A DNA stretch of 64,000 nt from Buttiauxella sp. A111. Its GTDB lineage: Bacteria > Pseudomonadota > Gammaproteobacteria > Enterobacterales > Enterobacteriaceae. The stretch is from assembly GCF_014189855.1 (NCBI RefSeq), contig NZ_BJFN01000001.1:1116001-1180000 (forward strand), in the 5' to 3' direction. Below, piece after piece: positions 1 through 64,000 of this stretch (its first letter is position 1; every line of letters begins with the position of its first letter). The notes below the pieces were generated by a model, which was not told the DNA's origin, did not search any database, and worked only from the letters and a program-made list of their open reading frames with translations. The position numbers and the translations under genes are program-made.

Positions 1-290
1 AAGCTGAGATTCTCAAAGGCCGTCAGCACCGTTTTGATACCCGGTTGATGCCCCAGCCACAGCAGGTCCTGGTGATACTGATAGCGTGCGCGAGATAACC
101 CTTCCCCTTGCCACTTCACTTCGCCTTCCTCTGCCTGTGCAAGACCCGCCAAAATCCGCAACAGCGACGTTTTCCCGGCTCCATTTTTCCCGGCTATCTG
201 CACCATTTCACCAGGACGGACGTTAAACGACAACTCGCTAAATAACACGCGGTCATCACGTACGCAGGTCAAGTTAATCGCATCAAGCAT
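1..290 (-). CDS. ccmA: Heme exporter ATP-binding protein CcmA (partial, N-terminal part)
   Basis: The reverse strand from the ATG at 290 reads into the window edge for about 96 codons of an ABC ATPase. The Walker A motif GKNGAGKTS is visible about a third of the way in, followed by the [15 protein letters not shown] stretch typical of the Q-loop region of CcmA. CcmA is the ATPase subunit of the CcmAB(CD) complex that works on heme delivery and holo-CcmE release in cytochrome c maturation at the inner membrane. The C-terminal half (signature motif, Walker B) is outside the window. In E. coli the ccm genes lie next to nap, so a ccm locus beside yfdC is a different gene order. The rest of the operon would lie to the left. 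Confidence 0.85.
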
Positions 291-496
291 TTGGGGGAGT
301 CACTCCTTGTCTCGGGATGCAAAATCATAACACATCATAGGCTTTGCTCCAGATTGGCTACTGCAGTTGCGGTACTCCAAAAGAGGTAATCCGCGCACCC
401 AAGATCAATATTAAGTCGAATTAACACACGCCTCGGGGCTCATAGCTAAAAACCGCTACGCTTAAGGGAATAGCAGACACACGAGTAACCCGAAAA

Positions 497-1432
497 ATGG
501 ATGAATTAAAAGAAGACAAAATCGATAAATCCACCGACGGAATCGAAGTTGAAAGTGATGAGAAAGACCACGGGGAAAAGATAGAGGTCGACGAGGAACG
601 CCTGCCATCGCGGGCAATGGCTATTCACGAACACATCCGTCAGGACGGCGAAAAAGAGCTGGAACGTGATGCGATGGCGTTGTTATGGTCGGCGATTGCG
701 GCGGGTTTATCGATGGGGGCATCGCTACTGGCAAAAGGGGTATTTCACGTCAATCTGGAAGGTGTGCCCGGCAGCTTTTTGCTGGAAAACCTCGGCTATA
801 CCTTCGGGTTTATTATCGTCATCATGGCGCGCCAACAGCTTTTCACCGAGAACACCGTGACAGCCGTTCTGCCCATCATGCATAAACCGACCGGGATAAA
901 CTTCCTGTTACTACTGCGTTTATGGGGTGTGGTTCTACTGGGTAACGTTATTGGCACCGGCCTCGCAGCCTATGCGTTTGAATACATGCCCATTTTCGAT
1001 GAGCAAACCCGTGACGCATTTGTCAAAATTGGCATGGATGTGATGAAAAACACCCCGGGTGAGATGTTCGCCAACGCGATTATCTCTGGCTGGATCATCG
1101 CCACCATGGTGTGGATGTTCCCCGCTGCGGGTGCGGCAAAAATCGTGGTGATTATCATCATGACGTGGCTGGTCGCGCTGGGGGATTTAACCCATATCGT
1201 GGTCGGCTCCGTTGAAATCCTCTACCTGGTCTTTAACGGTACACTCCACTGGAGCGATTTCTTCTGGCCGTTCGCCCTGCCCACGCTTGCAGGCAACATT
1301 TGCGGCGGGACGTTTATCTTCGCGTTAATCAGCCACGCGCAAATCCGTAACGATATGAGCAACAAGAAAAAAGCCGAAGCCAAAGCTAAGGCGAAAAAAC
1401 AAAAGGAAAACGAGGGCGCTAAAAAACAATAA
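497..1432 (+). CDS. yfdC: Inner membrane protein YfdC, FocA/NirC-like (formate/nitrite transporter family)
   Basis: 311 residues, closely matching E. coli YfdC as I know it (about 310 residues, nearly identical core). A charged acidic cytoplasmic N-terminus of about 60 residues is followed by about six hydrophobic segments and a lysine/alanine-rich tail. The family forms pentameric channels for small monovalent anions; the substrate of YfdC itself is not known to me. It stands alone on the + strand with tRNA-Arg argW downstream, the same order as in E. coli, which anchors the window to that chromosomal site. Confidence 0.92.
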   Translation: MDELKEDKIDKSTDGIEVESDEKDHGEKIEVDEERLPSRAMAIHEHIRQDGEKELERDAMALLWSAIAAGLSMGASLLAKGVFHVNLEGVPGSFLLENLGYTFGFIIVIMARQQLFTENTVTAVLPIMHKPTGINFLLLLRLWGVVLLGNVIGTGLAAYAFEYMPIFDEQTRDAFVKIGMDVMKNTPGEMFANAIISGWIIATMVWMFPAAGAAKIVVIIIMTWLVALGDLTHIVVGSVEILYLVFNGTLHWSDFFWPFALPTLAGNICGGTFIFALISHAQIRNDMSNKKKAEAKAKAKKQKENEGAKKQ

Positions 1433-1504
1433 CTGGTTACGTTTCAGGCAAACAGCCCGCTTGCCCCTTAACGAAAAGCCAAAAGCGGGTATACTAGCGC
1501 CCGC

Positions 1505-1687
1505 AATACCTAAAGTATTTCGAGTTGCATTGCGGCAGCGACGCAGTGACAAATTCGTCGGGAACGAATTTGACCAGCCAAAGGCTGGCCTTCGGTGAGA
1601 GACAGGAGTCTCTCATTAATCCCCTGGAGCTTACACAAGTAAGTGACTGGGTGAGCGAGGAAGGCAACTTGAAAGACGAAAGGTATT
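1505..1687. repeat. Imperfect palindromic (MITE-like) intergenic repeat between yfdC and tRNA-Arg
   Basis: The ends are inverted: ATACCTAAAGTATTTCGAGT at the left and CAACTTGAAAGACGAAAGGT at the right, so the whole approximately 180 bp can fold on itself. Internally it carries a GACCAGCC/GGCTGGCC hairpin and the AGCTTACACAAGTAAGTGAC motif. I recognise this motif from a dispersed repeat common in enterobacterial intergenic regions. The element ends two bases before the tRNA gene, so any promoter near the TATACT at 1490-1495 would have to transcribe through it. Short related pieces occur at about 18641 and 51211. The open frame across it is not a gene. Confidence 0.6.
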
Positions 1688-1689
1688 GG

Positions 1690-1764
1690 GTCCTCTTAGT
1701 TAAATGGATATAACAAGCCCCTCCTAAGGGCTAGTTGCAGGTTCGATTCCTGCAGGGGACACCA
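1690..1764 (+). tRNA. argW: tRNA-Arg (anticodon CCU), argW
   Basis: 75 nt with encoded CCA. The acceptor stem GTCCTCT pairs with AGGGGAC (one G-U). The anticodon stem AGCCC/GGGCT encloses the loop CTCCTAA, with anticodon CCT at 1723-1725. The T arm has the GTTCGATTC box. It reads the rare AGG codon. The gene follows yfdC as in E. coli, where this same tRNA is a known prophage attachment site. Its 3' end is duplicated at 13823-13847, marking integration of the element described here. Confidence 0.96.
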
Positions 1765-1767
1765 TTT
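1743..1767 (+). repeat. attL: 25-bp attachment core in the tRNA 3' end
   Basis: The 25 bases beginning TCGATTCCTGCAGGGGACAC occur identically at 13823-13847. This copy covers the T-arm and acceptor end of tRNA-Arg plus three following bases; identity stops at 1742 and 1768. Integration into a tRNA 3' end with duplication of the core is standard for P4-type tyrosine recombinases, and the integrase gene starts about 160 bp further in. Confidence 0.93.
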
Positions 1768-1924
1768 ACTCTTCCAACGCAGTTCACTCCAGTCTATAAA
1801 ATCAATAATTTCATATAGATAATCATAAATACCAATCTCATGCAGTCCAATACTTTCCAGTGGAATCTATACACTGTTATGTATAACATTGCGTATAACT
1901 TGGTTCGATCTTTTTTCTATACAC

Positions 1925-3091
1925 ATGCTGCTATCAGACCTTCAAATCAAACGCGCTAAACCACAAGATAGACCCTACACGCTTAATGATGGCGCGGGCT
2001 TATCGCTACTCATTGATACAATTGGCGGGAAAGGATGGCGTTTCCGTTATCGCTTCGCAGGCAAGCCTAAGATGATCTCGTTTGGTATCTATGGAGAAGT
2101 GTCGTTAGCAGAAGCCAGAAAAAAGCGTGATGATGCGCGTTCGATGCTAGCCAAAGGGATCAACCCGAGCGAAGCGCGGAAAGCTGACAAAATCGCGTTA
2201 CGCTTCGCCCATGACAACAACTTTGAAGCGGTGGCCAGAGAATGGCATTCATCTAAAACAACCACCTGGTCAGTTGGCTACGCTAAAGAAGTGCTTAACT
2301 GCTTAGAGAAGGATATCTTCCCATATGTTGGTCAACGTCCCATTGAGCAAATTGAACCGCTAGAACTGCTAACAGTGCTTCAGAAGATTGAGAAACGCGG
2401 AGCATTAGAACAAACCAGCAAAGTTCGCCGCCGCTGTGGAGAAGTGCTTCGTTACGCCGTTGCCACTGGGCGAGCCAAATACAATTTTGCACCGGATCTG
2501 GCCATAGCTTTAAATAAACCCACAACAAATCATTTCCCATTCCTGAGAGAAAGCGAACTCCCTGCTTTCGTTCAAGCTCTGGAAAATTACCAAGGTAGTT
2601 TAGTGACAAAGTACGCTACGCAGCTGCTAATGCTTACAGGTGTAAGAACCATCGAATTGCGCGCTGCCGAATGGGCTGAATTTGATATGGAAAATGCCCT
2701 TTGGGAGATACCGAAAGAGCGCATGAAAAAACGTCGTTCTCATTTGGTTCCACTATCTACGAAGGTAATCGAGATACTTAAAAAGCTAAAAGTGATCACT
2801 GGAACATACACACTCGTTTTCCCTGGGAGAAATGACGTAAGAAAACCAATGAGTGAGGCCAGTATTAATAAAGTTATTAAGATGCTGGGTTATCATGGAA
2901 GGCTAACAGGCCATGGTTTCAGGCATACAATGAGCACCATACTGCATGAGCATGGATTTGAGAGCGCATGGATTGAGATGCAACTTGCGCATGTCGATAA
3001 GAACTCCATAAGGGGTACTTATAATCATGCACAATATTTAGAATGTAGAAAGGAAATGATGCAATGGTACTCTAACAATTTAACTAATTAG
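1925..3091 (+). CDS. P4-type site-specific tyrosine integrase
   Basis: 388 residues from the ATG at 1925, chosen over an upstream TTG at 1889 because P4-family integrases start with a sequence like MLLSDLQIKRAKPQ. The N-terminal domain of about 100 residues (GAGLSLLID, WRFRYRFAGKPKMISFGIYGE) is the DUF4102-type arm-binding domain. The catalytic domain has Arg about 241 (TGVRTIELR), the HxxR box at about 330-333 (TGHGFRHT), His about 356 (LAHVDKN) and the nucleophilic Tyr about 366 (GTYNHAQYL). It lies beside attL and points inward. It should catalyse recombination between the element and the tRNA-Arg 3' end; excision would also need a directionality factor, for which AlpA (13243-13470) is the candidate activator. 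Confidence 0.95.
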   Translation: MLLSDLQIKRAKPQDRPYTLNDGAGLSLLIDTIGGKGWRFRYRFAGKPKMISFGIYGEVSLAEARKKRDDARSMLAKGINPSEARKADKIALRFAHDNNFEAVAREWHSSKTTTWSVGYAKEVLNCLEKDIFPYVGQRPIEQIEPLELLTVLQKIEKRGALEQTSKVRRRCGEVLRYAVATGRAKYNFAPDLAIALNKPTTNHFPFLRESELPAFVQALENYQGSLVTKYATQLLMLTGVRTIELRAAEWAEFDMENALWEIPKERMKKRRSHLVPLSTKVIEILKKLKVITGTYTLVFPGRNDVRKPMSEASINKVIKMLGYHGRLTGHGFRHTMSTILHEHGFESAWIEMQLAHVDKNSIRGTYNHAQYLECRKEMMQWYSNNLTN

Positions 3092-3117
3092 AGTACCATT
3101 CAAAGTAGTCTGAAAAT

Positions 3118-4674
3118 TTAATTTTTAACAGATTGATTACAATAAGGATGGGTTAACTGGCAGTTTTCACCGGTACCTACCCCCCCATCTCTGACTCTAG
3201 TAATGTGGTCATAAGAAATCGATTTTGCAGAGTCTAAATAGCCATCACAGATTGAACATCTGATTGATGAATAAAGAGCCGCATTAATAAAAACCTTGCT
3301 CTTTTGATCATCTGAAAATTTCTTCCCGCTGGAATTTACGTTGCCAGCAACTAATTTACCTTGCAAACCAGCTAAATTTATTAGATCACTCTCACTAACT
3401 TCATTACCTAATAGAAGTACTTTAATCAAATCATCTAAAAACTCTTTATACTTAATATCTCTCGTGCGATTGCTATTCTTTTGGATAATCATGGAAATCA
3501 ATTCTTTATCTTTTACCAAGATATTTTCCAATTGAGATCTAATTGAGGTGAATTTTTTAAAAAATTCTTTATCATTATTTTTCATCTTCTGTGCTATCAG
3601 GAATGCTGTTCCCAAAAACATTGGGCCAGTATGCCTTCCAGTTGGCCCATAGAAATAGACTGCTGGATGCAAACCTAAGCTACCATTACCATTACCTGTA
3701 ATTCTATCCGCCAGATCAATTGCATTCTTTAACGATTCAACAGTCTTTGAACCAAGTTCGTCATCATCTTGGCCATCAAGTGTCTTAGGTTGCCCTTGAT
3801 TATCTCTATTTGCTATTAGGATAAAATCAATCAATAATTGTATAGCAACTCGAACACCTCTAGCTCCACCTAAAGGTAAATCTAAAGTTTTTACTGGAGT
3901 ATTTAGATCAGGGTCAAAAAGTATAGAGTGTAATTTGTAAGCCTCTTGCTCTATTTTATCTGAATATTCTTTACTAAATGCCGACCAATAACGATGCCCT
4001 TTTCCTGCCCTAATAACTGCTCGCGCGGAAATAGACGTCGGCTTGTGCCTATTTTTAAGCAAGAGCTCTTCAACCTCATCCAGAGGAGTCCCTTGCATAT
4101 TTATATTAAAAAATGAACTTTCAGCCTTATCTGCATTTCCTTTTACCCACTGAATAGTCAAACCTCTTGTTAGAATATTAGTAATCTTATTCCTTTCTGC
4201 TGATGAAATATCCTCATCTGATAACCTTTGCTTGAAGTGAGCCCAACTACCAATACGCTCATTAATCAAGCGACGAGTTTTCTCTGCAATATTTCTTTGT
4301 TCCTTTGAAATCTCCGAACCGAAATATTTAATAGAAAGAGGACCATCACCATAATCGTCTTCAATCCAAGCTTTTAGTACGCTTAATCTATGACCACCAT
4401 CAATCACGAAAATATAGGAACTTTTCCATAGAATAACAGCTGGAATTAAATCACCTGTAACATAGCTTTCAAGCATGGAAACAACTTGATTTGGAGACCA
4501 GTGATTGGTTTCTCTCTGGAAATCAGGTTTTCTTAAAATAGCCGTAAAATCATTCAAATCCCTGACAGAAATGCTGTTGATCGTATCAAAAGTGGTTTCA
4601 TCTTCTACCTCAGTTGCAAAATCAGCACGTTTTATCATTGCATCTAAATTTACTAAAACTGCTTTGCTAGCCAT
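3118..4674 (-). CDS. DUF262/ParB-like (DGxxR) protein with C-terminal HNH nuclease motif, putative restriction factor
   Basis: 518 residues from the ATG at 4674, preceded by GGAG at ideal spacing; an ATG at 4725 would add 17 residues. The N-terminal half has the DUF262 pattern: PDFQR at about 50, the VIDGGHRL motif at about 90 (family form DGQQR) and FFNINMQGTPL at about 187. The last 46 residues hold a CxxC pair (473, 476), an Asp-His pair (489-490), Asn 504 and a final HPYCNQ, an HNH/zinc-type nuclease. DUF262 plus a C-terminal HNH-type domain is the architecture of GmrSD-type enzymes that cut modified phage DNA, although the close family here is not one I recognise. It is followed, 205 bp away on the same strand, by a PD-(D/E)xK nuclease gene upstream of it in transcription. 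Both are much richer in A+T than the flanks, pointing to transferred cargo. Confidence 0.72.
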   Translation of the reverse strand: MASKAVLVNLDAMIKRADFATEVEDETTFDTINSISVRDLNDFTAILRKPDFQRETNHWSPNQVVSMLESYVTGDLIPAVILWKSSYIFVIDGGHRLSVLKAWIEDDYGDGPLSIKYFGSEISKEQRNIAEKTRRLINERIGSWAHFKQRLSDEDISSAERNKITNILTRGLTIQWVKGNADKAESSFFNINMQGTPLDEVEELLLKNRHKPTSISARAVIRAGKGHRYWSAFSKEYSDKIEQEAYKLHSILFDPDLNTPVKTLDLPLGGARGVRVAIQLLIDFILIANRDNQGQPKTLDGQDDDELGSKTVESLKNAIDLADRITGNGNGSLGLHPAVYFYGPTGRHTGPMFLGTAFLIAQKMKNNDKEFFKKFTSIRSQLENILVKDKELISMIIQKNSNRTRDIKYKEFLDDLIKVLLLGNEVSESDLINLAGLQGKLVAGNVNSSGKKFSDDQKSKVFINAALYSSIRCSICDGYLDSAKSISYDHITRVRDGGVGTGENCQLTHPYCNQSVKN

Positions 4675-4879
4675 ACCATCTCCGTACGTGTACGCCTTTA
4701 GTTCGGCATTTTTAAAGAGTAACAAAGGTATGTACTCTTACATCGATAAAGCGAAAATGACTTTAAAATGTATTGCCTTAAACTTCGATAACTTAAGCAA
4801 AGACAAAAAGCTCTTTACTTTAATTTTACTTAATAAAATGGAGTGTGACATGCACCCACCATTTTACCTATTGATGCCA

Positions 4880-6313
4880 TTAATCGATTAGAAAATTCCA
4901 CAACTTTCTTAATGAATGAAAATTTTGATTTCCACCATCCATGTATTCTTTACATAGAACTTCAAGATCATCATCATCAATAGAAAGTATAAATCCTCTT
5001 CCATCGTTTGCAGTATCTAGGCATCGTTGCCTAAATAATTCTTTGTCACGAATTTTTCTACAAACTAATATCCCTACATTCCCCCTATTTCGAGAAAATC
5101 TGCCAGCGATTTGATCTAGTTCTGGGTTAGCCACATCAGATGTGTAATTTTTACATTCTACATAAATTTTAGGACAAGTATAATGTTGTAAAAGCCAATG
5201 AAAGAACCCATATTTAGCTTCATTAACATAAGTAATATCTATTCTTTTTCGACCTTGATGAATTTCATGTTGCTTCGTTGGGAAGCACAATGATGGGTAG
5301 AAAATTAATGAAAATAATTCCTCAATCAGATTCTCATACTCACCAGCTTGTTTAGCTCCTGTTTTAATCGACTTTAACTTGCTTAAAAGCGGTGTAGCAT
5401 CTACCTTTTCATTAATTGCTTCTAACTCATTGAATATTTCATGAGATAATGGCGCTGAAGGATTTATTTCCTTATGCTTTTTATAATCTTCGAACACATC
5501 AGGTCGTTTCAAGGTTTGATTTATGACAGAAGGCTTATCTTTCCCATATTTATCTTTCAAACTTTTTTTAGTGACGCGCCTCGTACCGTCTTTTAAGACT
5601 TCAATTAGTGATGAATTGTTTCTTAAATGCTCATCTTGCATTTCTGGCAGTAAATAATGTGTGTAGAACTCATCATATTGTAGACACAATCTATGTCTTA
5701 CTAAAACCTTAGGAACTAATATTATTTTACCAAATGTGGTCATTGGCAAAGAAACAAATTTATTATACCACTCTCCCTTGTGCGGATCCCATATGGGTCC
5801 TGAGTCAATATCAGGAGTTAAGGGTACACCATAATATTCACACATCTTTTGAGTGTATTCAATTAATGGCCCTCTTAATATATTACTTACAGCATCAGAA
5901 ATCATGTCAGTTCCAATTCCTGGTATCAATAATGCCGTATCCTCTAGATCTTTTAATAGCCCACTTGATACTGCTTTACTCTGAGTTAAAGCATTCCAAA
6001 CTGAATGTGCAGAACCAGCGCCAAAACCGTGCCCACGGGATCTCCCTGACGAATAGCCTAAATGGAATTCATTTCTTTCATTTAGTGATGCCAAAAGGCG
6101 TTGTGCTTCATTGTTTTTTCCAGTCTTAATTAACTTTAAGACTTTCTCAAAAAAACTCTGCAAATGTGCAATTAACTCATGCCCCCATATTGAATCAAGA
6201 GACTTTATGGCTCCAGGATCAAGGAAAACGGGTAAGTCAGTGTCAAGCGGTATATCAACGAAATCGAGATGTGCCTGTGTGCGATTGAGATTAAAATATT
6301 CTGAAAAGCGCAT
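4880..6313 (-). CDS. Putative PD-(D/E)xK restriction endonuclease-like protein of the satellite cargo
   Basis: 477 residues; AGGAG lies six bases before the ATG. The C-terminal domain shows the nuclease core in order: Glu-rich helix EYENLIEELF at about 325-334, Asp 359 in GRKRIDIT, and Glu 386/Lys 388 in IYVECKNY, then a helix and LVCRK. This is the Mrr/REase-fold arrangement. The N-terminal about 300 residues (from SEYFNLNRTQAHLDFVDIPLD) match no domain I know; they include a Gly-rich loop at about 88-100. It probably forms a unit with the DUF262-HNH gene downstream. The position between integrase and replication genes is where P4-type satellites keep phage-defence cargo. A function in restriction is inference; an unrelated DNA-repair role is possible. 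Confidence 0.7.
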   Translation of the reverse strand: MRFSEYFNLNRTQAHLDFVDIPLDTDLPVFLDPGAIKSLDSIWGHELIAHLQSFFEKVLKLIKTGKNNEAQRLLASLNERNEFHLGYSSGRSRGHGFGAGSAHSVWNALTQSKAVSSGLLKDLEDTALLIPGIGTDMISDAVSNILRGPLIEYTQKMCEYYGVPLTPDIDSGPIWDPHKGEWYNKFVSLPMTTFGKIILVPKVLVRHRLCLQYDEFYTHYLLPEMQDEHLRNNSSLIEVLKDGTRRVTKKSLKDKYGKDKPSVINQTLKRPDVFEDYKKHKEINPSAPLSHEIFNELEAINEKVDATPLLSKLKSIKTGAKQAGEYENLIEELFSLIFYPSLCFPTKQHEIHQGRKRIDITYVNEAKYGFFHWLLQHYTCPKIYVECKNYTSDVANPELDQIAGRFSRNRGNVGILVCRKIRDKELFRQRCLDTANDGRGFILSIDDDDLEVLCKEYMDGGNQNFHSLRKLWNFLID

Positions 6314-6931
6314 AAAGACTCCTAAAAAAATCCCTCAACATAGTGTTCAACATTAACACTATCATTTTTTTTCAAGAAAAAATTGCATATAACTCAATTT
6401 TTTGAGACTCATTTTTTTCAAAGCATTGCATGTTGCAAATATTAAATTCTTGAGCGTCCCTGAAATCTTATCTTGGGAGTGCATACCTTTGTCTCTGATT
6501 GTCCGTATTCAAGCACAGCAGCTAGGCTCAATATCATAGCCAAAAAATAAAAAGATAATTGACAAAATTGGCACTACACCGCACCCGCCTACGGGTTTCA
6601 GATCATAAAAAGTTTTCAGTTTTATTTTTCTACAAACGCTCACGCCATCCAGCGCCACTACTGGGGTTCTCGGTGTAGTGTGAAACTGAAAACATTGAAA
6701 TTACTTTCAGTATTTTTCAGTTTTGAGGCGCAGACATCATTCTGAGGAAAAATGTAACACCATGATTAATCTATTATTTATGTATTTTATGTGGCTTCGA
6801 GTTATGGGATGGGAGGAAAGGGATATTTAGCGATTGTTCGGAAACACTTTATTGAACAATCGCTTAAAGAAAAAAATCACAAACAGTTACTGAAAAATCC
6901 CCACAACAAAACTACGTCGAACTTTTTACCT
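6314..6931. other. Non-coding stretch with nested inverted repeats in the satellite
   Basis: 618 bp without a gene. CACTACACCG at 6572-6581 is inverted at 6671-6680, and GTTTTCAGTTT at 6612-6622 is inverted at 6683-6693, giving a nested foldback of about 120 bp. Further TTTCAGT copies follow at about 6701-6722. The part nearest 6314 must hold the promoter of the nuclease gene. The repeats could be a second replication site (P4 needs an ori and a separate crr) or a transcript end; I cannot decide from sequence. Confidence 0.45.
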
Positions 6932-7270
6932 TCACCCGCCCCGCAGGTTTTGAGCTGAACAAGCCTTAACTGCCAATTTATCGTTTTGCTGTAACTTTTT
7001 GTCGTCACTCTGCGCCCTGCTGAGCATATCAATCATATCCTGACGCCGTTCCGGTGGTATGGACTCAATCACCCCCTTAAGCATATGCCCGTGTGTAATA
7101 GCACTCGGACTTAGCGTATGTGAAAACGTCACGTTCATTACAAAGGTGTGTCCACATTCAACATTGCTGCATGCACAATAAACATCAGAGATTTGGGCAT
7201 GTTTGCGATTGGTTTTCTTAATCATGGCAACTTCACTGCACTCCGGGCAATAAATACGCATTACTCGCAT
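6932..7270 (-). CDS. Ogr/Delta-family zinc-finger transcriptional activator
   Basis: 112 residues; AAGGAG precedes the ATG at 7270 by eight bases. Residues 8-50 have the family pattern: CPEC, then KKTNRK, then CACSNVECGHTF, giving four cysteines for one zinc, then VTFSHTLSPS. P2 Ogr (72 residues) and P4 Delta (a fused double unit) use this domain to activate late promoters through the RNA polymerase alpha subunit. One zinc unit is present, with a longer C-terminal tail rich in charged residues. In a satellite this protein would activate helper late genes or its own. It is the last gene of the leftward replication segment, just beyond the iterons. Confidence 0.85.
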   Translation of the reverse strand: MRVMRIYCPECSEVAMIKKTNRKHAQISDVYCACSNVECGHTFVMNVTFSHTLSPSAITHGHMLKGVIESIPPERRQDMIDMLSRAQSDDKKLQQNDKLAVKACSAQNLRGG

Positions 7271-7362
7271 AATGCCGACTCCTTAAAATTGTTCAAAAAC
7301 GCCCGCCAAGAATAAAGCATCAACGGGAAGTTATTTTTAATTACCATTGCTTCATTTGACGA

Positions 7363-7551
7363 GGTAACAGCGGTAACACTGGAAACACATATGATTTATA
7401 AAGATAAATTCTGTTACCACTTCGCTTTTCACTGTGGCAACAACTGGTAACAGCGTGGTTTTTGTTACCTCTGTTACCACTCGTGTTTTCTGACTGGTAA
7501 CAGCTGTATCCCGCATGACTTACTGTTGTTACCTCTGTTACCAGTGTTACC
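7363..7551. repeat. Cluster of GGTAACAG iterons, candidate replication origin
   Basis: About ten copies of GGTAACA(G/C) occur in both orientations within 190 bp. Forward copies start at 7363, 7372, 7446 and 7496. Reverse-oriented GTTACC copies are at about 7411, 7464, 7471, 7525, 7535 and 7544. It lies just beyond the stop of the primase gene and has AT-rich stretches between copies. P4 alpha protein recognises decameric iterons of the GGTGAACAG kind at ori and crr, so these are the likely binding sites of the primase encoded next door. This is inference from resemblance and position. Confidence 0.6.
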
Positions 7552-7576
7552 TTAGAAAAATAAGGCTCACGCGTAG

Positions 7577-10264
7577 TTATTCCACTTCAGAGCTACCCAG
7601 TACGCAGGTATTGAACTGATACACACGTTTAAGGCCTATTTCTGGTAGGCGAAGGCTTGTCTGGGTTCGCCCATCCTTACCCGGCTCCAGCCATCCCGCG
7701 CTAACGCATAATCTGGCCACCTTACGCGCATCGAATCCTTTACAGATTTCCTTCCAGCCTGAAGGCAAGACATAGAAAGTTGTGACTGCTTCGGTGTCTT
7801 TATTTCCCAGCTCGACCTTACGAAAGCCCATCATGGCCACTGGTCGATGGTCGTTGTTGTGCCAGTCTGCAAACCGACTGAACTGGTTGCGGGTCATAAA
7901 ATCACATACCTGCTCCAGTGCAGCTCGATCTTCCTGATTGGCTGAATGGCCACGATCTGCCATCCATGCAGCCAAGCATCTCTGCGCAGCCTGAAAGGCT
8001 TCCCCTTCCTTCCAACCAGTAATACCGGCACGGGTGGCTAGCTCACCGGCCATTGCAACAAGGGCAAAACGAGTCACCGCGCGGCCAACCTGGTTTCCTG
8101 CATCTGCGGGTGTCATGCGTCGTGTAAAATCCTTCAGCATGGCTTTGGCTTCACCGGTAATACCTGTTAAGTCCTGGGTAAGATGATGCAACCAGTCCCT
8201 AAACGGTGCACCGTGCTGCTGGGTTACAGCTTGCTCCAGATGCTCCGACAATGCTTTACCACCGCTAAACCCATGCAGCTCTTCAAACACACCGTATTTC
8301 CCTGAATCACTGGGTATCTGGATCATCCTGACTTCAACACCGGCGTACGTTCGTTCCCCAGCATTCGCTGCATGCTCAACAAGTGACAACTCACCGGTAG
8401 AGAGGAACAGCAGGTTCCAGCGGTTAGTTTCGCGTACTGAACCATCAGTACGTGCCCTAGCTTTTCCTTGGCCATTTGCGAGCATATAAGCAATATTCCC
8501 CGCTTCGCGCCCATCGACTTCTCTTATTTCATCCAGCATTAACGTGGCGTCGTTTCGACGGCTGGCCGTTCCCTCCAGCGCGTTGCCGGTTGCCCGCCAT
8601 GTATGCCAGAAATCGGTTCCACCACAGACTGAAGCCGAAACTTTCATTGTGGTGGTCTTGCCGTCTGTGGATTCACCTTTCAGGTGATAGCCACCACCGC
8701 CGACACCCACCATGCGCAGTAATGGTGCAGCAAAAGCAAGGCTGACGGCGAACGCCACACGGGCATTCCCGACACAATAGCGGCTTATCTGCTGCCGCCA
8801 TTCTTCCGTTGTCCCCATAACGCGAAAATCCCGCCCCTGGACACTGGAAGTTTGAAGGATCACCGACTCAGCACCTTTACCAATCACCTCATCTTGTAGA
8901 ACGTATACACCACCGTGCCAACCCGTTTTATTTACACAGGTAACTTTACGTTCGGGCTTGCAAAGGGATATGTATTCCATCAGATGCGCTCGTGCCATGC
9001 CGTTGATGTTGATATAAGACAGGCCATTTACCAGTAACACGCGGCGCAGCTCCTCGCCGCTTCCACCCAGCATTTCCATCGGCATCGCCCATTTACGGCT
9101 GTTACCGTAGGTATCTTCCCATTCCAACAAGCGACCATAATTACTACCATCGGCATCGCAGGTAATCGCCGTAACTCGTAACGGGCTGCAAATTTTGATA
9201 TTGCGGATTTCAGTATCGCCATCCGACTTATTCACCAGTTTGTCGTACCAGAGATATTCTTGGGTCAACCTGAACCCCTGCGGCAGTCGTGTCCTACCTT
9301 TTCCGTGAAGTGTCATTTCCTCGCGGAAGGCTTCACGGGTACGCTCCTGACCATGCTCCTGCCGGTAATCATCCCAATCGGCTTTATGCCGTGTAGGCGG
9401 CAGGGTTACCCATCCATCAATTGCTTTGGCTGCTTTCTCAGCCCATACACGCCCGGTGTTCTCTTTCCCATCAGTCAGATCGTTATCGCCAGCGATAATG
9501 ATCCGTGCGTCTGGCCATCGCTGACGCATTTGCTGTGCCACCTTTACAAGATTAGTGGCGGCAACTGCGGCTACAACAAGGCATTCGTTTACGGCTGCTA
9601 CAGTTAGGCCAGTGGCGTAACCCTCAGTAATCACAACCTGATCCGCAGCTTGTTGTTCCGTACCCGCTACATGAATATATGCACCTGAAAGCTGACTCCC
9701 CGGCAGAAGGCTTTTATCTCCCAACGGGCTGATAAGCTGACCGCCAGTAATATTCCCGGCAATATCATTCAAGGGGAGCAAAACCGCGCCCGGAGGGAAA
9801 GACGTTCCGGCCACCTCAAGGGATTGTGTTAACAGCGGAAGAATATGGCCGTGAAGCCCCCGCTGCGTCAGATAATCACATTCACCGCCGACACATTTTT
9901 CCCTCAGCCTTGAATAACGTTGTGCACCTTTATCTGCGGTGAGAGCTTCTTTCCTGGCTGGCTTAATTGAAGCAGATGCCACTGCCGGTAGAGAGAGAAC
10001 ATCCGCTACCAGAGAAGAAACCTGTTTTATGTCTTTACCAGAAACCAAACGCACCAAATCAAGACCATCTCCGTTACCACACTGGTTACAGAACCATGTT
10101 CCGCGCCCTTCTTTATCATCGAGACGAAAACGATCTTTGCCACCACAAGATGGGCATGGCCCGTGATTTTTTCCAGTTGGTACTTTGATACCCAGCGCAG
10201 GAAGAATTTGCGGCCAGCGGCCTCGTGCTGCTTCACAAACAGCGGAAACGGTTTTCAGTGTCAT
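7577..10264 (-). CDS. P4 alpha-like DNA primase-helicase (zinc finger, TOPRIM, DUF927 ATPase)
   Basis: 895 residues. An N-terminal zinc finger has CxxC at 37/40 and CxxC at 59/62. A TOPRIM primase domain follows at about 200-290 (VVITEGYATG and IIIAGDNDLTDGKENTGR). The C-terminal half is a DUF927-type superfamily-3-like ATPase with Walker A GESTDGKTT and Walker B ATLMLDEIRE. It is expected to recognise the origin, unwind it and prime replication, giving the satellite replication independent of the host DnaB and primase. Length and domain order match the large primases of P4-like elements rather than the shorter P4 alpha (777). It is the final gene of the icd-like/10364/primase transcription unit. 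Confidence 0.9.
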   Translation of the reverse strand: MTLKTVSAVCEAARGRWPQILPALGIKVPTGKNHGPCPSCGGKDRFRLDDKEGRGTWFCNQCGNGDGLDLVRLVSGKDIKQVSSLVADVLSLPAVASASIKPARKEALTADKGAQRYSRLREKCVGGECDYLTQRGLHGHILPLLTQSLEVAGTSFPPGAVLLPLNDIAGNITGGQLISPLGDKSLLPGSQLSGAYIHVAGTEQQAADQVVITEGYATGLTVAAVNECLVVAAVAATNLVKVAQQMRQRWPDARIIIAGDNDLTDGKENTGRVWAEKAAKAIDGWVTLPPTRHKADWDDYRQEHGQERTREAFREEMTLHGKGRTRLPQGFRLTQEYLWYDKLVNKSDGDTEIRNIKICSPLRVTAITCDADGSNYGRLLEWEDTYGNSRKWAMPMEMLGGSGEELRRVLLVNGLSYININGMARAHLMEYISLCKPERKVTCVNKTGWHGGVYVLQDEVIGKGAESVILQTSSVQGRDFRVMGTTEEWRQQISRYCVGNARVAFAVSLAFAAPLLRMVGVGGGGYHLKGESTDGKTTTMKVSASVCGGTDFWHTWRATGNALEGTASRRNDATLMLDEIREVDGREAGNIAYMLANGQGKARARTDGSVRETNRWNLLFLSTGELSLVEHAANAGERTYAGVEVRMIQIPSDSGKYGVFEELHGFSGGKALSEHLEQAVTQQHGAPFRDWLHHLTQDLTGITGEAKAMLKDFTRRMTPADAGNQVGRAVTRFALVAMAGELATRAGITGWKEGEAFQAAQRCLAAWMADRGHSANQEDRAALEQVCDFMTRNQFSRFADWHNNDHRPVAMMGFRKVELGNKDTEAVTTFYVLPSGWKEICKGFDARKVARLCVSAGWLEPGKDGRTQTSLRLPEIGLKRVYQFNTCVLGSSEVE

Positions 10265-10363
10265 ATGGATTTCTCCCCATACACAACAGGTATGAGAAAC
10301 CGCAATATTTTAACGATGTAGCTCTTGAATAAGGCTTTACAGAACAAAATGGTATGAAGGTAT

Positions 10364-10609
10364 TTAGTGCTGTTCATCATGCACCTCTTCTGCCATTCGG
10401 TTGCTTTGCTTCACCACACATTCCATCTGCTCAGCAAGGCAGCTGAAAAGTGCCGCTACCCCTTCACCGGAAACAGTCCTGTTTCCGTCGTAACAAGATC
10501 CGTAAAGTAAATCAGCGACAAAAGCAGTGGCTATGGACACTCGCAGCATGCGCTCTTCGCCTTCTTCACTCAGCGTCATAGGAATGTCAGTACGATGAAC
10601 ATTAGTCAT
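10364..10609 (-). CDS. Small conserved P4-element protein (81 aa), function unknown
   Basis: The ATG at 10609 overlaps the stop of the Icd-like gene (ATGA), so translation is coupled. No signal peptide or membrane segment; the sequence is mildly acidic with a C-terminal stretch CVVKQSNRMAEEV. A small protein at this place, between Icd-like and primase genes, is usual in P4-like elements, but I know of no assigned role. Confidence 0.75.
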   Translation of the reverse strand: MTNVHRTDIPMTLSEEGEERMLRVSIATAFVADLLYGSCYDGNRTVSGEGVAALFSCLAEQMECVVKQSNRMAEEVHDEQH

Positions 10610-10809
10610 GCCGTTACCTCCCTGTTTGCGTGAACGGGCAAACGTCCCGCAAAGGAAAGTACATATTCCGGAGCCAGCATAATACGAGCAGAGTGTTCAT
10701 CAGATGCAGTAATACGAACGCGACAAGGCTTCGCTTGATAATCAGCGCGCCGAATAGCCAGAAACAGGAAAGAATACTGAGGGTGTTGAAATACAGGGGT
10801 AGCGGCCAT
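10606..10809 (-). CDS. Host cell division inhibitor Icd-like protein
   Basis: 67 residues from the ATG at 10809 (MAATPVFQHPQYSF). The core FLFLAIRRADYQAKPCRVR, then LAPEYVLSFAGRLPV, is the Icd-like family signature of P4 elements. An open frame extends upstream to 11199 through the leader, and long versions are often annotated, but that part overlaps the repeats of the RNA-immunity leader, so the short start is preferred. In P4 the icd product blocks septation when over-expressed. It is the first gene of the leftward operon and is expected to be silenced by premature termination in the integrated state. Confidence 0.75.
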   Translation of the reverse strand: MAATPVFQHPQYSFLFLAIRRADYQAKPCRVRITASDEHSARIMLAPEYVLSFAGRLPVHANREVTA

Positions 10810-10819
10810 TATGGCAACC

Positions 10820-11091
10820 TCCGTTAGATAGCGGGTAACGCTACCACCGGGGTTCCTACGCCCAAAACTGGTGGTAGCCCAAACGGGGGTAGGAATACCG
10901 GCTCTAACGGATACCGGCCAGCCCGAGAGCTGCCCCGCCTGGACTACCATAATTTTGATGATGTGGCGCAAAAAGCATATAGCCAACACTGAGCACCACA
11001 CCATGAAATACAGGTGCGTCAAAGCTGCGACATAAAAAAACACGCCTGGCGCGTGTTGTGTCGCCGTTAGATAACTCGGGTTCCTACGCCC
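10820..11091 (-). promoter_or_regulatory. P4-type RNA-immunity leader (seqA, seqB, seqC repeats)
   Basis: On the reverse strand two copies of a GGCGTAGGAACCC...TATCTAACGG motif occur, at 11064-11091 (seqA-like) and 10820-10863 (seqC-like). Between them, at 10885-10911, lies their complement (seqB-like: TCCGTTAG and ATTCCTACCC). In P4 the short CI RNA containing seqB pairs with seqA or seqC of the nascent leader and causes termination before the replication genes. The arrangement here is the same, with an intrinsic terminator directly after seqA. Confidence 0.7.
11034..11057 (-). terminator. Intrinsic terminator within the immunity leader
   Basis: On the reverse strand the stem AACACGC/GCGTGTT with a five-base loop is followed by seven T. 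It lies immediately downstream of the seqA-like repeat, where P4-type elements terminate the lysogenic transcript. Confidence 0.7.
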
Positions 11092-11255
11092 GGCAACCGA
11101 TTTTGCGGCTGCGGGAAAACTATAGCCCGTGAGATCCTGGTGACGCAAGAAATTTATAACCGAAATAATAATATTGAGTATCTGTTTAGTCCCTGGCATG
11201 CTGAATGCTCCTTAACGTAAGAATTGCGTTAATGGTTTCCTGTGGTAGTACTCAA

Positions 11256-11284
11256 AGCCCGCCATCATTTCAGCGGGCTTTTTT
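11256..11284. terminator. Hairpin terminator between capsid gene and immunity leader
   Basis: AGCCCGC at 11256-11262 pairs with GCGGGCT at 11273-11279, followed by T6 on the + strand and a short T3 on the - strand. It lies just past the stop of the leftward capsid gene, so it probably ends that transcript; the longer T tract would serve rightward transcription. Confidence 0.6.
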
Positions 11285-11294
11285 ACACATGAAG

Positions 11295-12299
11295 TTAGCC
11301 AGCCAAGGTAATGGCACTCTCATCTACAGCGGCATAAAGTTCTGCATCCCCCAACGCATAGCCTTCATTACGCAGATAGGAATGAGTGTATTCACAATTA
11401 TCCTCATCAAATTCTGCGCGGAAAAAGCGAGTATTAGCTTGGGTATATATATGCAGGTTATTCAGAGTTGTAACGGCAAGACGTTTACCCGGCATAAATG
11501 GCGGTATAAATGCAAAGCGTCCAGCTACAGAACTGGTAGCCATCTGCGCTGCATTAATGTCAGCCGGACGATCTGCTGCATTGAAAATTTTCAGACGTTG
11601 CTGCGCAGCCAGTTCGGCACCAACCAGTACAACGAGGCGCGGATCTTCCCTGAAAGGTTCGGCAATGACATTTGTGATTAAATGATTTGCAAGCAGGTCG
11701 ATATTTTTCCACTCACCAGACTCACCCAATGAAACCGGATCAGTAATAATCTGTTTTCCGTCCTGAAAATCCTTTGCCAATGCGTGCCAGCCAATGTTCA
11801 CATCCTCACCCTTCTTATTAGCTTCAGGGTTGGTGGTATCAGCAATCGACGATCCATTAAAGCCAATGCGTAGCATATCCAGTGCGTAAGCCTGATTAAA
11901 AAAGGCATTCATTTCTTCATCAAAACTACCTGCTTTGCCGAGATTATAAATCTCAGCCATTTCGGCATAGCTGATCCTAGCGCTGGTATCCGTCTCCGAA
12001 AGCCAGAATTCAGTACCGTTAATCGCAACCTTTTTACGGAAACGGCCACCTTCAACCCTGCCGGTATGTAATTCACTGGCTCCAATATTAATTGCGTGAC
12101 CAGAACAAGCATTAATATCACGGAGAGTGATATTCCCCATCATCCAACCGGACTCTAACAAAGCAGCTCTTAGGGTATTTTCTTTCGTTGCTGTTAGAGA
12201 AAATGAACGACTTCCACCATTATTATCGCTAACACCATTGGTAAATTTTTTATGATAGCGTTCAGCTGCATCTGGTTTTGATTTTTGAAAAGCATACAT
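11295..12299 (-). CDS. P2 gpN-type major capsid protein homologue of the satellite
   Basis: 334 residues, close to the length of P2 gpN (357). Conserved stretches align by eye: ALDMLRIGFNGSS (P2: SLDFIMAGFNG), GWHALAKDF, NLIEPW-like NVIAEPFREDPRLVVLVG, and LNNLHIYTQANTRFF near the C-terminus. gpN forms the capsid shell of P2 and of P4 particles. Classical P4 has no capsid gene and reshapes the helper shell with Sid, so a satellite-encoded gpN is notable: it could co-assemble with or replace helper capsid protein. The 289-residue gene lies 21 bp upstream on the same strand and is likely co-transcribed. Confidence 0.82.
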   Translation of the reverse strand: MYAFQKSKPDAAERYHKKFTNGVSDNNGGSRSFSLTATKENTLRAALLESGWMMGNITLRDINACSGHAINIGASELHTGRVEGGRFRKKVAINGTEFWLSETDTSARISYAEMAEIYNLGKAGSFDEEMNAFFNQAYALDMLRIGFNGSSIADTTNPEANKKGEDVNIGWHALAKDFQDGKQIITDPVSLGESGEWKNIDLLANHLITNVIAEPFREDPRLVVLVGAELAAQQRLKIFNAADRPADINAAQMATSSVAGRFAFIPPFMPGKRLAVTTLNNLHIYTQANTRFFRAEFDEDNCEYTHSYLRNEGYALGDAELYAAVDESAITLAG

Positions 12300-12320
12300 G
12301 TATATATTTCGCCTGTTATT

Positions 12321-13190
12321 TTAATGAGTGAATAACTTGTTCTTTCTTTTAGAAAACGTCTTTTGATTATATATGTACTCTACATAATCCTTGTCACAAA
12401 CAATGGCTCGCAGGAGCAAGTTATCAGATTGATAATATTCCCTATAAGCTAAAGTACGACTTACACCGCCATTATCAAGATCATATTTATCTATCGGAAA
12501 TGTGCATAGCTGTATGATTTTATTCACTGCCATTGCAAGTTTATCTAGCGCTCCAGTAATAAACTGCACTGCATTTATTATTTCTGGCACACGGCAAGTA
12601 TTCATAAATCCCGTAGGAATTACTGGCATTCGAGTGAATGTATTTAATATTTTCCAGTTGATACCTTCACCGATATGCCTCACACCCTCTGCGAGTAGGC
12701 CTGGTAAAGCTTTAAAATGATTTAACCTTGTTTGTTGTTCGATCTGTCGTGTCAAAGCCGACTGATAACGGCGCTCAACATCATCACGATCCACACGGCT
12801 TTGCCGACTCCCTTTAGCCACAGAAATGCTAGTGGGACTACTGGTGAGCCGTTTCAACATTCCCTCTGTATCGCTCACTTCCCGCTGACGAAAGGCATAC
12901 TCCTCTTCCTCACGGCGGCATAAAATGGCACAGCGTGACAGCAAAATATTTATTTCTTCTACCGTTGCTTCACAAGCAGGGATTGTATGCCCTGTAAGAG
13001 CAAAAAGTTTTTCACCTTCTGGGCGAAGTTTATTAAGAAGATGAATCTCAATAATACGAGCTACACATGCTGCGTCGCTGCTTAAATTGCCAAATGGGGT
13101 AATTGTGTATCGTTGAATAATTTCAACGTTATTATTTTTCAATGGTGGAAGAGTGCAGGAAACCACTCCCGCAATAGCGTGATTACTCAT
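12321..13190 (-). CDS. Unknown satellite protein upstream of the capsid gene (possible capsid-assembly factor)
   Basis: 289 residues, no family recognised. The middle, about residues 85-160, is rich in Glu/Arg/Gln with a long predicted helix (REEEEYAFRQREVSDTEGML and RRYQSALTRQIEQQTRLN), suggesting a coiled coil. The ends are more globular. It is followed by the gpN-type capsid gene after 21 bp and preceded by AlpA. A helical partner gene beside a capsid gene in a satellite suggests scaffolding or size determination, as Sid does in P4, but there is no sequence match to Sid that I can see. Function therefore unknown. Confidence 0.65.
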   Translation of the reverse strand: MSNHAIAGVVSCTLPPLKNNNVEIIQRYTITPFGNLSSDAACVARIIEIHLLNKLRPEGEKLFALTGHTIPACEATVEEINILLSRCAILCRREEEEYAFRQREVSDTEGMLKRLTSSPTSISVAKGSRQSRVDRDDVERRYQSALTRQIEQQTRLNHFKALPGLLAEGVRHIGEGINWKILNTFTRMPVIPTGFMNTCRVPEIINAVQFITGALDKLAMAVNKIIQLCTFPIDKYDLDNGGVSRTLAYREYYQSDNLLLRAIVCDKDYVEYIYNQKTFSKRKNKLFTH

Positions 13191-13242
13191 GGTAAATTCC
13201 TTTATGTATTTATTTTATTAGGTCAGCGAATAAAAATTAAAT

Positions 13243-13470
13243 TTAGCTATTTTCATCCCTTCTCTTCACATTTCCTTTTATCCATTGCTGCACTTCATTT
13301 TCTACCCATGCAACAGAGTTAGATCCAATTTGTACCTGAGTTGGAAACTCATTGGATTTAACCTTCATGTATATAGTGGATTTTTTTAAACCAGTTATAT
13401 TCATTACATCTGCAATGCGTATAAGTCGCATATTTTCTGGATGTGCGTTCCCCGTAGGCAATAAGCTCAT
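13243..13470 (-). CDS. AlpA-family transcriptional regulator
   Basis: 75 residues with the AlpA winged-helix pattern: MRLIRIADVMNITGLKKSTI at about 14-33, then FPTQVQIGSNSVAWVENEVQQWI. AlpA was described as an activator of the CP4-57 prophage integrase gene and excision. Here it is the first gene of the leftward capsid unit, and it faces a stretch of direct repeats near attR that could be its target. Confidence 0.88.
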   Translation of the reverse strand: MSLLPTGNAHPENMRLIRIADVMNITGLKKSTIYMKVKSNEFPTQVQIGSNSVAWVENEVQQWIKGNVKRRDENS

Positions 13471-13822
13471 GGCTATTTCCTTTTATTCTCGATTAGTTTA
13501 TTAGGATTCACTTGGTCTTGTTTGGACGGGTATATATTTGCACAGGAATAGAATTAGGTAAAGTTTACAAGATTTCATCTAATTCAAATTTTTTGAACTA
13601 CGAGGAGTGGTGAATATTAGTGAATATTGGTGAATATTAGTTAATATGCCTAATCGCAAACCTCATAAAGAGGCTGTTGGTCTTGAATTTTGATGAATGA
13701 AAATGTAACAAAATATAAATCACAGAGATTCACTACATTAGAATTACTTGTATAGGAGCGTGTATAAAAGATCTCTCACAAAAATACAAAAACTAATAAA
13801 TTCAAATTAATAGTCATCATTA
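13471..13822. repeat. Regulatory/attachment arm region with TGAATATT direct repeats
   Basis: About 350 bp, AT-rich, no gene. TGAATATTAG-like decamers stand in tandem at 13611-13620, 13621-13630 and 13631-13640, with a degenerate fourth copy to 13650. Phased 10-bp repeats place one protein on one face of the helix; candidates are AlpA or arm sites of the integrase. A promoter for alpA must also lie here. Confidence 0.5.
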
Positions 13823-13847
13823 TCGATTCCTGCAGGGGACACCATTT
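13823..13847 (+). repeat. attR: 25-bp copy of the tRNA-Arg 3' end
   Basis: Identical to 1743-1767. Marks the right boundary of the satellite; beyond it the sequence changes character and an IS1 scrap follows. Confidence 0.93.
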
Positions 13848-14041
13848 CTCACTTTTCCTCAGCTCGTATCAGTCCTTAAACCCCCAGTAACTCCGTACCC
13901 TTACTAAAATCTCCGTTAGCAATAGTTCATCGACAGCCGCACTCTTTAGCGGTTAAAAAACGAGTAAATAAATTTACCTACCGGATTTTTATCCATGCGT
14001 AGCACAATCAGCGCTGACGCTTTTTGTTGCCGACAAAGGCC

Positions 14042-14113
14042 CGCATTGATACTGACATGTAACGCCCGTGCAGAATCACGAATACCTGTATTATTCATGC
14101 CAAGGTCGACGCT
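14042..14113 (-). pseudogene. Fragment of an IS1-family InsA protein
   Basis: The reverse strand encodes SVDLGMNNTGIRDSARALHV then SINA, which resembles the helix-turn-helix of IS1-family InsA (DMAMNGSGVRDTARVL-like). No zinc-finger N-terminus, InsB or terminal repeats are present, so only a remnant is left. The rest of 13848-14148 holds nothing else that I recognise. Confidence 0.5.
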
Positions 14114-14148
14114 TTGGATGCATGACCCAGGCATCCACTACGAGTTGT

Positions 14149-14985
14149 TTAGTCCGGGTGCTGGTTTTCCCGGATTCGCAGTACTGAAGGTGGCTGCCCG
14201 CAATGTTTTTTGAAGCTTTTGCTAAAGTGAAATTCGTCGCTGTAGCCACAGACGGTTGCTATCTCCTTCAGGTTTAGTTGTGTGTATAAAAGTAACTTCT
14301 TAGCGTGCTCATAGCGGATCTCACTCAAGTAGCTTTTGGGACTCTTGTGCAAATACTGCTGAAAAATACTTCGTAAATATGAGGAAGAAATTCCGTAACG
14401 TACCGCTAATTCACTTATCAATAGCGGTTTACTGTAGCGACGTTCAAGATCATCCTTAATCTGTAAAAATAGCGTATAACCTTGTCTACCCTCGGGGTGG
14501 ATACTGGCCTGAGCCTGAAGCAATTCATATATGAGCTCATAGATAAGAGATTGGGTCATCAACTGGCTTCCGGTACTTCCAGGCACCCAATCAGCAACAA
14601 TGCGCTGAAATAAATATCCAAGCCGTTTGCCCACTTCTCCTTCTGGTTTCATTATGAACTGGAGGGGTAAAGCCTCCAGCGGGTGTACCGTTCCCTGGTT
14701 AATGGCTGAGGGTGATAAGGTATAGAGAGACAGTAGGATCATCTTTATTCGCAAAGGATCCTCACTGCCGCAACGCATTTCCATCGACAGACCTGGCCGC
14801 AGATAGAACATCATTCCCGGCGATACTGGATGGTCTTCGTCAGTACGGAATATCCCTCGACCTTCCTGAATCCAGTAAAAACTATGTACATTGATATTCT
14901 GGCGGACATCCTTCCACTGAGGGAACGTGATCTTATCGTGGATCCAATGAATATCTATGGTCAGATTCTGCACAATACTATCCAT
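14149..14985 (-). CDS. AraC-family transcriptional regulator
   Basis: 278 residues. The N-terminal cupin-like sensing part (about 1-150) has WIQEGRGIF and PGMMFYLRPG. The C-terminal AraC/XylS domain has two helix-turn-helix units: LISELAVRYGISSSYLRSIF and LKEIATVCGYSDEFHFSKSF. It is divergent from the acyltransferase gene (137 bp between the ATGs) and is the likely regulator of the two-gene unit 15122-16854. The ligand is unknown. Confidence 0.88.
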   Translation of the reverse strand: MDSIVQNLTIDIHWIHDKITFPQWKDVRQNINVHSFYWIQEGRGIFRTDEDHPVSPGMMFYLRPGLSMEMRCGSEDPLRIKMILLSLYTLSPSAINQGTVHPLEALPLQFIMKPEGEVGKRLGYLFQRIVADWVPGSTGSQLMTQSLIYELIYELLQAQASIHPEGRQGYTLFLQIKDDLERRYSKPLLISELAVRYGISSSYLRSIFQQYLHKSPKSYLSEIRYEHAKKLLLYTQLNLKEIATVCGYSDEFHFSKSFKKHCGQPPSVLRIRENQHPD

Positions 14986-15121
14986 CGGTTTCCTCCCGCG
15001 TAGCTCTGATTTACCTAAAGCGTTTTTGACAAACCAAACGTGTTTATTATGCCATACCTCAGTGATTACGACATTGCTACACTCAGCTCATCAAGAACGG
15101 GGATTTTTAAGGAAAACAGTG

Positions 15122-15691
15122 ATGACTGAACCAACATCCACCTCACGTAAGGCGCTAGATTATATGCCCTGGATTGGCCCCACCAGCCAGGAGCAGAAGG
15201 CGCAAGCATTACATCAACAGCAGCTTTCCGCCGATTACGACTGTACTTTCGGTGAGCTTTGTTATGTCTCACCTTTGGCGATTGTTTTACCGGATAAGCT
15301 GCAAATGGGGGATCGGAGTTACATTGCAGGAGGGGCAATTGTACGCAGCGCACGGCTCATCATGGGCAGTGACTGCTCTCTCAACAGCTACAGTGTTCTG
15401 TCAGGCGATATTACCATGGGAAATGGAGTAAGGATTGCATCACATGCGAGCATCTATGGGTTCAATCACGGATATGAATCCATCGATATACCGATCTTCC
15501 AACAGCCTTTGACGACCAAAGGGATCACTATTGGAGACGATGTATGGATTGGGGCCAATGCCGTTATTCTGGACGGTGTAAAAATCGGTTCCCACAGCAT
15601 TGTTGCTGCCGGAGCAATCGTTACCAAAGATATCCCTGCTTACAGTATTGTCGGCGGTAATCCGGCCAGGATCATTCGTAGCCGTATATGA
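15122..15691 (+). CDS. Hexapeptide-repeat acyltransferase (maltose/galactoside O-acetyltransferase-like)
   Basis: 189 residues from the ATG at 15122. A left-handed beta helix of hexapeptide repeats runs from about residue 50 to the end (IVLPDKLQMGDRSYIAGGAI ... GDDVWIGANAVILDGVKIG). The His of GFNHGYES at about residue 117 sits where CoA-dependent sugar O-acetyltransferases have the catalytic His. It ends with GGNPARIIRSRI, typical of the NodL/LacA/Maa group. Its stop overlaps the next ATG (ATGA at 15688-15691), so the two genes are translationally coupled. The acceptor is unknown. Confidence 0.85.
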   Translation: MTEPTSTSRKALDYMPWIGPTSQEQKAQALHQQQLSADYDCTFGELCYVSPLAIVLPDKLQMGDRSYIAGGAIVRSARLIMGSDCSLNSYSVLSGDITMGNGVRIASHASIYGFNHGYESIDIPIFQQPLTTKGITIGDDVWIGANAVILDGVKIGSHSIVAAGAIVTKDIPAYSIVGGNPARIIRSRI

Positions 15692-16854
15692 CCGGTATAG
15701 TCGAAGATTTCGTCAAAATGGCACCCTCAGGCATTTATGCACAAGTTAAATTTTCAACAATGAGAGAGATAGAAGATATGCAACCATGTGGGTTGTTGTC
15801 ACAGAAACTGTCTGACTTCGGCAAGCAGGTGAAGGAGCAATTTATCAATCTGCTGGCGTTTTACGCTGAGACAACAGAGCAACAGAAGCTGTTTCGTGAC
15901 CGGCCTGGACATAAGCAGACTATCAGAGCGTACTGTGATGCGGTGGAGATTGCAGCGATGTTCAATAGTTTGCCACCAGGTTGGACACAAGCGGAATTGA
16001 TTAATAAATTACAAAGATTCCAGGATGACCAAACCGGATTGTTGCCCGACCCGCATTCGCCTCCAGCCCTGGATGACCAGCCTGAGCTGTTATCTGATCC
16101 CCTCTCCCGTTACCATCTTCTTGCTGTAGGGTACGCGCTTGAAACTCTCGGCTCCGCGTTGCTCCATCCGGTAGCTGTTGTTGAGAACATGGATTCAGTA
16201 ACCTTGTATAAGCAGTTGAATAATCTGCCATGGGAAAACAATGCCTGGGGTGGGGGGGACTGGATCGACTGCTACGCCACAGGTCTTTACCTTAACATAA
16301 AGATGTTTGGCTCAGGAAAACGTCCCGATGATCTGTTTGGCTGGTTGTCGAGCCATTGTGATATAGACTCCGGCCTCTGGGGGTTACCCACCACTGAAGA
16401 AGGTTGGTTGCAGCCGGTAAATGGTTTTTATCGGCTAACCCGAGGGAGCTTTGCTCAGTTCAATATTCCCTTACCTTACCCGGAGCAAAGCATTGATACC
16501 GTGCTGGCTCACAGCAGGGATCTCCGGTTCTTTAGTGCGGAGAATCTCAATGCATGCAACGTATTGGATGTCGCTCATCCTTTATGGCTCTGTCTTAAAC
16601 AAACTGACTATCGGCGTATAGAGATCTGCTATTGGGCAAAGAATATGCTCAACGAAGTCCTGAGATTCTGGGTTCCTGAACGAGGCTTCGCCTTCCAGTT
16701 ATCACAGCAGCAAGACACGGGTTTACAAGGCACAGAGATGTGGCTCAGCATTGTCTACATATTAGCCGATTTATGTGACTTAAGTTCATCCCTGGGTTAC
16801 ACCCCAAAAGGAGTGCATCGCATGGAACCTGCCTTATCCTTAGCCATGAAATAA
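15688..16854 (+). CDS. Unknown 388-aa protein coupled to the acyltransferase
   Basis: Starts inside the stop of the acyltransferase gene. No signal peptide or membrane helix. Aromatic-rich motifs such as NNLPWENNAWGGGDWIDCYA and DSGLWGLPTTEEGWLQPVNG recur with spacing like an alpha/alpha-barrel (the fold of terpene cyclases, prenyltransferase beta subunits and some glycosidases), but I cannot place it in a family. With the acyltransferase and AraC regulator it may form a small tailoring pathway, for example for a surface glycan or a small metabolite. That is conjecture. Confidence 0.75.
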   Translation: MTGIVEDFVKMAPSGIYAQVKFSTMREIEDMQPCGLLSQKLSDFGKQVKEQFINLLAFYAETTEQQKLFRDRPGHKQTIRAYCDAVEIAAMFNSLPPGWTQAELINKLQRFQDDQTGLLPDPHSPPALDDQPELLSDPLSRYHLLAVGYALETLGSALLHPVAVVENMDSVTLYKQLNNLPWENNAWGGGDWIDCYATGLYLNIKMFGSGKRPDDLFGWLSSHCDIDSGLWGLPTTEEGWLQPVNGFYRLTRGSFAQFNIPLPYPEQSIDTVLAHSRDLRFFSAENLNACNVLDVAHPLWLCLKQTDYRRIEICYWAKNMLNEVLRFWVPERGFAFQLSQQQDTGLQGTEMWLSIVYILADLCDLSSSLGYTPKGVHRMEPALSLAMK

Positions 16855-17018
16855 CCCACGGAACCGCCACTTACTTGAGAGTTTGCTCATTGAGTCGCCT
16901 CTCCACTATTGGTGAAGAAGATCACCTTTCTGGAACCAGAACTCAATCATTCCATTGAACCCGTATAGAAAAAGAATAATCATAGTGATGGGAATGCATT
17001 TATATATTGGAAAGGAAA

Positions 17019-17552
17019 ATGCCAAAAAACAGCTCAACACGCCGCTCATCTATTTTTTTCATCGTGTCATGCTGCATGATATTTTTATCAATTCAGAACT
17101 CATTTGCCTCTGACTCATTGCCAAAAGGAAAAGATTACCCTGCTGCTCATATTTACATGGGTAAACCCTCTGAGCATATTGATACTACCGATGAGTTCAC
17201 GAACTCATTTCGTACTCGTTTCAAGCAAGCTATCCAGGGCGATGTCGTTTTTGCCGGAGAATATGCCCAGGCAGAATGGGGATGTGGAGGTTCTGGTTGC
17301 CATGTTATCGCATTTATCAACAAACGAACTGGCCTGGCTCTCTCTAGCTCATTTATGGCTTATGACGCCGGTGATAGCGAAACGCCGAAACCTATAGGCG
17401 AAGAAATCCTTTATATAAACAAAGGAAGTGATCTTCTTGTCACATATGAAACAAGCGACTCTTCTGATAAGAAATTTTATAACTATTATGTGTTAGATAA
17501 GAAAAAAAACGATCTAACGTTAATCAAAAAAGTACAAGATACATCTCATTGA
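17019..17552 (+). CDS. Exported protein of the FAG(H/E)Y-WGCG type, function unknown
   Basis: 177 residues from the ATG at 17019 (an upstream TTG at 17007 lacks a ribosome site). An N-terminal signal peptide, about 1-31, ends SFASDS. The core VVFAGEYAQAEWGCGGSGCH resembles a motif I know from uncharacterised periplasmic proteins in which FAGHY is followed by WGCG..C. The two cysteines could form a disulfide in the periplasm. It stands alone, convergent with the next gene. Confidence 0.7.
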   Translation: MPKNSSTRRSSIFFIVSCCMIFLSIQNSFASDSLPKGKDYPAAHIYMGKPSEHIDTTDEFTNSFRTRFKQAIQGDVVFAGEYAQAEWGCGGSGCHVIAFINKRTGLALSSSFMAYDAGDSETPKPIGEEILYINKGSDLLVTYETSDSSDKKFYNYYVLDKKKNDLTLIKKVQDTSH

Positions 17553-17571
17553 TCTAACGGGGGTGATTAAT

Positions 17572-18615
17572 CTAACCGCCTCCATCACTTGTTGCGTGTC
17601 CACTATTCGCGGGTAGGATCAGCGCCTCCAAAACTATCTTTGTCATCTGTTGTTCAAAATATTCTGCATGCAGATATCTCTTTTCTTTATATTTTTTATC
17701 TGTATCCAGGTAGGGTTGATGTAAAGTACATTCCGGAGGAGTGGCAGAGATAATGGTATTAATAATATCTATTGGCATCGGGTATTCAAAAAATAGCTGC
17801 CCATGGCGATAATTATGTTTAATTTGCCATTCCGACAGGTCATTAAAGAAACAATCTGACTCTGGTTTTGGAATAGCGCTGGCTTTTTCGCTGCCCCAAA
17901 CAGCAACAGCAAGGTTGTATAACCCATGCGCATGTGGCCAGAACATTTTATTGAGCTTAGTAACCCCGTACTCCCTCACCCGCGGTACATTTTTACAATA
18001 TAAATCGAGTTGAATCCCTGCTTCTGCAACATTGCCATCAAGGAGTGCGATGAGATAACGGATGATCAAGAGATCGCCAGGGGCTTGTTTAGTCACAAGT
18101 AGCGCTTCCGCTTTTTTCCTGGCATCAACTTCAAAGTCACTGCGTTTGTACCATAACGCCATGACTAAATTAGTTATCGTTATTATGACAGGATGGCCAT
18201 TGTCACTCATGCCAAGCTTTTCAGGCAAAAGAAGTGGAACACGGGTAAACATACCTGCAGCAAGAATATCCAGAGTTACCCATATATTAATGCAGTGATC
18301 GCATCCTGAATCCACACCCAGCGTCACATGCTTAATCATGGCAGACTGAAGCAAAACTGAATGGAGTACTTCCATATTGTTTGACAATATAGCTGTCTTG
18401 TATCCCAGGATATCCGGTACACGCTTCATTCTAAGCATAAAAAGCCATGAGTTCACTTGCTCCTGAAGTGAACACTCATTGTGGTGATGTTCATGAATAT
18501 CCAGGCATTCAGCTAAATAGTCCTTCGTACTCATCCATATCAAGGCATTTTTCTCAGCTTCTTTTTCGTATTCTCGTTGATACGCACGTTGAAATTTTTC
18601 TGAAATATAACCCAT
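17572..18615 (-). CDS. Cytoplasmic protein, possibly Imm49-like immunity protein
   Basis: 347 residues, alpha-helical, no signal peptide. Features such as a mid-protein LLALLDGN-like turn (IRYLIALLDGNVAEAGIQLD) and WPHAHGLYNLAVAVWG recall the Imm49-type immunity proteins of polymorphic toxin systems, but the match is from memory and weak. No toxin gene is adjacent. It belongs to a run of probable orphan immunity or exported genes. Confidence 0.55.
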   Translation of the reverse strand: MGYISEKFQRAYQREYEKEAEKNALIWMSTKDYLAECLDIHEHHHNECSLQEQVNSWLFMLRMKRVPDILGYKTAILSNNMEVLHSVLLQSAMIKHVTLGVDSGCDHCINIWVTLDILAAGMFTRVPLLLPEKLGMSDNGHPVIITITNLVMALWYKRSDFEVDARKKAEALLVTKQAPGDLLIIRYLIALLDGNVAEAGIQLDLYCKNVPRVREYGVTKLNKMFWPHAHGLYNLAVAVWGSEKASAIPKPESDCFFNDLSEWQIKHNYRHGQLFFEYPMPIDIINTIISATPPECTLHQPYLDTDKKYKEKRYLHAEYFEQQMTKIVLEALILPANSGHATSDGGG

Positions 18616-18640
18616 GAAATCACCTGTAAATTAATATATA

Positions 18641-18692
18641 CCCGTCATACTTCAAGCTGCTTATGCGTTGGCTGTACCCGCTCACCCCATCT
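18641..18692. repeat. Partial copy of the intergenic palindromic repeat
   Basis: ACCCGTCATACTTCAAGCTG followed by a stretch ending CTGTACCCGCTCACCCC is one end of the same kind of dispersed element as at 1505-1687; the other end is missing. Confidence 0.45.
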
Positions 18693-18695
18693 TAT

Positions 18696-19634
18696 TTATT
18701 CTGATGTTTCAGCTTTCTTTTCCGTTGTTTTCCATTGGCCATTGACCAATTTGCGCGTTGTGATCATCATCGTATTTTGATTATTACCGCTTCCTGCGGC
18801 TTCAGTGATTTCCTCAATGAGTACAGGCTGATCATTGTTAATTTTCCATACTTTAGATTGATGCCAGCAACACCCGCTTTTGGTTGATGTTGTCAGGGTT
18901 CGAGACTGAGGATCAATATCAAACAGCCCCAGATTTTCGCTACCGAGCTGAGTTAGCGCATCATTCTTAACAAAATTTTTGGACTTCGGTTTGTAAAGTA
19001 ACACTTCATACGAAGGGCCACCGTAAGCCCCTTCATTGCCCGTTCGCAGGGCGATGTCATCGAAGCCATCAAAGTTAATGTCATCAACAACCAGGCCACT
19101 GTTATTGTCGCCATACATCTCAACCAAATTTGCCGTGGCTTTCCCTTTGCTATCGAGCTCAATAAAGATATTTTGAGGCTGCAAATGCTGCACAAGCTTT
19201 CCGGTATCTTTGGTAAAAATATCTAACATTCCAGGCCCTTCGCAGGTTGGATATGAATTGTCCTGATCACAGCCGGAAACTGAAAGTACAAAATCCCATT
19301 GCTTCGATGCGGTATGGATCACTGAAATATTATCCACTGATGCCAATTTGCTGATCCGCGATATATAGCTATTGCCGAGACAGGAAAGATCATCACTACA
19401 CAGCTGGCGCTCTTTTAACCAGCTTAGCTGCTGATTTTTTAATAGTTCTTTATCTGAGTGCTTTCGAGCTAAGGCATAGCTTTTATTCAAAACAGCATCA
19501 AGCTGCATCAAATACGGGCTGGCACATATTGCGGTGTCATCTTTCAATGTCGCTTTTGAACAATCAATTGCCATCACCGACACAGGTAATGTCAATAACG
19601 TCACGAATGTAAATACTCGATTAAAGCTAAGCAT
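18696..19634 (-). CDS. Periplasmic LprI-like (DUF1311) / XAC2610-type protein
   Basis: 312 residues with a signal peptide (cleavage near VMAIDC). Residues about 24-95 follow the LprI/DUF1311 pattern (DCSKATLKDDTAICASPYLM ... LNKSYALAR ... QQLSWLKERQLC) with paired cysteines. The C-terminal half has VDDINFDGFDDIALRTG, a calcium-binding-like loop, then YEVLLYKPK, as in XAC2610-type periplasmic proteins. Those proteins are inhibitors of lysozyme-like effectors, so a role in protection from peptidoglycan hydrolases is plausible. No partner toxin is seen. Confidence 0.7.
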   Translation of the reverse strand: MLSFNRVFTFVTLLTLPVSVMAIDCSKATLKDDTAICASPYLMQLDAVLNKSYALARKHSDKELLKNQQLSWLKERQLCSDDLSCLGNSYISRISKLASVDNISVIHTASKQWDFVLSVSGCDQDNSYPTCEGPGMLDIFTKDTGKLVQHLQPQNIFIELDSKGKATANLVEMYGDNNSGLVVDDINFDGFDDIALRTGNEGAYGGPSYEVLLYKPKSKNFVKNDALTQLGSENLGLFDIDPQSRTLTTSTKSGCCWHQSKVWKINNDQPVLIEEITEAAGSGNNQNTMMITTRKLVNGQWKTTEKKAETSE

Positions 19635-19964
19635 ACTTATATTCCCTTATTGGTAGTAACGCCAAAAACACTTTCTGTGTCGTTGAAAGAGCTTAAATTT
19701 CAAATACCCTGCTCACCAGACCCATTTTGCCCTGGGGATGACCAAAGTAAAATGATTCTGCCTGCCCTGTACGCGGGGGAAAATGACTGCATGACGATAA
19801 AATGGGATTCTTTTTGCGGTTAATCATCACGTTATCGGCTCATTGTTCTTCAGGATGAAATTGATAATTTGTATAATTAAATATTAGGCATTCACAGAGA
19901 CAGCACTGTTGAAGCGTTCTGTTGTAAAGGAAGGTGAGTGCCGCAGTATCAGTTAAGGATAATC
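19635..19964. other. Divergent intergenic region
   Basis: 330 bp between two divergent genes. It should hold both promoters. A TATAAT hexamer at 19872-19877 lies in AT-rich DNA but has no good -35 at normal spacing. Nothing else recognisable. Confidence 0.4.
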
Positions 19965-21062
19965 ATGATGTTGCCATCTTTCGTCGGCCATCGGTCACGC
20001 CGTTCGCCTTTCCTGCTTCGTTTGTCCCATCCCGTTCTCACCGCATGGCTCGGCATCACCCTGGCCATGAACTGCACGCCAGCGTGGAGCGCAGAATCGC
20101 CCGCCCCCGCGCTTCCTACAAGCCAGGAGATTAACTGGCCAGCGGGCACACAACTGAGTGTCGAGCTGGAAAAAGGCCGCCTGAGCGTGATTGGACGTGA
20201 CGACGATAAACCGACCGTCACCCTGACGATCAACGCACTGGAGCTGACGCGCCCGGAAAATGATCAAGCGCGCCAACTGGCTGAGCTGCCAGCACCGATC
20301 CGCGAGGTGCGAGTACAAGCCGATGGCAAACACCAGCGCGTAATTTTACCGGCACCACCGTCGCTGGATCTGATGCAGGTCAGCGGCGTACAAGCCACTC
20401 TGGCCGTGCCCAGGCATTATCAGGACGTGCTGAATATCCGGGGTAAACAAGTGGATCTGGACCTCCAGCACTTCTCCGGCACCCTGTCAGCCAGTACCTT
20501 GACAGGCAAGATGACCGCCAATGATTTGCAGGGCATTATCCATCTCTACAATCAGCTAGGCAGCTTGCATACCAGCAATCTCAGCGGCACCTTGCGCCTG
20601 CAACAGGCCGTCGGGGTACTAAATGATACCGCCAGTCAGGGCACTGTGTTTTATCAGGTTATCCGCGGCCAGTTGGCCGCCAATAGCCAGGCCAAAGACA
20701 TCAGCATCGAGCAGATTGACGGCACGCAAAAAATCCAGGCCACCCAAGCCACGCGCTTTAGCGACAATCTGCAATCGGGCCAGGCGACGATCCTGCTCCC
20801 GGCCAGCGTACAGCAAGGTGAAATTCAGACCGTCAGTGCCGCGCTGTCCGTGCAAGTCGCACCGGACTTTGCCGGTAGCGTACAGGTGAATGGGGGCGCA
20901 GGTGGCAACATCGTCAACCAGCTGACTTCCGAGCAAGCCAAGCCTGGCCATCTGCCTTTACCCGACAAAGCTCTGACTCTGCAACGCGGCAGTTCTGATG
21001 CAAAGATTGCTATCAGCACTATCAACAGCACCATTACGCTGTTACCGCCGCAGGCTCAGTAA
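19965..21062 (+). CDS. Exported adhesin-like beta-rich protein (DUF4097-like), function unknown
   Basis: 365 residues from the ATG at 19965, preceded by AAGGAT at five bases; a GTG at 19938 behind AAGGAAGG is an alternative. An extended signal region with twin Arg and a hydrophobic run ends at PAWSAES. The mature part alternates short strands with turn motifs (DLDLQHFSGTLSASTLTGKM, HLYNQLGSLHTSNLSGTLRL), the rhythm of a DUF4097-type beta-helix. It probably acts in the periplasm or at the cell surface. The next gene starts close behind its stop, so they form an operon. Confidence 0.7.
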   Translation: MMLPSFVGHRSRRSPFLLRLSHPVLTAWLGITLAMNCTPAWSAESPAPALPTSQEINWPAGTQLSVELEKGRLSVIGRDDDKPTVTLTINALELTRPENDQARQLAELPAPIREVRVQADGKHQRVILPAPPSLDLMQVSGVQATLAVPRHYQDVLNIRGKQVDLDLQHFSGTLSASTLTGKMTANDLQGIIHLYNQLGSLHTSNLSGTLRLQQAVGVLNDTASQGTVFYQVIRGQLAANSQAKDISIEQIDGTQKIQATQATRFSDNLQSGQATILLPASVQQGEIQTVSAALSVQVAPDFAGSVQVNGGAGGNIVNQLTSEQAKPGHLPLPDKALTLQRGSSDAKIAISTINSTITLLPPQAQ

Positions 21063-21117
21063 TATGCCGTCCAATCAACGTACTTCGCGCAGACGTTTTT
21101 TCAAAGCAGGGAAAAGT

Positions 21118-23646
21118 ATGACTGGTAACCGATTATCCCGCCGCTTCCGGCGTGGTTCGATATTGCTATTAGGTGGGCTGTTAAGCAACGTACTGCCCTG
21201 GTCAGCACTGGCAACGCAAGAAACTAGTTCGATTGAGGCTGTGGCAGATGGCGCTTCATCCGCACCCGCAGCCCCCTCTGGCGAAGCTTTGCTGCAAAGC
21301 AAAGCGGTACATGGTCCGTTGCCGCTGCCAGATAGCGAAGAGCGTTCTGTGCTGGGCTTTTATCAACAGGGCGACACGACCTACGCCCTGTTCAGCCGCC
21401 CCGATTACCAGGATGACAGCCAGACCTACCATGACGTTATCGATAGTTTTACTGATGCCCGCGTCATCGCGGTCTTTTTCCAGGATCTCGATGGCGGCGA
21501 TCGCAATGAAGTGGTGGTGATGTATGAAGATAAACACGGCCAGCATTTGCGTGCTTATGCCGCCTCGGAATCGAGTTATTACCCGCTCGCCGCCATGCAG
21601 GCAAAGCTGGATACCATTGCGCCCACACTCAAGCCTTTTACCGTGGCATCCAGTCGCAAAGCTTTACGCGTCTTGCAACCGCAAGACTATCGCATCTCTT
21701 ACGACTTACCTGCCGATAGCCCACCAGAAATCCAGGCGCTGCTGCGCGGTCAACTGGCCAGCCCAGCACAGCCGGTTGGTTATGCCGATGAACAAGGCTA
21801 CCCCGCCAAGAGTGCGGCTTCAGCTTCATTTGCGATCACTCGCTATCCAGCACTGACGCGATCGGTGACCACTGCCGATGGCCAGGTCCTGACCTATGTC
21901 CTGACCCAAATCCTGGCCCGCATCGGCCTGTGCCAAACTGAAGAATTGACTTTTGGTACATGGAAAGTGGGCTATATGCGCGCCGATAAAACGCCGGTCA
22001 TTTTTGAAAGCAACCTGGAAGCGTCATTAGCCAGCCACCAGGCGTCCCCCAAACCCGACTATGACGGCCCTTTCCTGCAATTCAATGTCAATAACTGCCA
22101 TGCCAGCCCACAAATCCGCAGCAACTATGTCCAGGGGAAAAAACAAGGACATTGGGAATTTATCGATACCGAAAATGGTATTGCACTAAAAAGCGGCGAG
22201 TATGTTGACGACCAACGTCAAGGTGCCTGGAGCGAATGGGACAACGCCAGCGACAGTTACTGGCGTGGGCAATATAAAGATAATCACAAAGAAGGTTTAT
22301 GGCTGCTGTCCACAGACAGCCAACCCCCGGTCGTGCTGGCGCGGGAAAACTACCGCAATGGTCAGCTCAATGGCCCGACCGAGCGCTATGAGCAGACAGC
22401 CAGCACCACAACCCAGCCCAACCCGCTGAGTTTGCTCTACAAAGGCGAATACCGTGACGATAAGAAAGCGGGCCACTGGGTAGAGACTCATGGTGACAAA
22501 CGCGAGGAATCGGAATATCTGGATGGTGTGCTGCACGGCGTACAAAAAAGTTATAACGCTGACAATGTCCTGATCCGCCAAAGCACTTACCAGCAAGGCC
22601 TGCTGGAAGGCGAAGAGCGGCGTTTCTACCCGTCCGGGCAATTAGCCGAAATAACGCGCTACGTGCAGGACCAGCCAAACGGCGAGCAGTTTTTCTTCTA
22701 TGACGGCAAAGTCAAAACCGGCCCGTTGTCGCAGTTGAAAAACTGGAAGCAGATCGCGCCGAAAAATCCGAAAGCTGATTGTGATCCACAAGATCGTGAA
22801 CGCTGTACTCCCGCTGGAAAGCCGCGAGCATTCAGTCTCTTATCCGGGGAACAGCGTGAATACGCCGAAAATGGTCGCCTCACCCGCCTGTATTTCCAAA
22901 CCGGCGAAACCAAAGTCGGCAACGCCTACGGTTTCACTAAAAGCGGCCAATTGAACAGCGTCACGCCGTATGTCAACGGCAAAGAGCAAGGGGTAAGAAC
23001 TCTGTATTCAACCGGCACCCAACAGGACGACAACCGCTTAATTCAAGTGTTGCCCCAATGGGACAACCGGGTCACCGGCGTGAGTTACGGTTTTGATAGT
23101 AGCACCGACAGCCTGCGCGCCATCGAGCAAGCCTGTCAGAAACCTGATGAAACCTATGCGGGTAGGCCCTATCTGTGGAGCAATGCTGGTGCCAGTTGTG
23201 GTTCACAATTTTATTTTCATCCCAACGGACGTCTGAAGCGCATCACGTGGAAAGACAGTAATTGGGACATCAATGAGATCGGCTATGGCGAAGACGGCGC
23301 GCTCGCATCAGAGCAGCGTTATGCGGGAAGTAACGTCTTTTACAACTATCGCTATATGTGGAGTTATCGCACCGTCTCGATAACCAAACAGGAAAGCCCG
23401 GATACCCGTACCGAAAAAGGACGCACCTTTGCCGTACTGATCCGCTCGCCCAGCCAGACCGGGGGCTATGAAAAATCCTACTCCAATGGCCGTCTTCTCG
23501 ACGAAAGTATCTTCACCGGTGCCGATAAATACTGCTGGCGGCGCTACGCTAAAGACGGCAGCGTAGAGAGAAGCAAAGGTCCGTGTGATGGGCTCCCGCT
23601 TGCCACGCAGACTCCAGTTGCAACGCCAGCAACACCCAGCAAGTAG
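21118..23646 (+). CDS. Exported MORN-repeat (YwqK-like) protein
   Basis: 842 residues from the ATG at 21118, which has AGGG at seven bases; an ATG at 21064, one base after the previous stop, would add 18. The signal peptide RRFRRGSILLLGG... ends PWSALA. From about residue 330 there are at least seven MORN-like units of the form G.W...D...G.Y.DD...G (GKKQGHWEFID, QRQGAWSEWDN, NHKEGLWLLST, KKAGHWVETHG, GLLEGEERRFYPSG). The ORF is paired with the beta-rich protein upstream. MORN/YwqK repeats occur in antitoxin-like and surface proteins; the function here is unknown. Confidence 0.78.
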   Translation: MTGNRLSRRFRRGSILLLGGLLSNVLPWSALATQETSSIEAVADGASSAPAAPSGEALLQSKAVHGPLPLPDSEERSVLGFYQQGDTTYALFSRPDYQDDSQTYHDVIDSFTDARVIAVFFQDLDGGDRNEVVVMYEDKHGQHLRAYAASESSYYPLAAMQAKLDTIAPTLKPFTVASSRKALRVLQPQDYRISYDLPADSPPEIQALLRGQLASPAQPVGYADEQGYPAKSAASASFAITRYPALTRSVTTADGQVLTYVLTQILARIGLCQTEELTFGTWKVGYMRADKTPVIFESNLEASLASHQASPKPDYDGPFLQFNVNNCHASPQIRSNYVQGKKQGHWEFIDTENGIALKSGEYVDDQRQGAWSEWDNASDSYWRGQYKDNHKEGLWLLSTDSQPPVVLARENYRNGQLNGPTERYEQTASTTTQPNPLSLLYKGEYRDDKKAGHWVETHGDKREESEYLDGVLHGVQKSYNADNVLIRQSTYQQGLLEGEERRFYPSGQLAEITRYVQDQPNGEQFFFYDGKVKTGPLSQLKNWKQIAPKNPKADCDPQDRERCTPAGKPRAFSLLSGEQREYAENGRLTRLYFQTGETKVGNAYGFTKSGQLNSVTPYVNGKEQGVRTLYSTGTQQDDNRLIQVLPQWDNRVTGVSYGFDSSTDSLRAIEQACQKPDETYAGRPYLWSNAGASCGSQFYFHPNGRLKRITWKDSNWDINEIGYGEDGALASEQRYAGSNVFYNYRYMWSYRTVSITKQESPDTRTEKGRTFAVLIRSPSQTGGYEKSYSNGRLLDESIFTGADKYCWRRYAKDGSVERSKGPCDGLPLATQTPVATPATPSK

Positions 23647-23660
23647 CGATCGGCATGCAC

Positions 23661-23699
23661 AAAAAAAGCGGCCTTCAAAACTGAATGGCCGCTTTTTTA
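23661..23699. terminator. Bidirectional intrinsic terminator
   Basis: AAAAAAAGCGGCC and GGCCGCTTTTTT enclose a 13-base loop, with A and T tracts on both sides. It ends the two-gene rightward operon and could also stop leftward transcription. Confidence 0.85.
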
Positions 23700-23790
23700 T
23701 CTCTTACATCACGTTAATCGCCGTTACTCAGCCTGCATAGCATACGAGGCCAGATTTTTCCGGATAAGGGATGGCAACCCCGTCATGTGG

Positions 23791-24027
23791 TCATAGCTTT
23801 TTAGCGAAAAAATAGTTCGCAGAAACGGATATAACTAAACTTATGGGCGCCATGATATATCCAATGACTTTAATGATCTCATGGAACACTTCATCACCCG
23901 TGTAGAATGATCCCAGTATATTTTGGGCATATAAAAAATAAAGTGGTTTAGCCAATAAAGAAAGTAATAAGAGCAACGAGATAAATAAACCAATGGTCGA
24001 AAATGTCAAAACAACAACCTTAATCAT
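23791..24027 (-). CDS. Small inner-membrane protein, two transmembrane segments
   Basis: 78 residues from the ATG at 24027 (GGGAGA upstream). A longer reading from 24090 has no ribosome site. Two hydrophobic helices (VVVLTFSTIGLFISLLLLLS and IIKVIGYIMAPISLVISVSA) and a basic C-terminus AKKL. No family recognised. Confidence 0.6.
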   Translation of the reverse strand: MIKVVVLTFSTIGLFISLLLLLSLLAKPLYFLYAQNILGSFYTGDEVFHEIIKVIGYIMAPISLVISVSANYFFAKKL

Positions 24028-24141
24028 GATATCTCCCGGAACAAGATTCTGTCGCGCTGATAACCTGTTGGTTTTACAGTGGCCTGTCACTGCATCCTAA
24101 CGGATATAACGCACTCCGTGGATATAGACAGGCCAGATAAA

Positions 24142-24900
24142 TTACCACCTGAGCGTGTAAGGTTTCTCTCCTGCTCCCCATACACCGTCATCACTTTGTT
24201 CAAGCATCATACCTATCCTGGCCCAGTTTTCCTTTTTGCTATTATGCTTTGGATAATCTTCAGGGTAATACGGGAGTGCATCCATAAGCACTTTATCGGC
24301 AAGCCACGGGGTTTTGCTCAAATCGGGTTTCCATAAAAAATTCACCCACGAAACTTTATGAGGATTGTTATCAAATGGATTTTTCGTGGGTTTTGTGAAT
24401 TTTTCCATGCCGCCGTATAAAACATATGCGCAGAAACTATTTGTCAGGAAAACAATTTTGTTGCCTGATTTAGAGATAATCGGTTTACTCTTATCATGGC
24501 GGAGAAATTTTTCACCCTCTGGCGTTAGCTCAATATAACTCAGTGGGAATTCTTCTCCTTTTATATAATCAGGATCTTCAGGATACAACGAACCTTTTTT
24601 CGCATTAATTTTGACGGTCATTAATTTATTTTTTATCAGAGAGTCAATATCTTTTCTCATCTCTCCTCCGGCGGTTTGAAGAACAGATGTTTTGACATAT
24701 GCCGGTAGTTTATGGCCAAAACCAGGAAGAGTAATACAGGCATTACTCGGAACATTATTTAAATCAACTAAAAACCCCTGGATAATATTGTTGATTTTTG
24801 TCTCATCGAGTTGTTCTTCATTTGATGCAGCGAATGAAATGTCAGAAATCATTGTGGATATTAATCCCAATGCAATCAAATTTCGTTTTTTTAACACCAT
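24142..24900 (-). CDS. Exported protein of unknown function (252 aa)
   Basis: Signal peptide of about 24 residues ending SFAASN. The mature part contains two cysteines (SNACITLPGFG and NSFCAYVLYGG), a KGEEFPLSYIELTPEGEKF stretch with the ring of a winged-helix wing, and a Trp-rich C-terminus. Its gene lies 114 bp upstream of the small membrane protein, on the same strand. I recognise no family. Confidence 0.65.
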   Translation of the reverse strand: MVLKKRNLIALGLISTMISDISFAASNEEQLDETKINNIIQGFLVDLNNVPSNACITLPGFGHKLPAYVKTSVLQTAGGEMRKDIDSLIKNKLMTVKINAKKGSLYPEDPDYIKGEEFPLSYIELTPEGEKFLRHDKSKPIISKSGNKIVFLTNSFCAYVLYGGMEKFTKPTKNPFDNNPHKVSWVNFLWKPDLSKTPWLADKVLMDALPYYPEDYPKHNSKKENWARIGMMLEQSDDGVWGAGEKPYTLRW

Positions 24901-25017
24901 GACTTATCCCTTTATAGTCGATTACCGTGAAGCCGTATTTTTCAGCTTCTGAAAAAAGTGCTCTCTTTGAGTATCATGCTGGCCGATTCCCCGCCGAAGC
25001 TTATGCTCAATAAAACA

Positions 25018-25419
25018 TCATATCAACGCCATTAGCCAGACGACCCATAGCGCAGCAGTGACCCACATTGTGCGTCGACACTGTTTCAATGCGCCCTGCT
25101 GGCGCTCGGCAAGGGAGAACGTTTTCAACTTTTCGCGCTGCCAGATAAAGCTCAACGCCTCTCCCGCTTGAAGGTTATTTTCTTCGTTTAACACGCGAAA
25201 ATATCGCGTATCCAGCCAAAGACGCCAGCAACCAAACCAGACTATGCCGCACAACAACACGATAACGACGCGAGTCAGGTCCGATGGTGCTTTAAAGAAA
25301 GCCCATACCATTGGTGGAACGGAAAACAACAGAAAGAAACGCCAGCTATCCAGCGTTTGTTGCACCAGGAGCGACTGTAGCGCGCCTGTATTTACGGCAT
25401 CGTTATTGTTGTCTTCCAT
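25018..25419 (-). CDS. Small membrane protein at the end of the ynb-type operon
   Basis: 133 residues with about three membrane segments: WRFFLLFSVPPMVWAFF, VVIVLLCGIVWFGCWRLWL and a C-terminal WVTAALWVVWLMALI. Its start overlaps the end of ynbD by 28 bp, so it is part of the operon. No E. coli ynb counterpart is known to me. Confidence 0.65.
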   Translation of the reverse strand: MEDNNNDAVNTGALQSLLVQQTLDSWRFFLLFSVPPMVWAFFKAPSDLTRVVIVLLCGIVWFGCWRLWLDTRYFRVLNEENNLQAGEALSFIWQREKLKTFSLAERQQGALKQCRRTMWVTAALWVVWLMALI

Positions 25420-26681
25420 TTTTCCAGCAACTCCAACTGTTCTGAGGTGAAAACGACCTGCGGACGCGCTTTACGCACTTGCTTAACGGCATCTGCGCAA
25501 GCCAGTTTCGGATAACGCTGTAACAACCAGGCGGCTGCAACCAGCGCACTGCGTGAAAGCCCCAACGCACAATGAATAAGTACACTCCCCTGCGTCGTGC
25601 GTAAGCGCTCCAGTTTCTCTACCGCCTGTGCCAGTGCCGCTTCGTCAGGTTTCACCAGGTCCAGCATTGGCACGCATTGATAAGTTACGCCCTGAAGCAC
25701 GCGGGAGCGGGGAAACTCACTGGTCAGATCCAACACTGCACGCTGTTCGGGTGGCGTGCGCGGGTACACACCTAAAAACACGCCATCAATCACGGGGCTC
25801 ATCGCCGGGAGATGACGAGTATAAAGCCGCATAGAGAGCATCATCCCGATACGCCAGGGGAGCAGTAACCACCACACCGCTGGCGTCAGTCGCCCTTTTC
25901 CATCTTTTTGAAGGGCTTGCGCACCAAGAATACCGTAGGCAAGTGCCACAATCGTCAGTGCCAGTGTTGGCCACCACAGCCAGGTGGTCAGAAAGGTTCC
26001 AGCCAGGCAGACTAACGCACCGCACAGATAGCGAACCGCCAACGTTTTGCGTTTCCCATCAGCCACTCGCCAGCCCCATTTTCCCTGTTCCGGGATCAAC
26101 CAGTCGATCACCATACCGACGCCCAGACCGGTTATCACATCAATAAAGTGATGCTGCCAGGTCGTCAGAACAGAAGCGGCAATCAGCAAGAACCAGCCGC
26201 TATTTAGCTTCTGCCAGGCTCCCTTCAGATGGCGATTGAAATGCCGCCACAGCAGCCAACACAGAATAATATGTAACGAAGGCGACTGGTTGTACGGCAG
26301 GTCAAATTGTTCAAGCTGCCCAAATAACCAGCCAGCCAGGCCGGTTACCTCTGGTCTGGTAAAGGTAAACTGCATGGGAAATAGCAAAAAACCGGCGCAG
26401 GCGACGATTGACGCCAGGATAAGCCGGCAGACCAGCCGCCGCTGTTCGTTTAGCGATGTGCAGATAAACAGCGACAGACCGTACAGCAAATCCAGGCTCC
26501 AGTACGGGAGGATAGTCAGCGGCACAAACGGAATGTACCGCTCCCAACTAAACACCAGGCTGCCAATGTTTTCGCGTCCGGCTGTAAAGTGATTAACCTG
26601 CCCATAGGTTAAAAAGAAAAAGGGAGCGAGCAGGATTAACCAACCCAAACCCTGCAAATAAAGGGAACGTCGGTTCGTCAT
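25392..26681 (-). CDS. ynbD: YnbD-like membrane PAP2 phosphatase fused to a dual-specificity phosphatase
   Basis: 429 residues from the ATG at 26681, which overlaps the ynbC stop (ATGA); E. coli YnbD has 430. The N-terminal two thirds are membrane-embedded with PAP2 features (SPSLHIILCW, then HHFIDVITGLGVGMVIDWL). The C-terminal about 140 residues are a dual-specificity phosphatase with the active-site loop HCALGLSRSALVAAAWL (Cys nucleophile, Arg). It may dephosphorylate a lipid phosphate such as phosphatidylglycerol phosphate made by the operon, an idea consistent with YnbA and YnbB but not proven. Confidence 0.85.
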   Translation of the reverse strand: MTNRRSLYLQGLGWLILLAPFFFLTYGQVNHFTAGRENIGSLVFSWERYIPFVPLTILPYWSLDLLYGLSLFICTSLNEQRRLVCRLILASIVACAGFLLFPMQFTFTRPEVTGLAGWLFGQLEQFDLPYNQSPSLHIILCWLLWRHFNRHLKGAWQKLNSGWFLLIAASVLTTWQHHFIDVITGLGVGMVIDWLIPEQGKWGWRVADGKRKTLAVRYLCGALVCLAGTFLTTWLWWPTLALTIVALAYGILGAQALQKDGKGRLTPAVWWLLLPWRIGMMLSMRLYTRHLPAMSPVIDGVFLGVYPRTPPEQRAVLDLTSEFPRSRVLQGVTYQCVPMLDLVKPDEAALAQAVEKLERLRTTQGSVLIHCALGLSRSALVAAAWLLQRYPKLACADAVKQVRKARPQVVFTSEQLELLEKWKTTITMP

Positions 26682-28438
26682 GATTTGCGGCGCACCGCCA
26701 TGGAAACGGTGAAAATGCCCCATTCATCAATCAACTGGTTGCATTTATCAAACCCCGCCTCCCGCACCAGCGCATCCATTTCTCCCTGAGTACGAACGCG
26801 CATCACCCACCCTTTGCCATCTTTATGACTAGTGAGTGACCAGGCGATAGTTTTTAACTGCGGGTGCCAGGGTTGCCCGGTGTAGATCAGAATACCGCCA
26901 GGCTCTATCGCGTCAGCCAGCCCGGCAAGCGAGTTACGCACCAGCGTATTTTCCGGGAACAGTTCGTACAGACCAGAAACAATCCCCAGCGTTGGACGAG
27001 GCTCGAGTGATGCCAGTTCTTCACGGTTGAAAGCGTCACCGCGTTCAAAACGTGCATACTCTGCCATTCCGCGAGAGGCAATCATCTCTTGTCCTTTCGC
27101 TACGTTTAACTCGCTGTAGTCGCGCAGCAAAATATGGCTCACCGCCTCTTTACCTTCCAGTGCGTCGAGCACGTAGCGCCCGTGCCCGGCGGCGACATCA
27201 ACAACGCGCACCTCTTTGCCCTGCTCTATCAGCTGCGAAACCGCCTGCTGAATCAGCATTTGCAGATGGATTTTTCGCTGGCGGATCCCCTTCCACCCCA
27301 CGCTATTGAGGTAGTTTTTGTCAATCAAACGCCCCAGCTTGCTGCTGCCCTGAGGCTGATTAAGATAGACATAATCCAGCGTACTACCGGAATCAAACCC
27401 AGTATCAAATCCCAGACGTACCCCCGTCGACTGCGCGCCCAACGTCTTCATACCAAAACGCAAACCACGATACGCAATATCCTCAAACGAGTAAGGTTCA
27501 GGCCCCCCGCTTAACATTCGCCAGGTATCAGCACCAGGGCTCCAACGGTCTTCATGACTGTAGTCAAAACGCTGTGGCGGCATGGCATAAAGCGTGTCAA
27601 TAAACCCGCGGATCTTGTCGAATGCCAGATGTCTCTCTTTTTCCCCCAACGTATCGTGATAGAAGCCCGGCAACACGTGCAGCTCTTTCAGTGGATTGCG
27701 CAACCGCTGGTAAAAATCAATCTGTGGCTGACGGTGCACAACGTAATCTTCACCGGAGACCAGCAACTGCGTGGGCAAGGTAATTGCGCTGGCGTCACTG
27801 ACAATCCGCTCCGCTGTTTTGTAGAGATCGAGCAGTATATTCACCGCAATAGGCCGGGTGATGAGTGAGTCCTGATTGAAGCTCGCGACGCGTTCCGCAT
27901 CGTGCGTCAGGTACTTTCCTTTGACATAGGAGTTAACGAAAAAGAGACCGCGCAGACGGTGCATCAGTGCCAGCCCCGAACGGGCAAACGGCACATACAA
28001 TTTGACCTTAAACGCGGGAGATGCCAGCACCAGCCCGCGAATCGGTGGCGCGTAATCATGTGCCCAGGTCGCTGCCATAACTGCGCCGACGCTTTGCGCA
28101 ATCACGACCACATCTTCCATTGACGCCTGGCTATCCGCTGCCGCGAAGCGGACGAACTCTTCAACATCCAGCACCGAACGGGCCAGCGACGGGCTGTAGC
28201 CGCGCTGACCGGGTGAGCGGCCATGACCACGAGCATCCCAGGCATAAAACGCGGTATCCGGCATCGACAGCTCATCGACTATGTGTTGCAGACGCCCGGA
28301 ATGTTCATGCCCGCGATGAAACAGGACAATCACCTTCGGTGTTGCACCTGGCGATACGGCAGGCCAGTGGCGATAAAATAACTCAGCGCGATCGCTGGTC
28401 AAAAACTGCCGCTCGTCCGGCGTCCGGATATTACTCAT
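26678..28438 (-). CDS. ynbC: YnbC-like alpha/beta hydrolase fused to a methyltransferase
   Basis: 586 residues; E. coli YnbC has 585. The N-terminal domain of about 290 residues is an alpha/beta hydrolase of the monoacylglycerol-lipase type (VLFHRGHEHSGRL, YAWDARGHGRSPG, nucleophile region VIAQSVGAVMAA, late His in GFYHDTLGE). The C-terminal domain is a class I SAM-dependent methyltransferase with motif I VVDVAAGHGRYVLDA and the YTGQPWHPQ stretch. It starts eight bases inside the acyltransferase gene. Substrate unknown; a lipid acyl ester is the natural guess from the neighbours. Confidence 0.86.
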   Translation of the reverse strand: MSNIRTPDERQFLTSDRAELFYRHWPAVSPGATPKVIVLFHRGHEHSGRLQHIVDELSMPDTAFYAWDARGHGRSPGQRGYSPSLARSVLDVEEFVRFAAADSQASMEDVVVIAQSVGAVMAATWAHDYAPPIRGLVLASPAFKVKLYVPFARSGLALMHRLRGLFFVNSYVKGKYLTHDAERVASFNQDSLITRPIAVNILLDLYKTAERIVSDASAITLPTQLLVSGEDYVVHRQPQIDFYQRLRNPLKELHVLPGFYHDTLGEKERHLAFDKIRGFIDTLYAMPPQRFDYSHEDRWSPGADTWRMLSGGPEPYSFEDIAYRGLRFGMKTLGAQSTGVRLGFDTGFDSGSTLDYVYLNQPQGSSKLGRLIDKNYLNSVGWKGIRQRKIHLQMLIQQAVSQLIEQGKEVRVVDVAAGHGRYVLDALEGKEAVSHILLRDYSELNVAKGQEMIASRGMAEYARFERGDAFNREELASLEPRPTLGIVSGLYELFPENTLVRNSLAGLADAIEPGGILIYTGQPWHPQLKTIAWSLTSHKDGKGWVMRVRTQGEMDALVREAGFDKCNQLIDEWGIFTVSMAVRRKS

Positions 28439-29072
28439 GAGGGTGATTTCCTGTTGTTTGTTGCTGAAGAGTCAACAAGCGCTGCTTCAGTTCGTCCATA
28501 AACACTTTTTTCTCGGGATGAAAACTCAACGCGTCACCAATACTGACATCAATAAATAATGGCAGAGGAATACGGTTACCTTTCGCCATCACCTGCTCTG
28601 TCCCGCGCAACCAAACCGGAATAATCGGGACTTCCGGCAGGCTTTGACTCAAATGCCACAGCCCGGATTTCAACGGTGACAGTTCTCCCGGCTCGCCACG
28701 CGTTCCTTCAGGAAAGAGGATCAACGTCTTGCCATCACGTAACGCCTGTTCACACTGCGCCAACGGGTTGGTATCTCCGCCCTCACGCGAGATGGGAATA
28801 ATGTTGAGAATGTTGAGCGCAAACCACGCCATGCGTTTATCACGCAGAAAATAGTCGGCAGCAGCGACCGGATGAATCTTCGCCTGCTGGCGTAAGGGAA
28901 AGAGCGAGAGAAGTGCAAAAACATCCATATGACTGTTGTGATTCGCCACCACAATCGCCGGGCCGCTTTTCGGCAGCCGCTCACGATGCCTGACGCGCAG
29001 ACCCAGCCAGAGCCAGATCACCGGCCAGACGATGCACAACGTAAAGAGCGTGCGAAGAATTCGTATCATCAT
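28431..29072 (-). CDS. PlsC-like 1-acylglycerol-3-phosphate O-acyltransferase
   Basis: 213 residues. An N-terminal membrane anchor (LRTLFTLCIVWPVIWLWLGL), then the HX4D motif in ANHNSHMDVFA at about 44-50 and motif III FPEGTRGEPGEL at about 120-131. This is the PlsC family that makes phosphatidic acid from lysophosphatidate. It lies between ynbB and ynbC, with overlap on one side and a three-base gap on the other. The ynbABCD set I know from E. coli lacks this gene, so this is an extended version of the operon. Confidence 0.85.
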   Translation of the reverse strand: MMIRILRTLFTLCIVWPVIWLWLGLRVRHRERLPKSGPAIVVANHNSHMDVFALLSLFPLRQQAKIHPVAAADYFLRDKRMAWFALNILNIIPISREGGDTNPLAQCEQALRDGKTLILFPEGTRGEPGELSPLKSGLWHLSQSLPEVPIIPVWLRGTEQVMAKGNRIPLPLFIDVSIGDALSFHPEKKVFMDELKQRLLTLQQQTTGNHPHE

Positions 29073-29075
29073 AAG

Positions 29076-29993
29076 TTAATAGCAGAAGTAGCGAATGAAG
29101 TGGAAAAAGACGGGAGCGGTAAAGATAAGCGAATCCAGCCTGTCGAGAATGCCGCCGTGACCTGGCAACAGCGTGCCGCTGTCTTTGACGCCGATATCCC
29201 GTTTGATGGCGGACATCACGACATCACCGCAAAATCCGGTGATCCCGATAATCAACCCCGCCAACAGCGCCATCGGCCAACTGAGTGGCGTGAGCACTGG
29301 CCCCAGCAACGTGGCCAGCAGAGCCGTTGTCGCAACCCCGCCCACCAGCCCGGCAAGGGTTTTGTTAGGGCTGACCTTCGGCGTCACTTTGATGCGCCCC
29401 AGCGATTTCCCCCACAGGTATTGCGCGATATCGTTGAACTCCGTCAGGCCGACCAAAAACAGAACCAGCAAAGCGCCAGTCTGTTGGCCATCCGCGGGCA
29501 GCACGAGCAAAAAGGCGACATGGCTGAAGGCAAACACCGTCGTCATCAGGCTCCAGTGGAGCTGGGACGCGGTGCGTAAGAACCCCTGAGTATCGCCAGT
29601 TATCACCATCCGCGCCGGTAAAAATAAAAAGACATAAACCGGGATAAACACCACAAACATGCCGTACCAACCGATACCAATCAGCCAGTAGTTAAGCGGA
29701 ATGGCAATAAACATCCACAACAGAGGCATACGGGCGGAATGGCGGGAAGGCACCAGCGTAAGAAACTCTTTTAGCGCCATAAAGCTGACCAGCGCGAAGA
29801 AGGTCAGCGCCAGCCAGTTCGGGCTTAACATCGCCAGGGAAAACAGCACAATGATGACCCACCATGTGCGGATGCGCAGCGTCAGCTCGCGCCAGTCTTT
29901 ACCGGGGCGTAGCCATACCAGCAGACCATTCACCACCGATGCCACCAGCAGAAGTGCAAAAATGACCGCCAGGGATTTTTCCAACAACATCAT
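29076..29993 (-). CDS. ynbB: YnbB-like CDP-diglyceride synthase (CdsA family)
   Basis: 305 residues with about eight membrane segments. Near the C-terminus the CdsA signature is intact: SAIKRDIGVKDSGTLLPGHG, then GILDRLDS. The family converts phosphatidic acid and CTP into CDP-diacylglycerol. The start overlaps the ynbA stop (ATGA). Core cdsA will exist elsewhere, so this is a paralogue dedicated to the operon. Confidence 0.88.
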   Translation of the reverse strand: MMLLEKSLAVIFALLLVASVVNGLLVWLRPGKDWRELTLRIRTWWVIIVLFSLAMLSPNWLALTFFALVSFMALKEFLTLVPSRHSARMPLLWMFIAIPLNYWLIGIGWYGMFVVFIPVYVFLFLPARMVITGDTQGFLRTASQLHWSLMTTVFAFSHVAFLLVLPADGQQTGALLVLFLVGLTEFNDIAQYLWGKSLGRIKVTPKVSPNKTLAGLVGGVATTALLATLLGPVLTPLSWPMALLAGLIIGITGFCGDVVMSAIKRDIGVKDSGTLLPGHGGILDRLDSLIFTAPVFFHFIRYFCY

Positions 29994-30598
29994 TTCGCCG
30001 CCTCTTCACGCAGTGCACTCAGACAACGGTTCACCAACGTCCACAATAGCAACACGGTGGCAATGCCCCACACGATGTTATTCCATTGCACCCACTGCGG
30101 CCAGATAGCCAGCACCAGCCCCCACGCGCCAAACACCAACGCCCTGTCACTTTTCCCCAGCGGCCCGGCATAACTGCGCAGACCGTTAATCGTTTGTGCC
30201 AGTACGCCACAAAATTCTGTCATCACCGCACAGAACAACATGACCAGCACCAGCAACATGTTGCTTTCGGGGAGCAGCATAAAAGGCAGATAAAGCGCAA
30301 TGTCGGAGAGCACATCGCCCAACTCATTGAGGATAGCTCCCAGGCGAGATTGTTGGTGACATTCGCGTGCCAACATGCCGTCCAGGGCATTGAGGGCCAT
30401 CCGAATAAACAAGACGACAGGCAGGAGAACGAATAACTTCGGATAAGGGAAAATAATCAGCACCGCGCCGGTGATAAAGGAGAGCACCATAGCGGCCAGG
30501 GTAACGTGATTAGCGGTGACACCGTGTTTGTGTAGCCAAAACATCAGTGGGCGTAAAATTGCCTGAAAAGCAGGTTTTATCTGATATAGCGTCATCAT
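29990..30598 (-). CDS. ynbA: YnbA-like CDP-alcohol phosphatidyltransferase
   Basis: 202 residues; E. coli YnbA has 201. Around residues 70-100 lies the CDP-alcohol motif: NALDGMLAREC, then LGAILNELGDVLSD. In the canonical form D-x2-DG-x2-AR-x8-G-x3-D-x3-D, the first and third Asp are Asn here; I believe this is how the YnbA subfamily reads but cannot confirm it. About six membrane helices. It would join CDP-diacylglycerol from YnbB to an alcohol, perhaps glycerol phosphate. First gene of the leftward operon. Confidence 0.87.
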   Translation of the reverse strand: MMTLYQIKPAFQAILRPLMFWLHKHGVTANHVTLAAMVLSFITGAVLIIFPYPKLFVLLPVVLFIRMALNALDGMLARECHQQSRLGAILNELGDVLSDIALYLPFMLLPESNMLLVLVMLFCAVMTEFCGVLAQTINGLRSYAGPLGKSDRALVFGAWGLVLAIWPQWVQWNNIVWGIATVLLLWTLVNRCLSALREEAAK

Positions 30599-30846
30599 GT
30601 TCCCTGATAATGAGCGAGCTAGGTTTGATCATAAAACTACCACTATTGTGCAATGGGCTCGACCCTTCCGTTCCATCAGTGCGATGAATATCGAATCATT
30701 CGCGGCTCGTAGCTGATAATTCAGAATTTTCATGGCTTAACGACCAGCTAAACCGACGCATGGGTAATATCGTCGTGGGGACTGCGCATCGTTATCAATG
30801 TCGTCTACCCTTATCAGATGAACAAGGCATAACGGATGATAAATCC

Positions 30847-31260
30847 ATGACTGATTTGCCCTTCCCGGATACGTTCCCCATGCCGGAAATCCCAGGCGTT
30901 ACAGTGCCTCATGCTGGCCTGCACTACCTGCGACCTGAACTGTTGCTGGATTTTGTCAGTGTGTCAGCTCAGCCATTAATCTCCGTCACGCCGGTTGCGG
31001 TGCTCTACACCACCGTTGGCGTCCTGCAACGCATTGATCTGCGGAAAATACCGATCGCCATCAAAGGCCGGATTATTTACCCCATCAGCTCTTTATCTAT
31101 GCCAGCTCTGCGCGCCAGGCTCATCATTAACGGGCCGTTTAAGAAACTGAAATTCCAGGGGATGCTTATTGCAGCGTCCGGGGAGCCTTCGGTACAAAAT
31201 ATGACGCTCATTGGCCTGGCGCTGGAATTCACAGCACGCCAACCAGCAAAATCCGTTTGA
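30847..31260 (+). CDS. Unknown protein (137 aa)
   Basis: Start at the ATG at 30847; a longer frame from about 30760 has no clear ribosome site. Proline-rich N-terminus (PFPDTFPMPEIPGVTVPHAG), then a beta-rich globular part without signal peptide or membrane helix. I recognise no family. It diverges from ynbA with 248 bp between the starts. Confidence 0.5.
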   Translation: MTDLPFPDTFPMPEIPGVTVPHAGLHYLRPELLLDFVSVSAQPLISVTPVAVLYTTVGVLQRIDLRKIPIAIKGRIIYPISSLSMPALRARLIINGPFKKLKFQGMLIAASGEPSVQNMTLIGLALEFTARQPAKSV

Positions 31261-31430
31261 CCGATGATGGCCTGACACCCGGTCGCATCAACCCTTGTCA
31301 TCCACTCTTAATTCACCTTTTGCGAACACTCTCGCAGTTCAAAAATGCAACGCTGAAAGCGCTGTAATTCAACTTGTCACCTGCAAACCCGCGAGCGTAT
31401 TCTTACTGCGCACCAGCAAAATCTGGTGCC

Positions 31431-31639
31431 GGGAGTGGAAACCCGGAGATAACAACGGCGACGATAGACTTTTCTATTGTCGCAACACCATCACACCTTT
31501 ATCCTTATCAATGGTGTCGCTGGTGAGGCAACTTTCGAGTTGGCCGGTTTCCGTTGTGTCCGGTATTTCCACCCTCATTAGCGTCACCGCCCCAGCAGCG
31601 TGGAAACTCTGGTGGTGGTGTGATTAATCACACATCGGA
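31431..31639 (+). promoter_or_regulatory. Second P4-type RNA-immunity leader, outside the satellite
   Basis: Three elements match the satellite leader (10820-11091) in order and spacing: a seqA-like GGGAGTGGAAACCCGG...AACAACGG at 31431-31458, a seqB-like TCCGTTGTGTCCGG...TTTCCACCC at 31550-31574, and seqC-like blocks GCGTGGAAAC (31598-31607) and ACACATCGGA (31630-31639). seqB is complementary to both others. A hairpin GCGACGATAG/CTATTGTCGC at 31458-31483 follows seqA. Several positions differ from the satellite copy on both pairing partners, so pairing is kept. The encoded reading RQLSSWPVSVVSGIST parallels GQLSGWPVSVRAGIPT of the satellite. Confidence 0.6.
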
Positions 31640-31649
31640 GATCACTAAC

Positions 31650-32081
31650 ATGATGTCAGCTCAAACGATTTCACAGCCTCAATATAGCAGCGCCCTGCTT
31701 TCCCCGATTACCGCCAGTATGGACTTATTCCAGCTCCTCGACGTCTGCGAATCCCTTGCCGACGAACTCATCGAATGCCAGACAGAAACCGAACAACAGG
31801 TGTTTTGTGGACGAATCGCACACTGCCTGGAAGTGATGAAAACGACTTTTGAACAACCGCTGCCCGCGTATCTGGTAGAACGCCTGACCGTAGAAAAAGA
31901 AGTGAAAATACAGGTGAATCGCGATTCAGAAATACAACGCCAGTACTGCCACGCGCTGACTCAAACGCTGTTAAGCCGCGCCCATACCCCAGATGTGAAC
32001 CGTGCATTAATCGGAATGTTGTTTGAGTTAGTGAATGAACTGGTCGAGGATTTGCAGGCACCACGCTTTTTGCGCAGTTAG
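31650..32081 (+). CDS. Unknown protein behind the immunity-type leader (143 aa)
   Basis: ATG at 31650 (ATGATG), with GGAG ten bases upstream inside the seqC-like block, so leader pairing could also hide the ribosome site. The protein is helical and acidic (DLFQLLDVCESLADELIECQ and VNELVEDLQAPRFLRS), without signal peptide. It takes the place that the Icd-like gene has in the satellite but shows no similarity to it that I can see. Probably a remnant or regulator of a lost P4-like or phage element. Confidence 0.6.
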   Translation: MMSAQTISQPQYSSALLSPITASMDLFQLLDVCESLADELIECQTETEQQVFCGRIAHCLEVMKTTFEQPLPAYLVERLTVEKEVKIQVNRDSEIQRQYCHALTQTLLSRAHTPDVNRALIGMLFELVNELVEDLQAPRFLRS

Positions 32082-32168
32082 GTAAGGTTTTGCTGGCGGG
32101 ATTTAAGCGTAGTAAATGATTGAAATAACCAAACCCCAGCCAGGAGATGACTGGGGGAAAAACCGAGT

Positions 32169-32399
32169 TTAATAATCAGGGAAGCAATTTACCCCTGGCT
32201 GATGCTCCGTAACAGGCAAGCTGTAACACTCGGTATTGAGCTCCAGTACGCCCGGTCCGCTGACCTGCGCGTGCTGAAACTGATACTGAGTGGTGCTGGT
32301 ATTGTTAAGGATATCCTCTTTACTCTCGGCCTTCACAGGTTGTGAATAACAAGGTGCGGCAATAGCAGATAACAACAAAGCAGCAAAATAGTATTTCAT
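32169..32399 (-). CDS. Small exported protein (76 aa)
   Basis: Signal peptide MKYYFAALLLSAIAAPCYS, then a short mature part with two cysteines (TECYSLPV and VNCFPDY) that could form one disulfide. Family not recognised. Confidence 0.6.
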   Translation of the reverse strand: MKYYFAALLLSAIAAPCYSQPVKAESKEDILNNTSTTQYQFQHAQVSGPGVLELNTECYSLPVTEHQPGVNCFPDY

Positions 32400-32633
32400 T
32401 TCTGACCACCTTATCTGGTTGTGTCACGATGTGTTCACAAGGAACACGGCATCGTAAATGTGATGTGAATCACATAAAATCATGCATTCGGGTGATTTTT
32501 ACTCGTGAAATTATTTAGTACTGCAAAAACAGTGTCATCAGGATGCTGCGTGCCCCAAACCTACAACGTGGCACAGCCTCGAAAATTAAAGGTATAATCC
32601 CACATACTATTTCATTGGTTTTTAGACACGAAC

Positions 32634-33173
32634 ATGACAAAACTAACGTTACAAGAGCAGATGCTCAAAGCTGGATTAGTCAGCAGCAAAAAAATCGCGA
32701 AAGTCCAAAGAACCGCAAAAAAATCGCGAGTACAGGCTCGTGAGGCAAGAGAAGCGGTTGAAGAAAATAAAAAAGCGCAAATCGAACGTGATAAGCAACT
32801 CAGCGAGCAGCAAAAGCAAGCCGCCTTATCGAAAGAATATAAAGCACAGGTTAAGCAGCTTATTGAAATGAACAGGATTGTTATTTCTAAAGGCGATATT
32901 GGTTATAACTTCACAGACAATAATTTAATTAAAAAGATCTATGTCGATAAAGCGACTCAAACACAGCTGATCAATGGTCGTCTCGCCATTGCGCGCCTGG
33001 TTTCTGATAAAAACCCGGATGGCGAATATGCGATTATTCCCGCAAGCGTAGCCAATAAAATTGCCCAGCGTGATGCGAGCAGTATTGTATTAAGTGCCGA
33101 ACTGAGTAAAGAAGCGCTGGACGAAGAAGATCCGTACGCCGATTTCATCGTGCCTGATGATTTGATGTGGTAA
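32634..33173 (+). CDS. yaiL: YaiL/DUF2058 nucleoprotein-like protein
   Basis: 179 residues, same length and nearly the same sequence as E. coli YaiL (MTKLTLQEQMLKAGLVSSKK ... DPYADFIVPDDLMW). The N-terminal 70 residues are a strongly charged helix; the C-terminal part is the DUF2058 domain. Described as a polynucleotide-associated protein; role unclear. In E. coli the gene lies elsewhere (near 8 min), so here it is either relocated or a second copy. Confidence 0.88.
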   Translation: MTKLTLQEQMLKAGLVSSKKIAKVQRTAKKSRVQAREAREAVEENKKAQIERDKQLSEQQKQAALSKEYKAQVKQLIEMNRIVISKGDIGYNFTDNNLIKKIYVDKATQTQLINGRLAIARLVSDKNPDGEYAIIPASVANKIAQRDASSIVLSAELSKEALDEEDPYADFIVPDDLMW

Positions 33174-33224
33174 GCAAATTTACCCTATGTCTACCGAGGT
33201 ATAGCTTGCTTATTTCGGCTATAC

Positions 33225-33250
33225 CCCGATAAATATCGGGTTCTTTTTTT
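33225..33250 (+). terminator. Intrinsic terminator after yaiL
   Basis: CCCGATA (33225-33231) and TATCGGG (33234-33240) form the stem, followed by TTCTTTTTTT. A competing hairpin GGTATAGC/GCTATACC (33198-33225) overlaps its 5' arm. Confidence 0.8.
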
Positions 33251-33328
33251 ATTATTTTTACAGTAAAAAAATCGAGGCAACGCGATAACGTTACCCCGAT
33301 AGAGTAGATTGACGGTTAATGAGTATGC

Positions 33329-34255
33329 TTACTCCATTACACGCAGTCGTTTAATTTTTGTCTCTTCATTATTATCGCTCGCCGCCACCAGCGTGAAATT
33401 AAACTTCACTTCGGTATGAGGCTGATGAATATTGCGTTGTTCCGCAATATGCGCATCGGTTATTTTAACCGGATCGGCAATCAGCTCTTCTCGGGTGGCA
33501 AAGGCAAAGTCATCCCATAAATAAGCATCACCATTAAGGTTAATTTGCGTGGTGAGATGCTTATAACCCGGTGCTGAAACAAAGAAGTGGACATGTGCCG
33601 GGCGATTACCATGACGGCCTAACTCCGTCAGCAGCTTTTGAGTAGGGCCATCTGGCGGGCAGCCATAACCACAAGGCACAATACTGCGCACCGCGTAGCG
33701 GCCATCTGCATCAGTCTGGATGCGGCGGCGTAAGTTATATTGGCTTTGTGATTGGTCAAAGAACGAATACCCCCCCAGCGTGTTCGCATGCCAGATATCA
33801 ACAATCGCACCAGCGACGGGCTTGCCGTTGGAATCCGCCACCTGGCCGTGTAACCACATGATTTCAGCTTGCTCAGTGCCGTCATCCATACGCGCATAAT
33901 TCTGGCTTAATGGCGCATTCGCCACGTACAACGGGCCTTCGATAGTGCGAGGCGTACCGACTTCGTTACCCGCGGCGGCCTCTTTTTCATCGGCACGCAT
34001 GTCGAGATAATGCTCCAGGCCTAAACCCGCCGCTAATAGTGCAGCCTCTTTACGCTCGCCTAATTCATTCAGATAATTGACCGCCTGCCAGAACTCTTCA
34101 TCGGTAATATCGAATTTCTTAATGGTCTGGCAAAGATCGTCCAGCAGTTGGTGCATAATCGCTTTAAAACGTTCATTCCCTTGAGCAGATACCAGACCAC
34201 TGCTCACCGCAAGCAACTTTTCTAATTCAGATGTTTTTACCGGATTAACTGTCAT
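33329..34255 (-). CDS. catA: Catechol 1,2-dioxygenase
   Basis: 308 residues, the usual length. The N-terminal helical linker domain (about 1-95) precedes the intradiol dioxygenase domain. The iron ligands can be placed: Tyr in EGPLYVANAP, Tyr in the GYGCPPDGPT region, and two His in GNRPAHVHFFVSAPGY. It opens the catechol ring between the hydroxyls to give cis,cis-muconate. It is the last gene of the leftward IAA/catechol run, 89 bp after catB, and takes the catechol produced by the Iac enzymes. Confidence 0.94.
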   Translation of the reverse strand: MTVNPVKTSELEKLLAVSSGLVSAQGNERFKAIMHQLLDDLCQTIKKFDITDEEFWQAVNYLNELGERKEAALLAAGLGLEHYLDMRADEKEAAAGNEVGTPRTIEGPLYVANAPLSQNYARMDDGTEQAEIMWLHGQVADSNGKPVAGAIVDIWHANTLGGYSFFDQSQSQYNLRRRIQTDADGRYAVRSIVPCGYGCPPDGPTQKLLTELGRHGNRPAHVHFFVSAPGYKHLTTQINLNGDAYLWDDFAFATREELIADPVKITDAHIAEQRNIHQPHTEVKFNFTLVAASDNNEETKIKRLRVME

Positions 34256-34344
34256 TATTTATTCCTCACTGTAGGGGTCGTTTTTGTCTTTTTAGTCAAG
34301 CAACTCGAATTATTTTTGGTATAAAGTTATAGGCTTCCAGCTAT

Positions 34345-35460
34345 TTATTTTCGGGCATAAAAACACAATTTATCTTCGTCAATTTCAATTCCCAGCCCTG
34401 GCCCTTGCGGTAATGTGACTTGCCCGTGGCTGAATTCCAGCGGGTTCACCACAATGTCGTCCTTGAGCAGTAGAGGGCCGAACATTTCGGTTCCCCACTG
34501 CATGTTGACTGTCGACCAGGCGTGTAATGAGGCGACGCTACCCAGCGTTCCTTCCAGCATCGTGCCGCCATACAATCCAATTCCTGCCGCCTGCGCCACA
34601 TGCGCCAGTTTCAGCGCCTGAGCCGGCCCTCCTGCTTTCGCAATTTTCAGCGCAAAAGCACCGGTAAATCCGCCACTCGCAAGGGCATAACCGTCGTGGC
34701 AAGTTCCTACGGCTTCATCTGCGAGGATCGGTACGGAAAAACGCTGGCTCAGGGTGATTAATGATTGCCTGTCCCACATCGGCGTCGGCTGCTCGACCAG
34801 GTCGATACCGCCTTCCTGTAACTGCGTCATGCCTTTGATAGCCGTGGTCAAATCCCATGCCTGATTGACATCAACACGGATACTGACATCACTGCCCAAC
34901 GCGGATTTAATCGCTAGCGCATGGCGAATATCGACTTCAAGCGCACGCGCACCGATTTTGAGTTTGAAGGTATTGTGTCGCCCTTGCTCAAGCAGCCGTT
35001 TTCCCTCTTCTATATCTTTATCGGTATCGCCACTCGCCAGTGTCCAGAGTACCGGGAGACGGTCGTTTAGCGCGCCGCCCAGCAAAGCACTTACTGGTAA
35101 TCCCAGCACCTTCCCCTGCGCGTCAAGAAATGCCGTTTCCAGAGCCGATTTTGCAAAGGTGTTTCCCTTCACGCTGGCGTTCATGGTTTCCGCCAGTGCG
35201 GCAACACCGTTAAAGGTTTTTCCGCACAATAGAGGGGCCAGATAGCATTCAATGGCTGATTTAATCGCCTCCGGGCTTTCCGAACCGTAGCTCAAACCGC
35301 CAATAGTGGTCGCCTCCCCCCATCCGATAACGCCCTGCGCACAGGTCATGCGGATGATGGTCAGTGTCTGGCACCCCATCGTGGTCATTGACAGTTTGTG
35401 CGGGCGAATAGTGGGAATATCCACCAGCCAACAAGAGATGGATTCAATTGCGAGATTCAT
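34345..35460 (-). CDS. catB: Muconate cycloisomerase
   Basis: 371 residues, enolase superfamily of the mandelate racemase/muconate-lactonising type. Active-site stretches: FKLKIGARALEVDI (Lys-x-Lys), RVDVNQAWD, DLVEQPTP and ILADEAVG (the three metal ligands Asp, Glu, Asp), and ALKIAKAGG (second Lys). It converts cis,cis-muconate to (4S)-muconolactone. Its start overlaps the end of the carrier gene by 17 bp. No catC or pcaD follows in this window. Confidence 0.93.
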   Translation of the reverse strand: MNLAIESISCWLVDIPTIRPHKLSMTTMGCQTLTIIRMTCAQGVIGWGEATTIGGLSYGSESPEAIKSAIECYLAPLLCGKTFNGVAALAETMNASVKGNTFAKSALETAFLDAQGKVLGLPVSALLGGALNDRLPVLWTLASGDTDKDIEEGKRLLEQGRHNTFKLKIGARALEVDIRHALAIKSALGSDVSIRVDVNQAWDLTTAIKGMTQLQEGGIDLVEQPTPMWDRQSLITLSQRFSVPILADEAVGTCHDGYALASGGFTGAFALKIAKAGGPAQALKLAHVAQAAGIGLYGGTMLEGTLGSVASLHAWSTVNMQWGTEMFGPLLLKDDIVVNPLEFSHGQVTLPQGPGLGIEIDEDKLCFYARK

Positions 35461-36796
35461 TAACGGCTCCGTTGGCTATATCTGGCATCACTGCCGGGCT
35501 TAAAGAGGACTTTTGTGACGGCAAGCTCCACAGCGCAATCAACGCCAGCAGCGCGTAGCCCATCAGCAGTAATGAAACCGGCCAGTAAGCATCAAATTCA
35601 ATCAGCAACGCCACCGCCAGCATCGGGCCTAATCCACCTGAAAATATCGAGCCCACTTCATGTCCCAGCGCCAGGCCTGAATAACGGACTCGCACCGGGA
35701 AAAGATCGCTCATGATGCATGGCTGCGTGCCGATCATCGCCCCATGGCACACCGGTAATCCCAGGATCATCGCAACCATGATCCAGCCGTAATCACCGGT
35801 CGAGAGCAGCCAGAAGAACGGGAAAGCCATGACCAACAGGCCAATGACACCGATGTAGTACACGGGTTTCAGGCCAATGCGATCGGACAACGCGCCCCAG
35901 AACAGGATCGAGAAAAGCTCCACCACCATGGCGAGGGTCACCGCACTGATGATGACGCCGGTGCTGATACCAATGTGTTTGGCATACACCACCGAAAAGG
36001 TGAAAAAGATATAAGACGCGCCATTCTCGGGCAAACGCAGTGCGATGGCCTGTAGCAGCGCTTTCGGATGCTCTTTGATAATCACCAGCAGAGGCAGTTT
36101 TTCGTGTTTGTCTTGCGGTTTTGCCTGCTGGAAAACCTGGCTTTCGCGGATATTTTTACGGATATACACCCCGACCAGAAAAATCAGCAGACTCAGCAGG
36201 AACGGCACACGCCAGCCCCAACTCATAAATGAAGATTCCGGTAATTTCTGCACCAGATAAAACGCAAAGGCAGATAACACAAACCCACCGGAAACCCCCA
36301 TCTGGCTCCAGGCGGTGTAGAAGCCACGGCGTGAGGCAGGGGCATTTTCACTTAACATCAAAACGCCGCCACCCCACTCACCGCCCGATGCCACGCCCTG
36401 TAAAAAACGCAGGGTGATTAACGATATCGGTGCCCAAATCCCAATCTGCGCGTAAACCGGTAGCAGGCCAATCACAAAGGTCGTCGCGCCCATTAATGAC
36501 AGCGTCATGACCAGCGTCATCTTGCGGCTGTAACGATCGCCCAGATGCCCAAACACAATCCCGCCCAGCGGGCGAGCAAGAAAACCGACCGCAAAGCCTG
36601 AAAACGCTAACAACGTTCCCTGTAGCGGATCGCCTCCGACCGGGAAAAATAACGGGCCAAACACCAGTGCGGCGGCCGTCCCATAGAGGAAAAAGTCGTA
36701 CCATTCCAGCGCATTACCGAGCACCGATGCGATAACCAACTTACGCATTTGCTGAGCATCGTGCGGTGCCGTACTTTCTTTCGCGATATCACTCAT
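35444..36796 (-). CDS. MFS transporter of the metabolite:H+ symporter type
   Basis: 450 residues, 12 membrane helices. N-terminal VLGNALEWYDFFLYGTAAAL and the loop GHLGDRYSRKMTL with RFLQGVASGGEWGGG are marks of the MHS subfamily (shikimate, proline/betaine, alpha-ketoglutarate and aromatic acid carriers). Lying between iacG and catB it probably imports IAA or a related aromatic acid. Confidence 0.88.
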   Translation of the reverse strand: MSDIAKESTAPHDAQQMRKLVIASVLGNALEWYDFFLYGTAAALVFGPLFFPVGGDPLQGTLLAFSGFAVGFLARPLGGIVFGHLGDRYSRKMTLVMTLSLMGATTFVIGLLPVYAQIGIWAPISLITLRFLQGVASGGEWGGGVLMLSENAPASRRGFYTAWSQMGVSGGFVLSAFAFYLVQKLPESSFMSWGWRVPFLLSLLIFLVGVYIRKNIRESQVFQQAKPQDKHEKLPLLVIIKEHPKALLQAIALRLPENGASYIFFTFSVVYAKHIGISTGVIISAVTLAMVVELFSILFWGALSDRIGLKPVYYIGVIGLLVMAFPFFWLLSTGDYGWIMVAMILGLPVCHGAMIGTQPCIMSDLFPVRVRYSGLALGHEVGSIFSGGLGPMLAVALLIEFDAYWPVSLLLMGYALLALIALWSLPSQKSSLSPAVMPDIANGAVNESRN

Positions 36797-36840
36797 GAAG
36801 CGTGTCCTCCTGGATAAAAGATGCGCTAAACCGTGGGCGG

Positions 36841-37335
36841 CTACACTTCAACATCGTCGCCAATCCGGTGGTAACGACGGTTAAAATAGACCAGACCGCG
36901 AGGCTGCTCGCTCACGCGGACGGCCTGCACCTGGCAATAAAACACCGTATGGCTGCCGACTTCGTGGCAGGTATCAATAACGCAATCGAAGCTGGCAACC
37001 GATGAGCTCAGAACCGGCGCTCCGCTGGACATCACCTGCCAGTTGTCATGTAGAAAACGTTGCTCGGAACGCAAGTTGGCATTGGCGAAAACACCCGACA
37101 AATCCTGATGCTCGCTGGAAAGGACGTTGACGCATAAGGTGCCGTTTTGCTTGAAATGGTCATTGGCGAAAGAGTTGCGATTCATACAGACCAACAACGT
37201 CGGTGGCTGATCCGTCACGCTGCACACGGCGGAAGCCGTAAAGCCGAACTTTCCCGCAGGACCATCGGTGGTGATAACAGAGACCGCGCTTCCCAGTTGC
37301 GCCATCGCATTTCGAAATTCAGATTGCAGTGTCAT
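36841..37335 (-). CDS. iacG: Flavin reductase IacG
   Basis: 164 residues of the HpaC/DIM6-type flavin reductase family (FRNAMAQLGSAVSVITTDGP, GFTASAVCSVTDQPP, CMNRNSF, and the C-terminal LVYFNRRYHRI). It uses NAD(P)H to reduce free flavin, which then diffuses to the flavoprotein monooxygenase IacA. Ten bases after iacF, 44 before the carrier gene. The assignment rests on family plus gene order HABICDEFG. Confidence 0.88.
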   Translation of the reverse strand: MTLQSEFRNAMAQLGSAVSVITTDGPAGKFGFTASAVCSVTDQPPTLLVCMNRNSFANDHFKQNGTLCVNVLSSEHQDLSGVFANANLRSEQRFLHDNWQVMSSGAPVLSSSVASFDCVIDTCHEVGSHTVFYCQVQAVRVSEQPRGLVYFNRRYHRIGDDVEV

Positions 37336-37345
37336 GGGATACTCC

Positions 37346-38278
37346 TTACAAATCGATAATCAAACGGGCGCCTTTCGCGCGGGAACAGCACAACAGGATT
37401 TGATCGCCATCGGCTTTCTCTTCATCGGTCAGATAGCTGTCACGATGATCCGGCTCCCCCTCCAGTACATCGGTCAGGCAACTGCCGCAAATCCCTTGTT
37501 TACAGGAGACGCACACCTTCAGTCCTGCCAGTGCCAGCGCCTCGACGATGCTTTGATTTTCAGCGACCTGGACGGTAATTCCGCTGGCGGCTGCCACCAC
37601 TTCAAACGCGTTGCCCTGGATCTGCACGTCGGCGCTAAAACATTCCTGATGAATTTGATCCGGCGGGTAATCCAGGTTTTTCGCGAGGCTGGATACCGCT
37701 TCCATCAGGCGGGTCGGACCGCAGACGTAGACATGGGTATTCGGTGGAACGTCACTGAGCACCGAGGCGAGGTTTAACCGTTGTTCATCGCTAAAATGCA
37801 ACTGGACGCGTTCGGCGTACGGCGCATTTTCCAGTTGCGTGACAAACGCCGCTCCCGAGCGTGAACGGCAAGCGTAATGCAGGGAAAATGAGCGCCCGGC
37901 TGCGTGCAGTTCTGCGGCCATCGCCAGCATCGGCGTAATGCCAATCCCACCGCCAATCAACAAGCTGTGGTTGCCGCGAGTGTCCAGAGCAAATAAGTTG
38001 CGCGGCGCACTGACTTGCACTTCGTCACCTTCGCGTAACGCATGCGCCGCCAGCGAGCCGCCCTGAGAACGGCTGTCTTTCAGAATGCCCAACTGGTAGT
38101 GATGCCTGTCCTGCGGGTCGCCACACAGCGAATACGGGCGCACCAGTTCTGCCGACAGATGAAGGTCAACATGCGCGCCCGCGCTAAACGCAGGAAGCTC
38201 AATGCCGTCAGCATGGGCAAGCGTCAGTAGCGTCACGTCGCCCTGCAACTCGCGGCGGATAATGTGTAAAGTCAGCAT
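37346..38278 (-). CDS. iacF: Phthalate-dioxygenase-reductase-type oxidoreductase IacF
   Basis: 310 residues, PDR/VanB family. The N-terminal flavin-binding domain (RPYSLCGDPQDRHHYQLGIL), then the pyridine-nucleotide domain (LIGGGIGITPMLAMA), then a C-terminal [2Fe-2S] ferredoxin with Cys in CVSCKQGICGSC and a fourth in ILLCCSRA. It should pass electrons from NAD(P)H to the Rieske oxygenase IacCD. Confidence 0.9.
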   Translation of the reverse strand: MLTLHIIRRELQGDVTLLTLAHADGIELPAFSAGAHVDLHLSAELVRPYSLCGDPQDRHHYQLGILKDSRSQGGSLAAHALREGDEVQVSAPRNLFALDTRGNHSLLIGGGIGITPMLAMAAELHAAGRSFSLHYACRSRSGAAFVTQLENAPYAERVQLHFSDEQRLNLASVLSDVPPNTHVYVCGPTRLMEAVSSLAKNLDYPPDQIHQECFSADVQIQGNAFEVVAAASGITVQVAENQSIVEALALAGLKVCVSCKQGICGSCLTDVLEGEPDHRDSYLTDEEKADGDQILLCCSRAKGARLIIDL

Positions 38279-38287
38279 GTTGCCCCC

Positions 38288-39028
38288 TTAACGCATAAAC
38301 AGACCACCGTTGATGTCCCAGGTTGCCCCGGTGACAAACGATGCCTGCTCTGATGCCAACAATGCTACGGCCTGGGCGACAAACTCAGCCTCGCCTAGCT
38401 TGCCAACGGGGATCATCTTCAATAACCCCGCCATTTTTTCTTCCGGTACCAGCGCGTGAACCGAAGGCAGATCCATCGGGCCTGGGGCAATCGCGTTGAC
38501 GGTAACGCCGGATTGACTCAACTCACGGGCAAAGATTTTTGTCAGGGTCAAAATGCCGCCTTTCGATGCCGCGTAGTGCGCACCTGAAGCCGTCCCGCCA
38601 TTCTGCCCGGCTAACGAGGCGAGGTTGATGATGCGACCGTAGCCCCGTTTGGCGAAATAGCGCCCCAGCGTCTGGCAACCGACAAACGTGCCGCGCAAAT
38701 TGGTGGAAATCACCCGATCAAACTCCTCGACGGTGATGTCCATAACCGGTGTGGCCAGCGTCAACGCGGCGTTATTGACCAACACTTCCAGGCTGCCAAA
38801 GCGCTCAATCGTTGCTGCCAGCGCGTGTTCAAAATCCTGCGGCTGGCGAATATCGAGCCCCACCGCCAGCACATTGCCCTGGCCGTTATCCAGTCGTTCT
38901 GCCGCTTGCTGCGCACGTTCGTGGCTCACATCCGACAGCACTACCTGGAAACCTTGCTCCAGCAGGCTGGCGGCGATGACATTTCCCAGTCCTGCCGCAG
39001 CCCCTGTGACTAATACGGTTTGTGTCAT
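38288..39028 (-). CDS. iacE: Short-chain dehydrogenase IacE
   Basis: 246 residues from the ATG at 39028, behind GAGGAG. Rossmann motif VTGAAAGLGNVIA at the N-terminus, NNAAL, Ser/Tyr/Lys active site with YAASKGG, and the C-terminal GATWDINGGLF. In the iac pathway IacE acts with IacA on early oxindole intermediates of IAA. Ten bases after iacD. Confidence 0.9.
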   Translation of the reverse strand: MTQTVLVTGAAAGLGNVIAASLLEQGFQVVLSDVSHERAQQAAERLDNGQGNVLAVGLDIRQPQDFEHALAATIERFGSLEVLVNNAALTLATPVMDITVEEFDRVISTNLRGTFVGCQTLGRYFAKRGYGRIINLASLAGQNGGTASGAHYAASKGGILTLTKIFARELSQSGVTVNAIAPGPMDLPSVHALVPEEKMAGLLKMIPVGKLGEAEFVAQAVALLASEQASFVTGATWDINGGLFMR

Positions 39029-39038
39029 AACTGGCTCC

Positions 39039-39521
39039 TCAGAGGATGTAACCGATGCTGTGCAGGACATCATCGCTGTTGATCAGGCGGATCACTTTTT
39101 GTTTGATAAGCCAGGAGTCACCCTGCCGTTGCAGGTGCCAGGTGATGTCTGCGGCATAGTGGCGGCTGTGGCCTTTGCGGTGTTCCCACAGTGATTGCGC
39201 CCCGCGCACCACAATCAAAGAATCCTGAGATTCCAGCAGACGAAAACGCGAGAGCGTACGCAGCGTTCTGGCGCGTGGCGTGGTCGAAATCGACTCGCCG
39301 CTATACAGGCGTTTCACGCGACGGGCACGCATTTCATGATCGTCACAGGCGTAATTCAGGGTGTTTTTAAAATCTGTCTCCTGAGGGTCAATCGGCACCA
39401 CATACAGTCCATCGCGCTGCCATAATTCCAGCCAGGCATTAAATTCACCCTGGTCGAGCAAATCCCCTTCGAGGTTAATCAGAGAGATAGCTTTAAACAG
39501 TACAGATTCTGGCGTTGTCAT
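39039..39521 (-). CDS. iacD: Ring-hydroxylating dioxygenase beta subunit IacD
   Basis: 160 residues of the small-subunit family (NTF2 fold): ISLINLEGDLLDQGEFNAWL, RRVKRLYSGESISTTPRART, then YAADITWHLQRQGDSWLIKQ. It supports assembly of the alpha subunit IacC, whose stop directly abuts this gene's start. Confidence 0.9.
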   Translation of the reverse strand: MTTPESVLFKAISLINLEGDLLDQGEFNAWLELWQRDGLYVVPIDPQETDFKNTLNYACDDHEMRARRVKRLYSGESISTTPRARTLRTLSRFRLLESQDSLIVVRGAQSLWEHRKGHSRHYAADITWHLQRQGDSWLIKQKVIRLINSDDVLHSIGYIL

Positions 39522-40832
39522 TTATTCCGCCTCCGTCATCAGTTTTTTCCACATCTGGTAAGCCGCACGCATGCCGGTTTCGGCACTGACATCGCTGCGT
39601 AAACCATCATCGGTGCGGTGTTCCCCCGCCAGTCCGCGATTGAGCATAATCCACAGTTCATTGCCCGATGTTGCACCCCGCTGCACACGCTCCCAGGCTT
39701 CGGAGTCGTCCGGCGTGCCAAAGCCCATCGGCCCCTGGAAGTGTTCATGCAGACGCAATCTTGCCTGGTTGGCAATTTCCGGGCCGCCGTCCATCATGAT
39801 GACGGCGTGATGAATTTCGGTTTCATCAACAGAAATCGGCTGAAGGACACGGAAGAAGGCCATCGAACAGGCGATGTTCGGGAAGATATTGAGGTTGAAA
39901 CCGGAGCCTCCGACTGCACGCACAATGCGGCGAACCTGCTGTTCGTCGTGATCCTGACGCAGGGCTTCGGCTAACTCGGTAAAACGCTCGGGGATCGGTG
40001 CATCAAGATTGGCATCAAGATCCACAAGCTCTGGGATCATCACCATCACGCTGTGACCATTACCCAAATCTTCGACATAGCCGCTGCCATCGACGAAATT
40101 GAGCATCTCTTCAGTCTGCTTATCGACAGAGCTCAGGAACGAGCGATGCACCACCGGGAAGTGATAGCCATCTGTGGTGTTTTCCAGCTGGATTTTCCAG
40201 TTGCCAGGGAAGCGGAAACGGTGTGCAGGCCCGGTTTTAATCGGGAATCCCGCGCCCTGTTTCATAAACAAATCCATCCATTTTTTAGCTGGGCCAAGGA
40301 AATCTTCCAGTGGTTCAATCTGGTCATTGAAGGTGGCAAAAATCATTCCGGCATACTGTTCTGTACGCAGCGACACCAGCCCTAACTCACCCTTTTCCAG
40401 TTGGTCGGCATAGCTTTCTGGATGCGGCACGCCGCGTAAGCTGCCGTCCAGCGCATATCCCCAACCGTGGTACGGGCAAACGAAGCTGTTGGTTTTACCG
40501 CTGCGATGTTCGCAAACGGTGGCGGCGCGATGACGGCAACGGTTGAGTAATGTATGAACCGTACCTTTACGATCGCGCACCACAATGACCGGCTGGGTGC
40601 CTATTTCTGTGGTTTTAAAGCTCCCGGTTTCAGGAATTTCGCTGGCGTGCGCCACCCAAACCCAGGTTTTAGTGAAAATACGATCCAGTTCGAGCTGGAA
40701 TAGCGCGTCGGAGTTATACAACGAGGTGTGCACCCGATCGTGCTGAACCAGGGCTGCAACTTCAGCGCGGTCAGGCACCGTCGGCGCATCGGTATTAATG
40801 TTTTTTATCTTAATGATGTTGTCACATTGCAT
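39522..40832 (-). CDS. iacC: Ring-hydroxylating dioxygenase alpha subunit IacC
   Basis: 436 residues from the ATG at 40832 with AGGAG eight bases away; a longer frame from 40898 is less likely. The Rieske cluster ligands lie in NRCRHRAATVCE (Cys-x-His) and VCPYHGWGYAL (Cys-x2-His). The mononuclear iron site has NTTDGYHFPVVH. With IacD, and electrons from IacF, it would perform a ring dioxygenation in the conversion of IAA to catechol. Confidence 0.92.
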   Translation of the reverse strand: MQCDNIIKIKNINTDAPTVPDRAEVAALVQHDRVHTSLYNSDALFQLELDRIFTKTWVWVAHASEIPETGSFKTTEIGTQPVIVVRDRKGTVHTLLNRCRHRAATVCEHRSGKTNSFVCPYHGWGYALDGSLRGVPHPESYADQLEKGELGLVSLRTEQYAGMIFATFNDQIEPLEDFLGPAKKWMDLFMKQGAGFPIKTGPAHRFRFPGNWKIQLENTTDGYHFPVVHRSFLSSVDKQTEEMLNFVDGSGYVEDLGNGHSVMVMIPELVDLDANLDAPIPERFTELAEALRQDHDEQQVRRIVRAVGGSGFNLNIFPNIACSMAFFRVLQPISVDETEIHHAVIMMDGGPEIANQARLRLHEHFQGPMGFGTPDDSEAWERVQRGATSGNELWIMLNRGLAGEHRTDDGLRSDVSAETGMRAAYQMWKKLMTEAE

Positions 40833-40860
40833 GTCCAATCTCCTGCACGTTATCGGCTGT

Positions 40861-41376
40861 CTATTTTTTATCCGGCACCGGGAGCTCATCCGCTGCATGC
40901 CAATGGTTTACTGGCCGGCTGAACAGGTTGCGGGTGGTAAAATGGTGGATACGCATACCGCTTGCTTCGCGGCGAAATTCCACGTTAATTTCCGCGGCGT
41001 TGAGATGCGCCCCTCCGGCAGTAAACTCGGAGGTTTGCAGCATCAGCCAACGGCCAAAGAGTGGGCCATCGACCTGCTGGCTAAGGGCTTCAGAGCAAAG
41101 AAAATGGGCGTTCATGGCAAAATGCGCAGGGGTTCGCACATAGCCTGCCATCATGGCCACAATCGCCTCACGTCCCAGATGTCTCCCCAGTCGCGCGGCA
41201 TAAGGTTCGCCCACGCCCTCCCAGCACGCATCCGCGGTAAACAGGTCGCCTATGGCCTGAACCGTCTCGGCACTATCGAGCCTGTCGCACAGCCACATGT
41301 AGTTGCTGATGCAAACGCGTGCTGCCTGCTGGTCTTCGAGTTGCTGCAAACGCAGCGCGTCCTGTGAGTTCATCAT
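40861..41376 (-). CDS. iacI: IacI, SnoaL/NTF2-like protein of the IAA pathway
   Basis: 171 residues from the ATG ATG at 41376; an in-frame start at 41385 is an alternative. NTF2-like fold: DALRLQQLEDQQAARVCISN, then WLCDRLDSAETVQAIGDLFT. The precise step is not established to my knowledge, but the gene is a constant member of iac clusters between iacB and iacC, as here. Confidence 0.82.
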   Translation of the reverse strand: MMNSQDALRLQQLEDQQAARVCISNYMWLCDRLDSAETVQAIGDLFTADACWEGVGEPYAARLGRHLGREAIVAMMAGYVRTPAHFAMNAHFLCSEALSQQVDGPLFGRWLMLQTSEFTAGGAHLNAAEINVEFRREASGMRIHHFTTRNLFSRPVNHWHAADELPVPDKK

Positions 41377-41411
41377 TGGCTCCATTCCCCTGAAAAAAAG
41401 CTCTGAAAAAA

Positions 41412-41771
41412 TTAGCCCTGAATAATCAGTTCGCGCCCAACACGCGCTTCGATTTTGCAGTACTTCCACAATTTGCTGCCGCTATCACCCACCGGTGTGG
41501 TGCGGAACAAGTTGCAAACGGCCGCGACGTTTTCCAGAGCGTCTGCATCGGCCAGGATGTAAGTAGTCCATGGCGCGGTGGTCGACGAGCCGACCATCAG
41601 TTGGTCGTCATCCATATTGCCGATAACCCGAATCCCAGGCGTTTCTTCAACCCCTTTCATCATCACGCCAAAAGCGCCCCACACTTGCTTGGCTTCAACT
41701 GGGCTTGCATCGAAAAAGTTCTGATTAATACCGATGCAAAACAGCACACGTAATTTGTTTGTCTGGCTCAT
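41412..41771 (-). CDS. iacB: IacB, small protein of the IAA pathway
   Basis: 119 residues, no signal peptide. Sequence MSQTNKLRVLFCIGINQNFF and TTAPWTTYILADADALENVA; it may have a ferredoxin-like alpha/beta fold. IacB is a conserved iac cluster member without clear function. It lies between iacA and iacI, as the order HABICDEFG requires. Confidence 0.82.
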   Translation of the reverse strand: MSQTNKLRVLFCIGINQNFFDASPVEAKQVWGAFGVMMKGVEETPGIRVIGNMDDDQLMVGSSTTAPWTTYILADADALENVAAVCNLFRTTPVGDSGSKLWKYCKIEARVGRELIIQG

Positions 41772-41793
41772 CTGTTGCTCCTTTTAAGAAAAA

Positions 41794-42921
41794 TCACAGG
41801 TAACCCGGTAACGGTTTGCCACCAAAAAAGACCGTACCGGCGTTGAGATAAGAGAGGTCGCCCATAAAGGCGTGTTGGGTAATCACCATGGTGTCGCGGA
41901 CATAACGCTGTAATGGGCTGGTCATCGTGACGCCTCCCATGCCATTGAGCGCCAGCGCCTGGCGCGCCACTTCTGCCGCCACGCGAGTCACGTGCGTGGA
42001 AGAGAGCCGTAAGGCGTTAATTTGTTCCTGATTTGCCGCATCGCCCGCCAACAAGCTCTGCCAGACCTCGTCAATCGCCTCGTAGAACCAGGCGCGAGCA
42101 GAGCGCAGATCGGCTTCACAGCGGGCAATTTGCATCTGCGCCTGTGGCCTTTCGGCGAGCTTAGGTGCCCCTGTAACCGACTGCTGGCGATGCGCGATTT
42201 GATAGATTTCATTGAGCGCCGCCCGTGCCACACCCAGCGCAACCACTGACAACACTTGAGTCGCGAGGGAAAGCACCGGATAGCGATACAGCGCGCCTTC
42301 CAGATTCAGCGCACCACCGCGAATAAAGGTCCACTCCTGCGGAACATACGCATCGTTGACCAGCAGATCGTGACTGCCGGTTCCGGCCAGCCCAACGGTG
42401 TTCCACACGGGATCGATCTGCACGTATTCCCGTGGCAGCACCGCCATCCGCGGCAGAGATTTTTCCTCATCAGGCTGAATACCCACGCCAAAGACCGATG
42501 CCCCCATGCTGCCGCTGGCAAAACTCCAGCGCCCGCTGACGCGATAGCCTCCATCGGCCAGCATCGCTTTGTGCGTCGGGTAAATACCGCCGGCAAACAC
42601 CACATCAGGCCCGTTGCGGTACAGCTCTTTCAATGTGTCCGGAGGCAACGCGCCGAGGTAGAACGGGCTCATGCCAAAACTTGCCACCCACCCCGCCGAG
42701 CCGTCTGCCGTGGCAATCTGCTCAATGAGTTCGCAAAACTGCGCCGGAGAACATTCATCCCCGCCGTAAATTTTCGGGACCAGCGCGCGATACACGCCGA
42801 CCTGTTTAAAGCGGGCAATAATGTCTTCAGAAATATGGCGTTGATGCTCAAAATCGGCGCTACGAGTGGTGACTTCGCTCAGTAGCGGAACAAGCTCTTC
42901 ACGAACGTTGATGACAGACAT
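41794..42921 (-). CDS. iacA: IacA, flavin-dependent IAA monooxygenase (acyl-CoA dehydrogenase fold)
   Basis: 375 residues with the acyl-CoA dehydrogenase fold of group D monooxygenases (EQIATADGSAGWVASFGM, VSGRWSFASGSMGASVFGVG, VNDAYVPQEWTF, LNGMGGVTMTSPLQRYVRDT). IacA is the first enzyme of IAA breakdown, using reduced flavin from IacG and O2 to oxidise the indole ring. Together with the surrounding gene order this is the strongest marker of the pathway. Confidence 0.92.
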   Translation of the reverse strand: MSVINVREELVPLLSEVTTRSADFEHQRHISEDIIARFKQVGVYRALVPKIYGGDECSPAQFCELIEQIATADGSAGWVASFGMSPFYLGALPPDTLKELYRNGPDVVFAGGIYPTHKAMLADGGYRVSGRWSFASGSMGASVFGVGIQPDEEKSLPRMAVLPREYVQIDPVWNTVGLAGTGSHDLLVNDAYVPQEWTFIRGGALNLEGALYRYPVLSLATQVLSVVALGVARAALNEIYQIAHRQQSVTGAPKLAERPQAQMQIARCEADLRSARAWFYEAIDEVWQSLLAGDAANQEQINALRLSSTHVTRVAAEVARQALALNGMGGVTMTSPLQRYVRDTMVITQHAFMGDLSYLNAGTVFFGGKPLPGYL

Positions 42922-43029
42922 GGCTCACTCCCGAATAATGTTTTCACTGGCAAAAGGGTGCACGAAGCCGCAATGAGCCACGCTCATTGAGTCGTTAGTT
43001 AAAGGTAAAAACGAACGAAAAGGCTGTGT

Positions 43030-44160
43030 TTAGTGGCGTCGTCGCTGCTGTTCAAACCACTGCGCGGCCTGAATTAACAAGCCTTCGCCCCCTTTGGCCG
43101 CAACCAGTTGCAACGCAACCGGACGGCCACGAATCTCACCTATTGGCAGCGTCAACGCCGGGTGCCCGCTGAGATTGAAAGGCCGGACCAGGCGCGTCAG
43201 GTTCACAACGCTGAGAGGATCGTCTGCTTCTTCAAGCGTTGGCGGGAGTTCTGGCAACGTCGCCAGCGCCAGTAATGGGGACTGCTCAAGTAGCGCATCA
43301 ACCTGAGCGGTGAACTCGCTGCGTACGCGTTCGGCGTCAGCAAGTGCAGCAGGCTCCACATCTTTGCCCGCCCGAATTCGGCTTGCCACATCTGGCGAAA
43401 CCTCGTCACTGCTCAGCAATGGGTGAAACGCCTGCCAGTTTTCGTGGCTGATAATCGTAAGCCCAGCGCGGTGCGCATCAGCAAGCATCGAAAGTGTGGA
43501 ATGGCGTGGGCGAAGGCCCCGCTGCTCAAGGTGCTTCAGGATTAGCGCATCAATTTCTGGTATTGCCGCCGCAACAAACGCCACTTCAGGCAACGCGGTT
43601 AACGGCAGGCTTTCGGGAATGGAAAGATGATGGGCAACCTGGCGCAAAACCTCCGCGTCGCGGGCAAAAATGCCAACGCAATCCAGCGAGCTGTGTTCTG
43701 GCAAAACCCCTTTGCGGCTGAGAACGCCATAACCGGGTTTAAATCCGAGAACCCCGCAGCAGGCTGCGGGCATACGGACCGAGCCGCCCGTATCGGTGCC
43801 CAGCGAAAAATCGACTTCACCCGAGGCGACCACGGCGGCGGAACCGCTTGATGAGCCGCCAGGGATAAGCTGTGGGAAGTGCGGATTCACCGGCGTTCCA
43901 CTCCAGGCGTTAATGCCCGTGACACCGAATGCCAATTCGTGCAGCGTGGTTTTACCGGTCAGTACGCAGCGCTTGTCGAGTAATGTCTCAACGACGCTGG
44001 CATGATGCCTGGCAATCGGGGCTGCCGCGAGCGCCGGACACCCGGCTCGAGTGCGGTAACCGGCAATATCCAGCGTATCTTTTACTGCAAAGCGGAGTTC
44101 CCCCTCACCGAGGACAAACTGCTCAACGTAACCATTGCTCTCACAAATAGACTTCATCAT
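43030..44160 (-). CDS. iacH: IacH, amidase-signature hydrolase
   Basis: 376 residues from the ATG at 44160 (AGGTG upstream). The amidase Ser-cisSer-Lys triad is visible: Lys in VLTGKTTLHELAFG, cis-Ser and Ser in PGGSSSGSAAV and GTDTGGSVRMPA. It probably hydrolyses an amide- or lactam-type intermediate of IAA oxidation. It is the first gene of the leftward cluster, 108 bp before iacA. Confidence 0.88.
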   Translation of the reverse strand: MMKSICESNGYVEQFVLGEGELRFAVKDTLDIAGYRTRAGCPALAAAPIARHHASVVETLLDKRCVLTGKTTLHELAFGVTGINAWSGTPVNPHFPQLIPGGSSSGSAAVVASGEVDFSLGTDTGGSVRMPAACCGVLGFKPGYGVLSRKGVLPEHSSLDCVGIFARDAEVLRQVAHHLSIPESLPLTALPEVAFVAAAIPEIDALILKHLEQRGLRPRHSTLSMLADAHRAGLTIISHENWQAFHPLLSSDEVSPDVASRIRAGKDVEPAALADAERVRSEFTAQVDALLEQSPLLALATLPELPPTLEEADDPLSVVNLTRLVRPFNLSGHPALTLPIGEIRGRPVALQLVAAKGGEGLLIQAAQWFEQQRRRH

Positions 44161-44489
44161 TAACACCTTAATCAGAGAATGTGTATCATATTACGCAAGC
44201 AGTCATTGCCGCTTTTTTGTTCTGAGTGAAGATTAGTCAATCATGGAATATTTAGATGAAAATTCAAGTAATATTTCACGTTATTTTTACAAGTAAATAA
44301 CATTAATATAACTGTAAATATACAATGGCTATTGGGTTATGTTGATGAATTAATAAGAGAAAAATGGCGGGCAGACAAAAAAGTCGTCATGAGGATTCAG
44401 GACGACGAGTGGATAAAAAATCTTATTTTACAGCAGGTTGAATTGAATTTTTAAGGCGGTCACAATTTTGTCATTCTGTGGTTTTTACA
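44161..44489. promoter_or_regulatory. iacH promoter region with an inverted repeat, and the iacR terminator
   Basis: About 330 bp without a gene. GTTATTTTTACAAGTAAATAAC (44280-44301) has 7-bp perfect arms and could be an operator for the MarR-type IacR. On the - strand an intrinsic terminator (stem GTCGTC/GACGAC at 44383-44406, T6 after it at 44377-44382) closes iacR. So iacH needs its own promoter between 44161 and 44376. Confidence 0.5.
44377..44406 (-). terminator. Intrinsic terminator of iacR
   Basis: On the reverse strand GTCGTC pairs with GACGAC over a 12-base loop, followed by six T. It lies about 85 bp beyond the iacR stop. Confidence 0.65.
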
Positions 44490-44963
44490 TCAGAGCTCGT
44501 TGAGGTTAGCCAGAACTTTTCCCAGCGACAGGTTCATTTTTTCGACCTGAGAGGCGCTCATACCCTTAAACCCTTTCTCAAAAACTTTGCCAGCCAGACG
44601 ATAAGCTTCTTCCACTTTTTCTTTTCCAACGGCGGTCAGCATCACTTCGGTTACCCGCGCGTCTTGTTCGCTGCTGGCGGTGGTCACTAATCCCTCTTCG
44701 CGCAGACGGCCCACAATTTTGGTTACGGTTGGCATTTTGACCATGGCGTGTTCAGAGATTTGCGAAATGCTGGCCTTGCCGTATTGCTGGGTGACCATCA
44801 AGACCCGGAACCCAGAAACGTCCAGCTGCACCTTTTTCAGCGTCACTTCCATGATTTGGGTATAGCGGGCGTAGACGTTGACTATCCAGTAAAACGGGAA
44901 CTCTTCACGGTGAAAAACGGTGTCCGCAGGTTGATCATCCGGTGTTTTATTTAGATTACTCAT
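44490..44963 (-). CDS. iacR: MarR-family regulator IacR
   Basis: 157 residues from the ATG at 44963. Winged helix: QYGKASISQISEHAMVKMPT then VTKIVGRLREEGLVTTASSEQDARVTEVMLTAVG, the MarR form. In known iac clusters IacR represses the catabolic genes and is relieved by IAA. It lies between the catabolic operon and a divergent MFS carrier gene, so it can act on both. Confidence 0.88.
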   Translation of the reverse strand: MSNLNKTPDDQPADTVFHREEFPFYWIVNVYARYTQIMEVTLKKVQLDVSGFRVLMVTQQYGKASISQISEHAMVKMPTVTKIVGRLREEGLVTTASSEQDARVTEVMLTAVGKEKVEEAYRLAGKVFEKGFKGMSASQVEKMNLSLGKVLANLNEL

Positions 44964-45263
44964 GAAGTTCCTTACCGAGAAAGTCTTAGAGTTGGCGATT
45001 ATACCTGCTAAACCCCAGCTGAACACAGCGCACCGGGCAAAGCAGCAGTACAAACCAGAGTGACGGGCGATTACCGCACACTTTATGATTCACAAATGCA
45101 ACGTCGTTAACATTTTCGTATCATTTATCAAACACCGCATTGACATCCAATCCCTCTCTTTCCTATACGTTAGCGCACGTGTTTGCGTTGACTGGGATGG
45201 GAAGCGCTCAATCCTTGAAAACACGGAGCTGACAATACTTATAAACACAATGTGGAGCTCTAC
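44964..45263. promoter_or_regulatory. iacR / MFS divergent promoter region
   Basis: 300 bp between divergent starts. Rightward, TTGACA at 45140-45145 and TATACG at 45164-45169 (18-bp spacing) form a fair sigma-70 promoter for the carrier gene. Leftward nothing is clear. Confidence 0.45.
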
Positions 45264-46652
45264 ATGAACGAAAGTCCTTCTCTGGAACAGGCTCGCTCTG
45301 AAGTACTGGCCCCAACATCGCCAACCGAAATACCGCTGGATCCCCGGCAACAAGCGGTGATTAAAAAGCTATTTCGTCGGTTGATCATCTTCTTGTTTGT
45401 GCTGTTTGTTTTTTCGTATCTGGACCGTATTAATATTGGCTTTGCCGGTTTGACCATGGGCAAAGACCTGGGCCTGACCAGCACGATGTTTGGCCTGGCG
45501 ACCACGTTGTTTTATGTGATGTATGTTATCTGCGGCGTGCCGAGTAACATCATGCTGAGTATTGTCGGTGCGCGCCGCTGGATTGCCGTGTTGATGGTGG
45601 TCTGGGGGATTGCGTCTACCGCGACCATGTTTGCCACCGGCCCCGGAAGTCTTTATGTCTTGCGAATGCTGGTCGGGATTGCTGAAGCTGGGTTCTTACC
45701 GGGTTTATTACTTTATTTAACCTTCTGGTTCCCTGCTCAATATCGTGCCCGTGCCAATGCCCTGTTTATGATTGCGATGCCGGTCACGATGGCGCTGGGT
45801 TCGCTCGCTTCCGGTTATATTCTGAATATGGATGGTTTACTCAACCTGAAAGGCTGGCAATGGTTGTTCCTGCTGGAAGGGTTCCCGTCGGTAATATTGG
45901 GCCTGGTGGTGTGGTTCTGGCTGGATGATTCACCGTCTAAAGCCAAATGGCTCACCGATGACGATAAAGCCTGTTTGAACGAAATGCTGGAAGCCGATCG
46001 GCTGAATATTATCAAGACTCAGCAGAGCGCTAATGTCGGTTTAACGCCACAACGAAGCATGCTGCGGGAATTATTTACCCCGGTAATCATGCTTTATACG
46101 CTGGCTTATTTCTGCCTGACGAATACCTTAAGCGCATTGAGTGTCTGGACGCCGCTTATTCTGCGCAGTTTTAATCAGGAAAGTAATAACATCACCATCG
46201 GTTTGCTCAGCGCGATTCCGCAAATTTGTACTATTGTCGGGATGATTTGGTGGAGTAAGCGTTCTGATCGATTTAATGAGCGCAAAATTCATACTCTGTT
46301 ACCGTACCTGTTTGCCGCCGCAGGCTGGATATTAACCGCCTCAAGCACCAACCCGATGCTCCAGTTTACCGGTATTGTGATGGCCTCAGCGGGTGCGTTT
46401 GCCGCTATGGTGATTTTCTGGACTACGCCAGACCAGTCCATTTCACTGCAAGCTCGCGCGCTTGGGATTGCGGTTATTAACGCAACCGGTATGACCGGAG
46501 CCGCACTTGGGCCGCTTTTAATGGGCTGGATGAAAGATGTGACGGGTAATTTCAATGCTGGCATCTATATGGTTGCCGGGTTCCTTGTTTTAGGCGCTAT
46601 CGTAATTTCATTGATTCCAATGAAAAAAGCGGCGCAATCCAGAAGCGTGTAA
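45264..46652 (+). CDS. MFS transporter, anion:cation symporter type, probable IAA carrier
   Basis: 462 residues from the ATG at 45264, GGAG seven bases upstream. Twelve membrane helices; LFVFSYLDRINIGFAGLTMG and GARRWIAVLMVVWGIAST are typical of the ACS (galactonate/4-hydroxyphenylacetate) group. Divergent from iacR, so it is likely part of the IAA regulon. Two different carriers (this and 35444-36796) flank the enzymes. Confidence 0.88.
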   Translation: MNESPSLEQARSEVLAPTSPTEIPLDPRQQAVIKKLFRRLIIFLFVLFVFSYLDRINIGFAGLTMGKDLGLTSTMFGLATTLFYVMYVICGVPSNIMLSIVGARRWIAVLMVVWGIASTATMFATGPGSLYVLRMLVGIAEAGFLPGLLLYLTFWFPAQYRARANALFMIAMPVTMALGSLASGYILNMDGLLNLKGWQWLFLLEGFPSVILGLVVWFWLDDSPSKAKWLTDDDKACLNEMLEADRLNIIKTQQSANVGLTPQRSMLRELFTPVIMLYTLAYFCLTNTLSALSVWTPLILRSFNQESNNITIGLLSAIPQICTIVGMIWWSKRSDRFNERKIHTLLPYLFAAAGWILTASSTNPMLQFTGIVMASAGAFAAMVIFWTTPDQSISLQARALGIAVINATGMTGAALGPLLMGWMKDVTGNFNAGIYMVAGFLVLGAIVISLIPMKKAAQSRSV

Positions 46653-46659
46653 ATACGCC

Positions 46660-46700
46660 GACTGAGTCAGGTTTTAATAAACCTGGCTCAGTCGTGATTT
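46660..46700 (+). terminator. Hairpin terminator after the MFS gene
   Basis: GACTGAGTCAGGTTT and AAACCTGGCTCAGTC form a stem of about 15 bp with one mismatch and a tight loop. The U tract is poor (GTGATTT). Confidence 0.55.
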
Positions 46701-46854
46701 AAATTCTATTTATACCAAAAAAGACATTCTGAAAAAACAATATGCACGACATGTAAAAATAAACTATACTCATAAATTACATTATTTATCATTTTAACGA
46801 ATAGTCGTGAATGGTTTCACTTCGCTTATTTTTCACTCAGGGAATATTTAAATC

Positions 46855-47808
46855 ATGACTAATGAAAAGAATTTATCAAACCTCGAACGCTTCCACTCTT
46901 TCGATTTTAATTTATTATTAATATTTGAAGCTGTATTCATTCATTGTAGTGTAAAGAAAGCGGCGGAAACATTAAATTTAAGCGGCTCTGCAATAAGCCA
47001 ATCATTGAACAAATTACGCCTGCACTTTTCCGATCCATTATTTGTACGAACAGGGCAAAAAATAGAACCCACAACCGTTGCAATTAAACTCCACTCTCAG
47101 ATAAGCGTGAATTTTGGCAACCTGCTCGACTCTATTATTAATTTCTCAGCGAATACAACGACACATAAAGTGATGATTTATGCGTCTCCCTATCTTGCAT
47201 TACGCATGTTGCCCGATCTTTGTGCAGATATTCAGAAAAGCGGTATTCCTTGTGAATTAGTCCACCTCTCTGCCGACTCGTTGCTCAATAACGGTGAAGA
47301 TATACTGGCCTATCGTAAAGCGGATGTCGTGCTGGATACTCACCCTTATTATAGTTCTTCCGTCATTTCCAGGCTTTGCATGCAGGAAAATGTGGTGCCC
47401 GTGTGTCGGAAGGATCATCCCAATATCGAGACATTATTATCTCGTGAAAGCATCAAAAATGAATCAGCAACCTTTCTGAATGTAAACACTGTAGGGTTAA
47501 AAAGAGTACAGCGAGATATTGACGAGCATTTCCAGTCGCGCAATTTCACATTCAGCAGCAGTTCAGTATTTGTAAACTCCGCTGTTTCAGCGAAAACAGA
47601 CAGTGTCAGTTTTGTGCCTAAGTGGTTTGCTGAAAACTTTGCTGATGCAATGGGGCTGAAAATACTTCAGAGCGATTTCAATGTTGCACCTGTTGATTTT
47701 TATATTAATTACAACAAAAGTTCGATGGGTAATGAGAACTTCGTAAAAATCATCACCAAAATAGAAGAGCACTTTACTTTAAAGATGAGAGAAGAAAATA
47801 CTCATTAA
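46855..47808 (+). CDS. LysR-family transcriptional regulator (YbeF/LeuO-like group)
   Basis: 317 residues. N-terminal helix-turn-helix: FDFNLLLIFEAVFIHCSVKK then AAETLNLSGSAISQSLNKLR, followed by DPLFVRTGQKIEPT. The C-terminal effector domain ends in EEHFTLKM. The VKKAAETLNLSGSAISQS pattern resembles YbeF and LeuO. No clear target neighbour. Confidence 0.85.
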   Translation: MTNEKNLSNLERFHSFDFNLLLIFEAVFIHCSVKKAAETLNLSGSAISQSLNKLRLHFSDPLFVRTGQKIEPTTVAIKLHSQISVNFGNLLDSIINFSANTTTHKVMIYASPYLALRMLPDLCADIQKSGIPCELVHLSADSLLNNGEDILAYRKADVVLDTHPYYSSSVISRLCMQENVVPVCRKDHPNIETLLSRESIKNESATFLNVNTVGLKRVQRDIDEHFQSRNFTFSSSSVFVNSAVSAKTDSVSFVPKWFAENFADAMGLKILQSDFNVAPVDFYINYNKSSMGNENFVKIITKIEEHFTLKMREENTH

Positions 47809-48173
47809 TAGCAATAAGGCCATAAACACAATATAAGGTGGTGATATTGCTTTCACCACTTCATCACTCAACCGTGCATTAATGAGTAAGCCATAAAGTT
47901 TGCATATCTCTTGCCGCTGGCTGTGGGTATTCCAGAATCATATCCCAATTCAGGCTGTACATTTTATCCGGCTGCGGTTGCAGCGTATCAAGACGAAACC
48001 CTTCCATAAAATCGCCTCCAGGCACGATTCGGTTACGTTTTCCCGCCGGGATGATAAGCAGCCGCACGCCAAAACCCACGCGCCTGAGCTGAAATTCAAA
48101 ATTCAGCCAGAACGGTTTTTCAACCACGGGTGACGATTGATTGGCGAGGGTTCACTCATTAATCCTGGCTGGA
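47809..48173. other. Intergenic stretch without a supported gene
   Basis: 365 bp. It holds a hairpin GGTGGTGATATTGC/TCACCACT near 47837, which may end the LysR transcript, and one weak leftward open frame of 82 codons (47879-48127) that resembles no family and could be a remnant of a longer gene. Confidence 0.4.
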
Positions 48174-49676
48174 TTATTTACGCAGCGGTATGTCTTTCAT
48201 TAATAGCGACAGCAGGAATGCGAACACCGCCACCCCTGCGGAAATGAGATACACCGAATGTAATGCCGAGCCAAAGGCTTGCAGATAATCATTTTGCAGC
48301 GCGACGGGAAGCTCATGAACCGCTTTTGCCCCCAGTTGGCGAGGCAACTGAGTGCCAGGCGGGATCAGTTCGATCAGTTTGTTTTGCAACACGTTAGTAA
48401 AGATTGCACCGAAAGCCGCCACACCAATAGAGCCACCGATCTGGCGGAACAGTGTGGTGCTGGAGGTCGCAACGCCAATCATTTTTTGCTCAACGCTGTT
48501 TTGTACCGCCAGTACCAACACTTGCATCACCATTCCTAAGCCAAAGCCCAACAGCGCGATGTACAAATACAAAGTGTGAATAGGTGAGTCGATTTTAAGC
48601 GTACCGAGCAGCAACATAGCGATAAAGGTCAGCAACGTGCCGATTATCGGGAAAATACGATAGCGCCCTATTTTGCTGATGATGCGGCCACTGATAATCG
48701 AAGTCAGCATCAGTCCGCCCATCAGCGGCAACAGTTGAATCCCCGCTTGCGTCGGCGTAGATGATTTCACTACCTGCAAGTAAAGCGGCAAAAACGTCAT
48801 CGAACCAAACAGCGACATACCGATAATAAAGCCAATCAGGCAACTCAATAAGAACGTACGGTCACGAAACAAACCCAGGGGAATGATCGGCTCGAAGGCG
48901 CGACGCTCTTCATAAATAAAGCCCCCGAGTGTCACCACAAAGAAGGCAAAAATGCACCACAGCTGAGGGTCAGACCACGCCATCACGGTTCCGCCCTGGC
49001 TGGTAAACAGAATTAAGCAGGTTAGTGACGCGGCGAGATAACCCGCACCGAGAAAATCGATTTGATGGCGAATGCGCGCCGTTTGCGGTTTTAACACCGC
49101 GCCAATGACCAGCAACGCATAAATACCGAGCGGTAAGTTAATGTAGAAAATCCAACGCCATGAAAAATGCTCAACCAGGAAACCGCCGATCAGCGGCCCA
49201 ATCACGGTGGCAAGTCCAAACACACCGCCAAACAATCCCTGATATTTGCCGCGGTCCGCAGGCGGGATAACATCCCCCACCGCTGCCATCGTGACCACCA
49301 TCAAGCCGCCGCCGCCCAACCCTTGCAAGGCACGCATCAGTATCAACTGGGTCATATTTTGCGCCACACCGCATAACACCGAGCCAAGCAGAAACACCAC
49401 GATCGCCGTTTGCAGAACGATTTTCCGCCCCAGTAAATCGCCAAATTTTCCGTACAGCGGCACCACGATGGTGGAAGAAAGCAAATATGCGGTGACCACC
49501 CAGGAGAGTTTTTCCAGCCCGCCCAGCTCACTGACAATGGTTGGCAAGGCGGTGGAGACGATCGTCTGGTCGAGTGCGGCAAGTAGCATGACCAACATCA
49601 GCGCACAGAACAGCAAACGAACCGAGGTCGCCTGCTGCTGCGTTTCTGTCTGGGGCGTTTCTGCGGCTGTCATCAT
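48174..49676 (-). CDS. DHA2-family (EmrB/QacA-type) 14-TM drug:H+ antiporter
   Basis: 500 residues. Motif A/B/C of the subfamily can be seen: [20 protein letters not shown] at the N-terminus, [34 protein letters not shown], and [20 protein letters not shown]. Fourteen membrane helices. Exports hydrophobic compounds by proton exchange. The tetR-type gene starts 46 bp away in the opposite direction, so export is likely induced by substrates. Confidence 0.92.
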
Positions 49677-49691
49677 ATCGGTTTGCTTGTA

Positions 49692-49713
49692 ATTAATTAA
49701 CTGGATAATTAAT
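49692..49713. promoter_or_regulatory. Palindromic operator between the exporter and TetR genes
   Basis: ATTAATTA (49692-49699), six-base spacer, TAATTAAT (49706-49713): a perfect inverted repeat in a 46-bp divergent spacer. A likely binding site for the neighbouring TetR-type protein. Confidence 0.55.
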
Positions 49714-49722
49714 ATATGTGCA

Positions 49723-50448
49723 ATGGATTCACCTGGTCAATGGAGCTCGCACAAAATGTCACCTGAAAATGGCAGTGAACATTCCGAAAAACTCGCCGCT
49801 GGCGGCCAAAAACGTCGCCCTGGGCGTCCTGCCGGAACCCGCAAGAGTGCCGATAAGCGCGACCTCCTGCTCGATACCGCATTAAACCTGTTTTCAACTT
49901 TTGGGATTGCTCAGACGCCACTTAGCGCAATTGCTGCTGAAGCTGGTGTCACGCCTGCAATGCTGCATTACTATTTTAAAACCCGCGAACAACTGCTGGA
50001 TGTGCTGATTGATGAGCGTTACATGCCAGTGCGTAAATCAATGGGCGGCGCGTTCGGGGAGTACCCTGATGACCCTGTCTGCGCCCTCACCGCCCTGACG
50101 CAAAAATTTATTGATGTTTCGATGCTGCATCGGTGGTTTGCACCACTGTGGATTCGGGAAGTGCTGAGCGAAACCGGGCTGTTAAAACAACGCATTGATG
50201 CCCGTTTTGGCTCACAAGAGCGGGATTCCGCGCAGATGTGGATCCGCAAATGGCAAGAGGAAGGACGTTTAAACCCCGAACTCGAACCGGAATTATTGTT
50301 TATTTCGCTGTTTGGCTTAACGCTTTTACCCGTTGCCCGTTTGCAGCAGGATATCCGTAATGGTGAAACCCGCCTGAACACGGAGCGACTTTCGCGTCAT
50401 ATTGCAGCACTGTTGAAATCTGGCGTTGGCCATACCCCAGGCGTTTAG
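49723..50448 (+). CDS. TetR-family repressor
   Basis: 241 residues from 49723; an ATG at 49756 with GGAG upstream is equally possible (230 residues). The N-terminal helix-turn-helix: [20 protein letters not shown] then [20 protein letters not shown]. The C-terminal ligand domain contains [19 protein letters not shown]. It probably represses the divergent exporter. Confidence 0.88.
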
Positions 50449-50595
50449 AAACATTTTGTCGGAAATTAAACACATTGATCGCATCAATGATTAAGCATTT
50501 TCCTAATTTACCCATATTGAAGATGGTAGATTATGCCAGCGTCAGAAACGGCGTTTCGTTTCGGCGTTTTCTTCAACATTTTGGGTTAAACAGCA

Positions 50596-50799
50596 ATGAA
50601 AAAAATAATGTTAATGATGGTAGTGAGTATGGTTGGAACATTGGTAGGTTGCAGCACTTCGGCACAACGCCAGGCAGATTGCCAGGCACAGGGAATCAGC
50701 AAAGATACCTGTTACCTTGCTGAGCAGAATCGTCAGAACTCAATCAATAACGCAGCAATGAAGCAGGCGATGGAAAACGCCACCAACGCAACCAAATAA
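50596..50799 (+). CDS. Small lipoprotein (67 aa)
   Basis: Signal MKKIMLMMVVSMVGTLVGC with lipobox LVGC at position 16-19; the mature part of 49 residues is rich in Gln, Asn and Ala and has two further Cys (ADCQAQ and DTCYLA). Anchored to a membrane by lipid. A terminator follows after 11 bp. Confidence 0.75.
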   Translation: MKKIMLMMVVSMVGTLVGCSTSAQRQADCQAQGISKDTCYLAEQNRQNSINNAAMKQAMENATNATK

Positions 50800-50810
50800 T
50801 CTCCACATTA

Positions 50811-50836
50811 ACAGGCTCTTTTGGGCCTGTTTTTTC
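50811..50836 (+). terminator. Intrinsic terminator after the small lipoprotein gene
   Basis: ACAGGC (50811-50816) pairs with GCCTGT (50825-50830), followed by six T. Confidence 0.85.
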
Positions 50837-51127
50837 GCAAAGAATTCGCCTCGCAACAACGTTTTTTCATCTCCGCCACAGTCTTTTCACTTGATAAAAA
50901 ACCCTTTTAATTCAAAAGATTTATTATTTTATCGCCGCGTGAATTGTAAAGTTTAAAAAATGATTGCCACTGCCGTTTTCCGCCCCTTGTATTCCGCCTT
51001 CCAGGGAGAGTACATTAGCGCCGTCGAACCCGGGGTTCGGCAACAGAACACGATGTGGAACGGCCACCTGTTTCTATACTGAATTCTTTAGCAAAATTGC
51101 GCGGACGAACGCGCGGAGCAATGTAAC

Positions 51128-51202
51128 GTGAAATATTTCATGATGGGGTTGTCATTCATTTTGTTGGTTTGGGTGGGTACGTTTGTGATGATGGTTGAAT
51201 AA
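51128..51202 (+). CDS. ypdK: Membrane micropeptide YpdK
   Basis: 24 codons with a GTG start, GGAG nine bases upstream. The peptide (M)KYFMMGLSFILLVWVGTFV followed by MMVE is one membrane helix and matches E. coli YpdK (23 residues, MKYFFMGISFMVIVWAGTFA then LMI) from memory. As in E. coli it lies directly before alaC, on the opposite strand. The 300 bp between 50837 and 51127 hold no other gene that I can see. Confidence 0.8.
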   Translation: MKYFMMGLSFILLVWVGTFVMMVE

Positions 51203-51210
51203 CCTTACCG

Positions 51211-51244
51211 GTCATACTTCGAGTTGCAATGTCTGCAACTCGAA
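51211..51244. repeat. Short palindromic repeat (minimal form of the intergenic element)
   Basis: TTCGAGTTGCA (51218-51228) and TGCAACTCGAA (51234-51244) are perfect inverted arms around five bases, preceded by GTCATAC. The same end sequence occurs at 1505-1687 and 18641. Confidence 0.55.
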
Positions 51245-51290
51245 TGATTTAGCTCACGAACAACACGTTGTTTTTATTGACTTAATTCCA

Positions 51291-52493
51291 TCAAATAACA
51301 CCATCGGCACGAAACATCGCTTTAATACCGCGCACGGCCTGCCGGATGCGATCGCGGTTTTCAATTAATGCGAAGCGCACATGGGTGTCACCGTAGTCAC
51401 CAAAACCCACACCTGGCGAGACACACACCTTCGCCTCCTGAAGCAGTTTTTTAGCAAACTCCAGCGACCCCATCGCCGCATATTTTTCTGGAATTTTCGC
51501 CCACACATACATCGACGCTTTCGGGCATTCCACCATCCAACCCGCTTCGTGCAAGCCTTTTACTAATACATCACGGCGACGTTTGTACTGTTCAGCAATA
51601 TCACGCACACATTGCTGGTCACCTTCGAGTGCCGCAATCGCCGCGACTTGCAGCGGCGTAAAGGTGCCGTAGTCGTGGTAGCTTTTGATTCGTGCCAGCG
51701 CATTCACCAGCTCTTTGTTGCCTACCATAAAACCAATGCGCCAGCCTGCCATGTTGTAGCTTTTCGACAGGGTGAAGAATTCAACGGCGACATCGCGTGC
51801 GCCGGGCACTTCCATAATTGACGGGGCTTTCCAGCCATCATAAACGATGTCGGCATATGCCAAATCATGCACCACCAGCACGTCGTACTGTTTTGCCAGC
51901 GCCACTACCCTTTCGAAAAACTCCAGCTCCACGCACTGCGCGGTTGGGTTCGACGGGAAGCCGAGGATCATCATTTTCGGTTTCGGATAGCTTTCACGAA
52001 TCGCACGTTCAAGCTCGGCAAAGAAATCAACGCCTTCCACCAGCGGCACTGAGCGCACTTGCGCCCCGGCAATAACCGCACCGTAAATATGAATTGGGTA
52101 ACTTGGGTTTGGCACCAGCACGGTGTCGCCGTGGTCGAGGGTTGCCAGCATCAAGTGTGCCAGGCCTTCTTTCGAACCAATGGTGACAATCGCTTCGCTC
52201 TCGGGATCGATTTCAACGTCGTAGCGATCTTTGTACCAGCGAGAAATTGCGCGACGTAAGCGCGGAATGCCTCGGGAGGTGGAGTAACCGTGCGTGTCTT
52301 CGCGCTGCGCAACCGTGCAGAGTTTTTCAACGATATGCGGTGGAGTCGGGCCATCAGGATTGCCCATACTGAAATCGATAATATCTTCGCCACGACGACG
52401 AGCCGCCATTTTCAGTTCAGCGGTGATATTAAACACATACGGCGGGAGACGATCGATACGCGAAAAACGACGTTTTGGACTGGAGTCAGCCAT
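51291..52493 (-). CDS. alaC: Glutamate-pyruvate (alanine) aminotransferase AlaC
   Basis: 400 residues; E. coli AlaC (YfdZ) has 412. Fold type I aminotransferase: [58 protein letters not shown], the PLP lysine in [15 protein letters not shown], and the substrate Arg in [11 protein letters not shown]. Interconverts pyruvate plus glutamate with alanine plus 2-oxoglutarate. Upstream of ypdAB as in E. coli. Confidence 0.94.
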
Positions 52494-52736
52494 AAATTCC
52501 TCAGATAACGTTAGCGCCCGGACCGTCCGAGCGACGCTGCCACGTGATGTGGCTTGCTTAGAAAATAGCCTGAATAAAAATCATCTGTCGAGAGGGAAAG
52601 AGAAATATTTTTAACTCCCCATAAAAGAGGAAGCTTCATTTGAAGCTTATCCCTATTTTGTTTGATTAAACTAAATTACATTAACCATGTCGCAACAAAC
52701 CAATAACTTCAGTTTCCGATGACGTGGAGCACTACC

Positions 52737-53978
52737 ATGACCCTACACATTGATGACGTACCGCGTGCTATCCGTGAGATAAAACAAAAACTTCGCCACG
52801 AGCTGCCTGGCTACAAAGCCGCTTTTGAACAACTCGAAGGCGACATGAAACGCCAGATTGCAGAAATTCGCGCTGAAATGGATCGCGGTGAAAATCCTGT
52901 GCCGCAGATTAACGCCGACGACATTGTGAATCATCGCGTCAGCGAGCAACAAAAGGCGCTGATTCGCCAGCGCGGCTGCTGCACCGTCAAAGGCGTTTTC
53001 CCACATGCTCAGGCTCAAGCCTGGAATGAGGAAGTCGGGAATTATCTGGAGCGAAATAACTTCGTCGAGAAATTGAAAAATGCGGCAGAAGACAACTATT
53101 TCGGCACACTTGCTGCAAGTAAACCGCAAATCTATGGCATTTATTGGTCGAAGCCACAGGTCGAAGCACGCCAACATGCACGCATGAAAGCGGTGCAGGT
53201 TTTCCTGAACAATTTATGGGAAACCGAGAGCAACGGTAAGCAGCATTTCGACCCGGATCGCGTGGTGAGCTATGCCGACCGAACTCGCCGTCGTCCGCCT
53301 CGTTCTAACTCTTTGGGCCTGTCTCCGCATGTGGATGGCGGTTCTGTTGAACGCTGGCTGGATGAGAATTTCCGTCATGTTTACCGTCATGTGTTCTCCG
53401 GCGAGTGGCAGAAGTACAACCCGTTCGCCGCAGAAGGTCGTACAGAAGTACGAGAATTCCCGTCCCCGGCAGTCTGTTCTATGTTCCGTACTTTTCAGGG
53501 CTGGACGGCTCTTAGCCCACAGCGTAAGCATGGCGGCACGTTGACGTTGCTGCCGGTAGCGAACGCGATGGCTTACATTTTGCTGCGAGCATTACAAGAC
53601 GATGTGCCGGAAGAGTCGTTGTGTGAAGCAAAACCTGGGCGTGCACTTTCTATTAACGAACAGTGGCATCCCCTTTTACTTACTGGGATTTCCTCAATTC
53701 CGAATATGGAAGCGGGCGATACCGTTTTCTGGCACTGCGATGTGATTCATGCCGTTGAAAATGAGCATCAGGGTGAGTTCGATAGCAACGTGATGTATAT
53801 CGCCGCCGCGCCGTGGTGTGAGAAAAATGCCGCGTATCTCGAACGCCAGTGGTCATCATTTGTTGAAGGGAAATCACCGCCTGATTTTGCTGCCGATGAT
53901 TTTGAAGTGGATTTTGACGGACGCGCGACACCTGGTGATTTAACCCCTGCGGGTCGTGAACAATTGGGCGGGAAGTAG
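52737..53978 (+). CDS. DUF1479 (YbiU-like) Fe(II)/2-oxoglutarate oxygenase-type protein
   Basis: 413 residues from the ATG at 52737, GGAG upstream. Same family as E. coli YbiU (421): [48 protein letters not shown] (His-x-Asp), [14 protein letters not shown], and [18 protein letters not shown] (distal His). The HxD...H arrangement suggests an iron oxygenase; substrate unknown. In E. coli this gene is not between alaC and ypdA, so it has been inserted here. Confidence 0.85.
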
Positions 53979-53982
53979 TTTT

Positions 53983-54338
53983 CCCCTCACCCTAACCCTC
54001 TCCCCAGGGAGAGGGAATTGTCAGTTTCAGTCTCCCCTTCACCCCAGGGAGAGGGGATTGTCAGTTTCAGTCTCCCCTTCACCCCAGGGAGAGGGGATTG
54101 TCAGTTTCAGTATCCCCTTCTCCCCAGGAGAGGGGATTGTCAGTTTCAGTTTCCCCTTCACCCCAGGGAGAGGGGATTGTCAGTTTCAGTTTCCCCTTCA
54201 CCCCAGGGAGAGGGGATTGTCAGTTTCAGTTTCCCCTTCTCCCCAGGGAGAGGGGATTGTCAGTTTCAGTTTCCCCTTCTCCCAGGGAGAGGGAATTGTT
54301 AGTTTCTCCTTCTCCTGGGGGAGAAGGCTGGGATGAGG
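53983..54338. repeat. Tandem 40-bp repeats within a palindromic intergenic element
   Basis: A 40-bp unit, beginning TCAGTTTCAGTCTCCCCTTC and ending with AGGGAGAGGGGATTG, is repeated about seven times from 54021 to 54298, with two copies one base shorter. The outer ends (CCCTCACCCTAACCCTCTCC at the left, GGGAGAAGGCTGGGATGAGG at the right) form the inverted ends of a common enterobacterial intergenic palindrome. No ORF here is real: the unit is not a multiple of three and all three frames read through it. Units touch without unique spacers, so it is not CRISPR. Confidence 0.85.
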
Positions 54339-54425
54339 GCGTTTCATGCAAAAGTGTCCATTTCTGGTAACCGCTGAGTAATTTCCTTATCATTGCCCTT
54401 CCATTCTTTGTCACTCGAGTCACCC

Positions 54426-56132
54426 GTGCACGAAATTTTTGACATGCTGCTGGCGGTATTTGACCGGGCGGCGCTGATGCTTATTTGCCTGTTCTTTTTA
54501 ATTCGCATCCGTCTGTTCCGCGAACTACTGCATAAAAATGCCCACACGCCCAAAGAGTTATTAGCGGTCACCGCTATTTTCTCTATGTTTGCTTTGTTCA
54601 GCACCTGGTCTGGCGTGCATGTTGAAGGCTCGCTGGTCAATGTGCGAATTATCGCCGTGATGGCGGGCGGGATCTTATTTGGCCCCTGGGTGGGTATCAT
54701 TACCGGGATTATTGCCGGGCTTCACCGTTATCTTATTGATATAGGCGGTATTACCGCTATTCCCTGCCTAATTACCAGTATTATCGCCGGGTGTATTGCC
54801 GGTTGGATTAATCGCAAAATCCCGAAAGAGCAGCATTGGCGCGTGGGAATTATTGCTGGGATGTTGTGCGAAACGATGACCATGATTCTGGTGGTGCTGT
54901 GGGCTCCGTCAGTATCTTTAGGAATCGACATCGTTTCAAAGATTGGTATTCCTATGATTATCGGCACCGTCTCCATCGGCTTTATTGTGCTACTGGTGCA
55001 AAGTGTCGAAGGTGAAAAAGAGGCCAGCGCTGCGCGCCAGGCCAAGCTAGCGCTGGATATCGCCAACAAAACGCTGCCGCTATTCCGTAACGTGAACAGC
55101 GAATCACTGCGCCAGGTTTGCGATATTATTCGCAATGATATTAACGCCGATGCCGTGGCGATTACCGATATCGACAAAGTGCTGGCTTATGTGGGTGTTG
55201 GGGAAAATAACTATAAGCAGAATGATGTGGGTATTAGCCCCAGAACCCAGCTTTCGCTACGTGAAGGAAAGATAATCATCAGGAATAATGATGAAGCCTA
55301 CCGGACCCCGGAAATTCACTCGCTCATTATTATTCCGCTGTGGGAAAAAGGGGTCGTCACCGGCACGCTGAAAATCTATTACCGCCACGCGCACCAGATC
55401 ACCTCAACGTTGCAAGAAATGGCGGTCGGACTTTCGCAAATTATCTCAACGCAGTTGGAAGTTTCTCGTGCAGAACAGCTGCGCGAGATGGCCAATAAAG
55501 CCGAGTTACGCGCGCTACAAAGCAAGATTAACCCCCATTTTCTGTTCAATGCGCTGAATGCTATTTCTTCCTCTATTCGTATGAATCCCGATACCGCGCG
55601 CCAGCTGATTTATAACTTGTCGCGTTATCTGCGCTATAACATTGAATTAAAAGACGATGAGCAGATCGATATCAGGAAAGAGCTGTATCAGATTAAGGAT
55701 TACATCACCATTGAGCAGGCGCGTTTTGGCGACAAGCTGACCGTGATTTATAACATTGATGAAGAGGTGAATTGCCTGATCCCCAGCCTGCTCATTCAGC
55801 CACTGGTGGAGAATGCGATTGTCCACGGAATACAGCCGTGTAAAGGCAAAGGTGTGGTCACCATCAGCGTTGAAGAGAGCGGCAATCGCGTGCGTATTGC
55901 GGTGAGGGACACCGGTAATGGTATTGATCCGCAGGTTATTGAACGCGTGGAAGCCAACGAAATGCCCGGCAATAAAATTGGCCTGCTGAATGTGCACCAC
56001 CGCGTAAAATTACTTTATGGCGAAGGGTTGCTTATCCGCCGCCTTGAGCCGGGTACTGAGATTGCGTTTTACGTGCCTCACGCCGCCGCTGCCGTTCCCC
56101 CGTTATTGTCGCAACAAGGAGGTCATGCATGA
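54426..56132 (+). CDS. ypdA: Pyruvate-responsive sensor histidine kinase YpdA (PyrS)
   Basis: 568 residues from a GTG at 54426, which matches the start of E. coli YpdA (MHEIFNMLLAVF); an in-frame TTG at 54393 is less likely. A 5TM-LytS-type membrane domain (about 1-200) is followed by a GAF domain (about 225-345) and a LytS/His_kinase domain with [17 protein letters not shown] (phosphorylated His) and an ATPase with [12 protein letters not shown] and RDTGNGIDP. With YpdB it responds to extracellular pyruvate in E. coli. Its stop overlaps the start of ypdB. Confidence 0.94.
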
Positions 56133-56860
56133 AAGTTCTCATCGTAGAAGATGAAGTGCTGGCGCAGCAGGAACTGAACTGGCTGATTAAAGAATATAGC
56201 CAGATGGATGTTGTCGGTATATTTGATGACGGCATGGATGTACTGAAATATCTTCAGCATCATGAAGTTGACGCCATATTTTTGGACATCAACATTCCAT
56301 CATTAGACGGTGTTTTGCTAGCGCAAAATATCAGTAAGTTTGCCCATAAGCCGTTTATTGTGTTTATCACGGCCTGGAAAGAACACGCAGTAGAAGCCTT
56401 TGAGCTGGAAGCGTTCGACTACATTCTGAAGCCTTATCAAGAGTCACGCATTATTGGGATGCTGCAAAAACTGGAAGCCGCTTACCAGCAACAAAACGCG
56501 CCAGCATCTGGAAACACCTCAAGCCGTGAAGCGCTGACGATTAATCTGGTGAAAGATGAGCGTATTATCGTTACGGATATTAACGATATTTACTACGCTG
56601 AAGCCCACGAGAAAATGACGTTTGTCTATACCCGGCGTGAAGCGTACGTGATGTCGATGAATATCACTGAGTTTTGCAACCGCCTGCCTGAAAGCCATTT
56701 CTTCCGCTGCCATCGCTCCTATTGCGTGAACCTCAGCAAAATCCGCGAGATTGAGCCGTGGTTTAACAATACCTATATTTTGCGTCTACGGGATTTGGAT
56801 TTTCAGGTGCCAGTGAGTCGCAGCAAAGTGAAAGAGTTTCGTCAGTTAATGCGGTTGTAA
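56129..56860 (+). CDS. ypdB: LytTR response regulator YpdB (PyrR)
   Basis: 243 residues. A CheY-like receiver ([14 protein letters not shown], phosphorylated Asp in [30 protein letters not shown]) is followed by a LytTR DNA-binding domain ([20 protein letters not shown] ... [20 protein letters not shown]). Coupled to ypdA through ATGA. In E. coli its main target is the carrier gene yhjX. Confidence 0.95.
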
Positions 56861-56890
56861 AACGGGCGCAAGAATTTGCGCCCGTCTGGA

Positions 56891-57856
56891 TTACAGAACT
56901 TGCCCCAGCGTTTGGCGCAAATGCGCACCCGCCCCCAGCAAGCCGGGTTGGTCGTGAACAATCAGGTACACCGGAATATTGTGTACATACTCTTTAAAGC
57001 GCCCTTTATCTTCAAAACCACCGCGGAAACCGGAAGCTTTAAAGAACTCGAGGAAGCGTGGCACGATACCGCCCGCGATGTACACGCCGCCAAACGTCCC
57101 GAGGGTCAACGCGAGGTTGCCACCAAAACGCCCAAGGATGACGCAGAACAGTGACAACGCACGACGGCAGTCGGTGCAACTGTCTTCCACTGCCTTTTCG
57201 GTGATGTCTTTCGGCTTATAGTTTTCTGGCTCACGCCCGTCTGATTTAACAATCGCGCGATATAAATTCACTAAACCTGGGCCTGAGAGCACGCGTTCTG
57301 CGGAAACGTGGCCGATTTCAGTGCGCAGCTCTTCGAGGATAATCCCCTCTTCTTCGCTGTTTGGCGCAAAATCGACGTGGCCACCTTCGCCCGGGAGACT
57401 CACCCAGCGTTTATCAACATGAACAAGGTGCGCGACCCCAAGTCCGGTGCCTGCACCGTAAACCGCAACCGGTTTGCCTTCTACTGGCTCACCGCCGCCG
57501 AACTTAATCAGTTGCTCTTCTTTGAGGGACGGAATCGCCATCGAAACGGCGGTAAAGTCGTTGATAATTTCCAGATGCTCGAAGCCAAGGTTCTTTTTCA
57601 TCTCAGCAGTAGAGAAGGCCCAGGTATGGTTGGTCATCGCTACCCAATCACCGGTAATTGGGCAGGCAATGGCAATACAACCATCAGTCACGGCGACATT
57701 GTGCTCTTTGAGATAATGCACCACGACAGCTTCCAGGCTTGGGAAATCAAGGCCCGAATAGGTTTTCGCCTGGGTGATGTCACCATTTTCAACGTTGCAC
57801 AGTGCCAGACGCGCATTGGTGCCGCCCACATCTCCCACCAAAGCATATTTTGTCAT
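56891..57856 (-). CDS. glk: Glucokinase
   Basis: 321 residues, as in E. coli. ATP-binding motif [14 protein letters not shown] at the N-terminus, sugar-binding [10 protein letters not shown]-like [30 protein letters not shown], and [20 protein letters not shown]. Phosphorylates free intracellular glucose. Convergent with ypdB; the fry/ypd genes that lie between ypdB and glk in E. coli are absent. Confidence 0.96.
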
Positions 57857-58075
57857 TCTTTCACTGCTCCGCTAAAGTCAAAATAAGATCTGGCATCACT
57901 GTAAAATTAGCTAGCCTAAACAACAACGACCAGATGAGAAGTGCCTTGGGATTATAGATCTTCGTCACAGATTAGCTTGAGCGTTTCAGCCCTTATTGCA
58001 CCAACGCTTAAAACTCATCAGGCATACTGTTTGCCGCGGCGATTTGCGCTTAAAAAATTAGAGTAAGGAAAATTT

Positions 58076-61115
<3,040 letters not shown>

Positions 61116-61200
61116 AATTCTGTATTGTGTAAGTTGCAGGTAAGCCATTTACCCTGCGACTGAGAGTATGACGGGTTATTTTACTGACAAGGGAACCAAC

Positions 61201-62190
61201 ATGGTCTATCAGGCAAGTTCTGCGCGTTATGAATCAATGGAATACCGCCGATGTGGGCGTAGTGGACTCAAACTCCCCGCTATTTCGCTGGGCTTATGGC
61301 ACAACTTTGGTGATACCACGTTGCTGGATAACAGCCGCCAGCTGTTACACCGTGCTTTTGATTCGGGGATTACCCATTTTGACCTCGCAAATAACTACGG
61401 CCCGCCTCCTGGTTCTGCAGAAGAAAACTTTGGTCGCATCCTGCGTGAGGATTTCCTGCCATACCGTGATGAGCTGATTATTTCATCGAAAGCGGGATAC
61501 ACCATGTGGGATGGCCCTTATGGCGATTGGGGCTCACGTAAGTATCTGATTTCAAGCCTTAACCAGAGCCTGAAGCGTATGGGGCTTGAGTATGTCGACA
61601 TCTTCTATCATCACCGTCCTGATCCTGAAACGCCGCTGGAAGAGACCATGCGAGCGCTGGATACCGTCGTGCGCCAGGGTAAAGCACTGTATGTCGGCAT
61701 TTCAAACTATCCCGCAGAACTTGCTGCTCAAGCCATTGATATTTTAAACTATCTTGGCACGCCGTGTCTTATCCACCAGCCTCGTTATTCGATGTTCGAA
61801 CGTTGGGTGGAAGCCAGTTTGCTGGATGTTCTGCAAGAGAAAGGGGTCGGCAGCATTGCGTTTTCGCCGCTGGCGGGTGGACAGTTGACCGATCGCTATC
61901 TGGATGGGATCCCGGCAGACTCGAGGGCCGCCAGCGGTAGCAAGTTCCTTAATGCTGACCAACTCACTGCTGATAAGCTAGAAAAAGTGCGCAAATTGAA
62001 TGCGATAGCGCTACGTCGTGGGCAGAAGCTTTCCCAGATGGCACTGGCGTGGGTACTGCGTGGGGATAAGGTGACGTCAGTATTGATTGGGGCAAGCAAG
62101 ATTGGCCAAATTGATGATGCCGTCGGTATGTTAGCGAATCGTCATTTCACCGCAGCAGAACTTGCAGAGATCGAAGAGATACTCATGTAA
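61201..62190 (+). CDS. Aldo/keto reductase of the YghZ/GpR type
   Basis: 329 residues from the ATG at 61201. Close to E. coli GpR (YghZ, L-glyceraldehyde 3-phosphate reductase): LPAISLGLWHNFGD, THFDLANNYGPPPGSAEENF (Asp, Tyr), SSKAGYTMWDGPYGDWGSRK (Lys), YHHRPD (His), SVLIGASKIGQIDD for NADPH. Divergent from ipdC with 234 bp between starts. It could reduce a small aldehyde; a link with indole-acetaldehyde is only a guess. Confidence 0.86.
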   Translation: MVYQASSARYESMEYRRCGRSGLKLPAISLGLWHNFGDTTLLDNSRQLLHRAFDSGITHFDLANNYGPPPGSAEENFGRILREDFLPYRDELIISSKAGYTMWDGPYGDWGSRKYLISSLNQSLKRMGLEYVDIFYHHRPDPETPLEETMRALDTVVRQGKALYVGISNYPAELAAQAIDILNYLGTPCLIHQPRYSMFERWVEASLLDVLQEKGVGSIAFSPLAGGQLTDRYLDGIPADSRAASGSKFLNADQLTADKLEKVRKLNAIALRRGQKLSQMALAWVLRGDKVTSVLIGASKIGQIDDAVGMLANRHFTAAELAEIEEILM

Positions 62191-62341
62191 CCGCTAACAC
62201 CAATGTGTTAAAACTTGTCCATTTTTAGCAAAAAGTGCTCTCTTAAGCGATTTAGGAGTTGTGGCGATGAAACACTTAGTTACCACAACTTACTATTGCA
62301 TTAACAAGCCGCCTGGCGGTTATCGTGTATTAGGAGAGAGT

Positions 62342-62698
62342 ATGTTCAGGTCACTGATTCTTGCAGTTGCATTACTGGCCTCCGTGCCGCTAGTGGCGAA
62401 TGCGGGCGAAATCACCCTGCTGCCGTCTGTTAAGCTTCAAATAGGTGATCAGGATTATCGCGGTAATTACTGGGATGGTGGCGGTTGGCGTGACCGCGAT
62501 TACTGGCGTAATCACTATGAATGGCGCGAAAACCGCTGGCACCGTCATGACAACGGCTATCATCGTGGTTGGTATAAAGACCGTGGCCGTAGCAGCTTTG
62601 AGAAGGGCTACCGCGCGGGCTGGAACGATCGGGATGATCATCGTGGGCGTGGCGATCATGGTCGCGGACATGGACATGGCGGTGGCCATCGTCATTAA
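62342..62698 (+). CDS. ypeC: Exported DUF2502 protein YpeC
   Basis: 118 residues. Signal peptide [20 protein letters not shown] ends at NAGEIT; then [20 protein letters not shown] and an Arg/His/Asp/Gly-rich tail. Matches E. coli YpeC (108 residues). An upstream in-frame ATG at 62261 would add a non-secretory extension, so the start at 62342, behind TTAGGAGAGAG, is chosen. Periplasmic role unknown; the His-rich tail could bind metal. In E. coli too it precedes mntH. Confidence 0.9.
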
Positions 62699-62839
62699 TG
62701 ACCAAACTGAAGAGTCTCTTCCTGGAGCTGAAGCTCTGAGGCTAATCAGTTAAGCTTTGCAGGGAGCTGTAACGCATTGCGTTGCAGCTTCCAAACATCC
62801 CCAGATAGCAAAGTCATTTCCCAAAAGGTAAGTTATCCA

Positions 62840-63238
62840 ATGAAAAAACTCCTTCTCCTGGCCCCCCTGGCAATCGCACTGACTGCAGGTTCCCTGTCCG
62901 CTCATGCGAATCAACGGAGTTCAATCAAGAACCCGGCAACAGGGGTTTTATGCGACAAGTATGTCTGTGCCGATGACAAAGGTATCTCTCAAACACTCAC
63001 GGGTAAGTATCTGGGTAAGACTGCGGCAAATAATAAATTATTTACCACCAAAGACGTTGTGCTGACCGAGTTTACTTTTTCAAACGGGATCTTCTGCGAT
63101 GTGAAGGAACGGTTATGTCGTGAAGACAGGTACTACGGCGCGGATGGGAAGCGTTCTGGGAAGATTTCCAGTAAATATACCCAGTTATTGTTTGGTGAGA
63201 CACCTTCAATAAAATCAAGCGAAGCTGGCAAGTCTTAG
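62840..63238 (+). CDS. Exported YcgJ-family protein
   Basis: 132 residues. Signal peptide MKKLLLLAPLAIALTAGSLS ending SAHANQ, then four cysteines in GVLCDKYVCADDKG and NGIFCDVKERLCREDRYYGA, as in YcgJ-type proteins, implying two disulfides. Periplasmic; role unknown. The gene is followed by a perfect 12-bp inverted repeat (63257-63268/63277-63288) without a clear T tract. Confidence 0.75.
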   Translation: MKKLLLLAPLAIALTAGSLSAHANQRSSIKNPATGVLCDKYVCADDKGISQTLTGKYLGKTAANNKLFTTKDVVLTEFTFSNGIFCDVKERLCREDRYYGADGKRSGKISSKYTQLLFGETPSIKSSEAGKS

Positions 63239-63303
63239 CCCCCTTTTTAGGTTTTGTAAGGTGAATGGACGATGTGCCATTCACCTTACGATGTTCCAAC
63301 TGG

Positions 63304-64000
63304 CTACAGCCCTAAAACCGTGCCAATCAACAACCACAAATTCAGCGCAACGACGATTGCCACAATCACCCAGCCAGTCATCTTAATCACACGCGTATTC
63401 ACCAGGTCGCCCATCAGTTTGTCATTGCTGGTGAAAATCAGTAGCGGAACCAGGGCAAGGGCAATCCCGAAGCTCAGCAATACCTGGCTCATCACCAGAA
63501 TCCGTGTCGGATCAAGCCCCATCAGAATCACAATGAATGAAGGTGCCATGGTCACGGAGCGACGAACCCACAACGGGATATAGAAGCGGACGAAACCCTG
63601 CATCACCACCTGCCCGGCTAACGTCCCCACGACGGTGGATGACAAACCCGCAGCGACAAGGCTTAAACCAAAGATTGTGGCCGCTGAATGGCTCAGCAAC
63701 GGTTGCAGCGTGAGGTAAGCTTCATCGAGGTCGGCGACACCAGTGTGGCCTGAGAAATGAAACGCAGCGGCGGCGGTTGCCATCATCGCCAGGTTAACAA
63801 ACCCTGCAATGGTCATCGCAATCGCAACATCCCATTTGGTTGCAGAATACCGTTCGGCCCGATTTCCCTCATGCATATGCTGGGTCAGCGACGAGTGCAG
63901 ATAGATTACGTGCGGCATGATGGTTGCACCGAGCACGCCCGCAGCAAGAAATACAGCTTCGCTGGTTGGCAAGGAAGGAATCAGCATCCCTTTCCCTAAT
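63304..64000 (-). CDS. mntH: Manganese/divalent metal:H+ symporter MntH (partial, C-terminal part)
   Basis: The frame runs out of the window at 64000; about 232 residues are seen. Nramp family: [20 protein letters not shown] (the substrate-site MPH motif of helix 6), [32 protein letters not shown], and the C-terminus [11 protein letters not shown], as in E. coli MntH. Imports Mn2+ by proton symport. The promoter and any MntR or Fur site lie outside the window. Confidence 0.94.

Follow-up and report, generated by a model that had tools for sequence, protein, structure and literature searches.

The window, the whole 64,000-nucleotide stretch of Buttiauxella sp. A111 DNA analyzed here, contains a capsid-carrying P4-like satellite whose cos-int hotspot probably holds two independent single-gene defence-type cargos, side by side. 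The two genes are considered probably separate because relatives show each one normally without the other. An earlier sequence-only reading had described two leftward, AT-rich nuclease genes. Both frames were confirmed at their positions and on that strand, with a GC content of 35.8% in gene 1 and 35.2% in gene 2, compared with 44.5% in int, 52.3% in the primase gene, and 49.1% across the window. The features of the locus are as follows.

1690-1764, tRNA-Arg(CCT), adjoining the P4-type integrase gene
1889..3091, + strand, tyrosine integrase of P4 type (Pfam), left border of the cargo slot
3118..4674, - strand, gene 1, DUF262/GmrSD_N plus HNH, 518 aa (Pfam, alignments, homologue boundary)
4675..4879, intergenic gap between genes 1 and 2, 205 bp
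4880..6313, - strand, gene 2, N-terminal module plus PD-(D/E)xK, 477 aa (homologues, AlphaFold2, Foldseek)
6561..6724, non-coding block, conserved, probable cos region of the satellite (matches to related loci and phage ends)
6932..7270, - strand, Ogr/Delta-like late regulator (Pfam Ogr_Delta, 2.6e-15), right border of the slot
7577..10264, - strand, satellite replication primase-helicase (DUF927, Toprim)
10606-11199, - strand, Ash/Icd-like protein, satellite backbone
11295-12299, - strand, P2-family major capsid protein, satellite backbone
12321-13190, - strand, unknown protein, satellite backbone
13243-13470, - strand, AlpA, satellite backbone

Genes 1 and 2 sit between int and the conserved non-coding block. 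This block matches L001, L035 (the same as L018), L138, and L140, as well as, among others, the final 148 bp of the record for phage ESSI-2. In P2-like phages the matching sequence lies at the genome ends or close to them; judged by these alignments, the block probably represents the satellite's cos region. The backbone genes from 10606 to 13470 have the same order in E. coli TK3887. The anti-phage cargo slot of a P4-like satellite, as proposed earlier for this locus, fits the psu/cos-int slot that the available part of one study presents as a defence hotspot of P4-like satellites (PMC9122126). A Pfam scan found no psu at the other border of the slot; the Ogr/Delta-like gene is there instead. 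The cargo systems of that hotspot likewise occupy a slot beside cos and int, but the main text of the study, as far as accessible, contains neither DUF262 nor HNH, both of which are present in gene 1 (PMC9122126). Scans of the region were uninformative for promoters (13 found vs. 16.6 expected) and terminators (4 found vs. 2.4 expected).

The hotspot has been proposed to play a part in inter-viral competition, according to the accessible text (PMC9122126). Of the relatives of the two genes with surroundings examined, many belong to mobile elements, including the phages KL3 and Pf8, P4-like satellites, P2-type portal and terminase neighbourhoods, and plasmids. Both observations would suit independent genes that serve the element itself, by acting in competition between satellite and helper, between satellites, or with plasmids instead of against virulent phages. 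This is the likeliest of the alternatives and is nevertheless unlikely: some relatives are found in chromosomal islands, and service to the element would be compatible with anti-phage action.

Within the preferred reading of two independent defence-type cargos, gene 1 is best read as a GmrSD-like (type IV-like) restriction enzyme that is encoded by one gene and carries DGxHR as a motif variant. Its ORF opens at TTG 4725, and most relatives start at a position matching residue 18 of this frame or one close to it. Given these starts and the GGAG that precedes ATG 4674 at a 5-nt spacing, gene 1 likely spans 3118-4674 and encodes 518 aa. DUF262 and HNH domains had been assigned to this one gene, and both score above their Pfam cut-offs: GmrSD_N (DUF262) at residues 47-210 (7.8e-12, 46.2 bits vs. 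33.2) and HNH at residues 473-516 (5.3e-5, 23.7 bits vs. 21.4). In the 518-aa numbering, the motifs are QR at 53-54, DGGHR at 92-96, F188xxxN192, DH at 489-490, and N504, so the DGGHR near residue 92 and the H490 of the earlier reading stand. Residues Q53, R54, D92, G93, H95, R96, F188, and N192 are invariant in a 17-row gene-1 alignment, window included, where GmrSD_N is detected in 16 proteins and HNH in 14 (E up to 0.01). Two rows, L134 and L123 (at a contig end), are without the HNH region.

Single-gene DUF262-HNH type IV enzymes have already been described, and the available part of the source describes 12 systems of one gene each, whose nuclease is HNH or DUF1524 (PMC12373910). Gene 1 shares with the single-gene ParB_n(DUF262)-nuclease forms of GmrSD, as presented in that part, a DUF262 domain with QR and FxxxN, a C-terminal HNH, and the one-gene layout (PMC12373910). 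QR and FxxxN are motifs named for the GmrSD family in the accessible text of another study (PMC12137116). The DGQQR motif is reported, in the part of the source at hand, to be conserved in nearly all GmrSD proteins, though not in every one (PMC12373910); gene 1 keeps DG..R, whereas QQ is replaced by xH, and DGxHR is invariant in the 17-row alignment. This departure is a counterpoint to the GmrSD assignment. Elsewhere, CMoRE is given as a GIY-YIG enzyme in the available portion of PMC12923530, the main text of the DefensePredictor study contains no mention of DUF262 where accessible (PMC13092281), and DUF262 and HNH are merely neighbours of another system in the part of PMC11341870 at hand. For gene 1 alone, it is reasonable to infer modification-dependent or self/non-self discrimination.

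Comparisons with structures and defence families place gene 1 less closely. BrxU is the first of 155 Foldseek matches, yet the match is weak (E 1.6e-3, probability 0.96, TM-score 0.21-0.25), and no PDB match to the gene 1 model reaches E 1e-3. BrxU has a nuclease of the DUF1524 type, as the descriptions available give for typical members of its family, whereas that of gene 1 is HNH, and a Pfam scan of ten satellite proteins revealed no BREX genes. Searches against PDB chain sequences gave weak matches, led by HNH proteins (E 0.0053). Among validated defence families, NsnA matches weakly (1.1e-6, residues 61-135 of the ORF) and none matches at full length.

Gene 2 ends in a PD-(D/E)xK domain whose residues D359, E386, and K388 were correctly located by the sequence-only reading. 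At 40% identity or more, 31 of 32 distinct homologues carry the D/E/K set (the exception, L098, is a partial match); it occurs in 0/8 at 34-40% and in 43/45 below 26% (exceptions L112 and L113). These counts were taken by identity band alone, since the branch labels A and C had required D/E/K. The Pfam match to Mrr_cat is below the cut-off (17.7 vs. 21 bits), and gene-2-type nuclease domains match Mrr_cat or PDDEXK_3 weakly. Foldseek with the AlphaFold2 model (pLDDT 88.3) gave MspJI as the best PDB match (E 8.8e-3), with FokI, VC1899, and BspD6I, and no PDB match at E <= 1e-3; in BFVD, one match at 8e-4 precedes restriction endonucleases lower down. A search of PDB chain sequences returned no relative, only two T-cell receptor chance matches. 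The C-terminal nuclease of gene 2 resembles Mrr/MspJI-type PD-(D/E)xK restriction endonucleases, whereas these enzymes show no confident match to its N-terminal module.

No validated defence family matches gene 2 at full length, while the candidate family PADLOC PDC-M36A does over residues 2-459 (E 3.7e-53, 179 bits), with the same D/E/K. PDC-M36 is a candidate system of A plus B. Members of the PDC-M36A branch (branch C) are 21-25% identical to gene 2, and one scores 832 against the M36A profile. An M36B neighbour accompanies all 43 branch-C rows vs. 0 of the 31 distinct solo-branch rows, 26 of which have at least 2 kb of downstream DNA (less than 2 kb at the other 5). These branch counts omit L098, L112, L113, and homologues under 400 aa, and L016, the window's own place, is counted once (31 rows, not 32). 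Membership of gene 2 in PDC-M36 was rejected because M36B is absent beside the solo-branch rows; on sequence grounds, gene 2 belongs to a solo branch next to PDC-M36A. In the library searched, no literature was found on "PDC-M36" or "DUF8370", nor any published test of the candidate system.

The N-terminal module of gene 2 (about residues 1-300) has no confident PDB match and is the most interesting part of the locus. It also occurs by itself, joined to a nuclease of a different type, and ahead of a nuclease domain that has lost D/E/K although the invariant residues of the N-terminal module are kept. Residues D136, S139, D140, K202, and R206 are conserved in this dead branch too. Tentatively, it may be a sensor module, mobile and of unknown fold, that serves as an exchangeable front end across bacteria: alone on plasmids, with an Mrr-type nuclease with or without M36B, with a different PD-(D/E)xK nuclease, and with a D/E/K-less remnant in P4-like satellites. 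It could then be the functional core, ligand- or phage-sensing and perhaps enzymatic, with active and dead versions in the same satellite slot.

HNH and Mrr-like domains are also known from homing and repair enzymes, and one branch of the gene 2 family is without catalytic residues. One or both genes could on these grounds be non-functional, or homing-type nucleases with no defence role. This is improbable, since both frames are intact, the catalytic residues are conserved in relatives, and the genes lie in a known defence slot, not within a conserved gene.

The independence of the two defence-type cargos is best seen in their distribution. Relatives were scanned by short peptide patterns, with incomplete recovery. 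Within the DNA available around them, a gene-2 relative is present with 2 of 26 distinct gene-1 proteins, the window and L049; one count of 27 gene-1 sequence groups comprises these 26 proteins plus the window again. Upstream DNA, gene 2's side in the window, extends at least 2 kb for 21 of the 26 and less than 2 kb for five. Conversely, of 69 genome loci that carry gene-2 relatives, one has a gene-1 relative. Co-occurrence in other genomes, whose absence the sequence-only reading had named as a refutation of its proposal, fails: in the sets searched the genes are adjacent in the window only. Among 392 family genomes, gene 1 is matched in 4 and gene 2 in 13, both adjacent in G000 only; in G099, a gene-1 homologue and a partial match to the gene 2 nuclease domain lie on separate contigs. 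In E. coli, 57/5426 genomes match one gene, at one place each, with a best coverage of 45%. The partner gene is found in 0/16 viral gene-2 rows and 0/29 viral gene-1 rows (8 + 21, contigs partly the same). Gene 1 without gene 2 is found in the P2-like phage KL3 next to an EcoRII R-M set, in the filamentous Pf phage Pf8, in L118 next to P2-type portal and terminase genes, and, by search, on plasmid pENT01. Plasmid matches to the two genes comprise 57 and 36 records; the partner was looked for by search on pENT01 and by annotation on one Pantoea plasmid. A 503-aa protein upstream of pENT01 gene 1 was checked and is not gene 2. Two loci share an HTH regulator (80% identical), which adjoins a gene-2 relative in L004 and is close to a gene-1 relative in L005. 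It was set aside as a hint of linkage, as it is not beside the pair in the window and the two arrangements differ.

The pair had earlier been proposed as one system, and a two-component restriction system, in which the DUF262 protein senses and the PD-(D/E)xK protein assists, is the least probable of the explanations considered. The genes share a strand, low GC, and a slot, and in L049 both lie in one island with an integrase, about 4 kb apart with other frames between, so some co-operation in these two places is conceivable. Two-gene GmrSD systems such as GrwAB and ECOR17 GmrS1/GmrSD2 exist, but in the descriptions available their second gene also carries DUF262, and gene 2 has no DUF262 match in Pfam. 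Adjacency is limited to one case, across a 205-bp gap that the sequence-only reading did not mention, with a weak terminator-like site (4857-4841, - strand; regional site count near chance). Where the DNA of backbone relatives of this satellite extends past gene 2 (L035 and the near-copies L001 and L138), gene 2 is present and gene 1 absent. The two-gene system was rejected on co-occurrence across the E. coli, family-genome, genome-locus, and viral sets.

As independent cargos, the two genes would work separately. The DUF262 domain of gene 1 would bind nucleotide and sense phage DNA that is non-self and probably modified; turnover of the nucleotide would license the C-terminal HNH domain to cut the sensed DNA. 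Gene 2 would be a one-protein sensor-effector: its conserved N-module would recognize a ligand or DNA state specific to infection and activate the Mrr-type PD-(D/E)xK nuclease at its C-terminus. Either gene could confer an anti-phage effect by itself.

A tempting, unsupported two-gene defence system is thereby removed, and two clean single-gene candidates are left. Through gene 1, the GmrSD arms race would gain a DGxHR subfamily with members on plasmids, in a filamentous Pf phage, and in a P2-like phage, and gene 2 would represent a partner-free version of the candidate system PDC-M36. The dead-nuclease sister branch in P4-like satellites suggests that the unplaced N-module, not the nuclease, is the constant part of this family.

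The sequence-only reading had placed two neighbouring nuclease genes in the cargo slot of a P4-like satellite, an observation confirmed by the Pfam domains of gene 1, the catalytic residues of gene 2 and the gene context. The host, Buttiauxella sp. A111 (G000), has a 4.89-Mb genome, and the satellite's close DNA matches are mostly from Enterobacteriaceae. Its relevant features are:

1690-1764: tRNA-Arg(CCT); the satellite begins downstream
1889-3091, forward strand: P4-type integrase, the first satellite gene
3118-4674, reverse strand: gene 1, a DUF262/GmrSD_N plus HNH protein
4880-6313, reverse strand: gene 2, a PD-(D/E)xK protein
6561-6724: conserved non-coding block, matching the backbone relatives L001, L035, L138 and L140 and 11 phage records

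Both cargo genes follow the integrase in leftward orientation; after them come, in the same orientation, genes for an Ogr/Delta regulator, a primase (DUF927/Toprim), an Ash/Icd-like protein, the P2-family major capsid protein, a 289-aa protein of unknown kind and AlpA. GC content is 35.8% and 35.2% in the cargo genes, 44.5% in the integrase gene, 52.3% in the primase gene and 49.1% in the window. A scan of ten satellite proteins turned up no methylase.

In four linear records, of ESSI-2 and ESSI2_ev015, the 6561-6724 block matches the extreme end. Its match lies at most 200 bases from the record end in ESSI2_ev129 and ~1 kb from it in ESSI2_ev040 and Yersinia phage 324; the 11 phage records include one short unannotated record in which the match position is not assessable. 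This placement at or near phage record ends indicates that the block is probably the cos region of the satellite. PMC9122126 describes a hotspot between psu/cos and int in E. coli P4-like satellites, and the cargo slot fits it. The probable cos block is common to Seongnamvirus ESSI-2 and related phages, which hints at an ESSI-2-type helper. The satellite also encodes a P2-family major capsid protein of its own (PF05125, 1.5e-66); the gene lies with its unknown 289-aa neighbour at 11295-13190. E. coli TK3887 carries the same gene order at tRNA-Thr, and the backbone DNA is also found in L035, L138 and L140. By term search, "major capsid" is absent from the P4 survey PMC8628076 (main text). The window satellite may represent a capsid-carrying type of P4-like satellite.

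Gene 1 and gene 2 had also been read as one two-gene restriction system. Their pairing is not supported by the sequence comparisons, as G000 alone carries them adjacently in the sets searched. Relatives of both genes were scanned for with short peptide patterns. In the family sample of 392 genomes, gene 1 is present in 4 and gene 2 in 13, with both together in G000; in another genome, G099, one contig carries a gene-1 homologue and a different contig a partial match to the nuclease domain of gene 2. The gene-1 profile matched 18 of 369 genomes in the class sample (2 at full length) and the N-module of gene 2 (residues ~1-300) matched 3, G000 being the sole genome with both. One of 12 genomes in the genus sample, again G000, contains the DNA. 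Among 5426 E. coli genomes, 57 match one of the two genes by DNA, at one place each and over at most 45% of the query, and none has both at that DNA sensitivity. Three of four E. coli gene-2 cases (H1-H4) lie in P4-like satellites and one in a T3SS-remnant region, none with gene 1 within 8 kb.

Gene 2 lies in the surrounding DNA for 2 of 26 distinct gene-1 proteins, 21 of which have at least 2 kb of upstream DNA. On genome contigs, 1 of 69 gene-2 loci includes a gene-1 relative (36% identity): in Luteimonas L049 it is ~4 kb away from gene 2, separated by other frames, and an integrase is close by. No viral contig has both (gene-1 rows, 8 and 21; gene-2 rows, 16), nor did a search for gene 2 on the one plasmid so searched, pENT01, find it. 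The backbone relatives reaching past gene 2 (L001, L035 and L138) have gene 2 and lack gene 1, which makes gene 1 look like a later addition to the satellite; L140 ends within gene 2.

Relatives of the two genes turn up in the same types of location. In Peduoviridae phage KL3, a gene-1 relative neighbours a set of EcoRII methylase, Vsr and EcoRII-C, and filamentous phage Pf8 has one (L007:8523-10061) that is annotated "putative repressor C protein" but is DUF262-HNH. Another adjoins P2-type portal and terminase genes at L118 (Pfam), as at L130 by protein cluster only. Of 72,556 plasmid records, 57 have a gene-1 relative, with coverage of 80% or more in 48; 51 of the 57 are from Acinetobacter, those listed matching at ~25%. 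Gene-2 relatives are found in P4-like satellites, and one adjoins P2-type portal, terminase, scaffold and capsid genes at L141 (Pfam), with L142 and L144 assigned by cluster. Relatives of gene 2 without the catalytic D/E/K lie between Psu/Ogr_Delta and integrase in L148 and L146, as judged by Pfam on three L148 neighbours and the L146 integrase; L147 and L149-L152 were assigned by cluster only. HTH regulators 80% identical to each other adjoin a gene-2 relative in one E. coli (L004:9479-9943) and lie near a gene-1 relative in another (L005:6273-6737), with a recombinase gene near in both.

The gene 1 ORF starts at TTG 4725. Its protein is most likely 518 aa long, starting at ATG 4674, because most relatives begin at or near ORF residue 18 and GGAG lies five bases upstream of this ATG. 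Two Pfam domains score above cut-off:

Residues 47-210: GmrSD_N (DUF262)
Residues 473-516: HNH

Q53, R54, D92, G93, H95, R96, F188 and N192 are invariant in a 17-row alignment. Among the motifs named for GmrSD proteins in PMC12137116 (QR, DGQQR and FxxxN), QR and FxxxN are the same in gene 1, whereas DGxHR replaces DGQQR. The AlphaFold2 model (pLDDT 80.6, pTM 0.70) has as its first Foldseek match BrxU, a GmrSD-family type IV enzyme (E 1.6e-3, TM 0.21-0.25), ahead of structures of ParB and Noc. By analogy with GmrSD, BrxU and SspE as described in PMC12137116, gene 1 is probably type IV, and would combine a nucleotide-regulated DUF262 sensor with an HNH cutter. Type IV enzymes that combine DUF262 and a nuclease in a single gene are known from PMC12373910, where 12 such systems, with HNH or DUF1524, come from the 20 GmrSD clusters commonest in enterobacteria. 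Gene 1 is a new member of this known kind and carries the DGxHR motif variant.

The 477-aa gene 2 protein has a sub-threshold Mrr_cat hit as its sole Pfam match, and the PADLOC model PDC-M36A covers residues 2-459 (E 3.7e-53). Its AlphaFold2 model (pLDDT 88.3, pTM 0.88) matches PD-(D/E)xK restriction enzymes best in Foldseek, namely MspJI (8.8e-3), FokI and BspD6I, and also phage "restriction endonuclease" models. With the whole model as query, Foldseek gave no confident solved-structure match over the N-module.

Comparison of 86 homologues, each 400 aa or longer, separates three branches, with three rows outside them (L098, partial; L112; L113). Branch A comprises 31 distinct rows, one of them the window (42-100% identity), and retains D359/E386/K388. 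None of the 31 has an M36B gene, the second part of candidate system PDC-M36, in the DNA compared, which extends at least 2 kb downstream in 26. Branch C (43 rows, ~21-25% identity) retains D/E/K, and 43/43 of its rows come with M36B-type genes; two small proteins beside its member L106 match both PADLOC M36B models (2.3e-57 and 2.8e-52). In branch B (8 rows, 35-39% identity), D, E and K are lost in 8/8. In the tree, B and C are each set off by a fully supported branch. A is not: three deeper A rows fall outside a group formed by B and the other 28 A rows (98/91). With the tree rooted at midpoint, this suggests that branch B lost the active site from an A-type ancestor.

Counting no positions of intermediate conservation, A, B and C share 33 conserved positions, of which 28 fall in residues 1-300, among these Q13, D17, D26, E79, E124, D136, S139, D140, N144, T154, K202 and R206. 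A further 15 positions, which A and C conserve and B almost entirely lacks, all lie at 319 or beyond, including D359, E386 and K388. This distribution argues that the N-module is under constraint without a working nuclease. Loss of all three catalytic residues with a conserved N-module is seen in L104, L105, L146 and L148-L152, several of them in the psu-int slot of P4-like satellites.

The domains of gene 2 also occur apart. The N-module alone, as proteins of 286-304 aa, is found on plasmids (L157, L158, L160 and L162) of Pseudarthrobacter, Acinetobacter, Arthrobacter and Rhodococcus, and in L114 and L168 it is joined to what appears by eye to be another PD-(D/E)xK type. A Paenibacillus plasmid protein (L161) has gene 2's nuclease domain after a different N-terminus, and at L110:7216-8382 and L111:7665-8861 a single protein has a nuclease domain of this family after an HNH domain. 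In gene 2 itself, the N-module would act as sensor and the Mrr-type nuclease as effector. Gene 2 is a partner-free variant of the candidate family PDC-M36 with a structurally unplaced, reusable N-module, and this module is the part worth following.
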